Positions 1 to 44,820 of a stretch of DNA of 44,820 nt are shown here, in pieces (the first letter of the stretch is position 1; every line of letters begins with the position of its first letter). The notes under the pieces are model-generated. The model made no database searches, was not told the DNA's origin, and worked only from the letters and a program-made list of their open reading frames with translations. The translations under genes and the position numbers were made by a program. The DNA is taken from contig JAFUDC010000067.1 of NCBI GenBank assembly GCA_017459345.1, positions 1 to 44,820 of the forward strand. Reading direction: 5' to 3'. Source of the stretch: Eubacterium sp. GTDB lineage: Bacteria; Bacillota; Clostridia; Lachnospirales; Lachnospiraceae.

Positions 1-2
1 AT

Positions 3-650
3 ATCGGGGAGACTCTAAAGATTGACGAGGAAATGATTACTAAGTTCAGGGAGAAGATTCTGACAGATTATAAAGACAAGAACTCTGAAATCCCGGATAT
101 AGTGTTAAAAGAACAGAGAAATGATGAAGATGGAGCTGACAACTCAGAAGAAAGTAATAGTATATATAAAGCGGGCAGCTCAGAAGAAACAGATAGTTTA
201 AATCAAAAAAAATATATAAAAGAAAATGAGGAAAAAACAGTGAGACAAAAAATCATCCTGGAGAAATTAGAACATCGTTTCAGTGTATGCAAAGTAAAAG
301 ATTATTCGGGAATCAATCTGGATCAGGAGTTCTGCTTTACTGGAAGGACGGATGAGGAGAAGTCTCTGGTCTGCCCGGAAGAACTGGTAGCGGATAACAT
401 GATCATCCGGGATGATGGCTGGAGAGGCTTTCGCATCTGCGGCCAGCTGGATTTTTCTCTGATTGGGATTCTCGCCGCCATATCACAGGTTCTGGCTGAT
501 AATCAGATCGGCATCTTTGCAATTTCCACTTATAATACAGACTATATTCTGACTAAGGAAGAAAACATTGACCGGGCCATCAGGGCATTGGAGGATGCAG
601 GCTATGAAATATCCCCTTCCGGATTCGGAACGAACTTACATCGCGATTGA
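3..650 (+). CDS. ACT-domain protein (5' partial)
   Basis: The frame is open from the left edge of the window, so the gene is incomplete or begins outside it. The last ~130 residues look like the small ACT-fold proteins (ACT_7 type) of Firmicutes: a FSVCKV start, then CFTGRTDEEKSLVCPEEL, a DDGWRGFRI strand, and GIFAISTYNTDYIL followed by a helix. These are presumed ligand-binding regulatory domains; the ligand is not evident. The first ~75 residues are acidic, Asn/Ser/Glu-rich, lower in GC and do not look folded. A GTG at 240, preceded by GAGGAA at 227-232, would start a protein of normal family length, so the domain may be translated alone or be the tail of a longer fusion. The 3' end overlaps the next gene by 47 bases, implying coupled translation. 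Confidence 0.7.
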   Translation: MGETLKIDEEMITKFREKILTDYKDKNSEIPDIVLKEQRNDEDGADNSEESNSIYKAGSSEETDSLNQKKYIKENEEKTVRQKIILEKLEHRFSVCKVKDYSGINLDQEFCFTGRTDEEKSLVCPEELVADNMIIRDDGWRGFRICGQLDFSLIGILAAISQVLADNQIGIFAISTYNTDYILTKEENIDRAIRALEDAGYEISPSGFGTNLHRD

Positions 651-2130
651 TCTGAAAAGCTTCTATGCTTCGGTGGAGTGCCGGGAGCTTGGCAGGGATC
701 CCCTGACCACCCACCTGGTGGTGGCGGATGCCTCAAGGACAGAGAAGACCATCTGTCTGGCGGTTTCTCCCAGTCTAAAAGCTTATGGAATCCCCGGGCG
801 GGCCAGGCTTTTTGAGGTAGTTCAGGCGGTTAAGAAGGTGAATGGAGAGAGGATTAGCCGGGCTCCGGGGCATCACTTTACGGGAAGCTCTGACTCTGCA
901 CCTGAACTTGAGGCAGATTCTTCTCTGGAGCTTAAGTATATTGTGGCGCCGCCCAGGATGAAGCTCTATATGGACTATTCCGCCGGGATTTATGACATCT
1001 ATCTTAAGTACATTGCCCCGGAAGATATCCATGTCTACTCCATCGATGAGGTGATGATGGATGTCACGGGATATCTGAAGACCTATAAGATGACGGCAAG
1101 AGAGCTGGCCATGCAGATGATCCGGGATGTCCTGTCTGAGACAGGAATCACTGCCACGGCCGGCATCGGGCCGAACCTCTACCTGGCTAAGATTGCCATG
1201 GATATCGGAGCAAAACATGTGGAGCCGGATAAAGATGGTGTCCGGATTGCCTGGCTGGATGAGATGAGCTACCGAAGACAGCTCTGGGACCATCAGCCTC
1301 TGACAGACTTCTGGAGAGTGGGGCGGGGCTATGCAAGAAAGCTTAATGAAAACGGGATCTTTACCATGGGTGACGTGGCCAGATGTTCCCTTGAGAGGGA
1401 GGACCTCCTTTATGACCTTTTCGGGGTCAATGCGGAGCTCCTGATTGACCATGCATGGGGCTATGAGCCCTGCACCATGGACCTGGTTAAATCTTACCAG
1501 CCGGAGAATTACTCCGTAATCTCCGGTCAGGTACTGCAGAGTCCTTATGATTTCCGCAAAGCCAGAATTGTCGTCCATGAGATGGCAGATGCGGCAGCCC
1601 TTGACCTGGTGGAAAAGAGGATGGTCACAGATCAGCTGGTGCTCACGGTGGGCTATGACAGGGAAAGTCTGAATGATCCTGCCATCCGGAAGAAATACAA
1701 AAACCGGACTAAGGAAGACCGGTATGGACGGCTGGTTCCCAAACACGCCCACGGGACGGAGAACCTTCCTGGATATACCTCCTCCGGAAACCGCATTTCC
1801 CAGGCAGCCCTTAACCTCTATGACCGAATCATAGATCCGGACCTGCTGATTCGCAGGATGTCCCTGTCTTTAAACCATCTCATTCCGGAAGACAGCAGCA
1901 AGGCCCGGGAGCCTGTCTATGAGCAGATAGACCTGTTTACAGATTATGAGGCCCTGCAGCAGGAGCGGAAGAAAAATGAGGCGGCCATGGAGAAGGAGAG
2001 GAGACTTCAGGAAGCCATGCTTTCCATCAAGGGCAAATATGGCAAGAACGCCATCCTCAAGGGGACGAATTTTGAGGAGGGGGCAACCGGTAGAGAACGA
2101 AATAATACAGTAGGCGGCCACAAGGCCTGA
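604..2130 (+). CDS. Y-family DNA polymerase (UmuC/DinB-like)
   Basis: Error-prone translesion polymerase, about 508 residues. The N-terminal catalytic motif YIAIDLKSFYASVE carries the first metal-binding Asp, and VYSIDEVMMDV carries the conserved Asp-Glu pair. ATAGIGPNLYLAKIAMD matches the palm motif, and RVGRGYARKLNENGI is the helix-hairpin-helix thumb. The little-finger domain follows. The C-terminal ~60 residues are charged and probably flexible. I chose ATG 604 because GGAGG at 589-593 sits ten bases upstream; an in-frame ATG at 595 is too close to it. The start lies inside the ACT-domain gene. The YolD-like gene follows, the usual arrangement of damage-inducible UvrX/YqjW-type polymerases in Gram-positive bacteria. 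No LexA box is visible inside the window, so any SOS control must lie upstream. Confidence 0.93.
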   Translation: MKYPLPDSERTYIAIDLKSFYASVECRELGRDPLTTHLVVADASRTEKTICLAVSPSLKAYGIPGRARLFEVVQAVKKVNGERISRAPGHHFTGSSDSAPELEADSSLELKYIVAPPRMKLYMDYSAGIYDIYLKYIAPEDIHVYSIDEVMMDVTGYLKTYKMTARELAMQMIRDVLSETGITATAGIGPNLYLAKIAMDIGAKHVEPDKDGVRIAWLDEMSYRRQLWDHQPLTDFWRVGRGYARKLNENGIFTMGDVARCSLEREDLLYDLFGVNAELLIDHAWGYEPCTMDLVKSYQPENYSVISGQVLQSPYDFRKARIVVHEMADAAALDLVEKRMVTDQLVLTVGYDRESLNDPAIRKKYKNRTKEDRYGRLVPKHAHGTENLPGYTSSGNRISQAALNLYDRIIDPDLLIRRMSLSLNHLIPEDSSKAREPVYEQIDLFTDYEALQQERKKNEAAMEKERRLQEAMLSIKGKYGKNAILKGTNFEEGATGRERNNTVGGHKA

Positions 2131-2229
2131 TAAATCAGAACAGCGCAAGCCGCGGCGATTATAAGAATCCCGAATAGAGTCCCATAGCACAGTGGATGAC
2201 CACAAAGCATAATGAGGGAGGCTGAAAGC

Positions 2230-2667
2230 ATGAATCAGAAAGACGGCAGCACATACAGAGCACAGGAGCTCTATGGGGATATCATCAATCTCCCACACTA
2301 TGAGCCGAAAAACCATCCCCGCATGACCTTATACAAACGGGCAGCCCAGTTTGCCCCCTTCTCTGCCCTGACCGGTTATGGGGAGGCGGTAGAAGAGGTG
2401 GCCAGGTATACCGAAAATCCGGCTGACCTTTCGGAAGACCAGATGGAGGAGCTTAACTACCGGTTAGATATACTGCAATCCCGGCTGGATACAGGGCCGG
2501 ACATCAGGGTGACCTATTATAAGCCGGATGAGAGAAAGGCCGGCGGGGCCTATCTGACTGTCACCGGCAAGGTCATGAAAATTGATAAACTAAAGGGATA
2601 TCTGGCTCTGGCAGACGGCCGGCAGATATCCCTTAAGTATGTTGTTGAACTGGATATGGATATGTAG
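2230..2667 (+). CDS. YolD-like protein
   Basis: A 145-residue protein of the YolD-like family, typically encoded beside Y-family polymerases. Visible hallmarks are HPRMTLYKRAAQFAPFSALTGYGEAV near the N-terminus, a central acidic helix, and a C-terminal beta-rich part with YLTVTGKVMKIDKLKGYLALADGRQI. The family function is not firmly established; it is thought to assist or regulate the neighbouring translesion polymerase. ATG 2230 is preferred over the ATG at 2212 because GAGGGAGG at 2214-2221 is placed eight bases before it. A 99-base gap separates it from the polymerase and contains nothing I recognise. A hairpin terminator follows directly after the stop. Confidence 0.85.
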   Translation: MNQKDGSTYRAQELYGDIINLPHYEPKNHPRMTLYKRAAQFAPFSALTGYGEAVEEVARYTENPADLSEDQMEELNYRLDILQSRLDTGPDIRVTYYKPDERKAGGAYLTVTGKVMKIDKLKGYLALADGRQISLKYVVELDMDM

Positions 2668-2698
2668 AAGGGTATCTTTTGAGAGATATCCTTTTTTC
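2668..2698 (+). terminator. Rho-independent terminator after yolD-like gene
   Basis: GGGTATCT pairs with AGATATCC (one G.T wobble) around a short TTTGAG-type loop, followed by a run of T. It starts right after the YolD-like stop codon and closes the polymerase transcript before the convergent mobA operon. Confidence 0.8.
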
Positions 2699-2729
2699 TT
2701 AATATGATGAGCAGATCCTGCATATATGT

Positions 2730-3422
2730 TTACTGATTTCCGGATGGAAAGACCTTCTCCAGCTGCTCTAATTCCTTGAACTCCTGCACAGTGTTGATGT
2801 TGGTCACTTCGAGCTCATAATTGGATAAGGGTTCCAAATCTGCTGTCACATAATTCAATCCTTTTATGATCTGCATCAGCTTTTTTTGTCCATTGGCAGC
2901 GGCTTCCTCCAGGACAGGAAGGATGTTCCGGTGATAGAGGGCTGCCAGAGGATGGTAACCATCCCTTGCGCGGGGAATGATGGCATCGACTGTCTTCTCA
3001 AGGGAACGATCTGCCTGATCATTTTCGCCCGAATAAAGCCCCTTATTATTCTTTTCTGAGCGTCTCCTGCCTTCTTCCCACAGGTACGCATAGAGGTTTC
3101 GGGAGATAAAGGGCATGTCGCAGGCGCAGACAGCCACATATTCAGTAGTGCTCACACTGATTCCGCTGATCAGTCCGGCCAGGGGGCCTGCATCCTTTAT
3201 GGTGTCGTATACAAGAGTGCATTCCCCCGGGATATCCTTAACCTGCCCCGGCGTGGAGCAGGACAGAAAGATCTGACCCGATCCGTCTCCGATACCCTTT
3301 ATGATTCTGTCCAGGAATACTTCATCCCGGTAGGTCAGGCTGCCTTTAAAATGTCCGTGCATTCGGCTGTTCTTTCCTCCTGCCAGAATGATTGCATCGA
3401 TAATATTTCCCGCTATATTCAT
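2730..3422 (-). CDS. mobA: Molybdenum cofactor guanylyltransferase MobA
   Basis: A 230-residue nucleotidyltransferase that would attach GMP to molybdopterin to give the guanine dinucleotide cofactor used by DMSO-reductase-family enzymes. The N-terminal signature is IILAGGKNSRM, followed by a conserved Lys (HFKGSL). AGPLAGLISGI and the metal-binding CACDMPF motif are in the expected places. The usual RMGxDK is altered to RMHGHFKG, so the loop is slightly atypical. The ATG overlaps the stop of the upstream VWA gene by four bases (ATGA), showing translational coupling. It is the last gene of a minus-strand operon divergent from a Mo/W-pterin oxidoreductase, the obvious client. Confidence 0.87.
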   Translation of the reverse strand: MNIAGNIIDAIILAGGKNSRMHGHFKGSLTYRDEVFLDRIIKGIGDGSGQIFLSCSTPGQVKDIPGECTLVYDTIKDAGPLAGLISGISVSTTEYVAVCACDMPFISRNLYAYLWEEGRRRSEKNNKGLYSGENDQADRSLEKTVDAIIPRARDGYHPLAALYHRNILPVLEEAAANGQKKLMQIIKGLNYVTADLEPLSNYELEVTNINTVQEFKELEQLEKVFPSGNQ

Positions 3423-4684
3423 ATCTGATAACCTCTTCCTTCTCTTTTCAGATTCTCACCAGTCACATAGATAACCCGGCCATTCTTCGGATGAATCTCC
3501 TTCTCCCCGAAAATGATCCAGGTGATTGGCAGCAGCTGGTCCGGGATATCACCATCTCCGTCGGTAAAGATGATCCGGTTATCAATTCGCCTGCTGAAGG
3601 CAGCTGCCGCCACTGCAAAGTCAGTGCCGCCCCGGCCTGTCACCGGAAACTCTTTCAGGTCTTTTAATGTATGGATCTCGTGAAATCCATAGAATTCCGT
3701 GTCAAAGCAGCCAATCCTTACCCGGGAAAAACTGAGAATCCACCGGCACTCTTCCAGAAATGTCCGCAAAAAAGCTTCCTCAATGGATCCGCTGGTATCT
3801 AACAGAATCTCTGTATCGAGGATAGTCATCTCCTCCAGTCCGGACCGGATGATGCCATCCTCGATGACCGCATTGCGGTCAGACCAGTCCAGCTCCGGGC
3901 AGACGGTATCACGTAATATCCTGCGCCAGTCTATAAGGGGCTTCCTTGGTTTGGCCCTTATGATATCAACCTGCTCTGCCCTGCTGCTGTCACCCACACC
4001 GGCCGCAGTATGGGTCAGGGAATCAATCAGATCCCGGATATCATCCTCCACCAGCTCCTGATTTGACTCAAAGGCCTCAGGCTCGCTGTTATAGGAAGTA
4101 TTCCCGCCGGCTTCCATATATTCCGGCAGTATATCTTTGAGGAGCTCTTTTCCTGAGACAGGCTCCTGCATTGGAAGGTCAGACAGGGCTTCCTGACCGG
4201 TATTCTGATCCCAATCCGGGAATCCTTCAAAAGATTCATCTGCCTTATCATCATCGGCTTTAAGCGGGATGGGTATCTGAGCAGCCAGTTTCTCATAATA
4301 GGCTTCCGCAGGGTAATTCCTCGCCTCCAAATCACAGACAGCATCTTCCGGAATGGCCAGCCCCTCTTCATGAAGCCAGGCATTCACCACTGCCTCTGTG
4401 GCTTCCTGCCACAGCCCGGCATGCTTTCCCCTGCCCCGGTCCTGATGGCGGAAGGCCGCATGGCAGACCTGCCGCATGATATAGTAGAGCCGGAGGTCGG
4501 GATGCAGAGTTTCCATGAAGTCAGGGTTGTAGACCACGGTTTTCCCGTCGGTTGATATGTCCTTAACGGCATCTGATCCGGCATAATTCAGTTCGGCCAT
4601 CACTGTCCCGAAAAAGGGAAAGCGGGAAAGCAGCCGGCCCAGAATTCTCTGTAAATTGAATGGTTCTGTTATTTTCTGATTCAT
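3419..4684 (-). CDS. VWA-like protein (DUF2201 type)
   Basis: A 421-residue two-domain protein. The N-terminal ~130 residues resemble the metallopeptidase-like domain of the DUF2201 family, but the expected zinc-binding HExxH reads RQVCH, so the first His and Glu are gone and protease activity is unlikely. A Glu/Asp-rich linker follows. The C-terminal VWA domain keeps the MIDAS metal site: LLDTSGSI, the GRGGTDF threonine loop, and IFTDGDGD. VWA proteins of this kind partner with MoxR AAA+ ATPases as cofactor or complex assembly chaperones. It starts three bases after the AAA+ gene with no good Shine-Dalgarno, so translation is probably coupled. Its end overlaps mobA. The assembly role is inferred from context. 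Confidence 0.8.
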   Translation of the reverse strand: MNQKITEPFNLQRILGRLLSRFPFFGTVMAELNYAGSDAVKDISTDGKTVVYNPDFMETLHPDLRLYYIMRQVCHAAFRHQDRGRGKHAGLWQEATEAVVNAWLHEEGLAIPEDAVCDLEARNYPAEAYYEKLAAQIPIPLKADDDKADESFEGFPDWDQNTGQEALSDLPMQEPVSGKELLKDILPEYMEAGGNTSYNSEPEAFESNQELVEDDIRDLIDSLTHTAAGVGDSSRAEQVDIIRAKPRKPLIDWRRILRDTVCPELDWSDRNAVIEDGIIRSGLEEMTILDTEILLDTSGSIEEAFLRTFLEECRWILSFSRVRIGCFDTEFYGFHEIHTLKDLKEFPVTGRGGTDFAVAAAAFSRRIDNRIIFTDGDGDIPDQLLPITWIIFGEKEIHPKNGRVIYVTGENLKREGRGYQI

Positions 4685-4687
4685 TTT

Positions 4688-6679
4688 TTAATATACAGCC
4701 TTGCTTTCCAGTATCAGCCTGAGCCTTTTCTTGTCGCTGCCCGCCCAGAGTATATCAAAGAGGGCGGCATATTCAGCTCCAAGGAGACCGACAAAATGTC
4801 TGACCTCATCAAGGTCTTTCTCTTCTGCCTGCAGCATGGCTATTGCTGCAGCGTATTTTTCACTGACATCCATATCAAGATGATCCGGGTCATAATTATG
4901 GTTAAGAACATCATTTAAGGTTAGAACCTTTTTCCTGCAGAAGGCGATAAATTCTTCCGTGATTTCTTCTCCCACCAGGGATCGCAGCATATCCGGCCTG
5001 CCAGTATGATAGAGCATTCTGGAGGCCATCTCCCATTTCCTGGGGTCTGCGTTGGGCTTCTCCCCGTTGTAGGGGCTTCGCAGGGCTTCCTCCCCCTTAT
5101 AGGCAATAAAGGCATAGATTGCAGGATGGATTCCATGGTCGGCAGCCCAGGCCAGCCAGTCCGGTACCGTGGTATGGATGTATACATGGGCAAAGCGGTT
5201 AAAGAGAGGTTCTGCCAGAAGATTGGCAGCCAGGGAATCGGATATGTCATTGCCGGCGGCTACGATTCTGGCGTTTTCCGGGAGCCTCCAGATTCCGTTG
5301 ACTTCCCTGTTTAATACGATGTTGAATGCAATCCCCTGGATGGAGGGAAGGGCATTGGTAATCTCATCAAAAAAGACAATATGGAGCCGGTCCGGCTCGG
5401 CACTGCATTTGGCTTCTACCTTTTTAAGCCAGGCAGGGGGCACGTCGAACATTTCCCCTGTGGCCTGGTTGTAGACACTCTTTCCGTTAAGGCTTTCCGG
5501 CGTGGCATTCCTCAGGTAGATGATCTCACAGGTGGGATCAATCTGACAGACCCGGGCACTTTTTCCCTCGCTGGGTGCCCCATGGAGGAAGACGGCGATC
5601 CCGCTTTCTATGGCTCCCCGGATGATGTCTTCTTCCGTGGCAGGCCGATAATCAAATGTATGAGGATCCCTGCAGGTTTGCTTATTCTTAGCTGATGGAG
5701 CCTGGGGAAGCCGGATATTCCGTAAGATTTCAGACTGCATGCTGCCGGTGACGAATCTGCCTATGCCTGTCTGTTCGATATTTCCAAAATACTGCATAGA
5801 GCCTTTGCAGCAGCGGATGCCGGCGGTGAGAATCTTCTCTGAGATCATATTCTGCCCGCCCGACAGGGCAATCCACCAGACTGGTTCAACCCGGACCCAG
5901 ATACGGGAATCTTTACGGTAATGGAGGATAGATTGCAGAAAATCAGGAAGATGGATATGGTTTCCCGGCAGGTCCATGAGGATAAATCGGCCTTCTTTAC
6001 AGCCATATTCCTCGTAAGATATGTATTCCGTCTCCCGGGATACTGGCTCTCCGGTTTGTATCTTGGCAGTCTCGTTCACTATGAACTGTGTTTTAGCAGA
6101 CCCGGTTCCCCCGGGCTGTGTTGTTCCTGCTTGTTTTTCTTCCCCAGGAAGAGTCCAGAACCTTCCGGTCCGGGTCAGCCCGGATGAGGCAAGCAGCTGG
6201 TCCAGGTGCCGTTGGAGACGGATATCCGGTACTGATTGCGGATATTCCCCCAGTTTCAGCCGCTTTTCCGATGGATGATCATAGTGAGTGTCAGGATCCG
6301 ACGCAGAGTGAATGCCGCCGTCCTGCTCCATGATCAGCAGGGGACGGATTCCGATGTCTTTTCTGGCCCGGAAAACAGATACGCTGCTGCCGTCAGTAAG
6401 GAGACCCATGGGGTTGCCTGATCCATCCGGAGTGGAAGAGTAGCAGATTCCCTTGGGACTGCCTGATTTATTCAGGCTGGCCGTATCGTTTCTTCCCTGG
6501 CCCGAACCTGCCGGCCTTCCTCTTTGGCTCGAACCTTCCTGGCCCGAACCTGCCGGGGAGGCTGAAGCAGAGGCATATATAATAGCGCCGGTAAGAAGGG
6601 CAAGGTCTGTGAGCCCGCCGTCTTCTTTCGGAGAGATGGTCTGGTTTTGTTCCGGTATTGTTAATCTTAATTCATTCAT
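4688..6679 (-). CDS. MoxR-like AAA+ ATPase with long N-terminal extension
   Basis: A 663-residue ATPase, longer than ordinary MoxR proteins because of a ~340-residue N-terminal extension. Residues ~40-65 hold a low-complexity Gly/Ser/Arg segment with a repeated PAGSGQ motif. The AAA+ core has Walker A GAPSEGKS at residues 367-374, a Walker B ending IVFFDEITNA, and a sensor-like VAAGND; the C-terminal part is helical. Known MoxR/VWA pairs such as CoxD/CoxE mature metal cofactors, and the following VWA and mobA genes plus the divergent pterin enzyme suggest the same job here. The start codon lies only about two bases after the transcription start predicted from a perfect promoter, so the mRNA may be leaderless. 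Confidence 0.85.
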   Translation of the reverse strand: MNELRLTIPEQNQTISPKEDGGLTDLALLTGAIIYASASASPAGSGQEGSSQRGRPAGSGQGRNDTASLNKSGSPKGICYSSTPDGSGNPMGLLTDGSSVSVFRARKDIGIRPLLIMEQDGGIHSASDPDTHYDHPSEKRLKLGEYPQSVPDIRLQRHLDQLLASSGLTRTGRFWTLPGEEKQAGTTQPGGTGSAKTQFIVNETAKIQTGEPVSRETEYISYEEYGCKEGRFILMDLPGNHIHLPDFLQSILHYRKDSRIWVRVEPVWWIALSGGQNMISEKILTAGIRCCKGSMQYFGNIEQTGIGRFVTGSMQSEILRNIRLPQAPSAKNKQTCRDPHTFDYRPATEEDIIRGAIESGIAVFLHGAPSEGKSARVCQIDPTCEIIYLRNATPESLNGKSVYNQATGEMFDVPPAWLKKVEAKCSAEPDRLHIVFFDEITNALPSIQGIAFNIVLNREVNGIWRLPENARIVAAGNDISDSLAANLLAEPLFNRFAHVYIHTTVPDWLAWAADHGIHPAIYAFIAYKGEEALRSPYNGEKPNADPRKWEMASRMLYHTGRPDMLRSLVGEEITEEFIAFCRKKVLTLNDVLNHNYDPDHLDMDVSEKYAAAIAMLQAEEKDLDEVRHFVGLLGAEYAALFDILWAGSDKKRLRLILESKAVY

Positions 6680-7004
6680 AATCCAACATTATATGGATAA
6701 ATGTAAGTCATGTCAAGAATCGGCACTTCTTTTTTTAGGGCTCAGAGCCACTGTTTATGCGGATATCAGACTGATTTTGCAGGGCCTTTGCTACATAATC
6801 GGTATCCTGTCTGCAGGCGGGTGGACATTTTCTTAAAATTGTCCACAATATATAGGCGAGTACAATAAGTATGTCCATGATTTTATACATTTTTCATAAA
6901 ATGAGTGAGTATTGACTAATTTTTATTGTAAATGTTATATATAGTATAATGGTAATTTATTAACAAACATTAACTAATATACAAATCAGAAAAGGAGGAG
7001 TTTT
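6680..7004. promoter_or_regulatory. Divergent intergenic control region
   Basis: Space between the AAA+ operon (-) and the oxidoreductase operon (+). Besides the minus promoter it holds a hairpin or operator-like dyad GTGGACA...TGTCCAC at 6821-6846, a small GGCTC/GAGCC dyad near 6739-6749, and AT-rich plus-strand promoter candidates: TTGACT at 6912-6917 with TATATA at 6936-6941 (spacer 18), or TATAAT at 6945-6950. AAAGGAGG at 6991-6998 is the ribosome binding site of the next gene. I could not match it to a molybdenum cofactor riboswitch. Confidence 0.6.
6688..6716 (-). promoter_or_regulatory. Consensus promoter of the AAA+/VWA/mobA operon
   Basis: On the minus strand TTGACA (6716-6711), a 17-base spacer and TATAAT (6693-6688) match the sigma-A consensus exactly. 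The expected start site is near 6681, next to the ATG at 6679. No Shine-Dalgarno fits in between. Confidence 0.8.
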
Positions 7005-9245
7005 ATGGGTGAATGGAAAACATCCGTCTGTACCGTCTGTGTGCAGGAATGCGGCATGAAGATGTACGTTGAAGATGGAAAAGTGCTTAAGGTTAAGCAT
7101 GACGATGACAATCCCAGATCCAGGGGCCATCTCTGCCGTAAAGGACGTAACTTCGTGAATATGCTCTACAGTGAGGACCGGATCAAGTATCCCATGAAGA
7201 AGGTGGATGGTGAGTTTGTCCGCATTTCCTGGGATCAGGCTATCAAGGAAATTGCTGAGAAGCTGCAGGCTATCCTGGATAAGTACGGACCCAGAGCCTA
7301 CTCAGCCTTCGGCGGATCCCATTTCTCCGATGGTTACTCCGGCGTCATGCTCAACATGTTTAATGCCCTGATCGGCTGCCAGAATTATTTCTGCTCCCTT
7401 TCTGCAGAGCTGACCGGAATCTTCTGGAGTACCGGCAAGATGCTGGGAAGCCAGTCCTTCTGGCCTCATCCGGATATGCATCATGCGGACGTGCTCTGCT
7501 GCTGCGGCTGGAACCCCATGCAGTCCAATCAGATTGAGAACGGCAAGCGGGTGATCTACGAATTTGCCAAGAATCCGGACAAGAAGCTTATTGTCATTGA
7601 CCCCAAGAAGAGTGAGACGGCCAAGATGGCTGACATCCATCTGCAGATCCGTCCCGGTGCGGATGCTCTTCTTTGGCGTGCCCTGCTGGCCATCGTCATG
7701 AAAGAGGGCTGGTATGACAAGGAATATATCGAAGAAAATGTAGCGGACTTTGATAAACTGTGGAAATGGGTGGATGATCTGGATATCAGAAAGGCCATCG
7801 AAGTCTGCGACCTGGATTATGATGATGTCTATAAGGTTGCCGATATTATGGCCCATGAGAAATCCACCATACATAAGGAGCTGGGTATCATCTGCGGCAG
7901 GCATACTACCCTGACCACCCACCTGATGCATGTCTTCTCTGCCATTACCGGAAGGATCGCCGTACCCGGCGGCATCACCTGGGGTGTGCTGGCAGGATTC
8001 CTCCTGGCCCACACGGATAACCCGGAAACAGACTGGAGACTGCCGGAAACCGATTACCGGCTGATCACCGGCATGTTCCCGACAGCAGCCTTTGCAGATG
8101 AGGTCTTAAGTGACAAACCAGACCGGATCCGCGCCCAGATTTCAGGAACCGGCAACCCGGTAAGGTCCATCGTTGACACACCCAAGGTTACAGCAGCCTA
8201 TGAGGCCCTGGAACTTCTGGTTCACTACGATGTCCAGTGGAATGAGACGGCAAGGCTGGCTGATTACGTGCTTCCCTGTACTGTTACACCGGAAATGTAC
8301 GGATATTCCGCCCTCTTTAACCTTTTCCCGGATGTCTATGTTACCGTCCATCCTCCCATTGTGGAGCCCTATGGGGAAGCCATCGAACCCATGGACTTCT
8401 GGGCCCGCCTCATGAAGGAGATGAACCTGGTTCCGCCGATTCCGCAGGAGATCTACGACCTGGCAAAGACCAGCCGCATGGATTGGGTCGATGCTGTCTA
8501 TAAGTACATTGGAGAAAATCCGGCACTGGCACCTCTTGCCCCCCTGATCGTCACCTTCAGTCTTGGGGAAGCCCTGGAATCCTACTCCCTGGGTATGGCT
8601 TATGCCGGCTATATGTTCTGCGATGATATCGTAAAGAATGCCTTTGAGCGGGCCGGCTATCCCAAGGGACCCTATCAGGCAGAGATGATATTCAGAGAAG
8701 CCCTCAAACATCCGGAGGGATTCTACGCAGGACAGGTTACATTTGAAGAGCTGCGTGCTTCCATCTGTACACCGGACGGAAAGATCCACTGCCACATCGA
8801 CGAGCTGGATGACTGGGTAGCAGAGCTGACTCCGGAGAGGGAAGATGCCCTTATGACAGATAAGGACTATCCATTCATCTTAAAGCCCGGCAAGCACTTT
8901 GACGGTACCTACAACTTTGCCATGAGAGACCGGAGATGGAACCGGGGTAAGAATGTCTATACAGCAGATATTTCTATGGAAGATGCGGAGATTATGGGTA
9001 TCAAAGAAGGAGATATGCTGGAAGTATTTAACCGCAAGGGCTCCATCACTGCTCCCGCCCATATCGACCCGGATATGAAGAAGGGAACCGTCTGCGTTCC
9101 TCAGGGTACCAGACTGCCGGTAGGCGGACTGAAAGAAGAGGGCAATACCAACCTTCTGACAGACGACCAGTTCCGTGACCGTATTGCCGGGACCCCATTC
9201 CATAGCTATGTACCATGTAACATCCGCATTGCAAGGGAGGGATAG
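7005..9245 (+). CDS. Molybdopterin (Mo/W) oxidoreductase, DMSO reductase family
   Basis: A 746-residue catalytic subunit. An N-terminal [4Fe-4S] site is formed by C9, C12, C16 and C44. Pterin-binding regions follow, and a dinucleotide-binding domain occupies about 620-746 (NRKGSITAPAHI, VPQGTRLPVGG). It resembles formate dehydrogenase alpha subunits in order and length. However, the loop that should supply the Mo ligand reads NYFCSLSAELTG around residues 127-138, without the Cys/Sec-His-Gly-Pro of formate dehydrogenases, so the catalytic His is not evident. There is no in-frame TGA for selenocysteine. The substrate is therefore open: a formate dehydrogenase variant, or another Mo/W enzyme. 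It heads an operon with NAD-linked flavin and iron-sulfur subunits; the next gene starts two bases after its stop. Confidence 0.85.
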   Translation: MGEWKTSVCTVCVQECGMKMYVEDGKVLKVKHDDDNPRSRGHLCRKGRNFVNMLYSEDRIKYPMKKVDGEFVRISWDQAIKEIAEKLQAILDKYGPRAYSAFGGSHFSDGYSGVMLNMFNALIGCQNYFCSLSAELTGIFWSTGKMLGSQSFWPHPDMHHADVLCCCGWNPMQSNQIENGKRVIYEFAKNPDKKLIVIDPKKSETAKMADIHLQIRPGADALLWRALLAIVMKEGWYDKEYIEENVADFDKLWKWVDDLDIRKAIEVCDLDYDDVYKVADIMAHEKSTIHKELGIICGRHTTLTTHLMHVFSAITGRIAVPGGITWGVLAGFLLAHTDNPETDWRLPETDYRLITGMFPTAAFADEVLSDKPDRIRAQISGTGNPVRSIVDTPKVTAAYEALELLVHYDVQWNETARLADYVLPCTVTPEMYGYSALFNLFPDVYVTVHPPIVEPYGEAIEPMDFWARLMKEMNLVPPIPQEIYDLAKTSRMDWVDAVYKYIGENPALAPLAPLIVTFSLGEALESYSLGMAYAGYMFCDDIVKNAFERAGYPKGPYQAEMIFREALKHPEGFYAGQVTFEELRASICTPDGKIHCHIDELDDWVAELTPEREDALMTDKDYPFILKPGKHFDGTYNFAMRDRRWNRGKNVYTADISMEDAEIMGIKEGDMLEVFNRKGSITAPAHIDPDMKKGTVCVPQGTRLPVGGLKEEGNTNLLTDDQFRDRIAGTPFHSYVPCNIRIAREG

Positions 9246-9247
9246 AG

Positions 9248-9694
9248 ATGGAAAAAATCATGAATAAGATCAAAGAGATCCGTGAGAATGAGGGATCTAT
9301 GCTGGATGCCTTCATGGCAGTTCAGGCCGAGCTTGGATATCTGGCACCGGAGGCCATCACCGCCATCGCCGGTATCTATGACACAACCGAAGCCCAGGTC
9401 TATGAGACAGCAAGCTTTTATTCCTACCTCTATCTGGAACCGGTAGGAAAGCATGTCATCCGTGTATGCCGTTCTGCCCCCTGCTGTGCCGCAGGAGCCC
9501 TTGAGGTGACAGAGATGATCGGCCGCAGGCTGGGGATCGGAATCGGGGAGACCACCGAGGACGGGCTTTTTACCCTGATCGAGGGAGAGTGTGTCGGACA
9601 GTGTGCCAAGGCCCCTGTCATTACCGTGGACAGGAAGGTATATGGCCCCCTGACAGAAGAACTGTTGGAAGAGATTATCGGTCAGTATTGTTAG
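9248..9694 (+). CDS. NuoE/HydC-like [2Fe-2S] subunit
   Basis: A 148-residue thioredoxin-fold ferredoxin subunit of NAD(P)H-linked complexes. Helical N-terminus, then the four cluster cysteines as CRSAPC and, about 36 residues later, CVGQC. It would exchange electrons with the FMN site of the next subunit. GGGAGGG at 9234-9240, seven bases before ATG 9248, lies in the end of the oxidoreductase gene, so the two are tightly coupled. Length and motif spacing are normal for the family, but the sequence cannot tell a bifurcating complex from a simple NADH-coupled one. Confidence 0.9.
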   Translation: MEKIMNKIKEIRENEGSMLDAFMAVQAELGYLAPEAITAIAGIYDTTEAQVYETASFYSYLYLEPVGKHVIRVCRSAPCCAAGALEVTEMIGRRLGIGIGETTEDGLFTLIEGECVGQCAKAPVITVDRKVYGPLTEELLEEIIGQYC

Positions 9695-9709
9695 CATGGA
9701 GGTGTCTAT

Positions 9710-10930
9710 ATGAAAGAAATGAGAGTTGCCCTCCGCAATGCGGGCAAGATTGATCCGCATAGCATTGAGGAATATATAAATGCAGGTGGATATGAGGCAC
9801 TTAAGAAGGCCAGAGAGATTCCACAGGATGAGCTGATAGAGCAGTTTGAGAAATCCGGACTCCTCCGCGGACGTGGAGGAGCGGGCTTTAACACAGGTTT
9901 TAAGTGGCGGTCAGCAAAACAGGTGGACAGTGACATCAAGTATGTTGTCTGTAACGCTGATGAGGGTGAGCCAGGTACCTACAAAGACCGTACCATCCTG
10001 GAAAATGACCCCCACACCGTCCTTGAAGGTATGGCCATCTGTGCCTATGCCATCGGAGCAAACAGGGCTATCGTCTACTGCCGTGCAGAGTATCCCTTCG
10101 TGATCGACCTGCTCAAAGAGGCTGTAGCCCAGGGCGAAGAGAAGGGCATTTACGGCGACCTTAAGTTCACTATCATGACCGGCGCCGGTGCCTATGTCTG
10201 TGGTGAGGAGACCGCATTGCTCAACTCCATCGAGGGTAAGAGAGGCGAAGCCCGCCTGAAACCTCCTTACCCTACGGTCAAGGGCCTTTACGGCAAGCCA
10301 ACCGTTGTCAATAACGTAGAGACATTTGCCGCTGTAGCCACGATTGTCAATAACGGACCCGTCTGGTACAGCTCCATCGGAGCCATCCGCTATCCGGGTA
10401 CCAAGGTATTTACCGTGAGCGGTGATATCGCTGAGAAGGGCTGGTGTGAGGTTTATACCGGTTCTAAATTATCGGAGATTCTCGACCATTTCGGAGGCGT
10501 CCGCCCCGGCCATCAGCTGAAAGCCGTTCAGATCGGCGGAAACTCCGGAGCTTTTGTGACACCGGACCAGATTGATACCAGGATTGATATCGAGTCTCTT
10601 TCTGAGCTGGGTCTGGCTCTGGGCTCCGGTTCCCTCTTCGTGATTGATGAGACCAGGGATATGGCCGAGATCCTGGTGGAAGTGGTTGCCTTTTTCGCAG
10701 CAGAATCCTGTGGTAAATGTACTCCCTGCCGTGAGGGTACTGTGAGAATTCTGGACCTTCTTACAGCCATCCGTGACGGGGAGGGTCAGGAGAAGGACCT
10801 TGTCACCATCGAAAAGATCTGTAAGAACATGCAGGTTGGAAGCTTCTGTCCTCTGGGTCAGTCGGTAGCTGTACCGGTGATGAGCGCCCTCACGAATTAC
10901 CGTCAGGACTTCTTAAATCGTATTCAGTAA
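9710..10930 (+). CDS. NuoF/HydB-like FMN and NAD(P)-binding subunit
   Basis: A 406-residue flavoprotein. GRGGAGFNTGFKW is the NADH-site glycine loop, and CNADEGEPGTYKDR is the FMN-binding motif. An SLBB-like beta domain follows, and the C-terminal [4Fe-4S] site is ESCGKCTPCREG plus a later Cys in GSFCPLGQS. Bifurcating HydB proteins often carry an extra N-terminal [2Fe-2S] domain and C-terminal ferredoxin domains; this one has neither and matches the compact NuoF form. It would transfer electrons between NAD(P)(H) and the iron-sulfur chain of the neighbouring subunits. It sits 15 bases after the NuoE-like gene with GGAGG in the gap. Confidence 0.93.
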   Translation: MKEMRVALRNAGKIDPHSIEEYINAGGYEALKKAREIPQDELIEQFEKSGLLRGRGGAGFNTGFKWRSAKQVDSDIKYVVCNADEGEPGTYKDRTILENDPHTVLEGMAICAYAIGANRAIVYCRAEYPFVIDLLKEAVAQGEEKGIYGDLKFTIMTGAGAYVCGEETALLNSIEGKRGEARLKPPYPTVKGLYGKPTVVNNVETFAAVATIVNNGPVWYSSIGAIRYPGTKVFTVSGDIAEKGWCEVYTGSKLSEILDHFGGVRPGHQLKAVQIGGNSGAFVTPDQIDTRIDIESLSELGLALGSGSLFVIDETRDMAEILVEVVAFFAAESCGKCTPCREGTVRILDLLTAIRDGEGQEKDLVTIEKICKNMQVGSFCPLGQSVAVPVMSALTNYRQDFLNRIQ

Positions 10931-10945
10931 GAGAGGAGGAATAAC

Positions 10946-12412
10946 ATGCCAAAAATTAATCTTGTGATTGACTCTCAGCAAGTAAGTGCGGAGGCTGGTT
11001 CCTCCATCCTTGAAGCAGCCAGAGGAGCCGGAATCCACATCCCTACTCTGTGCTATATCAAAGAACAGGATCCCAAAGCCAACTGCCGGATCTGCCTGGT
11101 AGAGGTGGAAGGACGCCGGGGGCTTCTGCCTTCCTGCGCCACACAGGTTTCTCCCGGTATGGTTGTAAAAACCAATACACCGGCTGTACGCGATGCCAGA
11201 AAGATGAATCTGGAGCTTCTGATCTCCAATCATCCCATGGATTGCCAGCATTGTGCCAGAAATGGTGCCTGTGATGTCAACGAGCTGTCCGATGAAATGT
11301 GCAAATACTGTATTATCTGTGACTGTACCAAAGATGGCGCCTGTGAGCTCCAGACCCTGGCCAGAGAGTATAATGCAGCCACGGGCGACTTTGACTGGAA
11401 GGAACGCACAGAGCCTTTGGATGACTCCACCCATGTCATCGTAAAGGATCCCAACAAATGTATCTTATGTACCCGCTGTGTGGCAGCCTGCAACGACCAG
11501 CAGGGCATCCATGTATGGAGCCGGACCGGCAGAGGTGCCGGCAGCAAGATCCTGCCGGCCATGAACCGGCCTCTGGCTGAAAGCGCCTGTGTCCGCTGCG
11601 GCCTCTGTGTAAAGGAATGTCCCACCGCTGCCCTCACCATGGCTCAGGATCACAGGGATATCTTCCATTATCTGGATAACAAGAAGTTATACAAGATTGC
11701 CAGGATCGAACCGTCCTTTATTGCTGAACTTTCCACCCTCTCCGGATTTGATGATCTGGATCTGACCCCGGCCCTCATGGTTTCCGCCCTTAATAAGCTG
11801 GGCGTAAACGAGATTGAACCGGCAGTCACAGCAGAGAAGCAGGCGGCAGAAGAGATTAAGGCAGAGCTTGCAGCTGCAGATGGCAAGCCACTCATTATCC
11901 GCGACAGCCAGCCTGTTGTCCGCATGATGAAAGCCCGCTATCCGGAGCTTGCTGATTACTTCAGCAAAGCAGGATCCGGCCAGGAAACCTTCTTTAAGAC
12001 CAGCACGGCCCGGGATATGGAAAAAGAAGTGTACCCCATTACATTTACTTCTTCCATCGGAAGAAAGGATGAGGCCAGGGAAGGAGGCTTCGGGCCTGAG
12101 AAAGCCAAGGTACTTACTCCCTTGGAAATCAAGCACCTCTTTAAGCGCAGCGCCATCGAGCTTCAGGTAAGAAGACCGGATGAAAACTATGGTCCCGACC
12201 TTAGCACCGATGACCTGCTCCCGGCAGCTGCCGGCATAATCGAAGACCAGATCACCGTTGACGGGAAGACCGTCAAGGTTCTGATTGCCCAGGGACTTCG
12301 TGACGTAGATACTGTCCTCCGCAAGCTGAAGGAGGGAAGCTGCGATTATGATCTCCTGCAGCTTGAGGCAGTGCCCGGTGAGGCAGTGGATATCCGCAGG
12401 ATGCTGGTATAA
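10946..12412 (+). CDS. HydA/NuoG-like Fe-S subunit with cysteine-less hydrogenase domain
   Basis: A 488-residue electron-transfer subunit. In order: a [2Fe-2S] domain (C36, C47, C50, C64), a His-Cys [4Fe-4S] site (H96 with CQHC and a further Cys), an extra Cys-rich stretch CKYCIICDC, and two [4Fe-4S] motifs CILCTRC and CVRCGLC near residues 172 and 215. Residues ~235-488 follow the [FeFe]-hydrogenase large domain, including the RYPELADYF segment, but all three H-cluster motifs have lost cysteine: RDSQPVV (319-325) for TSCCPGW, TFTSSIGRK (from 366) for MPCTAKK, AVPGEAV (475-481) for ACPGGC. The region between motifs 2 and 3 is shortened. It cannot hold an H-cluster and probably acts as scaffold and wire between the pterin enzyme and the flavin subunit. 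The hydrogenase alignment is mine, from memory of the family. Confidence 0.88.
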   Translation: MPKINLVIDSQQVSAEAGSSILEAARGAGIHIPTLCYIKEQDPKANCRICLVEVEGRRGLLPSCATQVSPGMVVKTNTPAVRDARKMNLELLISNHPMDCQHCARNGACDVNELSDEMCKYCIICDCTKDGACELQTLAREYNAATGDFDWKERTEPLDDSTHVIVKDPNKCILCTRCVAACNDQQGIHVWSRTGRGAGSKILPAMNRPLAESACVRCGLCVKECPTAALTMAQDHRDIFHYLDNKKLYKIARIEPSFIAELSTLSGFDDLDLTPALMVSALNKLGVNEIEPAVTAEKQAAEEIKAELAAADGKPLIIRDSQPVVRMMKARYPELADYFSKAGSGQETFFKTSTARDMEKEVYPITFTSSIGRKDEAREGGFGPEKAKVLTPLEIKHLFKRSAIELQVRRPDENYGPDLSTDDLLPAAAGIIEDQITVDGKTVKVLIAQGLRDVDTVLRKLKEGSCDYDLLQLEAVPGEAVDIRRMLV

Positions 12413-12463
12413 GAGGGTGACAAAGGAAATAAAGCGGATTAGCTGACTGACACAAATCTATAA

Positions 12464-12488
12464 GGGGGAACAGCCTGACTGTTCCCCC
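12464..12488. terminator. Hairpin after the oxidoreductase operon
   Basis: A perfect 10-bp stem, GGGGGAACAG pairing with CTGTTCCCCC around a CCTGA loop. No T run follows, so it may be a terminator of unusual type or an mRNA 3' end stabiliser. Confidence 0.6.
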
Positions 12489-12600
12489 GGATTATGTGAG
12501 ATGATATAGCAGGACAAGATCGTCTTTTTTTCTATTTTATGAGGAACCAATGGATAGGAGCCTGTACCATTTGTCCGCAATCTGATACCGTGCCAGTTAC

Positions 12601-12629
12601 TTGACACAGGACAGTTAGGTTTATATAAT
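12601..12629 (+). promoter_or_regulatory. Consensus promoter of the TetR gene
   Basis: TTGACA at 12601-12606, a 17-base spacer and TATAAT at 12624-12629: an exact sigma-A consensus about 62 bases before the TetR start. The other intergenic bases between 12489 and 12600 show nothing I recognise. Confidence 0.85.
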
Positions 12630-12690
12630 TAGAATATATATTTAAGCTTACGATTCATTGTAGTATTACTTTTATTACCCAGGTGATGAG

Positions 12691-13281
12691 ATGAAGGCAA
12701 AAAGCAACACAATTCGCGATAAAATCGCAGATACAGCCATGCATCTGTTTAAAAGCAAGGGATATGGTATCAGTATCTCTGAAATCTGCGAGAAGGCAGG
12801 GGTAACCCGGTCCTCCTTCTATAATCAATTCTCCTCTAAGGATGATATCCTGTCTTATCTGATGGAAAGCGCCAATGATCTTTCCAGAAATTCCTTTGAT
12901 GATTTTGTTTATGCAGATAATGATTTTGAGAGATTGTGGATGCTGGTGGATAACCGTCTAAAGATCATCGAGGACTATAAACCTGAACTGGGCAAGGCTA
13001 TCTTTAAACTGGAGCTTGAGAGAGATCTGGGAATCATATCCCTTACTGAGCCCTTGAGGATTCGGATAAAGAAGCTGTACAAAAACTGTATCCTGCAGGG
13101 AATAGCGGAATGCTCCTATGACCCTGACCTTGTGATTGACTACGGGGAGAGGATGACCAACGGTATAATCTTCGAATGGGTCAGATCCGGAGGAGCTTTT
13201 GATTTAAGAGCAGAATCAAGACGGGTAAACGAAATGATGCTGGGCCTTAAGAAGGAGTACCGGAAGATGTTGAGAGCCTGA
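12691..13281 (+). CDS. TetR/AcrR family transcriptional regulator
   Basis: A 196-residue regulator. The N-terminal DNA-binding domain is typical: ADTAMHLFKSKGYG, then the helix-turn-helix ISISEICEKAGVTRSSFYNQFSSKDDIL in two conserved pieces. The C-terminal helical domain, which would bind a ligand, is not recognisable to me by subfamily. ATG 12691 follows AGGTGATGAG. It has its own strong promoter and lies after the oxidoreductase operon in the same direction, so it could regulate that operon or itself, but no palindromic operator links them clearly. A large bidirectional hairpin separates it from the convergent telA. Confidence 0.88.
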   Translation: MKAKSNTIRDKIADTAMHLFKSKGYGISISEICEKAGVTRSSFYNQFSSKDDILSYLMESANDLSRNSFDDFVYADNDFERLWMLVDNRLKIIEDYKPELGKAIFKLELERDLGIISLTEPLRIRIKKLYKNCILQGIAECSYDPDLVIDYGERMTNGIIFEWVRSGGAFDLRAESRRVNEMMLGLKKEYRKMLRA

Positions 13282-13323
13282 TCTTAGTATCCTGTGATAT
13301 CTGGAAATAATAATTAACATGAA

Positions 13324-13363
13324 AATACCCCCGTTACCATTATCTCCTGGTGACGGGGGTATT
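13324..13363. terminator. Bidirectional terminator between tetR and telA
   Basis: A 16-bp stem with one wobble: AATACCCCCG... at 13324-13339 pairs with 13348-13363 around an 8-base loop. It lies between convergent genes and can serve both. Confidence 0.85.
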
Positions 13364-13391
13364 GTCGTTGACGGGAGTATTGATCTGTCAG

Positions 13392-14534
13392 TTACGATCT
13401 TACAGCCAGCAGCTTCTGCTTGAGATCCTGCTCCAGCTCGCTTAAGCGGCCTTCGGCTTCCTTTCGTTTCTGGCGGCCTTCCCGCTGAATCTGCATGACT
13501 TCGTCGATAGTGTTGATCAGGGCTTCGTTGGTGGTTACCAGGGTGTCCATATCCACAATGCCCCTCTCGCTTTCTTTTGCGGTTTCCACTGTGGCCATCT
13601 GCAGTTTTTCTGCATTCTTCTTCAGCAGTTCATTGGTCACGTCGGATACCTGCCTCTGGGCGATGGCAGCCTTTCTGGAGTGTTCAAGGCCCAGGGCAAT
13701 GACCATCTGGCTCTTCCAGAGGGGGATGGTGTTGGTCAGTGTTGTCTGAATCTTTTCCGACATGGTGATGTCACTGGACTGGATCATGCGGATCTGGGGG
13801 GCCATCTGCAGGGAGACCATGCGGGTAAGCTCCAGATCGTGGATTTTCTTTTCGAAACGGGTCAGCATGCCTTCCATATCGTTGACAGCCTGGGCATCCT
13901 CCGGAAGCCCGGTTTCGGCCGCCTTGGCTCTGAGGGCCGGCAGCTCCTCGGTCTCAACAAGCTTCAGCTTTTTCTTGCCGGCCAGAATGTACATATTGAG
14001 CTCATGGAAGTAGTTCTTGTTCAGCTCATAGAGCTGGTCTAAGACTGCGCTGTCCTTCATCAGCTGAATCTGGTGTCCTTCCAGTGTCTTGGTCACCTTC
14101 TCGATGTTGGCCTCGGCCTTATCATAGCGCAGCTTCAGGGACTCTGCCTTGGCAGCTTTTTTCTTGAAGAAGCCGGAGATTCCCTTGGAATCCTCCTCGT
14201 CAAACTTCTTAAGCTCTGTAACTACACCTCCTAAGAGGTCACCGATCTCCCCAAGATCCTTGGTGCGGACCTTCTCCAGGGTGCCCTCTGAGAAATCAGC
14301 CATCTTCTGCTGAACTCCTGCTCCGTACTGCATGATGGAGGTGGAGTCCTGGATGCGGATCTGGTTAACGAATGCGTCAACCTGTCTCTTCTCTTCCTCG
14401 GTCAGATACTGTTCTTCTTCATAGACCGGAGCAGGGGCAGCCTCCTCGGGCGAAACAGCCATCTCCGCCTTCTCCTGAGCGAAAGGGTCTAAGGTGAGGC
14501 TTGGACTTTCTTTTAATAATTCATCAATGTTCAT
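13392..14534 (-). CDS. telA: TelA-like toxic anion resistance protein
   Basis: A 380-residue, mostly helical protein of the TelA family (PF05816), named for tellurite resistance; the molecular activity is not established. Recognisable parts are the acidic Pro/Ala N-terminus, a central DLLGGVVTELKKFD, a Lys-rich GFFKKKAAKAESLK segment, MAPQIRMIQ and IPLWKSQMVIALGLEHSRKA, and the coiled-coil C-terminus ending in LSELEQDLKQKL. GGAGA seven bases before ATG 14534 on the minus strand is the ribosome binding site. It lies 76 bases downstream of xpaC in the same direction, the usual pairing for these genes in Firmicutes, which suggests a shared membrane-associated stress role. Confidence 0.92.
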   Translation of the reverse strand: MNIDELLKESPSLTLDPFAQEKAEMAVSPEEAAPAPVYEEEQYLTEEEKRQVDAFVNQIRIQDSTSIMQYGAGVQQKMADFSEGTLEKVRTKDLGEIGDLLGGVVTELKKFDEEDSKGISGFFKKKAAKAESLKLRYDKAEANIEKVTKTLEGHQIQLMKDSAVLDQLYELNKNYFHELNMYILAGKKKLKLVETEELPALRAKAAETGLPEDAQAVNDMEGMLTRFEKKIHDLELTRMVSLQMAPQIRMIQSSDITMSEKIQTTLTNTIPLWKSQMVIALGLEHSRKAAIAQRQVSDVTNELLKKNAEKLQMATVETAKESERGIVDMDTLVTTNEALINTIDEVMQIQREGRQKRKEAEGRLSELEQDLKQKLLAVRS

Positions 14535-14610
14535 CTGTGTCTCCTTAAAATATATACTTTAATAAATATCTTGTACAAATATAATCTAATAAATTGTATG
14601 AGCTGCCATG

Positions 14611-16062
14611 TTACTGCAAGATGGCATCATCTTTCATGTTCGAAAACCCTGCATCCGTCCACCCGTCCTGGGCCAGCATGGTTTTCAGAACCTGTATATC
14701 CGCAGATACATCCACCGCATCTGCCTCAAAAAGCTCGTCAAACATCCGCTCTAAGGCCTCGTTCATGGTATCCATGGAGGCCTCAATCTCACTCATGGTC
14801 TTCTGGATATTCTCCCCCTGTATGGGCTGTTCTTCCATATCTTCATAGACGGAAAGCAGACGGAGAATGGACGGAATATAATAATCCATCAGACGTCTGG
14901 TCAGCCTCAGCTTTTCCGGATGCTCCTTCACGCAGACAAAGATCCGGGTGAGCACCAGCTCCAGCCGGCCAAGCTTGTCCCTGACCTCCCGGGATTCTAT
15001 GGATACCTGGTAGGCCTGGACATTCCTGAGGGAGTCCTCTGCATCCTCCAGGAAGGCAAACATTTCCCGCTCCTCCTCGGAGGCATTGGCCCACTTTGCG
15101 TCCTTCTGCTTCTGGAGCTCCTCCTCCTGCCGACGTCTCTCGGCCTCCTCCGCCTCCCGGATCCGCTGGGATTCCCTGGCGGCTTCATACTGGGATATGG
15201 CCTCATCGGTGAGCATGAGGACGGTTTCCTGCTGGTCTACCTGGGCTCCCGGAAGAAGCTTCCTGTCTGTCAGAAAATGTATATCTTCCTTAATCTGCTT
15301 TATGGACTTCCCGCTTTTTTCCGCAAGGTCGGAGAGCATGATATATGACTTGCCCTTCCAGTATCCGATGTATTCTTTTAATCGATTGGCCCGGTTTCTG
15401 GATATGATGCCCTTGCCTAGCAGGACGCCGCTCACACCCGTCATCAGAAGGGTAAAAACTCCGGCGGCGGCGATCCCGCCAGCGGCAGCGCCGCCGATGG
15501 CTCCAAGAGCCGCCAGGCCCAGTCCCAGGCTGATTCCGCCGAAGACGGCAAGCCCTGTTCCGCCGGCGGCCATCTGTATGGGACCGCTGTACAGTCCGGG
15601 AAGGCTTCTGGGCTGACCGCTCTCGCCAGGTTCGGTCTTCCCCGAAGTCTGTCCGGGGCGGCTGCCGGCCTGCCAGCGGCCGCCCGCCGCCTTACCATAA
15701 CCATTGCCATGTCCAAGTCCACCGTAACCGCTGCCTGCTCCGGCACCCTTATATCCCGACCTCTTGCCATGACCTGACCCGGTCTCTCCCGGTTCAACGT
15801 AGACACCGTCCCCGGTCCGGATTCTTCCCTTGCGGAAAGGGTTGCCGTAAAAGTCCCTGTCATAAGAAGAACCGCCATAATAGCCGTTCTGCAGATTGTT
15901 AATCTGCCGGCTTATCTCATCCCTGGTATCCTCCACCGTCTCCCGGATCCGCTCATTCAGTCCGGAAAAATCCATATTGTCTATGGAATCCTGGATGATA
16001 TCAAATATCTGTTCTCCCAGACTTTTCTGGGAATAATGTTTCTTTTTATTGTTCTCTGCCAT
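14611..16062 (-). CDS. xpaC: XpaC-like membrane protein (5-bromo-4-chloroindolyl phosphate hydrolysis family)
   Basis: A 483-residue protein. The N-terminal ~160 residues are hydrophilic and Gly/Arg/Tyr-rich with many GYG-type repeats (about residues 75-135), probably disordered. Two adjacent hydrophobic helices around 165-220 (rich in Gly/Ala, ending VLLGKGIISRNRANRLK) anchor it in the membrane. A winged-helix-like part (MLSDLAEKSGKSIKQIKEDI) and a coiled coil follow, as in the XpaC family. The family name comes from an old phenotype; hydrolase activity is doubtful. It pairs with telA downstream. Its upstream region holds two sets of tandem repeats with Shine-Dalgarno-like cores on this strand. 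Confidence 0.85.
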   Translation of the reverse strand: MAENNKKKHYSQKSLGEQIFDIIQDSIDNMDFSGLNERIRETVEDTRDEISRQINNLQNGYYGGSSYDRDFYGNPFRKGRIRTGDGVYVEPGETGSGHGKRSGYKGAGAGSGYGGLGHGNGYGKAAGGRWQAGSRPGQTSGKTEPGESGQPRSLPGLYSGPIQMAAGGTGLAVFGGISLGLGLAALGAIGGAAAGGIAAAGVFTLLMTGVSGVLLGKGIISRNRANRLKEYIGYWKGKSYIMLSDLAEKSGKSIKQIKEDIHFLTDRKLLPGAQVDQQETVLMLTDEAISQYEAARESQRIREAEEAERRRQEEELQKQKDAKWANASEEEREMFAFLEDAEDSLRNVQAYQVSIESREVRDKLGRLELVLTRIFVCVKEHPEKLRLTRRLMDYYIPSILRLLSVYEDMEEQPIQGENIQKTMSEIEASMDTMNEALERMFDELFEADAVDVSADIQVLKTMLAQDGWTDAGFSNMKDDAILQ

Positions 16063-16090
16063 CAGATGTTCCCTTAAATAATGTTCAAAT

Positions 16091-16262
16091 TATTGTGGTT
16101 ATCAGATTATACTGTTAAGAGCCATACGGTTCCCTTTATAGTGTTAGTAATATCGTGTTTATCAGATATTAACTGCTTTTAGCCGTATGATTTCCTTAAA
16201 ACGGTGTTAGTATTGTCGCGCTTACCAGATTATAGATATTCAGAGCCATACAGTTTGCTCTG
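16091..16262. repeat. Three imperfect ~60-bp direct repeats upstream of xpaC
   Basis: Units start near 16091, 16151 and 16211. Each has TATTGTGG-like, TTATCAGATTAT, an AGCCATACGG core and a GTGTTAGTAAT-like end. On the minus strand, two of the three contain ATGGCTCT followed by short open reads (7 and 17 codons). Divergence between units is substantial. Confidence 0.7.
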
Positions 16263-16318
16263 GATTGGGTGTAGCGCAGCTATATTCAATATAATATATC
16301 ATATATTTCTTAAATCTT

Positions 16319-16378
16319 CTACATTTTCTGTTTCATAATTCTTGCCTGGAGATTTTTGTGGTCACAATACTCTAACAT
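16319..16378 (-). CDS. Candidate 19-residue leader peptide
   Basis: An ideal ribosome binding site on the minus strand, AAAGGAGG (16394-16387), is eight bases before ATG 16378. The frame reads MLEYCDHKNLQARIMKQKM and stops at 16319. It points toward xpaC, 257 bases away. I do not recognise the peptide. It sits at the edge of the 85-bp repeat array, whose units repeat the same ribosome binding site. Either a translated leader or a remnant. Confidence 0.4.
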   Translation of the reverse strand: MLEYCDHKNLQARIMKQKM

Positions 16379-16676
16379 GTGACTAACCTCCTTTGATAAT
16401 TTGATTCAGTCATAATATTTTTCTGGGTTTCTCGGATTTTCATCTTCCTGGTGGCCTTATTTTGTGACTAACCTCCTTTGATAGTTTGATTCAGTCATAA
16501 TATTTTCCTAAGTTTCTCGGTTTTTATCTTTCTAGTGGTCTTTTTTTTATGACTAACCTCCTTTTATAGTTTGATTCAGTCATAATATTTTTCTGGGTTT
16601 CTCGGATTTTCATCTTCCTGGTGGCCTTATTTTGTGACTAACCTCCTTTAATAGTATTATTCAGTCATAATAATCT
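16379..16676. repeat. 85-bp tandem repeat array (3.5 units)
   Basis: Units start at 16379, 16464, 16549 and 16634, each exactly 85 bases apart; the fourth is partial. Units 1 and 3 are nearly identical, while unit 2 has drifted. Every unit carries AACCTCCTTT, which on the minus strand is AAAGGAGGTT, enclosed by a TGACT...AGTCA inverted repeat. The period is not a multiple of three, so it is not a simple coding repeat. Bases 16677-16846 beyond it are AT-rich, with no gene seen. Confidence 0.9.
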
Positions 16677-16846
16677 ATCAGGAGTATGTGAATAACTGTA
16701 GAGAAAGCTCAATATGGTTGTCTTTTTTTTCATTTTCTTTTATACTTATATTAATATCAAGTGATATCTGTTTTTTCGACCTACAAGCAAGTTATCGAAT
16801 GGTGTTTTTATCTCTGACAAAGATTTTTACTGACTTCAGTCGTGAG

Positions 16847-16866
16847 AAGAAGGCCTGAGCCTTCTT
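16847..16866 (+). other. Hairpin just before the HAD-fusion gene
   Basis: AAGAAGGC pairs with GCCTTCTT around CTGA. It ends seven bases before AGGAG (16873-16877), the ribosome binding site of the next gene. No T run, so it may be a leader structure rather than a terminator. Confidence 0.5.
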
Positions 16867-16883
16867 ACAATCAGGAGCAAAAC

Positions 16884-18464
16884 ATGAGAAAACATATTTT
16901 ATTTGATCTGGACGGAACCCTTACTGACCCTATGGTGGGAATCACCTCCTCGGTTCAGTATGCCCTGTCCAGGTTCGGCATAGAAGTTAAATATCTGAAG
17001 GAACTGATTCCTTTTATCGGGCCGCCCCTTACCGAGTCTTTTGAGAAATATTATGGCTTGAGCCACGACCAGGCGCTCAGGGCGGTGGATTATTACCGGG
17101 AGTATTTTTCTCCCACGGGAATCTATGAGAATGAGATATATCCGGGTGTCCGGGAGATGCTTGAGAGGCTGTCTGATGCGGGCTATCAGCTCTACCTTGC
17201 CTCCTCCAAGCCGACGGTTTATGTTGAGAGGATTCTCAAATACTTTGATATAGAAGGATTTTTTGATTATGTCGGCGGCAGTGAGCTGGATGGAACCCGG
17301 GTCCAGAAGCAGGATGTGGTTGCCCATGTACTCTGGAAGTGCGGTATTCCGGCTGCCGATGCCATCATGGTGGGGGACCGCCGCCATGATGTCGAGGGGG
17401 CCAGGGCCTGCGGGGTTTTGTCCGTGGGAGTTCTCTTTGGCTATGGGTCTGAGGATGAGCTTAAGAAGGCCGGGGCCAGCCATATCGTGGCTTCCGTGAA
17501 GGAGCTTGAGACATTTCTGCTGGAGCAGGATGAGGTGAAGGAGGACCAGAGCGTGATTAGATTCGGAATCATTGGAACAGACAGATGTGGGGAGGATTTC
17601 TTCCGGGCCAACCGCTTCAGCCATGGCTTTGAACTGACAGCAGTCTATGATCCGGACATGGAGCAGGCCAAGGCTTTCGGATTTCGAAAAGGACCTCTGG
17701 AATTCTTTGATCAGTTGGATGAGTTCGCCAATTACGAGCAGCTGGATGCAGTTTTTGTCTCCGGTCCGCCGGAGAACCGCTATGAACAGATCCGGACCAT
17801 GCTCCAGGCGGGCAGGCATGTCCTGGCTGAGATGCCCCTGGCCTTAAAGGAGCAGGATGCAAAAGAATTATTTGCTCTGGCTGAGGAGAAGGAAGTGATT
17901 CTCATGGAGGCGGTTTTCCCTGTCTACGCCCCTTCCTTTGAGAAGATGATTCAGTACCTGGGGTCTCTTGGGGAGGTCAGGCAGGCTGTATTCCAGTTGT
18001 GCAGGCATTTGCCGGAGCATGACAGAAAGCGGGCGGCCCTCTTTTCCACAGCCATCCTTCCTGTCTCCTGCATGATCCGTCTTTTTGGGGAGCCTGACCG
18101 GGTGACCGGGGCAGGAGTCCTGCTTGAGGATGAGATAGATGGAGCCGGAACCATTCTGATGGAGTACAAGGACTTGACCGGTACGGTCATCTACTCCCAG
18201 ATGGCTGATGCAGCGGTGCCCAGCCAGATCCAGGGGGAGGATGCCTCCATGCTGATCCGGGAGATTGACAGCATAAAGGATCTGAGGATCTTCCGCAGGA
18301 CCGTGGACCAGACGGTACATTTTGAACAGTCGGATAATATCATGCAGTATGGTACCAGAGAGTTTATGAAGATTGTCCGGACCGGACTTGGCTGGGAGGA
18401 GGCCAGGGACAGGACACTGGCTGCCCTTCGGGTGCTGGAGCAAGCTGGCCGGCAGATTATGTGA
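16884..18464 (+). CDS. HAD phosphatase fused to degenerate Gfo/Idh/MocA-like domain
   Basis: A 526-residue fusion. Residues 1-~215 form a complete HAD hydrolase of the phosphoglycolate phosphatase type: DLDGT (8-12), the serine motif LASSKP, a Lys in the third motif, and GDRRHD near 165. From ~222 a Gfo/Idh/MocA dehydrogenase fold begins (IRFGIIGT...), but its functional residues are changed: the NAD loop GTGxxG reads GTDRCG, the catalytic EKP reads EMP (316-318), and the usual LLDIG reads ILPVS. The second domain is therefore probably not a dehydrogenase and may regulate or bind. ATG 16884 is chosen over 16842 because AGGAG lies six bases before it. A gap of 34 bases leads to the sigma-like gene, so they may be cotranscribed. 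Confidence 0.88.
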   Translation: MRKHILFDLDGTLTDPMVGITSSVQYALSRFGIEVKYLKELIPFIGPPLTESFEKYYGLSHDQALRAVDYYREYFSPTGIYENEIYPGVREMLERLSDAGYQLYLASSKPTVYVERILKYFDIEGFFDYVGGSELDGTRVQKQDVVAHVLWKCGIPAADAIMVGDRRHDVEGARACGVLSVGVLFGYGSEDELKKAGASHIVASVKELETFLLEQDEVKEDQSVIRFGIIGTDRCGEDFFRANRFSHGFELTAVYDPDMEQAKAFGFRKGPLEFFDQLDEFANYEQLDAVFVSGPPENRYEQIRTMLQAGRHVLAEMPLALKEQDAKELFALAEEKEVILMEAVFPVYAPSFEKMIQYLGSLGEVRQAVFQLCRHLPEHDRKRAALFSTAILPVSCMIRLFGEPDRVTGAGVLLEDEIDGAGTILMEYKDLTGTVIYSQMADAAVPSQIQGEDASMLIREIDSIKDLRIFRRTVDQTVHFEQSDNIMQYGTREFMKIVRTGLGWEEARDRTLAALRVLEQAGRQIM

Positions 18465-18498
18465 AAAAAATCGACAGATAAATCAGGAGGGACATGAG

Positions 18499-19278
18499 AT
18501 GACGGGACAAAACGATTTTCTGGAAGCGGTCAGGGAGTTGGAAAGACTGGCCAGGGCCAGCAAAAACCACTTATCCATGAAAGAGATAGAGAACTATTTT
18601 TCTGAGATGCAGCTGGCTGAAGCCCAGCTTGAGTATATCTGCAGATATCTGGAATCCCATGATATCATGATAGAGGGTCATGTGAGAAGGGGAGACGTGG
18701 ACGAATTACCAGAGGAGCCTCAGGAGATGAAGGAGGATCCTCTGGATGAGGAGATGGTTCAGATTTACCGGGAGGAGACATCCCGGGCGGCCGGGCTTAG
18801 CAGGGACCAGGAAGAACAGCTGGTTTACAAACTGATCAGCGGGGATGAGAATGCCAGAAACCTTCTGATTGAGGCTAATCTGGGCCTGGCTATGGAACTG
18901 GCCAGAGAGTATAAGGGGCAGGGGCTTCATTACAGTGACCTGATTCAGGAAAGCAACATAGGACTGATGCTGGCCATCAACAGCTATGATCCGGGGATTG
19001 ACGGTCCCTTTGATCTCTATAAGGAGCAGATGATCCGCAAACAGATCACGGAGGCCCTTGATGAGTACAGTCACTCTACCCGGTCGGCCCGGAAGATGGC
19101 CAGCAGGGTTAATGAGCTCAACCGGATTGCCACTGCATTTGCCAGGGAGTATGAGAGGGAGGCAAAGCCTGCTGAGCTTGCAAGGCGGATGGGAATCACC
19201 GAGGAGGAGGTCCGGGAGCTCATGAAGATTTCCCTGGATGCCATTGCCGTCCTGGACCAGGGCAAGATCGGCCGGTGA
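18499..19278 (+). CDS. RpoD-like sigma-70 paralogue lacking region 4
   Basis: A 259-residue protein that follows RpoD from the start. The first ~60 residues match the region 1.1-like N-terminus of both full sigma factors in this window, then comes an acidic linker, a weak region 1.2, and region 2 (ARNLLIEANLGLAMELARE, YSDLIQESNIGLMLAINSYD). The promoter-melting and -10 segment is altered: the [12 protein letters not shown] of true RpoD reads LYKEQMIRKQITE, losing the aromatic pair. Region 3 is visible, and the protein ends before region 4, so -35 recognition is impossible. It may bind core RNA polymerase as a modulator, or be decaying. AGGAGGG at 18485-18491 sets ATG 18499. It lies directly upstream of dnaG and rpoD. 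Confidence 0.82.
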   Translation: MTGQNDFLEAVRELERLARASKNHLSMKEIENYFSEMQLAEAQLEYICRYLESHDIMIEGHVRRGDVDELPEEPQEMKEDPLDEEMVQIYREETSRAAGLSRDQEEQLVYKLISGDENARNLLIEANLGLAMELAREYKGQGLHYSDLIQESNIGLMLAINSYDPGIDGPFDLYKEQMIRKQITEALDEYSHSTRSARKMASRVNELNRIATAFAREYEREAKPAELARRMGITEEEVRELMKISLDAIAVLDQGKIGR

Positions 19279-19332
19279 GCGAATAATTTCGAGTTTACGA
19301 CATATAATGATAGCAGATAACCAAGGCGTCTG

Positions 19333-19386
19333 TTCATGATTATGCAGGCATATCATGAAAACTGACCTTTTGATGAGCTCTCATCA
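19333..19386. promoter_or_regulatory. Two palindromes upstream of dnaG
   Basis: TTCATGAT...ATCATGAA at 19333-19359 can extend to a 12-bp stem with one bulge. TGATGAG CT CTCATCA at 19371-19386 is a separate near-perfect dyad 24 bases before the dnaG ATG. TATAAT at 19303-19308 may be a -10 element, without a clear -35. Possible operators or mRNA structures. Confidence 0.45.
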
Positions 19387-19410
19387 TATAACAGATGAAA
19401 AGAGGGTCTT

Positions 19411-21180
19411 ATGAGATACGAAGATGAACTGATCGAGGAGGTCAGGGAGAGAAACGATATCGTGGATGTGATTTCCGCCTATGTAAGCCTGAAAAAGAAG
19501 GGCTCTTCCTATTTCGGACTCTGCCCATTCCATAATGAGAAGTCTCCTTCCTTTTCCGTGAGCCGGGACAAGCAGATGTACTATTGCTTCGGCTGTGGTC
19601 AGGGAGGAAATGTATATACATTTCTTATGGAGTATAACCGCCTGTCCTTCGTGGAGGCTTTAAAGGAGCTTGCCGACCGGGCCGGCGTGACCCTGCCTGA
19701 GAGGGAACAGACCCCGGAGGAGAAGCAGGAGGCGGATGCCAGGACCACATTGAAGGAAATGAATAAGTCTGCCGCGGTCTACTTCCATTACCTCTTAAAG
19801 AGTAAGCGGGGAGAGAAAGCCATGCGCTATCTGACCGGGAGGGGGCTTACCCCGGAGATGATCAATCATTTCGGCCTGGGCTATGCGGATATCTACAGGG
19901 ATGATCTATATCTCTACTTAAAGAGCAAGGGCTTCACCGATTATCAGATGAAGGAATCATCCCTGGTCACTATTGACAGTGTCCGGGGCAGCTACGATAA
20001 ATTTATGAACAGGGTTATGTTTCCCATCATGGATGCCAGCCAGAGGGTTATCGGCTTTGGCGGCCGGGTGATGGGGGACGGGGAACCCAAATATCTGAAT
20101 TCCAGGGAGACTATCCTCTTTGATAAAGGGAGAAATCTCTACGGAATCAATTATGCCAGGAGGTCCCGCAGGAAGGAAATCATCCTCTGCGAGGGCTATA
20201 TGGATGTGATTTCCCTCCACCAGGCAGGCTACACCAATGCGGTTGCCCCGCTGGGGACTGCATTTACTCCGGGACAGGCCCTGCTCTTAAAGAGGTATAC
20301 GGACGAGGTGATCCTGTCCTTTGACAGTGATGGGGCCGGCGTGAAGGCGGCCCTCAGGGCTCTGCCCATTCTGAGGGATAACGGCCTCAAGGGAAGAGTC
20401 CTGTCCATGAAACCCTACAAGGACCCGGACGAGTTCATCAAGGCTGAGGGAGCAGAGGGCTATGAGAAGAGGCTTGCGGCGGCGGAGCCCGGCAGGATGT
20501 TTGAACTTACAGTGCTGGAGGGTCAGTATGACCAGAGAGATCCGGACCGGAGGACGGATTTTATTCATGCTGTGGCAAAGAACCTGGCCAGGATTGAGGA
20601 GCCTGTGGAAAGGGAAGCCTACATAGCGGCAGCATCCAACCGGTTCATGATTGGAAATAAGGACCTTGCTTCCCTGGTCAACCGGTACGGCGTCGGTTAT
20701 GAATATGAGAAGAGCAATGCCAGGTATAAGCAGGAAAACCAGTCCTACGAGAAAAAGCAGGAAAAGAAGGAGGAGGCAAAGAACCAGCCTCAGAGAGTGA
20801 TGCTGACCTGGCTGGCGGAGGAGCCGGATATTTACCCCCTGATCCGCCCCTACCTGGGACCGGATGATTTTCTCACCCCCCTTTATCATGGGGTGGCTCT
20901 CATGCTGTTTGAACAGCTGGAACAGGGCAAGATCAGTCCTGCAGCCATCACCAGCCGCTTTACGGAGCTGGATGACCAGAAGCAGGTAGCCGCCATATTC
21001 AATACACATCTGAAATATGCACCTGCCAGGGAGGACCGGAGCAAGGCCCTCACGGATGTGGTGAAGAAGATAAAACTGGCCAGTATCGAGGATGAGATGA
21101 TTCATACCTCGGATATCGTGCGCTGGCAGGAGCTGCTGGCCCAGAAAAACAGAATACAGAAGCTGAATATAAATATATGA
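19411..21180 (+). CDS. dnaG: DNA primase DnaG
   Basis: A 589-residue primase that makes RNA primers at the replication fork. The N-terminal zinc finger is visible as CPFHNEKSPSF and YYCFGCGQGG. The RNA polymerase core has FGGRVMGDGEPKYLNS, and the TOPRIM domain carries ILCEGYMDV (near 260) and SFDSDGAG (near 305). The C-terminal helicase-interaction domain follows a charged Glu/Lys linker (about 445-470). ATG 19411 follows AGAGGG. It opens the macromolecular synthesis cluster: rpoD follows after 94 bases, then trmK. Confidence 0.97.
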   Translation: MRYEDELIEEVRERNDIVDVISAYVSLKKKGSSYFGLCPFHNEKSPSFSVSRDKQMYYCFGCGQGGNVYTFLMEYNRLSFVEALKELADRAGVTLPEREQTPEEKQEADARTTLKEMNKSAAVYFHYLLKSKRGEKAMRYLTGRGLTPEMINHFGLGYADIYRDDLYLYLKSKGFTDYQMKESSLVTIDSVRGSYDKFMNRVMFPIMDASQRVIGFGGRVMGDGEPKYLNSRETILFDKGRNLYGINYARRSRRKEIILCEGYMDVISLHQAGYTNAVAPLGTAFTPGQALLLKRYTDEVILSFDSDGAGVKAALRALPILRDNGLKGRVLSMKPYKDPDEFIKAEGAEGYEKRLAAAEPGRMFELTVLEGQYDQRDPDRRTDFIHAVAKNLARIEEPVEREAYIAAASNRFMIGNKDLASLVNRYGVGYEYEKSNARYKQENQSYEKKQEKKEEAKNQPQRVMLTWLAEEPDIYPLIRPYLGPDDFLTPLYHGVALMLFEQLEQGKISPAAITSRFTELDDQKQVAAIFNTHLKYAPAREDRSKALTDVVKKIKLASIEDEMIHTSDIVRWQELLAQKNRIQKLNINI

Positions 21181-21274
21181 GTAACTTAAGCTTTCCATAC
21201 CAATGTCAATTCATATGGGAAATTTAAGCAACTAATCTGTGTCAGTATCATTCCACTCAGCAGGAGGCATTAAT

Positions 21275-22363
21275 TTGGACAGGGAAAGAGGCCTATTCAG
21301 TGATCAGATCAGTCGTCTTATTCAGATAGCCGAAAAGAATCATAATGTGCTGGAGCTTTCGGATATCGAGAGCGTCTTTCAGGATATCCTCCTGTCCCCT
21401 GCACAGATGGAGCGGGTGATTTCCATCCTGGAGAAGGAGAAGATTGACATCCTCATGATCACGGAAGATCAGAATGAGGAGGACCAGACTGATTTTGACG
21501 AGGCTGAGACTGACCGCCTTATGGAGGCGGAGCCTGTATCCACGGAGGATCCGGTCCGCATGTACTTAAGAGAGATCGGCAGGATTCCCCTTCTGACTGC
21601 TGAGGAGGAAGTTGCCCTGGCCAGGCGTATCCGGCAGGGGGATAAGAGTGCTTACCGGCAGCTGGCTGAGGCCAATCTTCGTCTAACTGTAAGCATTGCC
21701 AAAAAATATGTGGGGAGGGGGATGTCCTTTCTGGATCTGATCCAGGAGGGGAATCTTGGACTGATCCGGGCAGTGGAGAAGTTTGACTACAGGAAGGGAT
21801 ACAAGTTCTCCACCTACGCCACCTGGTGGATCCGCCAGGCCATCACCCGGGCCATCGCAGACCAGGCAAGAACCATACGGATTCCCGTCCATATGGTGGA
21901 AACCATCAACCGGGTGAAGCGGGCCAAACGCCTGCTGACGCAGAAGTATGGAAGAGAGCCAACCCTTGCTGAGCTTGCTGCCGATCTGGAACTGCCGGAG
22001 GAAAGGATTGCGGAGATCAGCAGGCTTTCCCTGGAACCGGTTTCCCTGGAGACCCCTGTGGGGGATGAGGAGGATACCCATCTGTCCGATTTTATCAGTG
22101 ATGATAAACAGCCGGTTCCCGTGGATGAGGCGGCCAACCGGATCTTAAGGGACCAGCTTGAGGAGGTCATGGATACTCTTTCCCAGAGGGAGCAGAAGGT
22201 TTTGTCCCTCCGCTTCGGTCTGGAGGATGGCAAACCCCGGACCCTGGAGGAGGTTGGGCGGGAGTTTCATGTGACCAGGGAGCGGATCCGGCAGATTGAG
22301 GCCAAGGCCCTGAGGAAGCTGAGGCATCCCACCAGGAGTAAGAAGCTTAGGGATTTTCTATAG
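21275..22363 (+). CDS. rpoD: RNA polymerase sigma-70 factor RpoD (dnaG-linked copy)
   Basis: A 362-residue full-length primary-type sigma factor. Region 1.2 ([21 protein letters not shown]), region 2 ([17 protein letters not shown]), region 3 and region 4 with its helix-turn-helix ([27 protein letters not shown]) are intact. The start is probably TTG 21275: AGGAGG at 21262-21267 is seven bases before it, and the resulting N-terminus lines up with the second RpoD; the frame also allows GTG 21239. Position after dnaG is the classic one for the housekeeping sigma. A second complete RpoD lies at 31577, so which is the main factor cannot be told from sequence. Confidence 0.93.
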
Positions 22364-22376
22364 GTATACGAATAAA

Positions 22377-23141
22377 ATGGAATTATCGAAAAGATTAAAA
22401 ACAGTGGCGGGGGCGGTGACCCCGGGACATAGATTGGCGGATGTCGGCACAGATCACGGATATGTGCCGATTTTTCTGGTGGGCAGGCAGATCTGCCCCC
22501 GGGCAGTGGCCATGGATGTCAATAAGGGGCCTCTGATGAGGGCCTTAGAGCATGTGCGTAAAGAGGAGCTTTCGGACAGGATTGACCTGCGCCTTTCCGA
22601 CGGACTTAAAAAGCTAAAGCCGGATGAGGTGGACACGGTTGTGATTGCCGGCATGGGCGGGGATTTGATCTGCCGGATTCTTCTGGCTGCTCCGGAATTC
22701 CTGGCCGCAGGTGTGGAGCTTGTTCTGCAGCCCCAGTCTGAATGGTTTAAGGTGAGACATTTTCTCCATGATCATGGTTATGAGATTGTCCGGGAATGGT
22801 TCCTGTCGGAGGATGGCAAGTATTATGTGGTTATTAAGGCTCTGCCGGGAAGAAATGAGCCTTCCGCGGATCATTATCCGGATGAAATATATTATACATA
22901 TGGATTTCTGCTGCTTAAGGAGGGGAATCAGGTACTTCTTGAGTATCTGCTGAAAGAGAAAGAGAAAAAAGAAAGCATCGTCCTGAATCTGAAAAAACAG
23001 AGACTGGATGAGAAGAGACGCTGCCAGGATTTAATGAATGAAATTGGAAGTATTGACAATATTATACATATACATTATAATCATAATCAGGCGGCTATTA
23101 CAACAATTCAGAGCCGGACGATAAGCCGGGTTATGTCGTGA
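22377..23141 (+). CDS. trmK: tRNA (adenine22-N1)-methyltransferase TrmK
   Basis: A 254-residue SAM-dependent methyltransferase of the TrmK (DUF633) family that modifies A22 in tRNA. The SAM site reads LADVGTDHGYVPIFL, followed by AMDVNKGPL, and VVIAGMGGDLI is the family signature. The C-terminal part is helical and Lys/Glu-rich, ending in a less conserved His/Asn-rich tail. Fourteen bases after rpoD with a weak ribosome binding site, so probably coupled. The Nif3-type gene that often follows trmK is absent; instead the stop codon lies within or at the edge of the convergent rnpB RNA. Confidence 0.92.
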   Translation: MELSKRLKTVAGAVTPGHRLADVGTDHGYVPIFLVGRQICPRAVAMDVNKGPLMRALEHVRKEELSDRIDLRLSDGLKKLKPDEVDTVVIAGMGGDLICRILLAAPEFLAAGVELVLQPQSEWFKVRHFLHDHGYEIVREWFLSEDGKYYVVIKALPGRNEPSADHYPDEIYYTYGFLLLKEGNQVLLEYLLKEKEKKESIVLNLKKQRLDEKRRCQDLMNEIGSIDNIIHIHYNHNQAAITTIQSRTISRVMS

Positions 23142-23460
23142 ATGATCATCTGTCTGAGTCTGCCGTCGCCGGCAGACTTTAGCGACCTACCTGAAAACAA
23201 TCCGGGCCGGATTATCGTTTTGCGTTTGGTCTTGCTTCGGGTGAGGTTTACATGGCATCCCCTGTTACCAGGGGATCGGTGGGCTCTTACCCCGCCTTTC
23301 CACCCTTACCTGAGGGACGGATCAGTCCTCTCCGGCGGTATATTTCTGTTGCACTGTCTCTGGAGTCGCCTCCGCCGGACGTTATCCGGCACCCTGCCCT
23401 GTGAAGCCCGGACTTTCCTCTCCCTGTAAAGGGAGCGATCATTTATCCGACTCTGAATCA
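23133..23460 (-). ncRNA. rnpB: RNase P RNA (class A)
   Basis: The ribozyme that cuts the 5' leader from tRNA precursors. Read on the minus strand, the hallmark GAGGAAAGTCCGGGCT is followed by CAGGGTGCCGG, ACAGTGCAACAGAAA, GGTAAGGGTGGAAAGGCG, GGTAAGAGCCCACCG and, near the 3' end, CAGGTAGGTCGCTA. P1 can form from GTCGGATAAATGATC at the 5' side and GATCATTCACGAC at the 3' side, which sets the 3' end near 23133-23138, so it overlaps the trmK stop codon. Ends are estimated. A consensus promoter precedes it. Confidence 0.95.
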
Positions 23461-23466
23461 ACGGAC

Positions 23467-23495
23467 ATTCTAGCATCACGGACAAAAATTGTCAA
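23467..23495 (-). promoter_or_regulatory. rnpB promoter
   Basis: On the minus strand TTGACA (23495-23490), 17 bases, TAGAAT (23472-23467). The start site would be near 23460, at the RNase P RNA 5' end. Confidence 0.85.
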
Positions 23496-23521
23496 CTGTA
23501 ACAAGTTCTTAAGGATTTTTC

Positions 23522-23561
23522 AGTGTAAGTTCTGTTATAATAGTAACAAATAAATTACACT
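23522..23561 (+). promoter_or_regulatory. Extended -10 promoter of the two-component operon with flanking dyad
   Basis: TG at 23533-23534, one base, then TATAAT at 23536-23541; no good -35. AGTGTAA (23522-23528) and TTACACT (23555-23561) form an inverted repeat around it, a possible autoregulatory site for the response regulator. Confidence 0.6.
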
Positions 23562-23577
23562 TACGAGGAATATGATT

Positions 23578-24285
23578 ATGGAAAATAACGCAACCATTTT
23601 AGTGGTGGATGACGATAAAGAAATTGCTGATCTGGTAGAGATCTATCTGGTGAATGATGGCTATAAGGTGCTGAAGGCATCTGATGGAGAGCAGTGTCTC
23701 TCTATCCTGGCCGAACATCCGGAAATCCGCATGCTGATTCTTGATATCATGATGCCGGGAATTGACGGCCTGGAGGTTACAAGGACCATCCGTGAGACCA
23801 GCAACATTCCCATTCTGCTTCTTTCCGCCAAGGCGGAGGATATGGACAAGATTGTGGGTTTCGGCACGGGAGCGGATGATTATCTGACCAAGCCTTTCCA
23901 TCCCCTGGAGCTTCTTGCCAGGGTGAAGTCCCAGATGAAGCGCTATACGGTGATTGAGCCGGCAATGGAGGATAGCAGGGGGAAGGACGAGATCGAGGTA
24001 CAGAACCTTACCATCAATAAGGCGGCTCATGTGGTGAAAAAGAACGGAAAGGAAATTGCCCTCACCCCCATTGAGTTTGACATCCTCTATCTCCTGGCTT
24101 CCAACAAGGACCGGGTTTTCAGTACCGATGAGATCTTTGAGCGGGTATGGAATGAAAAGGTGTACGAGGTGAACAACACCGTCATGGTACATATCCGGAG
24201 ACTCCGGGAGAAGATTGAGGATAATTCCAGAAGTCCCAAGATTCTTAAGACTGTATGGGGGGTAGGATACAAGGTTGAAGGTTAG
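23578..24285 (+). CDS. OmpR/PhoB-family response regulator (VanR-like)
   Basis: A 235-residue regulator. The receiver domain has the acidic pocket VVDDDKE, the phosphoacceptor D56 in LDIMMPGIDG, the Ser of LLLSAKAED, and the Lys in LTKPFHPLE. The C-terminal winged-helix domain (ALTPIEFDILYLLASN, VHIRRLREKIED, VWGVGYKVEG) is complete. ATG 23578 is preferred to ATG 23572 because GAGGAA at 23565-23570 is seven bases away. It overlaps the histidine kinase gene by 11 bases. Overall it resembles VanR-type regulators, but no vancomycin resistance genes are near; the linked targets are the membrane genes downstream. Confidence 0.94.
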   Translation: MENNATILVVDDDKEIADLVEIYLVNDGYKVLKASDGEQCLSILAEHPEIRMLILDIMMPGIDGLEVTRTIRETSNIPILLLSAKAEDMDKIVGFGTGADDYLTKPFHPLELLARVKSQMKRYTVIEPAMEDSRGKDEIEVQNLTINKAAHVVKKNGKEIALTPIEFDILYLLASNKDRVFSTDEIFERVWNEKVYEVNNTVMVHIRRLREKIEDNSRSPKILKTVWGVGYKVEG

Positions 24286-25420
24286 ACATTTTCGAAGCTT
24301 TCGTTTCAAGATGGTCAGGTATATCCTTCTGAGCCTTCTGGCCACCCTGATCACGGAAGGAATCATATTTTTGGGTATTTATCTGTATGAGATTGAGAAT
24401 ATCGCCGGAGAATATCGTAAAGTTTGGGGAGCATCCGGGCAGGGCAGTATGTCCCTTCGGATGCTTTCTTTGTCCTCTTCCTCGGTTCTGGATATCATCA
24501 TCATACTGATCTTTACCTTGTTGTTGTTTATCATGTATTTTATTCTCATTTCCCACAGCTTTGTGATGTATGTCCGTGAGATCATCTCCGGCATTGAGCG
24601 GATGAAGAATGGGGAGACCATGGAGGAGATTCCTGTGCGGGGAGATGATGAGTTCTCCGAGATTGCCGCTTCCATCAACGAGATGAGGAAAGACCTCTAT
24701 GATACCATGGAAAGCCAGCGTATCGCAGAGAGAACCAAGGATGAGCTGATTACCAATGTTGCCCACGATCTGCGCACGCCTCTGACCTCGATTCTCGGCT
24801 ACCTGGACCTGCTGACCCAGGGGGATTTTCTGACAGAGGAACAGAGACAGAAGTATCTGGGTATTGTCTCTGCCAAGGCCAGACAGTTGGAGACACTGAT
24901 AAAAGATCTCTTTGACTACACCCGCTATGGGAAGGATAAGGTGAAGATCAAGAAGGAGATTCTGGATCTCAATCTTTTCATGCCCCAGATTGTGGATGAA
25001 TTTTATCCCAGTTTGATTGATAATCAGCTGGAGTGCCGCACCGATTTCTATGAGGGTGCACTGAACATAGAAGGCAACGGGGAACTGTTAGCCAGAGCCA
25101 TCGGCAACCTGATGAGCAACGCCATCAAGTACGGGGCCGAGGGCAAGATTATCGAAGTCAGGACAGGCAGGATGGAAAGGGAGGCCTATGTGGCCGTGAT
25201 TAATTACGGCAAGGTGATCCCTCCGGAAGAGCTCGATAAGATATTTGATAAATTCTACCGCGTTGAGACCTCCCGGTCCTTAAAGACCGGAGGTACCGGA
25301 CTGGGACTTGCTATCGCCAAGAATATCGTTGATTTGCACGACGGCCATATCTGGGCTTCCAGTGACGAATCCGGAACCCGCTTCCAGATTGAACTGCCGG
25401 AGGTTGGCTCCCGCAAATGA
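24275..25420 (+). CDS. Sensor histidine kinase (VanS-like)
   Basis: A 381-residue membrane kinase. Two transmembrane helices (about 13-35 and 70-95) enclose a short extracytoplasmic loop, followed by a HAMP-like linker. The H-box is NVAHDLRTPLTS with H164. The N-box LMSNAIKYG, the F-box FDKFYRVETSRS and the G-box GGTGLGLAIAKNIV are intact. The start is apparently TTG 24275, inside the response regulator gene, with AGGA ten bases upstream; an in-frame ATG at 24311 would remove twelve residues. The small sensor loop suits detection at the membrane, possibly through the transporter-like proteins encoded next. Confidence 0.92.
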   Translation: MKVRHFRSFRFKMVRYILLSLLATLITEGIIFLGIYLYEIENIAGEYRKVWGASGQGSMSLRMLSLSSSSVLDIIIILIFTLLLFIMYFILISHSFVMYVREIISGIERMKNGETMEEIPVRGDDEFSEIAASINEMRKDLYDTMESQRIAERTKDELITNVAHDLRTPLTSILGYLDLLTQGDFLTEEQRQKYLGIVSAKARQLETLIKDLFDYTRYGKDKVKIKKEILDLNLFMPQIVDEFYPSLIDNQLECRTDFYEGALNIEGNGELLARAIGNLMSNAIKYGAEGKIIEVRTGRMEREAYVAVINYGKVIPPEELDKIFDKFYRVETSRSLKTGGTGLGLAIAKNIVDLHDGHIWASSDESGTRFQIELPEVGSRK

Positions 25421-25430
25421 GGTACAAAGG

Positions 25431-27872
25431 ATGCTGAATGATCTGTTTCGTACTTATAAAAAGATTATCATTGCAGTGGTTCTGCTGCTGTCTGCAATTA
25501 TATTCTGGTTTTTTGGCTGCCATCGCCTGAGAACGGATCAGGATGAGGGGATCAGCTGGGAGCAGATTGAAGAGGGAGTATCGAGCTTCCGATTTGAGAC
25601 CAGGCAGATCAGGGGAACCATCACATTTGGCACAGATGGACACCTGTCTGCAGACAGGGTTCAGCCGGTTGTTTTGAACCTGACAAGTATTGCGAAGGAC
25701 TTTGCGGGTACCATTAAGATTACCCTCCCCGGGGAGGAGGGCAAGGGGGTGGCTTACCAGTCTGCCATAAGCTGCAGCAGGGGAATCAGCAGTGAGCTGA
25801 TCCTGGAAATTCCTCTACTGGGTAATGTATCATTTTTCGGCGTGGAGATTTTTGACCAGTATGGGACGGAAGAGCTTGCCGAGATGATACTTGGCACCTC
25901 TGCCATCATTCCTGATGTGGATACCGATGATCTTACCGAGAATAAATCTATCTATATCGGGGTTCTCTCCGATAATTACGATAGTTTAAAGTGGATGAAC
26001 GGGCTGAAACTGGAGTCCGGCTCCAGCCAGCAGGTAGTGAATCTGCTGAATATCGACAAGAAAAATCTGTGGAGTAATGTAAAGAAGCTTTCCTCCTTAT
26101 CCGGAATACTGATCGATGATTTTGATACATCTACCCTCTCCGTCAGACAGAAGAACTGTCTGAAAGAGTGGGTTCAGAAGGAGGGGGGAAGCCTGCTCAT
26201 CGGAACCGGAGTCAGAGCCGGGGAGGTTCTCTCCGGAATCCGGGACCTGACCGGCATAGAAGCAGGAGGGAAATATGAGGATTCTCTCCAGTTTTACGGA
26301 GATGAGGAATCCGCCGGCTATATCCCCATGTCTCTTAACCGGCTGAAGTGGAATGAGACGGATGCCTGGGAAACGGATTCCCTGTCCCACCCTGTCTCTT
26401 CCTACCGGATGCAGTCCGGCAGAGGGAGAATCATGGTTCTGGCCTGGAGCCTGACGGATGATGCCCTAAAGCAGTGGACCGGCAGGGAGAAGATGGTCCG
26501 CAGCCTTTTCGGCTCATGTTTTCCTACGGAGGGGCAGCCCTATACGGTTGATGAGGATGCTTCCTGGTATCTGAAGAAGTCACTGTATTCATTTCTCAAT
26601 TCCCAGACTCCCAGTACATTCTATTATGCTTTGTTTTTTATGGCCTACCTTTCTGCCCTGGTCTTCTTTGCCTACTATCTGCTGAGGAGGACCCGGCGGA
26701 GGGAGAATATATGGATTGTTGTTCCTGTAATCGCCTTCTTTTTTACCCTGTGTCTGATGATCCGTACCAGAGGTTTCGGTGGAGATATGCACAGCACATA
26801 CTCAGCTCTGAAGCTGGTGGATACGGACCAGGAGGAAAGCAGTGTCTTTTTCCTTTTCCAGAATAATGAGGGTGAGAGCAGCAATATTAATCTGATTCCG
26901 GAGGTTACCAGGGTAAGTCCCCTGGATTACAGCTACCGGACCGGGAGTGAGGATGTAGCCTCCCTCAAACGTCTGGTACAGGATTATACCATCAATAATA
27001 CCAGAAATGGTTATGATATCGCCTTCAGTGAGGCTGTACCGGGAACGGCTCAGATGCTCCAGTTTATCATGAAGGATGAGGATCTGGAGAAGGAAAAAGA
27101 TTGTTTCCTGCTTGATCTGGATGCCGGTCTTACTTCCTTTGCGGGAACCCTCGTCAATAATTCGGAGTACTCTTTTGACAAGGTGATCCTGATCCGGGGC
27201 CGGGAGTACTGTATTCTGAATGATGTGGAGCCCGGCCAGGAGATTCTGATCAGGGATTCGGCGGTAACCTGCTGGTCAGGCTATGACCAGGAGGTGATCG
27301 GAGAAGACCTGGAGGACAATCGGAGCGCGGCTGGCAGCCTGGTGGAATATATCCGTAATCTCTATATGAATGACCGGGAGGATTATAATCAGGTCATCGC
27401 AGCGGGAATCACGGAGGATAAGAAGATCCGCTTCTTTGCGGATGATCACATCCTGCAGAATGATCTGATGATTGTTGTGAACCGAACTGGTCTACCGGCG
27501 GAGAAGAAGACCTATTATATCGCAGATATCAATGCAAGCTGTCTGACGGAGGAGTTCAGATCCGCAAGTCTGGTTCAGGATGTGCTGGAGGAGAACCGGA
27601 CAGAAGCGGTCTACCAGTTTGACAGTGACAAGGTTGTATGGAATCTGGCCCGCAACAGAGACAGCTTTGAGGGAACAATTTATGCCCATAATTATGATAC
27701 CGGAAGGGATGATAAGATCCTGTCGAAGCCGGATCAGGTAATGAGCTGCGAGGAGCTGGAGCCTTATATATCCGAGATGAATAATCTGACTTTGACCTTC
27801 CGATTAAAAAAGAATGCAGAGTACGGCGGTGCCCCCGTCCTGTCTCTGGTTTTAAAGGATGTGAACAGATAA
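25431..27872 (+). CDS. Large membrane protein of the pseudo-ABC operon
   Basis: An 813-residue protein I cannot name. It has one N-terminal transmembrane helix (about 12-29), a long extracytoplasmic region of ~360 residues, two further helices (about 397-419 and 425-446), and a second extracytoplasmic region to the end. Around residue 250, GGSLLIGTGVRAGEVL resembles the glutamine-amidotransferase-like fold in GldG/DUF4350-type proteins encoded with ABC-2 permeases; that likeness is weak. ATG 25431 is chosen because it lies just after the kinase gene and the upstream part of the frame is kinase shadow. The ABC-like ATPase gene begins at the base after its stop. Likely the surface partner of that transporter. 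Confidence 0.75.
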   Translation: MLNDLFRTYKKIIIAVVLLLSAIIFWFFGCHRLRTDQDEGISWEQIEEGVSSFRFETRQIRGTITFGTDGHLSADRVQPVVLNLTSIAKDFAGTIKITLPGEEGKGVAYQSAISCSRGISSELILEIPLLGNVSFFGVEIFDQYGTEELAEMILGTSAIIPDVDTDDLTENKSIYIGVLSDNYDSLKWMNGLKLESGSSQQVVNLLNIDKKNLWSNVKKLSSLSGILIDDFDTSTLSVRQKNCLKEWVQKEGGSLLIGTGVRAGEVLSGIRDLTGIEAGGKYEDSLQFYGDEESAGYIPMSLNRLKWNETDAWETDSLSHPVSSYRMQSGRGRIMVLAWSLTDDALKQWTGREKMVRSLFGSCFPTEGQPYTVDEDASWYLKKSLYSFLNSQTPSTFYYALFFMAYLSALVFFAYYLLRRTRRRENIWIVVPVIAFFFTLCLMIRTRGFGGDMHSTYSALKLVDTDQEESSVFFLFQNNEGESSNINLIPEVTRVSPLDYSYRTGSEDVASLKRLVQDYTINNTRNGYDIAFSEAVPGTAQMLQFIMKDEDLEKEKDCFLLDLDAGLTSFAGTLVNNSEYSFDKVILIRGREYCILNDVEPGQEILIRDSAVTCWSGYDQEVIGEDLEDNRSAAGSLVEYIRNLYMNDREDYNQVIAAGITEDKKIRFFADDHILQNDLMIVVNRTGLPAEKKTYYIADINASCLTEEFRSASLVQDVLEENRTEAVYQFDSDKVVWNLARNRDSFEGTIYAHNYDTGRDDKILSKPDQVMSCEELEPYISEMNNLTLTFRLKKNAEYGGAPVLSLVLKDVNR

Positions 27873-28793
27873 ATGCTGGAATTTCAGAATATTACGGCAA
27901 GAGACCAGGACAGACTGATCCTTGATGATTTCTCACTGTCGGTTCCGGATGGAGTGATCATGGGACTGGTGGGAAGCGATTCCGAAGCCAGATCCTGTCT
28001 GCTGTCCATCGCCGGAGGGGTGAGACAGCCGGATCTGGGCCAGGTCATTTTAGATGGGAATGTCATGGACCGGGAAGATATTCACCGGCCGGTCAGTGAC
28101 CTGGTGGGCTATATGCCGGGCCAGTACGGCTTCTATAAATTGCTGCGTCTTGAAGAGTATTTTGAGTTTTTTTTCACCCTGCATAAGGTGAATTCAAGAT
28201 ACTGGGAAAAGAAGACCCGGGAGGTTCTGGAGCTGATTTCCATGGAGGAGTATGAGGATTTCTATATTAATGAGATCCCCCCGGACAAGTATCCCTTTCT
28301 CTGCCTGGGCAAGACCCTGCTCCATGATCCGTCCTGGCTGATTCTGGATGATCCCTTCGCCAATCTGGATGTTTCCGGGAGAAATCAGATGCTTCAGATC
28401 CTGCTGGAGCTTCATGAGCAGGGAAAATCAATCCTGATCCACTCTCAGATGTTTCCTGAGCTGCTGGAATTCTATACGGATATAGCAGTTATTGAGAATG
28501 GCAGGCTGGTAAGCAGCGGTCTGATTCAGGATGTGTATGAGGTAGCCCTGTCTCAGAGCCCGGTGCGGATGCATGTGCTTTCCGGACTTGACGAGGCTCT
28601 GGCTGTCCTTAAGATGAATCATCTGGTAGAGAGGGTTACCGTTAACGGAATGGATGTGATCTTCCGCTTTAATGGAGATGCCATGGAAGAAGCCGAACTC
28701 TTATCAGACCTGGTAAAGGGAGGCGCCCTGATCCAGAATTATATGAGAAACCGGGTTAATATTGAGCAGATATTCCAGGGGGTAATCGGATGA
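27873..28793 (+). CDS. Degenerate ABC-type ATPase (probable pseudo-ATPase)
   Basis: A 306-residue protein with the overall layout of an ABC-2 type ATP-binding subunit, but with every nucleotide motif changed. Walker A is GSDSEARS (34-41), lacking the GK. The Q-loop position reads YMPGQ (80-84). The LSGGQ signature is replaced near 138-142 by DKYPF. After Walker B Asp159 the catalytic Glu is Asp160. The switch His is Gln192 (IHSQ). The D-loop NLD and the hydrophobic framework (ILDGNV, LLHDPSWLILDDP) are kept, so it folds but probably does not cycle ATP normally. No frameshift or stop breaks it, and it is embedded in a compact operon, so it appears maintained. The permease gene overlaps it by four bases. 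Confidence 0.82.
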   Translation: MLEFQNITARDQDRLILDDFSLSVPDGVIMGLVGSDSEARSCLLSIAGGVRQPDLGQVILDGNVMDREDIHRPVSDLVGYMPGQYGFYKLLRLEEYFEFFFTLHKVNSRYWEKKTREVLELISMEEYEDFYINEIPPDKYPFLCLGKTLLHDPSWLILDDPFANLDVSGRNQMLQILLELHEQGKSILIHSQMFPELLEFYTDIAVIENGRLVSSGLIQDVYEVALSQSPVRMHVLSGLDEALAVLKMNHLVERVTVNGMDVIFRFNGDAMEEAELLSDLVKGGALIQNYMRNRVNIEQIFQGVIG

Positions 28794-29665
28794 GAAATCC
28801 TTTTTTAAAAGTCCAGCTTCTGATCGAAGGGAGAAATATGCGGCTGCCTTTGACGGTCATATTCTATAATGCGATCCTGGCCTTCATGATGATCCTCTTT
28901 ATGGTGCTTAACTCTGAAACCTTCCAGGATGGCTACTACTATGATACCCTTTCCTATATCCATCAGTTTCTGATTTTAAGCTCCATACAGCTGGGATCGG
29001 TGTTTGTCCTGATGCCCTTTTATGTGAGCAGTCTTTTCCTCGGGGACAGGGAGAACCATATGATGGAGCAGTTTGCCATGATCCCCGGGGTGAACAGGCA
29101 GTTTATCCAGGCTAAGATCGGTCTGGTCCTGATGAACAACAGCCTGCTTTTTATCTCGGGAATTCCCATCGTGGGCCTGTCCTGCGTCTATACCGGGTTA
29201 AGCTTTGCCAAGATGATCCGTCTGGGACTGATGGTGCTGCTCTTTTCCTTCTGGAGCGGGGCGGTGGCTATTTTCTTTTACAGCGTCAGCGGAAAGCAAA
29301 TGTGGTCCTTTGCGGGGACTCTGACCGCCCACCTGGTCTTTTTCATCGGCACGATCGTGGTGATCGAGCTCCTGAGAAACGGGTCATTGCTGGCCACCAG
29401 GGGCATATCAATCCCTGAGGAGGTGTCCTGGATCTGCCTGCTTTTGCTGACACTGAATCCCCTGGCCTCCTATATGGGCTACTATGGAAATATCACCGGA
29501 GATAATGAGCTGATCTCCGTTTACTGCAGCCATTTCGGTATTGATGCCAGCGGCAGGATGTTTTCTCTCCTGTTCTTTAAGGGGGCCTGTCTGGCCTGTA
29601 TAGTGACAGCGGTAATCTTCCTCATTCTGGCAGTCAGGAACTTTAAATCGGAATCATCTCTATGA
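28790..29665 (+). CDS. ABC-2 type permease-like membrane protein
   Basis: A 291-residue integral membrane protein with about six hydrophobic helices: around 20-40, 60-85, 105-130, 140-165, 175-195 and 265-285. The segment FLGDRENHMMEQFAMIPGVNRQFIQAKI between the second and third helices is typical of ABC-2 permeases. ATG 28790 overlaps the ATPase stop as ATGA, so the two proteins are made together. It is the last gene of the five-gene sensor operon. No clear terminator follows before the thrC promoter at 29721. Confidence 0.85.
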   Translation: MRNPFLKVQLLIEGRNMRLPLTVIFYNAILAFMMILFMVLNSETFQDGYYYDTLSYIHQFLILSSIQLGSVFVLMPFYVSSLFLGDRENHMMEQFAMIPGVNRQFIQAKIGLVLMNNSLLFISGIPIVGLSCVYTGLSFAKMIRLGLMVLLFSFWSGAVAIFFYSVSGKQMWSFAGTLTAHLVFFIGTIVVIELLRNGSLLATRGISIPEEVSWICLLLLTLNPLASYMGYYGNITGDNELISVYCSHFGIDASGRMFSLLFFKGACLACIVTAVIFLILAVRNFKSESSL

Positions 29666-29720
29666 TTCCGCCCAGAGGGGAGGAGCCAGGAAGAATTGCG
29701 TGAAATTTCTCAACTCTTTC

Positions 29721-29749
29721 TTGTCTGGGATGAAGGGGTATGATATAAT
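29721..29749 (+). promoter_or_regulatory. thrC promoter
   Basis: TTGTCT (29721-29726), 17 bases, TATAAT (29744-29749) with an extended TGA just before it. AGGAGG at 29763-29768 and ATG 29778 follow closely, leaving a very short leader with no room for an attenuator. Confidence 0.75.
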
Positions 29750-29777
29750 GGTTGCGCTTTAACAGGAGGAAAAGAGA

Positions 29778-31265
29778 ATGGATTTGATTTATAAAAGCAC
29801 ACGTAATAATGAAGAAACAGCAACTGCATCGCAGGCCATCCTTAAGGGTCTGGCCGGCCAGGGAGGTCTCTTTGTGCCGGAGAGGATTCCGAAACTTGAT
29901 AAGAGCCTTAAGGACCTGTCCGGGATGACCTATCAGGAACTTGCCTATGAGGTGATGAAGCTCTATCTTACCGATTTTACGGAGGAAGAGTTAAAGTACT
30001 GCATCAACAGTGCCTATGACAGCAAGTTCGACACGAAAGAGATCGCAGAGCTTAAGAAAGAGGATGATGCCTGGTATCTGGAGCTCTTCCATGGTGCAAC
30101 CATTGCATTTAAGGATATGGCTCTCTCGATTCTTCCTTATCTGCTGACTACCAGTGCAAAAAAGAACCAGATAAAGAATGAGATTGTGATCCTTACCGCC
30201 ACCTCCGGGGATACGGGTAAGGCTGCCCTTGCGGGCTTTGCCGATGTTCCCGGCACCAGGATCATCGTGTTCTATCCGAAGAATGGCGTCAGTCCCATCC
30301 AGGAGAAGCAGATGGTGACTCAGCGGGGGGATAATACCTATGTGATCGGGATTCATGGTAATTTCGATGATGCCCAGACCGGTGTCAAGAGGATGTTCTC
30401 CGATCCGGGCCTGGCCGGGGAGATGGCAGCGGCAGGCTATCAGTTTTCCTCTGCCAATTCCATCAACATCGGAAGACTTGTTCCGCAGATTGTTTACTAT
30501 GTATACAGCTATGCCAGACTTCTGGCCAGGGGAGAGATCTCCGAGGGAGAAATCATCAATATTGTGGTTCCTACCGGCAATTTCGGCAACATACTGGCAG
30601 CCTACTATGCCAAATGTATGGGACTGCCTGTCGGTAAGCTGATCTGTGCCTCCAACGAGAATAAGGTTCTGTTTGATTTCTTTGCCACAGGATCCTATGA
30701 CCGGAACCGGGAGTTTATCCTGACCTCCTCCCCCTCCATGGATATTCTGATTTCCAGCAATCTGGAGAGACTGATCTATCAGACGGCCGGCAGGGATGCG
30801 GAGAAAAACCTGGCATTTATGAATAATCTGACTGAAACGGGTACCTATACAGTTACCCGGGAGATGAAGGAACAGATGGCCGATTTCTACGGCAATTATG
30901 CCGATGAGAAGGAGACAGCTGAGGCCATCCGGGCCATGTATGAAAAGACCGGTTATATCATGGATACCCACACAGCCGTTGCCAGTGCGGTCTACAAAAA
31001 ATACATCGCCGAAACAAAGGATGAGACGAAGACTGTCATCGCTTCCACGGCAAGCCCCTATAAGTTTACCAGAAGTGTCATGAACGCCATCGATCCGGCC
31101 TATGACAGCCAGGGGGATTTTGAACTGGTCGATGAGCTCTGCCGCCTGTCCGGAGTTCCTGTGCCGGCGGCTATCGAGGACATCCGGTCAGCTCCTGTTC
31201 TCCACGATACCGTGTGCGGGAAGGAAGAAATGTGCGCAGAGGTGAAAAAGATACTGGGAATCTGA
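29778..31265 (+). CDS. thrC: Threonine synthase ThrC
   Basis: A 495-residue PLP enzyme converting O-phosphohomoserine to threonine. The N-terminal YKSTRNN and GLAGQGGLFVPE are typical of the long bacterial type. The PLP lysine lies in ELFHGATIAFKDMALSILP. ILTATSGDTGKAALAGF and VVPTGNFGNILAAYYAK form the phosphate-binding loops. The gene is a single transcription unit with its own promoter; no other threonine-pathway genes are nearby. Confidence 0.97.
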   Translation: MDLIYKSTRNNEETATASQAILKGLAGQGGLFVPERIPKLDKSLKDLSGMTYQELAYEVMKLYLTDFTEEELKYCINSAYDSKFDTKEIAELKKEDDAWYLELFHGATIAFKDMALSILPYLLTTSAKKNQIKNEIVILTATSGDTGKAALAGFADVPGTRIIVFYPKNGVSPIQEKQMVTQRGDNTYVIGIHGNFDDAQTGVKRMFSDPGLAGEMAAAGYQFSSANSINIGRLVPQIVYYVYSYARLLARGEISEGEIINIVVPTGNFGNILAAYYAKCMGLPVGKLICASNENKVLFDFFATGSYDRNREFILTSSPSMDILISSNLERLIYQTAGRDAEKNLAFMNNLTETGTYTVTREMKEQMADFYGNYADEKETAEAIRAMYEKTGYIMDTHTAVASAVYKKYIAETKDETKTVIASTASPYKFTRSVMNAIDPAYDSQGDFELVDELCRLSGVPVPAAIEDIRSAPVLHDTVCGKEEMCAEVKKILGI

Positions 31266-31576
31266 CAATCGGTTTTCGCTTTTTAGACAATACTGTGAAA
31301 ATGTATTATGGATTTACCTGTCGATTTTCTGAGATAATTATTGACAGGTGACGAATCTGCGAGTATAATGTATTAGATATATTGTCTGTTATGACAGATG
31401 ATGTAACTTTATAGCTATAGTGAGATAAAGGAAGGGTAAGTGCATAGGATACATACCCTTCCTTGTGTGCCTAATGGATATGCGATAGAAGAATCAGCAA
31501 TCCTAAGCAGATATAGGTGCACACGACTCGACTGATATTGATGACAAAGGATAATTTGGAATCGGGAGAACATAGG
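31266..31576 (+). promoter_or_regulatory. rpoD leader region: consensus promoter and long-stem hairpin
   Basis: TTGACA (31341-31346), 17 bases, TATAAT (31364-31369) is an exact sigma-A promoter about 200 bases before the second rpoD. The leader contains an 11-bp perfect stem (31428-31438 with 31454-31464, 15-base loop) lacking a T run. No reading frame of note is in it. The leader length suggests post-transcriptional control, but I recognise no known riboswitch. Confidence 0.75.
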
Positions 31577-32677
31577 ATGGAAGATGAAAGATTAAGATTT
31601 TCTAATTTGATGGAAACACTGCTTAAGCAGGCACATCAGAATAAGAATGTACTGGAGTACAAGGATATCAACGATGTCTTTAAAGACGTTGAGCTTACTC
31701 CGGAAAAGTTTGAATGGATTCTGGATTATTTTGAGAAGCAGGGAGTCGATGTACTTAACACTTCTGAAGCAGATGACGAGGATGACTTCATCGATGACGA
31801 TGTGGAGGAAGTGGAGATCATTGATGACACGGATATTCTTGAGGGCGTGAGCCTTGAGGATCCGGTCCGTATGTACTTAAAGGAGATTGGCAATATACCC
31901 CTTCTTACGGCAGAGGAAGAAGTCTTCCTGGCCCAGAGGATCGAGAAGGGGGACGAGCAGGCCAGGAAGCAGCTGATTGAAGCCAACTTAAGGCTGGTCG
32001 TCAGCATAGCCAAGAAGTATGTAGGCCGGGGAATGTCTTTCCTTGATCTGATCCAGGAAGGCAATATGGGTCTGATGAAGGCTGTTGAGAAGTTTGATTA
32101 TAAGAAGGGGAACAAGTTTTCCACTTATTCCACCTGGTGGATCCGTCAGGCAATCACCCGGGGAATCGCGGACACGGCAAAGACCATCCGGGTTCCGGTA
32201 CATATGGTGGAGACCATCAACAAGACTCTTCGTACTTCCAGGATGCTTCTTCAGGAGCTGGGCAGAGAGCCCACCAACGATGAGATTGCCAAAAAGATGA
32301 ATATGCCGGTGTCCAAGATTGACGAGATCTTAAAGACCTCCAAGGATCCGGTATCCCTGGATACTCCCATCGGGGAGGAGGAAGACAGCCAGCTGGGCGA
32401 CTTTATCGAGGACGAGTCCCTTCTTTCTCCGGTTGATTCCGCCTCCTTCTCCATGCTGAAGGAGGAGCTCAACGAAGCCATGGAATCTCTGACAGAAAGA
32501 GAGCGCAATGTCATCAAGCTCCGCTTCGGGCTGGATGATGGCAAAACCAGAACCCTGGAGGAAGTCGGAAAGGAGTTCAACGTAACCAGAGAGCGTATTC
32601 GTCAGATTGAAGCGAAGGCACTTAGAAAGCTCCGCCATCCCAGCCGCAGCCGCAAGCTGAAGGATTTCCTGGAGTAA
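31577..32677 (+). CDS. rpoD: RNA polymerase sigma-70 factor RpoD (second copy)
   Basis: A 366-residue full-length primary-type sigma. The N-terminal region 1.1-like domain is followed by a very acidic linker (about 65-92), region 1.2 ([21 protein letters not shown]), region 2 ([17 protein letters not shown]), region 3, and region 4 with [30 protein letters not shown] 31577 is preferred over 31517 because GGGAG at 31564-31568 is eight bases upstream and the N-terminus then matches the dnaG-linked paralogue. It is monocistronic with a perfect consensus promoter and a hairpin terminator, as expected for a strongly expressed housekeeping gene. Confidence 0.95.
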
Positions 32678-32706
32678 CAGCAGCATGATTATATAAAGAC
32701 ACCGAT

Positions 32707-32740
32707 ACCCCATGCACCGGATCAGTTTCCCGCATGGGGT
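32707..32740. terminator. Terminator between rpoD and the convergent gene
   Basis: A nine-bp stem ACCCCATGC / GCATGGGGT (32707-32715 and 32732-32740), followed by a T-rich stretch on the plus strand. It lies between convergent stops. Confidence 0.75.
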
Positions 32741-32745
32741 TTCGC

Positions 32746-33174
32746 TCATTCTTTGGCCTTGTTCAGAGCATTTTTTATTGCCTGGGTCAGCATCAGACTG
32801 GTATACTTATGTTCAGAATCCGGGGCCAGATCATCGATAGAGTTTATCTGGGCCAGCTGGCTGTTAATCTCATCCAGGGAGGGCTCAAGCAGGGGGTACA
32901 TGGCACTTACGCTTTCCGTGAGATTATTGAGGCTAACGGAAGTGATGTGGTTCTTATCTACAGACACTGCCACATCCACTGTATTTTCTCCCAGAGTGAT
33001 GGTGGATGTATAGACACCGGGAGTATAAATCCCTGCACTGGTGGTCACATTCTTCCCTTCCGGGGCAAACATGAAGAAAAGCAGGACAATCAGGACGATA
33101 GCCAGGCAGATAAACAGGCTGGTATAGATCAGTTCTTTCGCCTTAACGACGACGATTCTGGTTTTTGTACTCAA
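32746..33174 (-). CDS. Small membrane-anchored protein, FMN-binding-like
   Basis: A 142-residue protein with one N-terminal transmembrane helix (about 15-37) and an extracytoplasmic domain. The domain GIYTPGVYTSTITLGENTVDVAVSVDKNHITSV (in parts) recalls FMN-bind domains, where a beta sheet is followed by a helix, but the threonine flavinylation motif is not visible, so the flavin link is uncertain. The start is TTG 33174: on the minus strand GGAAGGA lies nine bases before it and no ATG is available. It is isolated, convergent with rpoD and divergent from polC. Confidence 0.6.
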   Translation of the reverse strand: MSTKTRIVVVKAKELIYTSLFICLAIVLIVLLFFMFAPEGKNVTTSAGIYTPGVYTSTITLGENTVDVAVSVDKNHITSVSLNNLTESVSAMYPLLEPSLDEINSQLAQINSIDDLAPDSEHKYTSLMLTQAIKNALNKAKE

Positions 33175-33488
33175 AGAAAACAGTCCTTCCGAAAACTAAT
33201 GATACTTTATTCTATTCTGAAGTATACTGATATATGAATTATATTTGGGAGAAATAACTCCTGAATAGGTTACGTGTAATAATTAGATAACTAATATATA
33301 CAGAATACTTTTAGTCATATAACAAGGCAGAAACAAAGGGCAGGGTCAGAGTATTGACAAGCGCCTTTGCACTGCAGGAAAGATGTAAGGCCGCCGGCCG
33401 GTATCTTTCCGAAGCGGAACGAAGCTTGGAGATACTCTGACCCTGCCCTTTGTTTCGTCTGTTTTACAAACTGACAGGAGGAAACCAT
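33175..33488. other. Intergenic region before polC
   Basis: The part near 33190-33325 is AT-rich and probably holds the promoter of the minus-strand gene; I could not define it. The rest is taken up by a long perfect inverted repeat (separate entry). AGGAGG at 33476-33481 is the polC ribosome binding site. Confidence 0.5.
33330..33456. repeat. 25-bp perfect inverted repeat with structured loop
   Basis: Arms 33330-33354 and 33432-33456 are exact reverse complements. The 77-base loop holds a second hairpin, GGAAAGAT (33377-33384) with ATCTTTCC (33403-33410), topped by a GC-rich GGCCGCCGGCC. In RNA this is a ~127-base stem ending about 20 bases before the polC ribosome binding site. Could be a leader RNA or a small non-autonomous mobile element. 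Confidence 0.85.
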
Positions 33489-36400
33489 ATGCTTGATGGA
33501 CAGACATTCCCGGAGGTCTTTCCGGATTTTCGAATCCCGGATGACCTGCGCTATACCTTATCGAATATGATCGTGACCAAGGTTGTCATGCGTCAGCAGG
33601 ATCGTCAGCTGATCGTGCATCTTAAGGGTGAGCATGTGATAGGGAAAAAGCTGATCAATAAGATTGCCTATGATCTGAAGACCCAGCTTTTCGGAAAGAC
33701 CCAGGTCTTCCTCACGATTGATGATACCTATGAGTTATCCCCCCTCTATACCTTAGAGCAGCTGACCAGGGATTACTGGAACTCTATCCTCTATGAGGTC
33801 AGAAGAATGGGGCAGGTGGAATACAGCCTGCTGAAAAAGAGTGAGTGGGGGGTGGAAGGAGATATCCTCACCCTGCTTCTGGAGGATTCCTTCCTGGCCA
33901 GGAAGAAGGCCAGGGAACTGAAGGAGTATCTGGAGTCCATGTATGCTCACCGCTTCGGGAAAGAAATCCAGGTGGGATTCAACTTCACCGAGGATGCCAA
34001 GAATGCCTTCTACAGGGCAAGGGACCATAAGCTGAACCTGGAGGTGGGCCTGGTGATGGATCAGGTCAGGAAGGCCGAGGCGGAAAAAGGCGGCAGCCTG
34101 GGAGAAGGCACCGGGGAGGATGTCGGTGCGGCCAATGGTTTGGACAATCCGGATGGAAACCTGTCAGGAAGCGGTCAGGCCAAAGACGTCAAACCCAGAA
34201 GACAGTATTCCGGCAATTTCTTTGAGGAGAGGGCCAGAAGGCAGGAGTTTTCCTCCCGCCGCAGATCAAAGGATCCGGAGGTTATCTACGGCAGAGACTG
34301 TGACGGGGAGATCGTCCCCATCAGTGAGATCGTGGATGAGATCGGACAGGTGGTGATCCGGGGAAAGATTATGAATATCGAACTTCGGGAGATCCGGAGG
34401 GAGAGGACCATTGTAAGCTTTGCCATCACAGACTTTACCGATTCCATCCTGGGCAAGATATTTCTGAAAAATGACCAGCTGCCCGACTTTTTAGGACAGT
34501 TTGAGAAGGGAAGATTTTACAAGATTAAGGGACTTCCCAAAAACGATACCTTTGAGCATGACATTACCCTGACCTCCATTGAGGGGATCAAGCCCATTCC
34601 GGATTTTACCGTAAAGAGGATGGATAAAAGTCTGGAAAAGAGGGTGGAGCTGCATCTGCATACGGTTATGAGTGACCTGGACAGTGTGGTGGATATCGGG
34701 CAGGCCATAAAAACTGCCAAAGAGTGGGGGCACAAGGCCGTCGCGATCACGGACCATGGTGTTCTGCAGGCCTTTCCCATCGCCAACCACTGCATCAGCA
34801 TGGAGGAACCCTTTAAGATTCTTTACGGTGTGGAGGGATATTTTGTTGATGATTTAAAGACTCTGGTTGTCAATGCCAAAGAGCAGACCCTGATGGATGA
34901 TTATGTGGTTTTCGACCTGGAGACCACGGGCTTTTCCCCTGTTCAGGATGAGATTATCGAGATTGGGGCGGTCAAGGTCCGGGCGGGCAAGGTCACCGAC
35001 CACTACAGTGTCTTTGTCAATCCCGGAAGGCCCATCCCTCCAAGAATCACGGAGCTTACCAGCATCGATGATTCCATGGTGGCGGATGCCCCGGGGATCG
35101 AGGTCATTTTGCCGGAATTCCTGGCCTTTTGCCGGGGCTGCAGCCTGGTGGCCCACAATGCGGATTTTGATGTGAGCTTTATCGAGGAGAAGGCAGTAAA
35201 GCTTGGACTTTCCACGGACTTTACCGTCCTGGACACAGTCCAGATGGCCAGGCTCCTGCTCACCGACCTCAACCGCTTCAAGCTTAATACCGTCTGCAAA
35301 TATCTGGGGATCAAGCAGGAACACCACCACAGGGCGGTGGATGATGCCAGGGTTACGGCGGAAGTATTTATCCGCTTTATCGAGATGCTTGATGAGAGGA
35401 ATGTCCACACGGTGGCTGACCTTAACGAGATGGGCCGTGTTTCCCCCGACCTGATCAAGAAGTCCATGACCTATCACGGGATCATTCTGGTGAAGAACGA
35501 GACAGGGAGAGTCAACCTCAACCGTCTGGTATCCGCTTCCCACCTGGATTACTTCAACCGCCGGCCCAGGATGCCCAAGAGCCTGATCGAGAAGTACCGG
35601 GAGGGCTTAATTCTGGGCTCAGCCTGCGAGGCGGGAGAGCTCTTCCAGGCCATTATCAAAGGAAAAAGTGAGGAGGAGATCGCCCGGATCGTCCGTTTTT
35701 ATGACTATCTGGAGATTCAGCCTCTAAGCAATAACCGGTTCATGATCGAAAGTGACCGCTATGATGCCAGGTCGGACGAGGATCTTAAAGATTACAACCG
35801 CAGGATCGTGGAACTGGGTGAACGATATAACAAGCCGGTGGTGGCAACCTGTGATGTACATTTCCTGAATCCGGAGGATGAACTCTACCGCAGGATTCTC
35901 CAGGCCGGCAAGGGCTTTGCCGATGCAGACCGGCAGGCTGAGCTTTATTTCAGGACCACGGAGGAGATGCTGGAGGAATTCTCCTATCTGGGTGAGGATA
36001 AGGCCATGGAGGTGGTGGTTACCAACACCAACAAGATTGCGGACATGATTGAGAAGATTTCCCCGGTTCACCCGAAGAAATGTCCTCCGGTCATCCCGGA
36101 TTCAGACAGAACCCTGACGGAGATCTGTTACAAGAAGGCTCACGAGATCTATGGCCCCGACCTGCCGGAGATTGTGGAGGAGAGACTTTCCAGAGAGCTC
36201 AACTCGATCATCTCCAACGGCTTTGCGGTCATGTATATTATTGCCCAGAAGCTGGTCTGGGACTCCAACGACCATGGATACCTGGTAGGGTCAAGAGGAT
36301 CGGTAGGGTCCTCCTTCGTCGCCACCATGTCCGGAATCACTGAGGTTAATCCCCTGTCTGCCCATTACATTTGCCCCAAATGCCATTTTGTCGATTTTGA

Positions 36401-38000
36401 CTCCGAGTATGTTAAGCCCTATACCATGAAGGGCATGTCCGGCTGTGATATGCCTGACCGGGACTGCCCGGTATGCGGGACCCGGCTCATCAAGGAGGGC
36501 CACGATATCCCCTTTGAGACCTTCCTGGGATTTAAGGGCAACAAGGAGCCGGATATCGACCTGAACTTCTCCGGAGAATACCAGGGCAAGGCCCATAAAT
36601 ATGTGGAGGTAATCTTCGGGGAAGGGTCCGCATTTCGTGCGGGAACTATCGGAACCATCGCCGACAAGACCGCCTACGGCTACGTGATGAAATACTTTGA
36701 AGAGCGGGGAATCCACAAGAGGCGCTGCGAGATCGAGCGGATTGCCCAGGGCTGCACCGGGGTCAAGAGGACCACCGGTCAGCACCCGGGGGGAATCATC
36801 GTGGTGCCCCATGAGCATGAGATCTATGAGTTTACTGCCATCCAGCATCCGGCCAATGATGTGAATACAGACATTGTGACGACACATTTTGAGTACCATT
36901 CCATTGACCATAACCTTTTAAAGCTGGATATCCTGGGTCACGATGATCCCACTATGATTCGAAGGCTGGAGGATCTTACCGGCATCGATGCCAAGACCAT
37001 CCCCCTGGATGACCCGGATGTCATGTCCCTCTTCCACGGCACTCAGGTGATGGGGATTCGTCCTGAAGATATCGGAGGAGTGGAGCTGGGATCCATGGGT
37101 GTTCCGGAGTTTGGCACCGAATTCGTCATGCAGATGCTTAAGGATACCAATCCCCAGTGCTTTTCTGACCTGGTGCGCATTTCCGGCCTGTCCCACGGCA
37201 CGGACGTATGGCTGGGCAACGCCCAGACCCTGATCGAGAACGGGCAGGCGGAGATTTCCACAGCCATCTGCTGCCGTGACGATATTATGACCTATCTGAT
37301 CAATATGGGGCTGGACAAGGAACAGTCCTTCACCATCATGGAGGCGGTAAGAAAGGGCAAGGGATTAAAGCCGGATTGGGAGGAGGAGATGCTTTCCCAC
37401 GGGGTTCCGGACTGGTATATCTGGTCCTGCAAGAAGATCAAGTACATGTTCCCAAAGGCTCATGCTGCAGCCTATGTCATGATGGGATGGCGGGTGGCCT
37501 GGTATAAGGTTCACCATCCGGTGGCCTACTATGCAGCATTTTTTGCCATCCGTGCTTCCGCCTTCTCCTACGAAATCATGTGCCGGGGACCGGAGCGGCT
37601 TGCAGCTGCCCTTGAGGAACTGCAAAAAACACCTAAGGATCAGCAGACCAAGAAAGATCAGGATACCATCCGGGATGGGAGAATTGTCCAGGAAATGTAT
37701 GCAAGAGGCATATCTTTTGTCCCCATTGATATCTATAAGGCAAAGGCCAGGGAGTGCCTGATTATCGACGAGACCCACATCATGCCCCCCATATCCAGTG
37801 TGGAGGGGCTGGGCGATAAGGCCTGCGAGCAGGTGGAGGAAGCAGCCAGACGGGGTTCCTTTACCTCTCTGGATAATTTCCGTGAGCAGGCCAAGGTCAG
37901 CAAGACCAATGTGGAAAAGATGGTGGAGCTGGGCATCCTCAAGGGATTGCCGGAGAGTGACCAGCTGACCTTTGATTTCTTCCTGGCAGGACAGGAATGA
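33489..38000 (+). CDS. polC: DNA polymerase III alpha subunit, PolC type
   Basis: The 1503-residue replicative polymerase of Gram-positive bacteria. In order: an N-terminal domain, a Gly/Asp-rich linker (about 205-240), an OB fold (~280-370), a PHP domain starting VELHLHTVMSDLDSVV (~385), the proofreading exonuclease inserted in PHP (VFDLETTGF ~472, HNADFDVSF, HHRAVDDAR ~614), the zinc-binding pairs CPKC and CPVC (~961-995), the polymerase palm with catalytic Asp residues in EPDIDLNF (~1019), and the C-terminal helix-hairpin-helix region. ATG 33489 follows AGGAGG by seven bases; the frame upstream overlaps the inverted repeat. It appears monocistronic. Confidence 0.98.
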   Translation: MLDGQTFPEVFPDFRIPDDLRYTLSNMIVTKVVMRQQDRQLIVHLKGEHVIGKKLINKIAYDLKTQLFGKTQVFLTIDDTYELSPLYTLEQLTRDYWNSILYEVRRMGQVEYSLLKKSEWGVEGDILTLLLEDSFLARKKARELKEYLESMYAHRFGKEIQVGFNFTEDAKNAFYRARDHKLNLEVGLVMDQVRKAEAEKGGSLGEGTGEDVGAANGLDNPDGNLSGSGQAKDVKPRRQYSGNFFEERARRQEFSSRRRSKDPEVIYGRDCDGEIVPISEIVDEIGQVVIRGKIMNIELREIRRERTIVSFAITDFTDSILGKIFLKNDQLPDFLGQFEKGRFYKIKGLPKNDTFEHDITLTSIEGIKPIPDFTVKRMDKSLEKRVELHLHTVMSDLDSVVDIGQAIKTAKEWGHKAVAITDHGVLQAFPIANHCISMEEPFKILYGVEGYFVDDLKTLVVNAKEQTLMDDYVVFDLETTGFSPVQDEIIEIGAVKVRAGKVTDHYSVFVNPGRPIPPRITELTSIDDSMVADAPGIEVILPEFLAFCRGCSLVAHNADFDVSFIEEKAVKLGLSTDFTVLDTVQMARLLLTDLNRFKLNTVCKYLGIKQEHHHRAVDDARVTAEVFIRFIEMLDERNVHTVADLNEMGRVSPDLIKKSMTYHGIILVKNETGRVNLNRLVSASHLDYFNRRPRMPKSLIEKYREGLILGSACEAGELFQAIIKGKSEEEIARIVRFYDYLEIQPLSNNRFMIESDRYDARSDEDLKDYNRRIVELGERYNKPVVATCDVHFLNPEDELYRRILQAGKGFADADRQAELYFRTTEEMLEEFSYLGEDKAMEVVVTNTNKIADMIEKISPVHPKKCPPVIPDSDRTLTEICYKKAHEIYGPDLPEIVEERLSRELNSIISNGFAVMYIIAQKLVWDSNDHGYLVGSRGSVGSSFVATMSGITEVNPLSAHYICPKCHFVDFDSEYVKPYTMKGMSGCDMPDRDCPVCGTRLIKEGHDIPFETFLGFKGNKEPDIDLNFSGEYQGKAHKYVEVIFGEGSAFRAGTIGTIADKTAYGYVMKYFEERGIHKRRCEIERIAQGCTGVKRTTGQHPGGIIVVPHEHEIYEFTAIQHPANDVNTDIVTTHFEYHSIDHNLLKLDILGHDDPTMIRRLEDLTGIDAKTIPLDDPDVMSLFHGTQVMGIRPEDIGGVELGSMGVPEFGTEFVMQMLKDTNPQCFSDLVRISGLSHGTDVWLGNAQTLIENGQAEISTAICCRDDIMTYLINMGLDKEQSFTIMEAVRKGKGLKPDWEEEMLSHGVPDWYIWSCKKIKYMFPKAHAAAYVMMGWRVAWYKVHHPVAYYAAFFAIRASAFSYEIMCRGPERLAAALEELQKTPKDQQTKKDQDTIRDGRIVQEMYARGISFVPIDIYKAKARECLIIDETHIMPPISSVEGLGDKACEQVEEAARRGSFTSLDNFREQAKVSKTNVEKMVELGILKGLPESDQLTFDFFLAGQE

Positions 38001-38008
38001 CAGATGAT

Positions 38009-38071
38009 GCAGATAAAACAGCTGTAGGGAATGATTATGAACCCGGCCTTTTATCTGCAGCTGTTTTTTTT
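38009..38071 (+). terminator. polC terminator with two alternative stems
   Basis: AAAACAGCTG (38015-38024) pairs with CAGCTGTTTT (38058-38067), followed by T residues. GCAGATAAAA (38009-38018) can instead pair with TTTTATCTGC (38049-38058). The two stems share bases and exclude each other in part. Confidence 0.75.
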
Positions 38072-38072
38072 C

Positions 38073-38101
38073 GTGACAATATGACAAATTAATGCTATGA
38101 T
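38073..38101 (+). promoter_or_regulatory. Candidate promoter of the carbonic anhydrase gene
   Basis: GTGACA (38073-38078), 17 bases, TATGAT (38096-38101), about 38 bases before the start codon. Confidence 0.55.
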
Positions 38102-38138
38102 AGAACAAGCGAGCTTATGTTGATCGAGGGAGGTTTTT

Positions 38139-38627
38139 ATGCCATATATCAAGAATGCAAAGCTTCTGGGCAATGCCTGGGCAGCCAGGGGAGCAGTTAT
38201 CGTGGGTAACGTCACTATTGGCGATGAGAGCTCGGTCTGGTATAATGCAGTGATCCGGGGAGACCAGTCGGAAATCGTAATCGGGTCAGGAACCAATATC
38301 CAGGATGGAGTGGTGGTTCACTGCAGCGTAGGATATCCGATTCGAATAGGCAACTCTGTGACCATCGGTCATAATGCGGTGATACATGGCTGTACGATTG
38401 GTAATAATACCTTGATCGGTATGGGAGCCATCATCATGAACGGAGCTGTGATCGGAGAAGACTGCATTATTGGTGCCGGAAGCCTGGTAACAGGAGGAAC
38501 CGTGATTCCGGATGGGATGCTGGCTCTGGGTTCACCGGCCAGGGTAGTCCGCCCCCTTACCGAGGAGGAGAAGCAGTCCAACCAGACCAATGCGATTGCA
38601 TATATGCTGATGAAAACCGCCCAGTAA
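38139..38627 (+). CDS. Gamma-carbonic anhydrase family protein
   Basis: A 162-residue left-handed beta-helix protein built of hexapeptide repeats (IVGNVTIGDESSVWYNAVIRGD and on). The three metal-binding histidines of the family are in place: one in DGVVVHC and two in IGHNAVIHG. Such YrdA/PaaY-like proteins form trimers with zinc or iron at the interfaces; some are carbonic anhydrases, others have no proven activity. AGGGAGG precedes ATG 38139. It is flanked by a terminator and followed by an unrelated gene, so context gives little help. Confidence 0.92.
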   Translation: MPYIKNAKLLGNAWAARGAVIVGNVTIGDESSVWYNAVIRGDQSEIVIGSGTNIQDGVVVHCSVGYPIRIGNSVTIGHNAVIHGCTIGNNTLIGMGAIIMNGAVIGEDCIIGAGSLVTGGTVIPDGMLALGSPARVVRPLTEEEKQSNQTNAIAYMLMKTAQ

Positions 38628-38696
38628 TGATGCGTAAAGCCGGCATCCGAACGATTATGTCACAAAAATACTATTGTTTATCTAGGAGGCAATGCA

Positions 38697-39746
38697 ATGT
38701 CCGACCAGGAATTGATACAGGAGCCTAATACAGAAGCCGGGACAGATCCGGCCAATACAGGTTCTGTCAGGAAGAAAAAAAGGTATCAGGGTTACGATGT
38801 AGATAAGATTAAGAACAGGAAGCACAGCGGCAGGCGGCCATGGTTCTGGAAGGTTTTAGGTATCAGTCTTCTGCTTTCCATGGTGATTGTTGCCGGAGCC
38901 TGTATGTATTTTGTAGCCGGTGACCAGAAAAAGACAGATTACCTGTCCGGAATCAATGAGGCTAATACCATGGATGCCCTCCTGGAAGGCCACAAGAATA
39001 TCACCATCACCCAGAGCTATTCGCATCTGGCTGATGAGATAGATTACACCTCTGTCCGCTATGTTACCAAAACCAAGAGCGGGGACTACTACTCCTATCT
39101 GAAGATTGAACAGACAGAGGAGGAGAATAAGGAAGTTATCAAGGATAAGTGCCTCTACCGCTACGATGGCAGCTTTTCCAGGTTCTATGGTCTGATCGGG
39201 GATGATTATGAGAAGGTCTGCGTGGCAGAAATTGAAGGCAGCGTATACCAGAACAACGGTAAAGAAACTATTGAGGATGAGAGTGATAAGGGAACTTTAA
39301 TCAATATCAAGGCTTCCTACACCGTCCAGGACGGGGACAGCTATTCCACAACCTTTGGTTTTGAGCCCGGAAGCAGGATTGAAAAGACCATCATCCTGGA
39401 CAAGGAGACCCGCATCATCACATCCGCCACGGAAGAGTGCAATGATGAGGAATTCTACAGTTATCTTGTAGAGTATGATGGCGAGGATAAGATGCCCAGA
39501 TTCTATCAGGCCATTCAGAAGAAGAAGAAATCCAGAAAGTGCATGGTTTACAAAGATTACGGTACGGAGAATTCCAGCTTCTATACCTTCGATGTTCCTT
39601 ATGATGTCTATTTTGCGGTGCTGGATCAGGAAGGATATAAGTGCTATGTGGATGCCGAGTGTACCAGAGAATTTTCTGAATACCAGCTTCAGGTTGAGAA
39701 TCCGGAAGGGACGGTCAAGCTGTATCTGAAGAAGGAAAAAGAATAA
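38697..39746 (+). CDS. Anchored extracytoplasmic protein of unknown function
   Basis: A 349-residue protein I do not recognise. The first ~55 residues are cytoplasmic and basic (KKKRYQGYDVDKIKNRK). One transmembrane helix at about 57-79 (VLGISLLLSMVIVAGACMYF) puts the rest outside. The extracellular part is Tyr/Asp/Glu-rich and beta-like, with repeated patterns such as YYSYLKIEQTEEEN, resembling LolA/outer-surface scaffold-like folds only loosely. AGGAGG at 38684-38689 supports ATG 38697; an ATG at 38692 is out of frame. A hairpin terminator follows. Confidence 0.7.
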   Translation: MSDQELIQEPNTEAGTDPANTGSVRKKKRYQGYDVDKIKNRKHSGRRPWFWKVLGISLLLSMVIVAGACMYFVAGDQKKTDYLSGINEANTMDALLEGHKNITITQSYSHLADEIDYTSVRYVTKTKSGDYYSYLKIEQTEEENKEVIKDKCLYRYDGSFSRFYGLIGDDYEKVCVAEIEGSVYQNNGKETIEDESDKGTLINIKASYTVQDGDSYSTTFGFEPGSRIEKTIILDKETRIITSATEECNDEEFYSYLVEYDGEDKMPRFYQAIQKKKKSRKCMVYKDYGTENSSFYTFDVPYDVYFAVLDQEGYKCYVDAECTREFSEYQLQVENPEGTVKLYLKKEKE

Positions 39747-39753
39747 TTAATGA

Positions 39754-39783
39754 AAATGCCGCATAGATTTGCGGCTTTTTTCT
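39754..39783 (+). terminator. Rho-independent terminator
   Basis: GCCGCA / TGCGGC stem (39758-39763 with 39770-39775) followed by a T run. A second hairpin AGAAGAGG / CCTCTTCT lies at 39792-39813. Confidence 0.85.
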
Positions 39784-39851
39784 TATACTCAAGAAGAGGA
39801 TGGCCCCTCTTCTGCAGGATTTTAATTGATTAAGAATAAAGAGGAAGATTC

Positions 39852-41030
39852 ATGGATATTGCGGGAGGCAGCAGAAGATTATATTATGACAATGCCTATG
39901 AGAGACAGTTTGATGGAGTGGTAACCGGAAGCGGCCGGGATGAGAGAGGGGCTTACATTCTTTTAGACCAGACTCTGTTTTTCCCGGAGGGAGGCGGACA
40001 GCCTTCTGACAGAGGAACCATCAATGGTATAAGGGTTAAGGATGTACAGCTGGCCGGCGGCCAGATCCGCCACTATATTGATGGTTTTGCTGCGGGAGAT
40101 GAGGTGCATGGAGAGATCGACTGGGATTTCCGCTTTGATCTCATGCAGCAGCATTCCGGCGAGCACATTGTAAGCGGGATGATTCATGAGAAGTTCGGTT
40201 ATGATAATGTGGGCTTCCACATGGGAGAGGAGTTTATTACCATAGACCTGAACGGGGAGATCAGCAAAGACCAGCTTAGCGAGCTTGAAGCCGAAGCCAA
40301 TGCCTATATCTGGACCAACAGAAAAACCAGGGCATTCTTTGCCACAGAGGAGGAGAAGGTATCCCTTCCCTACAGGAGCAAGCTGGAGCTTACCGGCGAG
40401 GTGAGGATCGTGGAATTCCCCGGAGCAGACCTTTGTGCCTGCTGCGGTCTGCATGTAAATTATACAGGAGAAATCGGTCTGATCAAGCTTGTAAGTGTCC
40501 ATCATTTTCGCAGCGGGGTCCGCATTGAGATGCTTTCCGGCAAGAGGGCATTTGCTTTTCTGAATACCCACTGCGGCCAGAACAGCCGGATTGCGGCACT
40601 TCTCTCTGTCAAGCCGGACGGGACCTGTCAGGCTCTTCAGAAGATTCAAAAAGATGCCTATGAACTTCAGGGCAGGCTGCTGGCTTTGGAAAAGGAAAAG
40701 TATCAGATGATTGCAGACCGGTGCTCAGGTCTTGATAAGGTACTGGTCCTGGTCCGCGGACTGAGTCCTGCCGATGTGAGAAAATGTGCCGATGCAGTGC
40801 TTGATGTCTCAGGCGGTATCTGCGTCCTCATGTCCGGGGATGACCGGACAGGTTACCGTTACGCTGCAGGTGTCAGGGATGGGGATATCCGGGACCTGGT
40901 GAAGGCGATTAATAAAGAATTATCCGGCAGAGGCGGCGGGAAGCCCGTATTTGCCCAGGGGTCGGTGCAGGGGAAACTGGAGGATATCAACCGGTTTTTT
41001 GAGACAAGAGGGTATACTATAGTTAAATGA
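39852..41030 (+). CDS. Alanyl-tRNA editing protein, AlaX long form
   Basis: A 392-residue free-standing editing enzyme that removes wrongly attached Ser or Gly from tRNA-Ala. The N-terminal beta domain has FFPEGGGQPSDRG; the editing site is QQHSGEHIVSG (zinc His pair) and CACCGLHV (Cys and His ligands). A coiled coil at ~245-285 leads to a DHHA1-like C-terminal domain ending in GRGGGKPVFAQGSVQG, as in the C-terminal part of AlaRS. The ribosome binding site is GAGGAAG. The lipoprotein gene follows after 41 bases, possibly cotranscribed. Confidence 0.92.
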   Translation: MDIAGGSRRLYYDNAYERQFDGVVTGSGRDERGAYILLDQTLFFPEGGGQPSDRGTINGIRVKDVQLAGGQIRHYIDGFAAGDEVHGEIDWDFRFDLMQQHSGEHIVSGMIHEKFGYDNVGFHMGEEFITIDLNGEISKDQLSELEAEANAYIWTNRKTRAFFATEEEKVSLPYRSKLELTGEVRIVEFPGADLCACCGLHVNYTGEIGLIKLVSVHHFRSGVRIEMLSGKRAFAFLNTHCGQNSRIAALLSVKPDGTCQALQKIQKDAYELQGRLLALEKEKYQMIADRCSGLDKVLVLVRGLSPADVRKCADAVLDVSGGICVLMSGDDRTGYRYAAGVRDGDIRDLVKAINKELSGRGGGKPVFAQGSVQGKLEDINRFFETRGYTIVK

Positions 41031-41071
41031 ACCGGACTTGAAGATTAAGACCGTAGAAAGAAGGGGATTAT

Positions 41072-42154
41072 ATGAAGCGTTATTATCTGAGAAAAACAGC
41101 AGTTATTTTGCTTTTCGGTATGCTGGCCATGTCACTTACGGCCTGCCGCAGCTCTAAAAACACAAAGTCTGAGGAGGAGACCACGGCTTCCACTCAGGTG
41201 AAACAGAATAACCCGGATTATGTGAAGAAGGATGTGGTTCTTCCTGAAGACTTCGGCAATATGATCTATCCCATGGAAGCCCTGATGGTGGAGGAGTATT
41301 CCAAAGGCCTTCCCTACTATACCCCGGATGCATCCATGGAAGTGTCGGATTCCTTCTGGTATTCCATGGCTGTTCTGACCTCTCAGATGAACCATTATGT
41401 GCGGGATGTGGCGGTGAAAACCGATGATAAGTATATCTATATTGATGAGAACACCACCAATATGTACGTGGCCGCCATGTATGATACCTTCGGCAGGGGC
41501 GAGATGGAGTTCCCGGAAAGGGGAGAAGACGATACCTATGCAACCTTTGATGAGGAGCAGGGAATCTACGGATTCCGCCAGGGATCCATCGGCAGCCTTG
41601 AACCCTACGTGACTGACTGCAGGAAGGCAGGGAAGGGTTATGCATTCTCCGTCCACCTCAAGCAGAAGGACTCTGTAGAGATTCTGGCCAGCTATGAGAT
41701 TACCATTGTCCCCACCTCTTTTGAGAGCGAGGAGAACGCATTTGCCTACTCCGTATCTTCCTTTGAGGTCACCGAGGCGGCAGACCAGACATCAGAAACA
41801 GCGGAGGAGGAAACCACTGAAGTAACGGAAGATACCGAGGAAGAGACCAGCGAAGAGGAGATGACCTCAGAGACATCCGAGGAGGAGACCGAAGAGCAGC
41901 AGGAAGAGACTGGCAATAACGCAGGACAAAGCAGTATCTCTGTAGATGATGCCATGAATCTTGCAAAGGATTATTTCGGGGACGAGGCCTCCTACAGCTA
42001 CAAGGAGACCGTTGTAATCGGGGATTATGAATACTATGACTTTTCCGTATCCGGGGAGGATATCGGGTCCACAGACGTGCTGGTATCCGTTGACGGGGAG
42101 AATGTCATGGGCGACAACAGGAATGATGACGGATCCTGGACATTTGACCAGTAG
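41072..42154 (+). CDS. Lipoprotein of unknown function with acidic repeat region
   Basis: A 360-residue lipoprotein. The signal peptide ends in the lipobox LTAC with the lipidated Cys at about residue 25. The middle is a beta-rich domain I cannot name. Residues ~230-285 are a Thr/Glu low-complexity stretch made of EETTEVTEDTEEETSEEE-like units, likely a spacer at the cell surface. The last ~75 residues (SVDDAMNLAKDYFG...YYDFSVSGEDIG...TDVLVSVDGENV) resemble a PepSY-type domain. A strong terminator hairpin follows. Confidence 0.78.
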   Translation: MKRYYLRKTAVILLFGMLAMSLTACRSSKNTKSEEETTASTQVKQNNPDYVKKDVVLPEDFGNMIYPMEALMVEEYSKGLPYYTPDASMEVSDSFWYSMAVLTSQMNHYVRDVAVKTDDKYIYIDENTTNMYVAAMYDTFGRGEMEFPERGEDDTYATFDEEQGIYGFRQGSIGSLEPYVTDCRKAGKGYAFSVHLKQKDSVEILASYEITIVPTSFESEENAFAYSVSSFEVTEAADQTSETAEEETTEVTEDTEEETSEEEMTSETSEEETEEQQEETGNNAGQSSISVDDAMNLAKDYFGDEASYSYKETVVIGDYEYYDFSVSGEDIGSTDVLVSVDGENVMGDNRNDDGSWTFDQ

Positions 42155-42175
42155 AACAGGAATAAGAACCTTTAT

Positions 42176-42210
42176 GGGCGCAGACAAACAAAAGTCTGCG
42201 TCCTTTTTTT
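42176..42210 (+). terminator. Rho-independent terminator after the lipoprotein gene
   Basis: GGGCGCAGAC pairs with GTCTGCGTCC (one G.T) around an A-rich loop, followed by seven T. Confidence 0.93.
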
Positions 42211-42534
42211 CTGTGCATACTCAGGTATCTATGCGGCCTCTGCACAAGGCATGCTTCGTGATCGCCATATAGATTTTTGTTCAACTGTTATGATACATTT
42301 TATCATATAAGCCAATAGATATTATTAATGAAAAATATTTTCAATCATAAGATTAATGTTTTTCTTATGTGAAAAGCATATTTATGTTAAAGTGATTAGT
42401 GATAACTAATTATTATTATATGCAGCGTATTATACTTAGATGAAACTATGTGTAGTTAGTTGTTTCTTTCCACAAGAAAGCTGATTATAGTCATTTCGGG
42501 ATAATAGCTGTGCATAGCCGAAAGGAGAGGAACC
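42211..42534 (+). other. AT-rich gap before the secreted-protein gene
   Basis: No gene is seen. It contains a TATGATA / TATCATA hairpin (42289-42295, 42301-42307), a small CTTTC/GAAAG stem near 42470-42484, and TTTCGG...CCGAAA close to the ribosome binding site GGAGAGG. TATACT at 42431-42436 could be a -10, without a convincing -35. The last stem could affect ribosome access. Confidence 0.45.
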
Positions 42535-44208
42535 ATGAGAAAAAGACAAACATTTTTTTTGTTTTTGCTTCTTGCTCTGCTGCTTAGTGCCTTTTCAGTG
42601 ACAGTATTTGCAGCGGGTGAGACAAAAACGGATGGATATGTTCTGATGAACATACCCTATGACAAATTCTATGAAGGTGAAGGCGTAAGCGGAGTGGATG
42701 CAGTCAGCACAGCTACCGTAAAGACATTTAATCAGAGCATGGCAGCAGGTACCTATCATGATGGATATGCTGCCCCGGATCCAATCTCCGATGCGAAGAT
42801 CCTTGGTGTGACCTATCCGGTTTATATCTCCGATACTACTGTTTTAAAAGGTTGCAAACAGGTTAAAGATGACGATACCGCAACGATCACAGTTGCAAAC
42901 GGCAAGAGCGCCACTATGGAAAAGGAAGTAAGTGGATCTGACCTGCTCTTTGCCAGCGGAGATTATGCCTACTATGTTCTTGCTGATGTGCCGTCCAGCT
43001 ATAAGACTCTTTCAGTGGAAGACGGAAGCTTCTCCTTCTCAAAAGTCTCTGCTGAAGCACAGAAAGCCAGCTTTACATCAGCAGATGTGACTTATAACGG
43101 ACATTATACAGATATTTGCTATTCTGTTGCCGATGAGACCAATATCGAAGAAGTTGTCGTCAATGGGATTATCATCACTGCAGATGGAGAAAAATACGCT
43201 CTCCGTCATGTAGAAGATATCTGGAGACTGACATCCCTTGGATGGAACTGGACCAGTCTGGACGGCAAGGGCTTAGCAGGTAAGACAATTACCAATGTGA
43301 CATACTATGTGAATAATAAAGGAAACTATGGTGTATTCAGTTACGATGTGAATACCTATATTAAGCCTAAGGCAGAAGATGTCACAGCCGAATTTGCCTA
43401 TACTACTTCTCTTCTCGTTAAAGGTCTGCCATCAGACATCAAGAATCCGAAGGCTACCATTACGACAGTAGTCGGACGTGGAGAAACCGCGACAGTAATC
43501 GCAGATGCAGTTGATGTGACAGAAGGAAAAGTAACAACTACTGCTCCCGCAGAGAACGGCTTAAACTATTCATTAAACATCACCAGTGATAACTATGCAG
43601 ATATACTGATTTCCCCGATTGAGGCTCAGGGGCTGACAGCAGCACCGGCACCAGCAGCAGAGCCACAGCCGGCAGCACAGCCGCAGCCTACACCGGCTGC
43701 ATCTCAGCCTGCACCAACAGCATCCCGGCCGGCAGTATCTTATCCTGCGAAGGGTGCCATAATAACGGTTGGTAATTACAAATATCAGGTGACCAATGCC
43801 AATACCAGCGGCAATGGTACAGTTTCTGTAACCGGCCTTGTGAAGAAGAAAGCTTCCATCAGCATTCCGAACACAATCACATATAATAACGGTAGTGCAA
43901 AGGTTACCTACAAGGTAACTGCCATTGCCAAGAATGCATTTGCAGGAAATACCAAAGCAACCAAGGCAGCAATCGGAGCCAATGTGGAATCCATCGGAGC
44001 CAAGGCGTTCAAGAACTGCTCTAAGCTTAAGACCCTCACGATCAAGAGTAAAAAGCTTACCGCAAAGAAGGTAGCAGCTTCTGCGTTTAAGGGCGCTGGG
44101 GCTTCCAAGGGCAAGAAGCTTACAGTGAAGGTTCCTAAGGCTAAGAAGAAAGCGTATAAGAAGTTCCTTACAAAGAAGGGAATCTCAAAGAAAGCAAAAA
44201 TAAAGTAA
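42535..44208 (+). CDS. Secreted protein with Tp47-like N-terminus and BspA-type leucine-rich repeats
   Basis: A 557-residue exported protein. The signal peptide ends near VFA-AGE (about residue 25). The following region begins VLMNIPYDKFYEGEG and VDAVSTAT, a pattern I associate with penicillin-binding Tp47-like surface proteins of Clostridia; that link is from memory. A Pro/Ala/Gln linker at ~370-405 leads to LRR_5 repeats of the BspA type (AIAKNAFAGNTKATKAAIG, IGAKAFKNCSKLKTLTI) and a strongly Lys-rich C-terminus (~500-557) that may bind the wall. It is expected to sit on or outside the cell. ATG 42535 has GGAGAGG upstream. Confidence 0.8.
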   Translation: MRKRQTFFLFLLLALLLSAFSVTVFAAGETKTDGYVLMNIPYDKFYEGEGVSGVDAVSTATVKTFNQSMAAGTYHDGYAAPDPISDAKILGVTYPVYISDTTVLKGCKQVKDDDTATITVANGKSATMEKEVSGSDLLFASGDYAYYVLADVPSSYKTLSVEDGSFSFSKVSAEAQKASFTSADVTYNGHYTDICYSVADETNIEEVVVNGIIITADGEKYALRHVEDIWRLTSLGWNWTSLDGKGLAGKTITNVTYYVNNKGNYGVFSYDVNTYIKPKAEDVTAEFAYTTSLLVKGLPSDIKNPKATITTVVGRGETATVIADAVDVTEGKVTTTAPAENGLNYSLNITSDNYADILISPIEAQGLTAAPAPAAEPQPAAQPQPTPAASQPAPTASRPAVSYPAKGAIITVGNYKYQVTNANTSGNGTVSVTGLVKKKASISIPNTITYNNGSAKVTYKVTAIAKNAFAGNTKATKAAIGANVESIGAKAFKNCSKLKTLTIKSKKLTAKKVAASAFKGAGASKGKKLTVKVPKAKKKAYKKFLTKKGISKKAKIK

Positions 44209-44231
44209 CTATTTAACGTAACAACGAGCCA

Positions 44232-44353
44232 GGCAGGCTGGACGATGGAACAGAAGATACAGCCGTGCATGCACGAGCTGGGACGTATGCTCCATCGTCC
44301 AAAGCTATCGGGCGACTGCCCGATAGCGAGCAGCCTCTGGCTGCGAGCCTGCC
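44232..44353. ncRNA. Candidate structured RNA, compact four-way junction
   Basis: Four stems pair perfectly with almost no linker. P1 GGCAGGCT/AGCCTGCC (44232-44239, 44346-44353). P2 GGACGATGGA/TCCATCGTCC (44240-44249, 44291-44300), holding an inner hairpin at 44260-44280 around the palindrome CGTGCATGCACG. P3 GCTATCGGGC/GCCCGATAGC (44304-44313, 44318-44327) with GACT loop. P4 GCAGCC/GGCTGC (44330-44335, 44339-44344). Strand is undecided. It begins 24 bases after the last gene. It has no T run and I match it to no known RNA class. Confidence 0.6.
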
Positions 44354-44491
44354 GGGGGAGTTGCGATAACCTTATCTTGCTCAGTTAACTTTTTCAATAT
44401 CTTCTAGCAGCTAAAAACAGGATATTTAGCCAAAGTGACGCAAATTCAATTAAAGCAGCCGAAATGGAGAAAAAGAGCTGAGGTAACAGTG

Positions 44492-44556
44492 CGGGAAGCG
44501 TATGAAGCTGATAGAAAGGGAATTCCAGCGGTTCTATCTGCTTCAATCGCTTCCCG
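44492..44556. repeat. Long imperfect hairpin at the head of the 54-bp array
   Basis: CGGGAAGCG (44492-44500) pairs with CGCTTCCCG (44548-44556); inside, TGAAGC/GCTTCA and GATAGAA/TTCTATC continue the stem with small internal loops. Confidence 0.75.
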
Positions 44557-44622
44557 TTAACTCTTCATGGCAGACAGAATTGAAGGATTCTCGTTTTCTA
44601 TCAGCTTCTTTAAGCTTTTCAT
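44557..44622 (-). pseudogene. 21-codon open read within the repeat array
   Basis: On the minus strand ATG 44622 opens one 18-residue unit, MKSLKKLIENENPSILSA, then MKS and stop. It is cut off from the adjoining repeat frame by a 10-base insertion. No good ribosome binding site, so probably the broken tail of the repeat-coding frame. Confidence 0.35.
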
Positions 44623-44820
44623 GGCAGATAGAACTGATCGATTACTATTTTCTATCAGCTTCAATTGCTATCTTCAACTTTTTCGTAGCAGATAGAATTG
44701 ACAGATTCTCGTTTCCTATCAGCTTCTTCAAGCTTTTCATGGCAGATAGAACTGATCGATTACTATTTTCTATCAGCTTCTTCAAGACTTTCATAGCAGA
44801 TAGAACTGAAGGATTCCCAT
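44560..44820. repeat. 54-bp tandem repeat array (reaches the window edge)
   Basis: The shared GCAGATAGAA-like core recurs at 44570, 44624, 44688, 44742 and 44796: spacings 54, 64, 54 and 54, the second with a 10-base insertion. Two types alternate, one with ACTGATCGATTACTAT and one with TTGAAGGATTCTCGT-like inserts. Each unit also forms GATAGAA...TTCTATC. There are no unique spacers. Confidence 0.85.
44645..44820 (-). CDS. Possible tandem-repeat protein, 18-residue units (partial)
   Basis: The minus strand is open from the window edge to TAG at 44647-44645, about 58 codons. It reads units like MKVLKKLIENSNRSVLSA and MKSLKKLIGNENLSILSA: amphipathic, Lys/Leu/Ile-rich helices, exactly 18 codons per 54-bp repeat. 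After the insertion the frame changes to KLKIAIEADRK and stops. I recognise no family. It may be the C-terminal end of a repeat protein that starts outside the window, or a non-coding hairpin array that happens to be open. Confidence 0.35.
   Translation of the reverse strand, partial: GNPSVLSAMKVLKKLIENSNRSVLSAMKSLKKLIGNENLSILSATKKLKIAIEADRK

Follow-up and report, generated by a model that had tools for sequence, protein, structure and literature searches.

The window analysed here, i.e. the whole stretch of 44,820 nucleotides, covers positions 1-44,820 of the forward strand of contig JAFUDC010000067.1 in the assembly GCA_017459345.1 of Eubacterium sp. (Lachnospiraceae). On one strand it holds four genes in the order Mo/W oxidoreductase, NuoE, NuoF and HydA-like, which lie 2, 15 and 15 bases apart and have purine-rich leaders. 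These genes, and the features lying within the last of them, are as follows.

7005..9245, + strand: Mo/W-bis-pyranopterin oxidoreductase subunit of 746 aa, presumed catalytic (PF00384, PF01568, PF04879)
9248..9694, + strand: NuoE-like [2Fe-2S] subunit of 148 aa (PF01257, E 7e-42; cysteines 74, 79, 80, 115 and 119)
9710..10930, + strand: NuoF-like FMN/NAD(H)/[4Fe-4S] subunit of 406 aa, of the non-bifurcating type (PF01512, PF10589)
10946..12412, + strand: HydA-like subunit without H-cluster cysteines, 488 aa, ATG start (intact ORF, Pfam, PDB and alignment)
11264..11335, + strand: insert of 24 residues (107-130) with C119, C122, C125 and C127, candidate extra Fe-S cluster (alignment)
11438..11641, + strand: two-[4Fe-4S] ferredoxin-like domain, residues 165-232 (PF12838 and related models; all 8 of 8 cysteines present)
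11696..12370, + strand: Fe_hyd_lg_C domain, residues 251-475, with the four conserved cysteines gone (PF02906, alignment)

The initial annotation had noted the close linkage of the HydA-like gene to NuoE, NuoF and a pterin oxidoreductase, and this holds in the window; moreover, the order Mo/W-NuoE-NuoF is also found in one genome of another genus. The four genes are similar in G+C content (0.52-0.54). A scan for promoters and terminators gives two weak promoter-like matches on the + strand at 6822-6866, upstream of the operon, and after the HydA-like gene a TetR-type gene lies at 12691. Divergent from the operon, on the minus strand at 3419-6679, there are two adjacent genes which by eye look like those of a MoxR-like AAA ATPase and a VWA-like protein.

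In the N-terminal part of the HydA-like protein, Pfam detects a Fer2_4 2Fe-2S domain, the NADH-G 4Fe-4S region in two stretches and the two-cluster ferredoxin. For the C-terminal part, the framework of the hydrogenase large domain had been proposed at about residues 235-488, and our three comparisons agree on it. First, PF02906 (Fe_hyd_lg_C) matches residues 251-475 of the whole 488-aa protein with an E of 1.3e-19, and matches residues 235-488 alone with 2.2e-20, the sole further Pfam listing of this segment having an E of 0.15. Second, hhalign against ten motif-intact hydrogenases gives an E of 9.4e-13 over 243 columns. Third, the top PDB chain for the whole protein is 8a6t, the HydA1 of an electron-bifurcating hydrogenase (E 1.9e-56, aligned over residues 4-422 and 427-480), and residues 235-488 match two PDB chains below E 0.001, both of them hydrogenases, namely 8a6t (2.6e-11) and 7qv7 (1.8e-9), the latter being HydA2 of the hydrogen-dependent CO2 reductase. 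Among the 25 PDB sequences matched by this segment up to E 10 there is neither a NuoG chain nor a NiFe-HydA chain. The NuoG models have their best stretches on residues 3-117 of the protein, and TIGR01973, which matches in two stretches, has the better of them on 7-114. A better match to the C-terminal region of NuoG, by which the proposal might have fallen, did not occur among the Pfam matches, the best NCBIfam stretches or the PDB matches, and the NuoG C-terminal (molybdopterin-like) domain is rejected. Judged by these sequence homologies, the protein has a genuine Fe_hyd_lg_C domain at its C-terminal side. The best NCBIfam model for the protein is NF040763 with 306.6 bits, under its cut-off of 765 bits. 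As to membership among the [FeFe]-hydrogenases, the Fe_hyd_lg_C homology is present and the H-cluster cysteines of L1, L2 and L3 are absent in the sequence. The ancestor was the HydA of an [FeFe]-hydrogenase, probably an NADH-dependent one. In a HydA tree of 52 rows the smallest starred set with the HydA-like protein comprises 16 rows, in which the partners are for the most part non-bifurcating or unread; the branch of the HydA-like protein is very long (3.8), and its position in the tree is therefore unsure.

The loss of the hydrogen site was analysed with an alignment against 48 hydrogenase rows from the fetched loci, at least two of which repeat an ORF. The catalytic domain of the hydrogenases has four cysteine columns that are invariant in 48/48 rows, and in the HydA-like protein these columns read D320, S370, V476 and A480. 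The three segments RDSQPVV, TFTSSIGRK and AVPGEAV, which the initial annotation had quoted as cysteine-free counterparts of the H-cluster motifs, are indeed present with every one of the invariant cysteines replaced. The shortening which it described between motifs 2 and 3 is likewise seen, with 4, 11 and 24 columns missing (about 39 in total); 6 more are missing between motifs 1 and 2, and after motif 3 another 15 and 51 columns are lost and the C-terminal end is truncated. The N-terminal part has kept all the invariant Fe-S cysteine columns (15/15, against 0/4 in the H domain, relative to the 48 rows), and 20 of the 21 cysteines of the protein lie within residues 1-225. The same division appears when conservation in 95% or more of the 48 rows is taken as the measure: the N-terminal part retains 30 of its 32 such columns, the C-terminal part 13 of its 69. 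As the sequence reads, the H-cluster site is lost while the cysteines of the electron wire stay, and hydrogen production by the known mechanism is impossible for the HydA-like protein.

Such a pattern may raise the idea of a decaying hydrogenase gene, whose C-terminal domain would be a remnant and whose product would work, if at all, through the N-terminal Fe-S part. The few conserved C-terminal columns left, the several deletions and the truncated end all fit decay, and so does the single copy found in our genome searches. However, the frame is open, and in tblastn searches with hydrogenases over the region and the downstream gap the matches in other frames reach only E 0.026 or worse, showing no sign of a frameshift; a frameshifted hydrogenase is ruled out on this ground. 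Besides, all conserved wire cysteines are kept and four more are present, the G+C content matches that of the operon partners, and the hydrogenase domain is still recognised with E 2e-20. Decay is on the whole an unlikely explanation. It is also conceivable that the emptied pocket binds another cofactor or substrate, the domain being still catalytic. The partly kept fold is in favour of this, as is C466, the sole cysteine left in the hydrogenase domain, although it is not at a conserved column; the old positions are free of cysteine and the stretch linking motif 2 to motif 3 is lost, and we hold a second life as a catalyst to be hardly probable at all.

The four additional cysteines lie in the insert at residues 107-130, whose columns hold more than five residues in none of the 48 hydrogenase rows. 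Pfam gives PF10588 as two stretches on the HydA-like protein. The sequence suggests that the insert cysteines may bind a gained Fe-S cluster. It is also observed that the insert motif CxxCxxCxC adjoins the His-Cys3 cluster site, and by eye it looks as if it partly repeated the CxxC...GAC motif next to it. The initial annotation had remarked neither on this insert nor on the absence from NuoF of the extra cluster domains of a bifurcating HydB.

We then turn to the type of the NAD(H) module. According to PMC9304861, the HydB subunits of bifurcating enzymes carry extra cluster domains, and residues near the NADH site, being A or E / M in bifurcating subunits, are described by Losey and co-workers as separating both types (PMC7311640, in part). 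The window NuoF has a tail of 63 residues without a ferredoxin motif, and its residues near the NADH site, EPGTYKDR, give T/K, the non-bifurcating pattern; of the marks of the Bfu family, the extra cluster domains (B2-B5) as well as A or E / M are absent from it. Most of the NuoF/HydB proteins readable upstream of HydA have a two-motif tail of about 133 residues, and a smaller set is without the motif. Among the 32 subunits with the two-motif tail, A/M is found in 28 and the residue pattern is unmatched in 4; among the 11 called non-bifurcating by the tail rule, there are 8 with T/K, 2 unmatched and 1 with A/M, the last being the long chain of L062, for which the non-bifurcating label is therefore doubtful. 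The bifurcating HydABC type is rejected on the tail without ferredoxin motifs together with the T/K residues. A quick tree built from 46 NuoF rows groups the window NuoF with the NuoF of locus L068 (SH-aLRT 99, 55% identity), and this pair is nested in a group of five with the NuoFs of the hydrogenase loci L038, L039 and L043 (SH-aLRT 99), whose neighbouring hydrogenases are intact; both rows of the pair are flagged as long branches, so the grouping is given moderate weight. The initial annotation had likened the operon to a trimeric HydABC complex with its hydrogen site retired and a Mo/W catalytic subunit in its place. This stands as regards the ancestry, the loss of the H-cluster and the linkage, but not as regards the NAD(H) module, which is not of the bifurcating HydABC type, so the analogy is only partly right.

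The Mo/W subunit carries the N-terminal [4Fe-4S] cysteines C9, C12, C16 and C44, which are invariant in 9 aligned members. On the formate dehydrogenase alpha model TIGR01591 it scores 244.5 bits, far under the cut-off of 666.25, and a standard formate dehydrogenase is rejected on this score. The catalytic residue of formate dehydrogenases is paired with C130 (Cys of 7bkb), with E135 (Sec of 9t1s), with A134 (7qv7) or with a gap (FdhH, 1aa6), the alignments disagreeing among themselves. In acetylene hydratase 2e7z the residue aligned with E135 is a Cys, which we take to be the tungsten ligand. E135 and W141 are invariant in 9/9 aligned Mo/W members and lie near the ligand position of related enzymes; C130 is not conserved, being Ser or Asn in 8/8 of the other aligned relatives. 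Elsewhere in the same genome we find a fused formate dehydrogenase of 829.9 bits, above the cut-off, with an adjoining FdhD family gene, as well as three further PF00384 proteins and another HydA, which has intact motifs and stands beside a HydB of the bifurcating type on a contig beginning inside hydB. Since the genome has its own formate dehydrogenase and an intact HydA elsewhere, neither job needs the window operon, and the substrate of its Mo/W subunit is more probably one other than formate. On the contig of the fused enzyme (C105, L084:4512-9895), the order is a glutamate-synthase small-subunit-family oxidoreductase, the fused NuoG-type formate dehydrogenase and then the FdhD family gene, and the first of them has a NuoF-like cluster segment near its start.

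From both subunits, one can judge whether the operon might encode an electron-bifurcating formate dehydrogenase of the HylABC type, which would also use ferredoxin. For Clostridium acidurici, HylA is described as a HydA homologue that lacks L1-L3 and has a formate dehydrogenase as its separate partner (PMC6085437), and C130 aligns with the catalytic-site cysteine of the formate dehydrogenase 7bkb. But the two-motif tail is missing from the window NuoF, whose T/K stands at the positions of A or E / M in bifurcating subunits; the Mo/W subunit scores far under the formate dehydrogenase cut-off, and C130 is replaced by Ser or Asn in the eight aligned relatives, so that an enzyme of this type would be very unlikely here.

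For the distribution of the genes, the HydA-like protein was searched against 99 relatives (E 1e-30), 24 genomes of the genus and 397 of the family (both 1e-50), 398 of the phylum (1e-55) and 321 of the class (1e-56), at most three candidates per genome being scored in the family and phylum searches and at most four in the class search; the genome sets overlap one another, and the window's own genome is in all of them. Within those E limits, below which more diverged copies would be missed, a second cysteine-less HydA copy was not found, and the best score apart from the window protein is 217.7 bits, in the phylum search. The search of the 99 relatives gave 42 match rows, and motifs were read in the 20 loci delivered from these, including that of the window. 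Taking the other hydrogenase-like loci together, the L1 motif is present in 43/43, and the L2 pattern went unmatched in two loci, as did the L3 pattern; despite these failures, each aligned hydrogenase row has its cysteine columns filled. With a single copy found, selection on the cysteine-less subunit cannot be measured. The search of genome contigs with the HydA-like protein gave one locus only, a complex I NuoG, and that of viral contigs with an alignment as query gave no match. Among the best 15 of its 339 plasmid matches, the annotated ones are hydrogenase, formate dehydrogenase or 2Fe-2S protein and some are unannotated; L077, the only one whose motifs were read, has the L1 motif. For the Mo/W subunit, the best 10 of 1261 plasmid matches all have at most 30.1% identity.

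Searches with the Mo/W subunit were made at E 1e-100 in 398 genomes of the phylum and 299 of the family, with two to three candidates scored. In the phylum, full-length relatives with 35-41% identity are identified in 7 further genomes of the 398, and no NuoE, NuoF or HydA-like gene is found in the fetched stretches around these seven, one of which, that of L061, ends with its contig 263 bases past the gene. In the family, the only matching genome besides the window's own, of the 299, is G272, which belongs to another genus. Its contig C4 (L068:104-4134) has Mo/W-NuoE-NuoF in the order of the window, with identities to the window proteins of 32% over the full length for Mo/W, 39% over 128 residues for NuoE and 55% for NuoF. 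The contig stops 11 bases past nuoF, which leaves a fourth gene unreadable. Two other HydA genes of G272 carry L1 and L3, and a fifth, weak match (E 8e-6) is in a frame without these motifs. The Mo/W gene is absent from all the five other genomes of that genus at E 1e-60.

The relatives having no NuoE or NuoF neighbours in the stretches read indicate that the catalytic subunit can have other partners, and this would fit an operon of two enzymes, one made up of NuoEF and the HydA-like protein and acting as an NAD(H)-ferredoxin diaphorase, the other a Mo/W enzyme of its own that is supplied by ferredoxin. On the other hand, the order Mo/W-NuoE-NuoF is repeated in another genus, the intergenic gaps are short, and the genome's own formate dehydrogenase fuses the same wire domain to a pterin domain. 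We think that such a division into two enzymes is quite improbable.

The explanation that we prefer, and regard as reasonably probable, is an NAD(H)-linked, non-bifurcating Mo/W oxidoreductase with a HydA-derived fourth subunit acting as wire and dock. We infer that all four proteins assemble into a single complex; the path and direction of electron flow in it are proposals likewise. Electrons would pass between NAD(H) and the FMN of NuoF and then the NuoF cluster; the way onward would lead through the N-terminal [2Fe-2S] and [4Fe-4S] clusters of the HydA-like subunit and then through its two ferredoxin clusters, and the last leg would run over the [4Fe-4S] cluster of the Mo/W subunit to the pterin metal. 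The emptied C-terminal hydrogenase fold may serve as a docking surface, bringing the ferredoxin clusters near the Mo/W subunit. Several findings count against this preferred explanation: the cysteine-less copy is one, with a very long branch; in G272 the fourth gene would lie beyond the contig end and the other two HydA genes have L1 and L3; and the seven other Mo/W relatives are without NuoE, NuoF or HydA-like neighbours in the stretches read. As a wider and rather doubtful proposal, possible but tentative, a separate line of NAD(H)-linked non-formate Mo/W enzymes may have recruited a hydrogenase subunit as a wire, retired its hydrogen site, gained an Fe-S cluster and used the empty fold as a dock, and the Mo/W site may use the invariant E135 where relatives have Cys, Sec or Ser.

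A comparison with known systems shows partial likenesses, and we found no description of the exact arrangement in the open-access literature. Nar1/NARF are eukaryotic relatives of the hydrogenases that lack the H-cluster and retain the cysteines of its [4Fe-4S] part; set beside this description, the window protein keeps none (0/4) of the conserved domain cysteines. The NADH-dependent [FeFe]-hydrogenases of group A6 (NF040763) are alike in the NuoE/NuoF type, the HydA architecture, the best NCBIfam model and the NuoF grouping, and the window protein differs from them by its missing H-cluster cysteines, shortened domain, extra-cysteine insert and Mo/W partner. Formate dehydrogenases that depend on NAD and carry a fused NuoG-like wire (6tg9 type, and the C105 protein of the window's genome) have the same wire domain beside a pterin domain, but they are one fused chain without a hydrogenase domain, and the C105 protein is above the cut-off.

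HylABC-FdhF2 of Clostridium acidurici resembles the window operon in having NuoE/NuoF-like subunits, a separate pterin subunit (PMC6085437, PMC5861303, PMC5736913) and, as Poudel and co-workers describe it for a bifurcating formate dehydrogenase (PMC6085437), the HydA homologue HylA without the L1-L3 motifs. It is bifurcating, its substrate is formate, HylB has two extra [4Fe-4S] domains (PMC5736913) and the A subunit has the clusters A1-A5 (PMC9304861). Unlike it, the window has a NuoF without those domains and a pterin subunit below the cut-off, HylA being compared by description only. In NiFe-HydABCSL of Acetomicrobium mobile, a HydA without the H-cluster also links another catalytic module to the NAD(H) module; there an A5 [4Fe-4S] cluster replaces the H-cluster and the enzyme bifurcates (consulted portions of PMC8880783; for the HydA without H-cluster also PMC9499530). 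The StnABC transhydrogenase has a NuoG-like subunit, StnC, which retains a catalytically inactive enzyme domain, the dead domain being FdhF-like there and hydrogenase-like in the window protein (PMC10482914, excerpts). No closer case appears in the portions consulted of PMC3519856, PMC6288185, PMC12771579 and PMC11574389.

With HylA, the NiFe-HydA and StnC as precedents, the principle is already known. What sets the window case apart is the combination of a recognisable hydrogenase domain without the conserved cysteines, a gained Cys insert, a non-bifurcating NuoEF and a pterin subunit under the formate dehydrogenase cut-off. The named precedents belong to bifurcating complexes and the window case stands on a non-bifurcating NAD(H) module. 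Here the catalytic domain of a hydrogenase has apparently taken on structural and electron-transfer duties for another kind of metal enzyme. It is also a warning for annotation, because the best NCBIfam model is a hydrogenase, yet the protein could not make hydrogen by the known mechanism. In a genome already equipped with formate dehydrogenase and hydrogenase genes of its own, the operon is the sign of an uncharacterised NAD(H)-linked Mo/W enzyme.

In addition, two features farther along the window were observed by eye. A single frame of 540 aa at 16842-18464 reads as an apparent fusion, with a HAD-type phosphatase first and a Gfo/Idh-type oxidoreductase after it. Three sigma-70-like genes lie within 15 kb, at 18373-19278, 21239-22363 and 31517-32677, two of them being RpoD-like and one more divergent.
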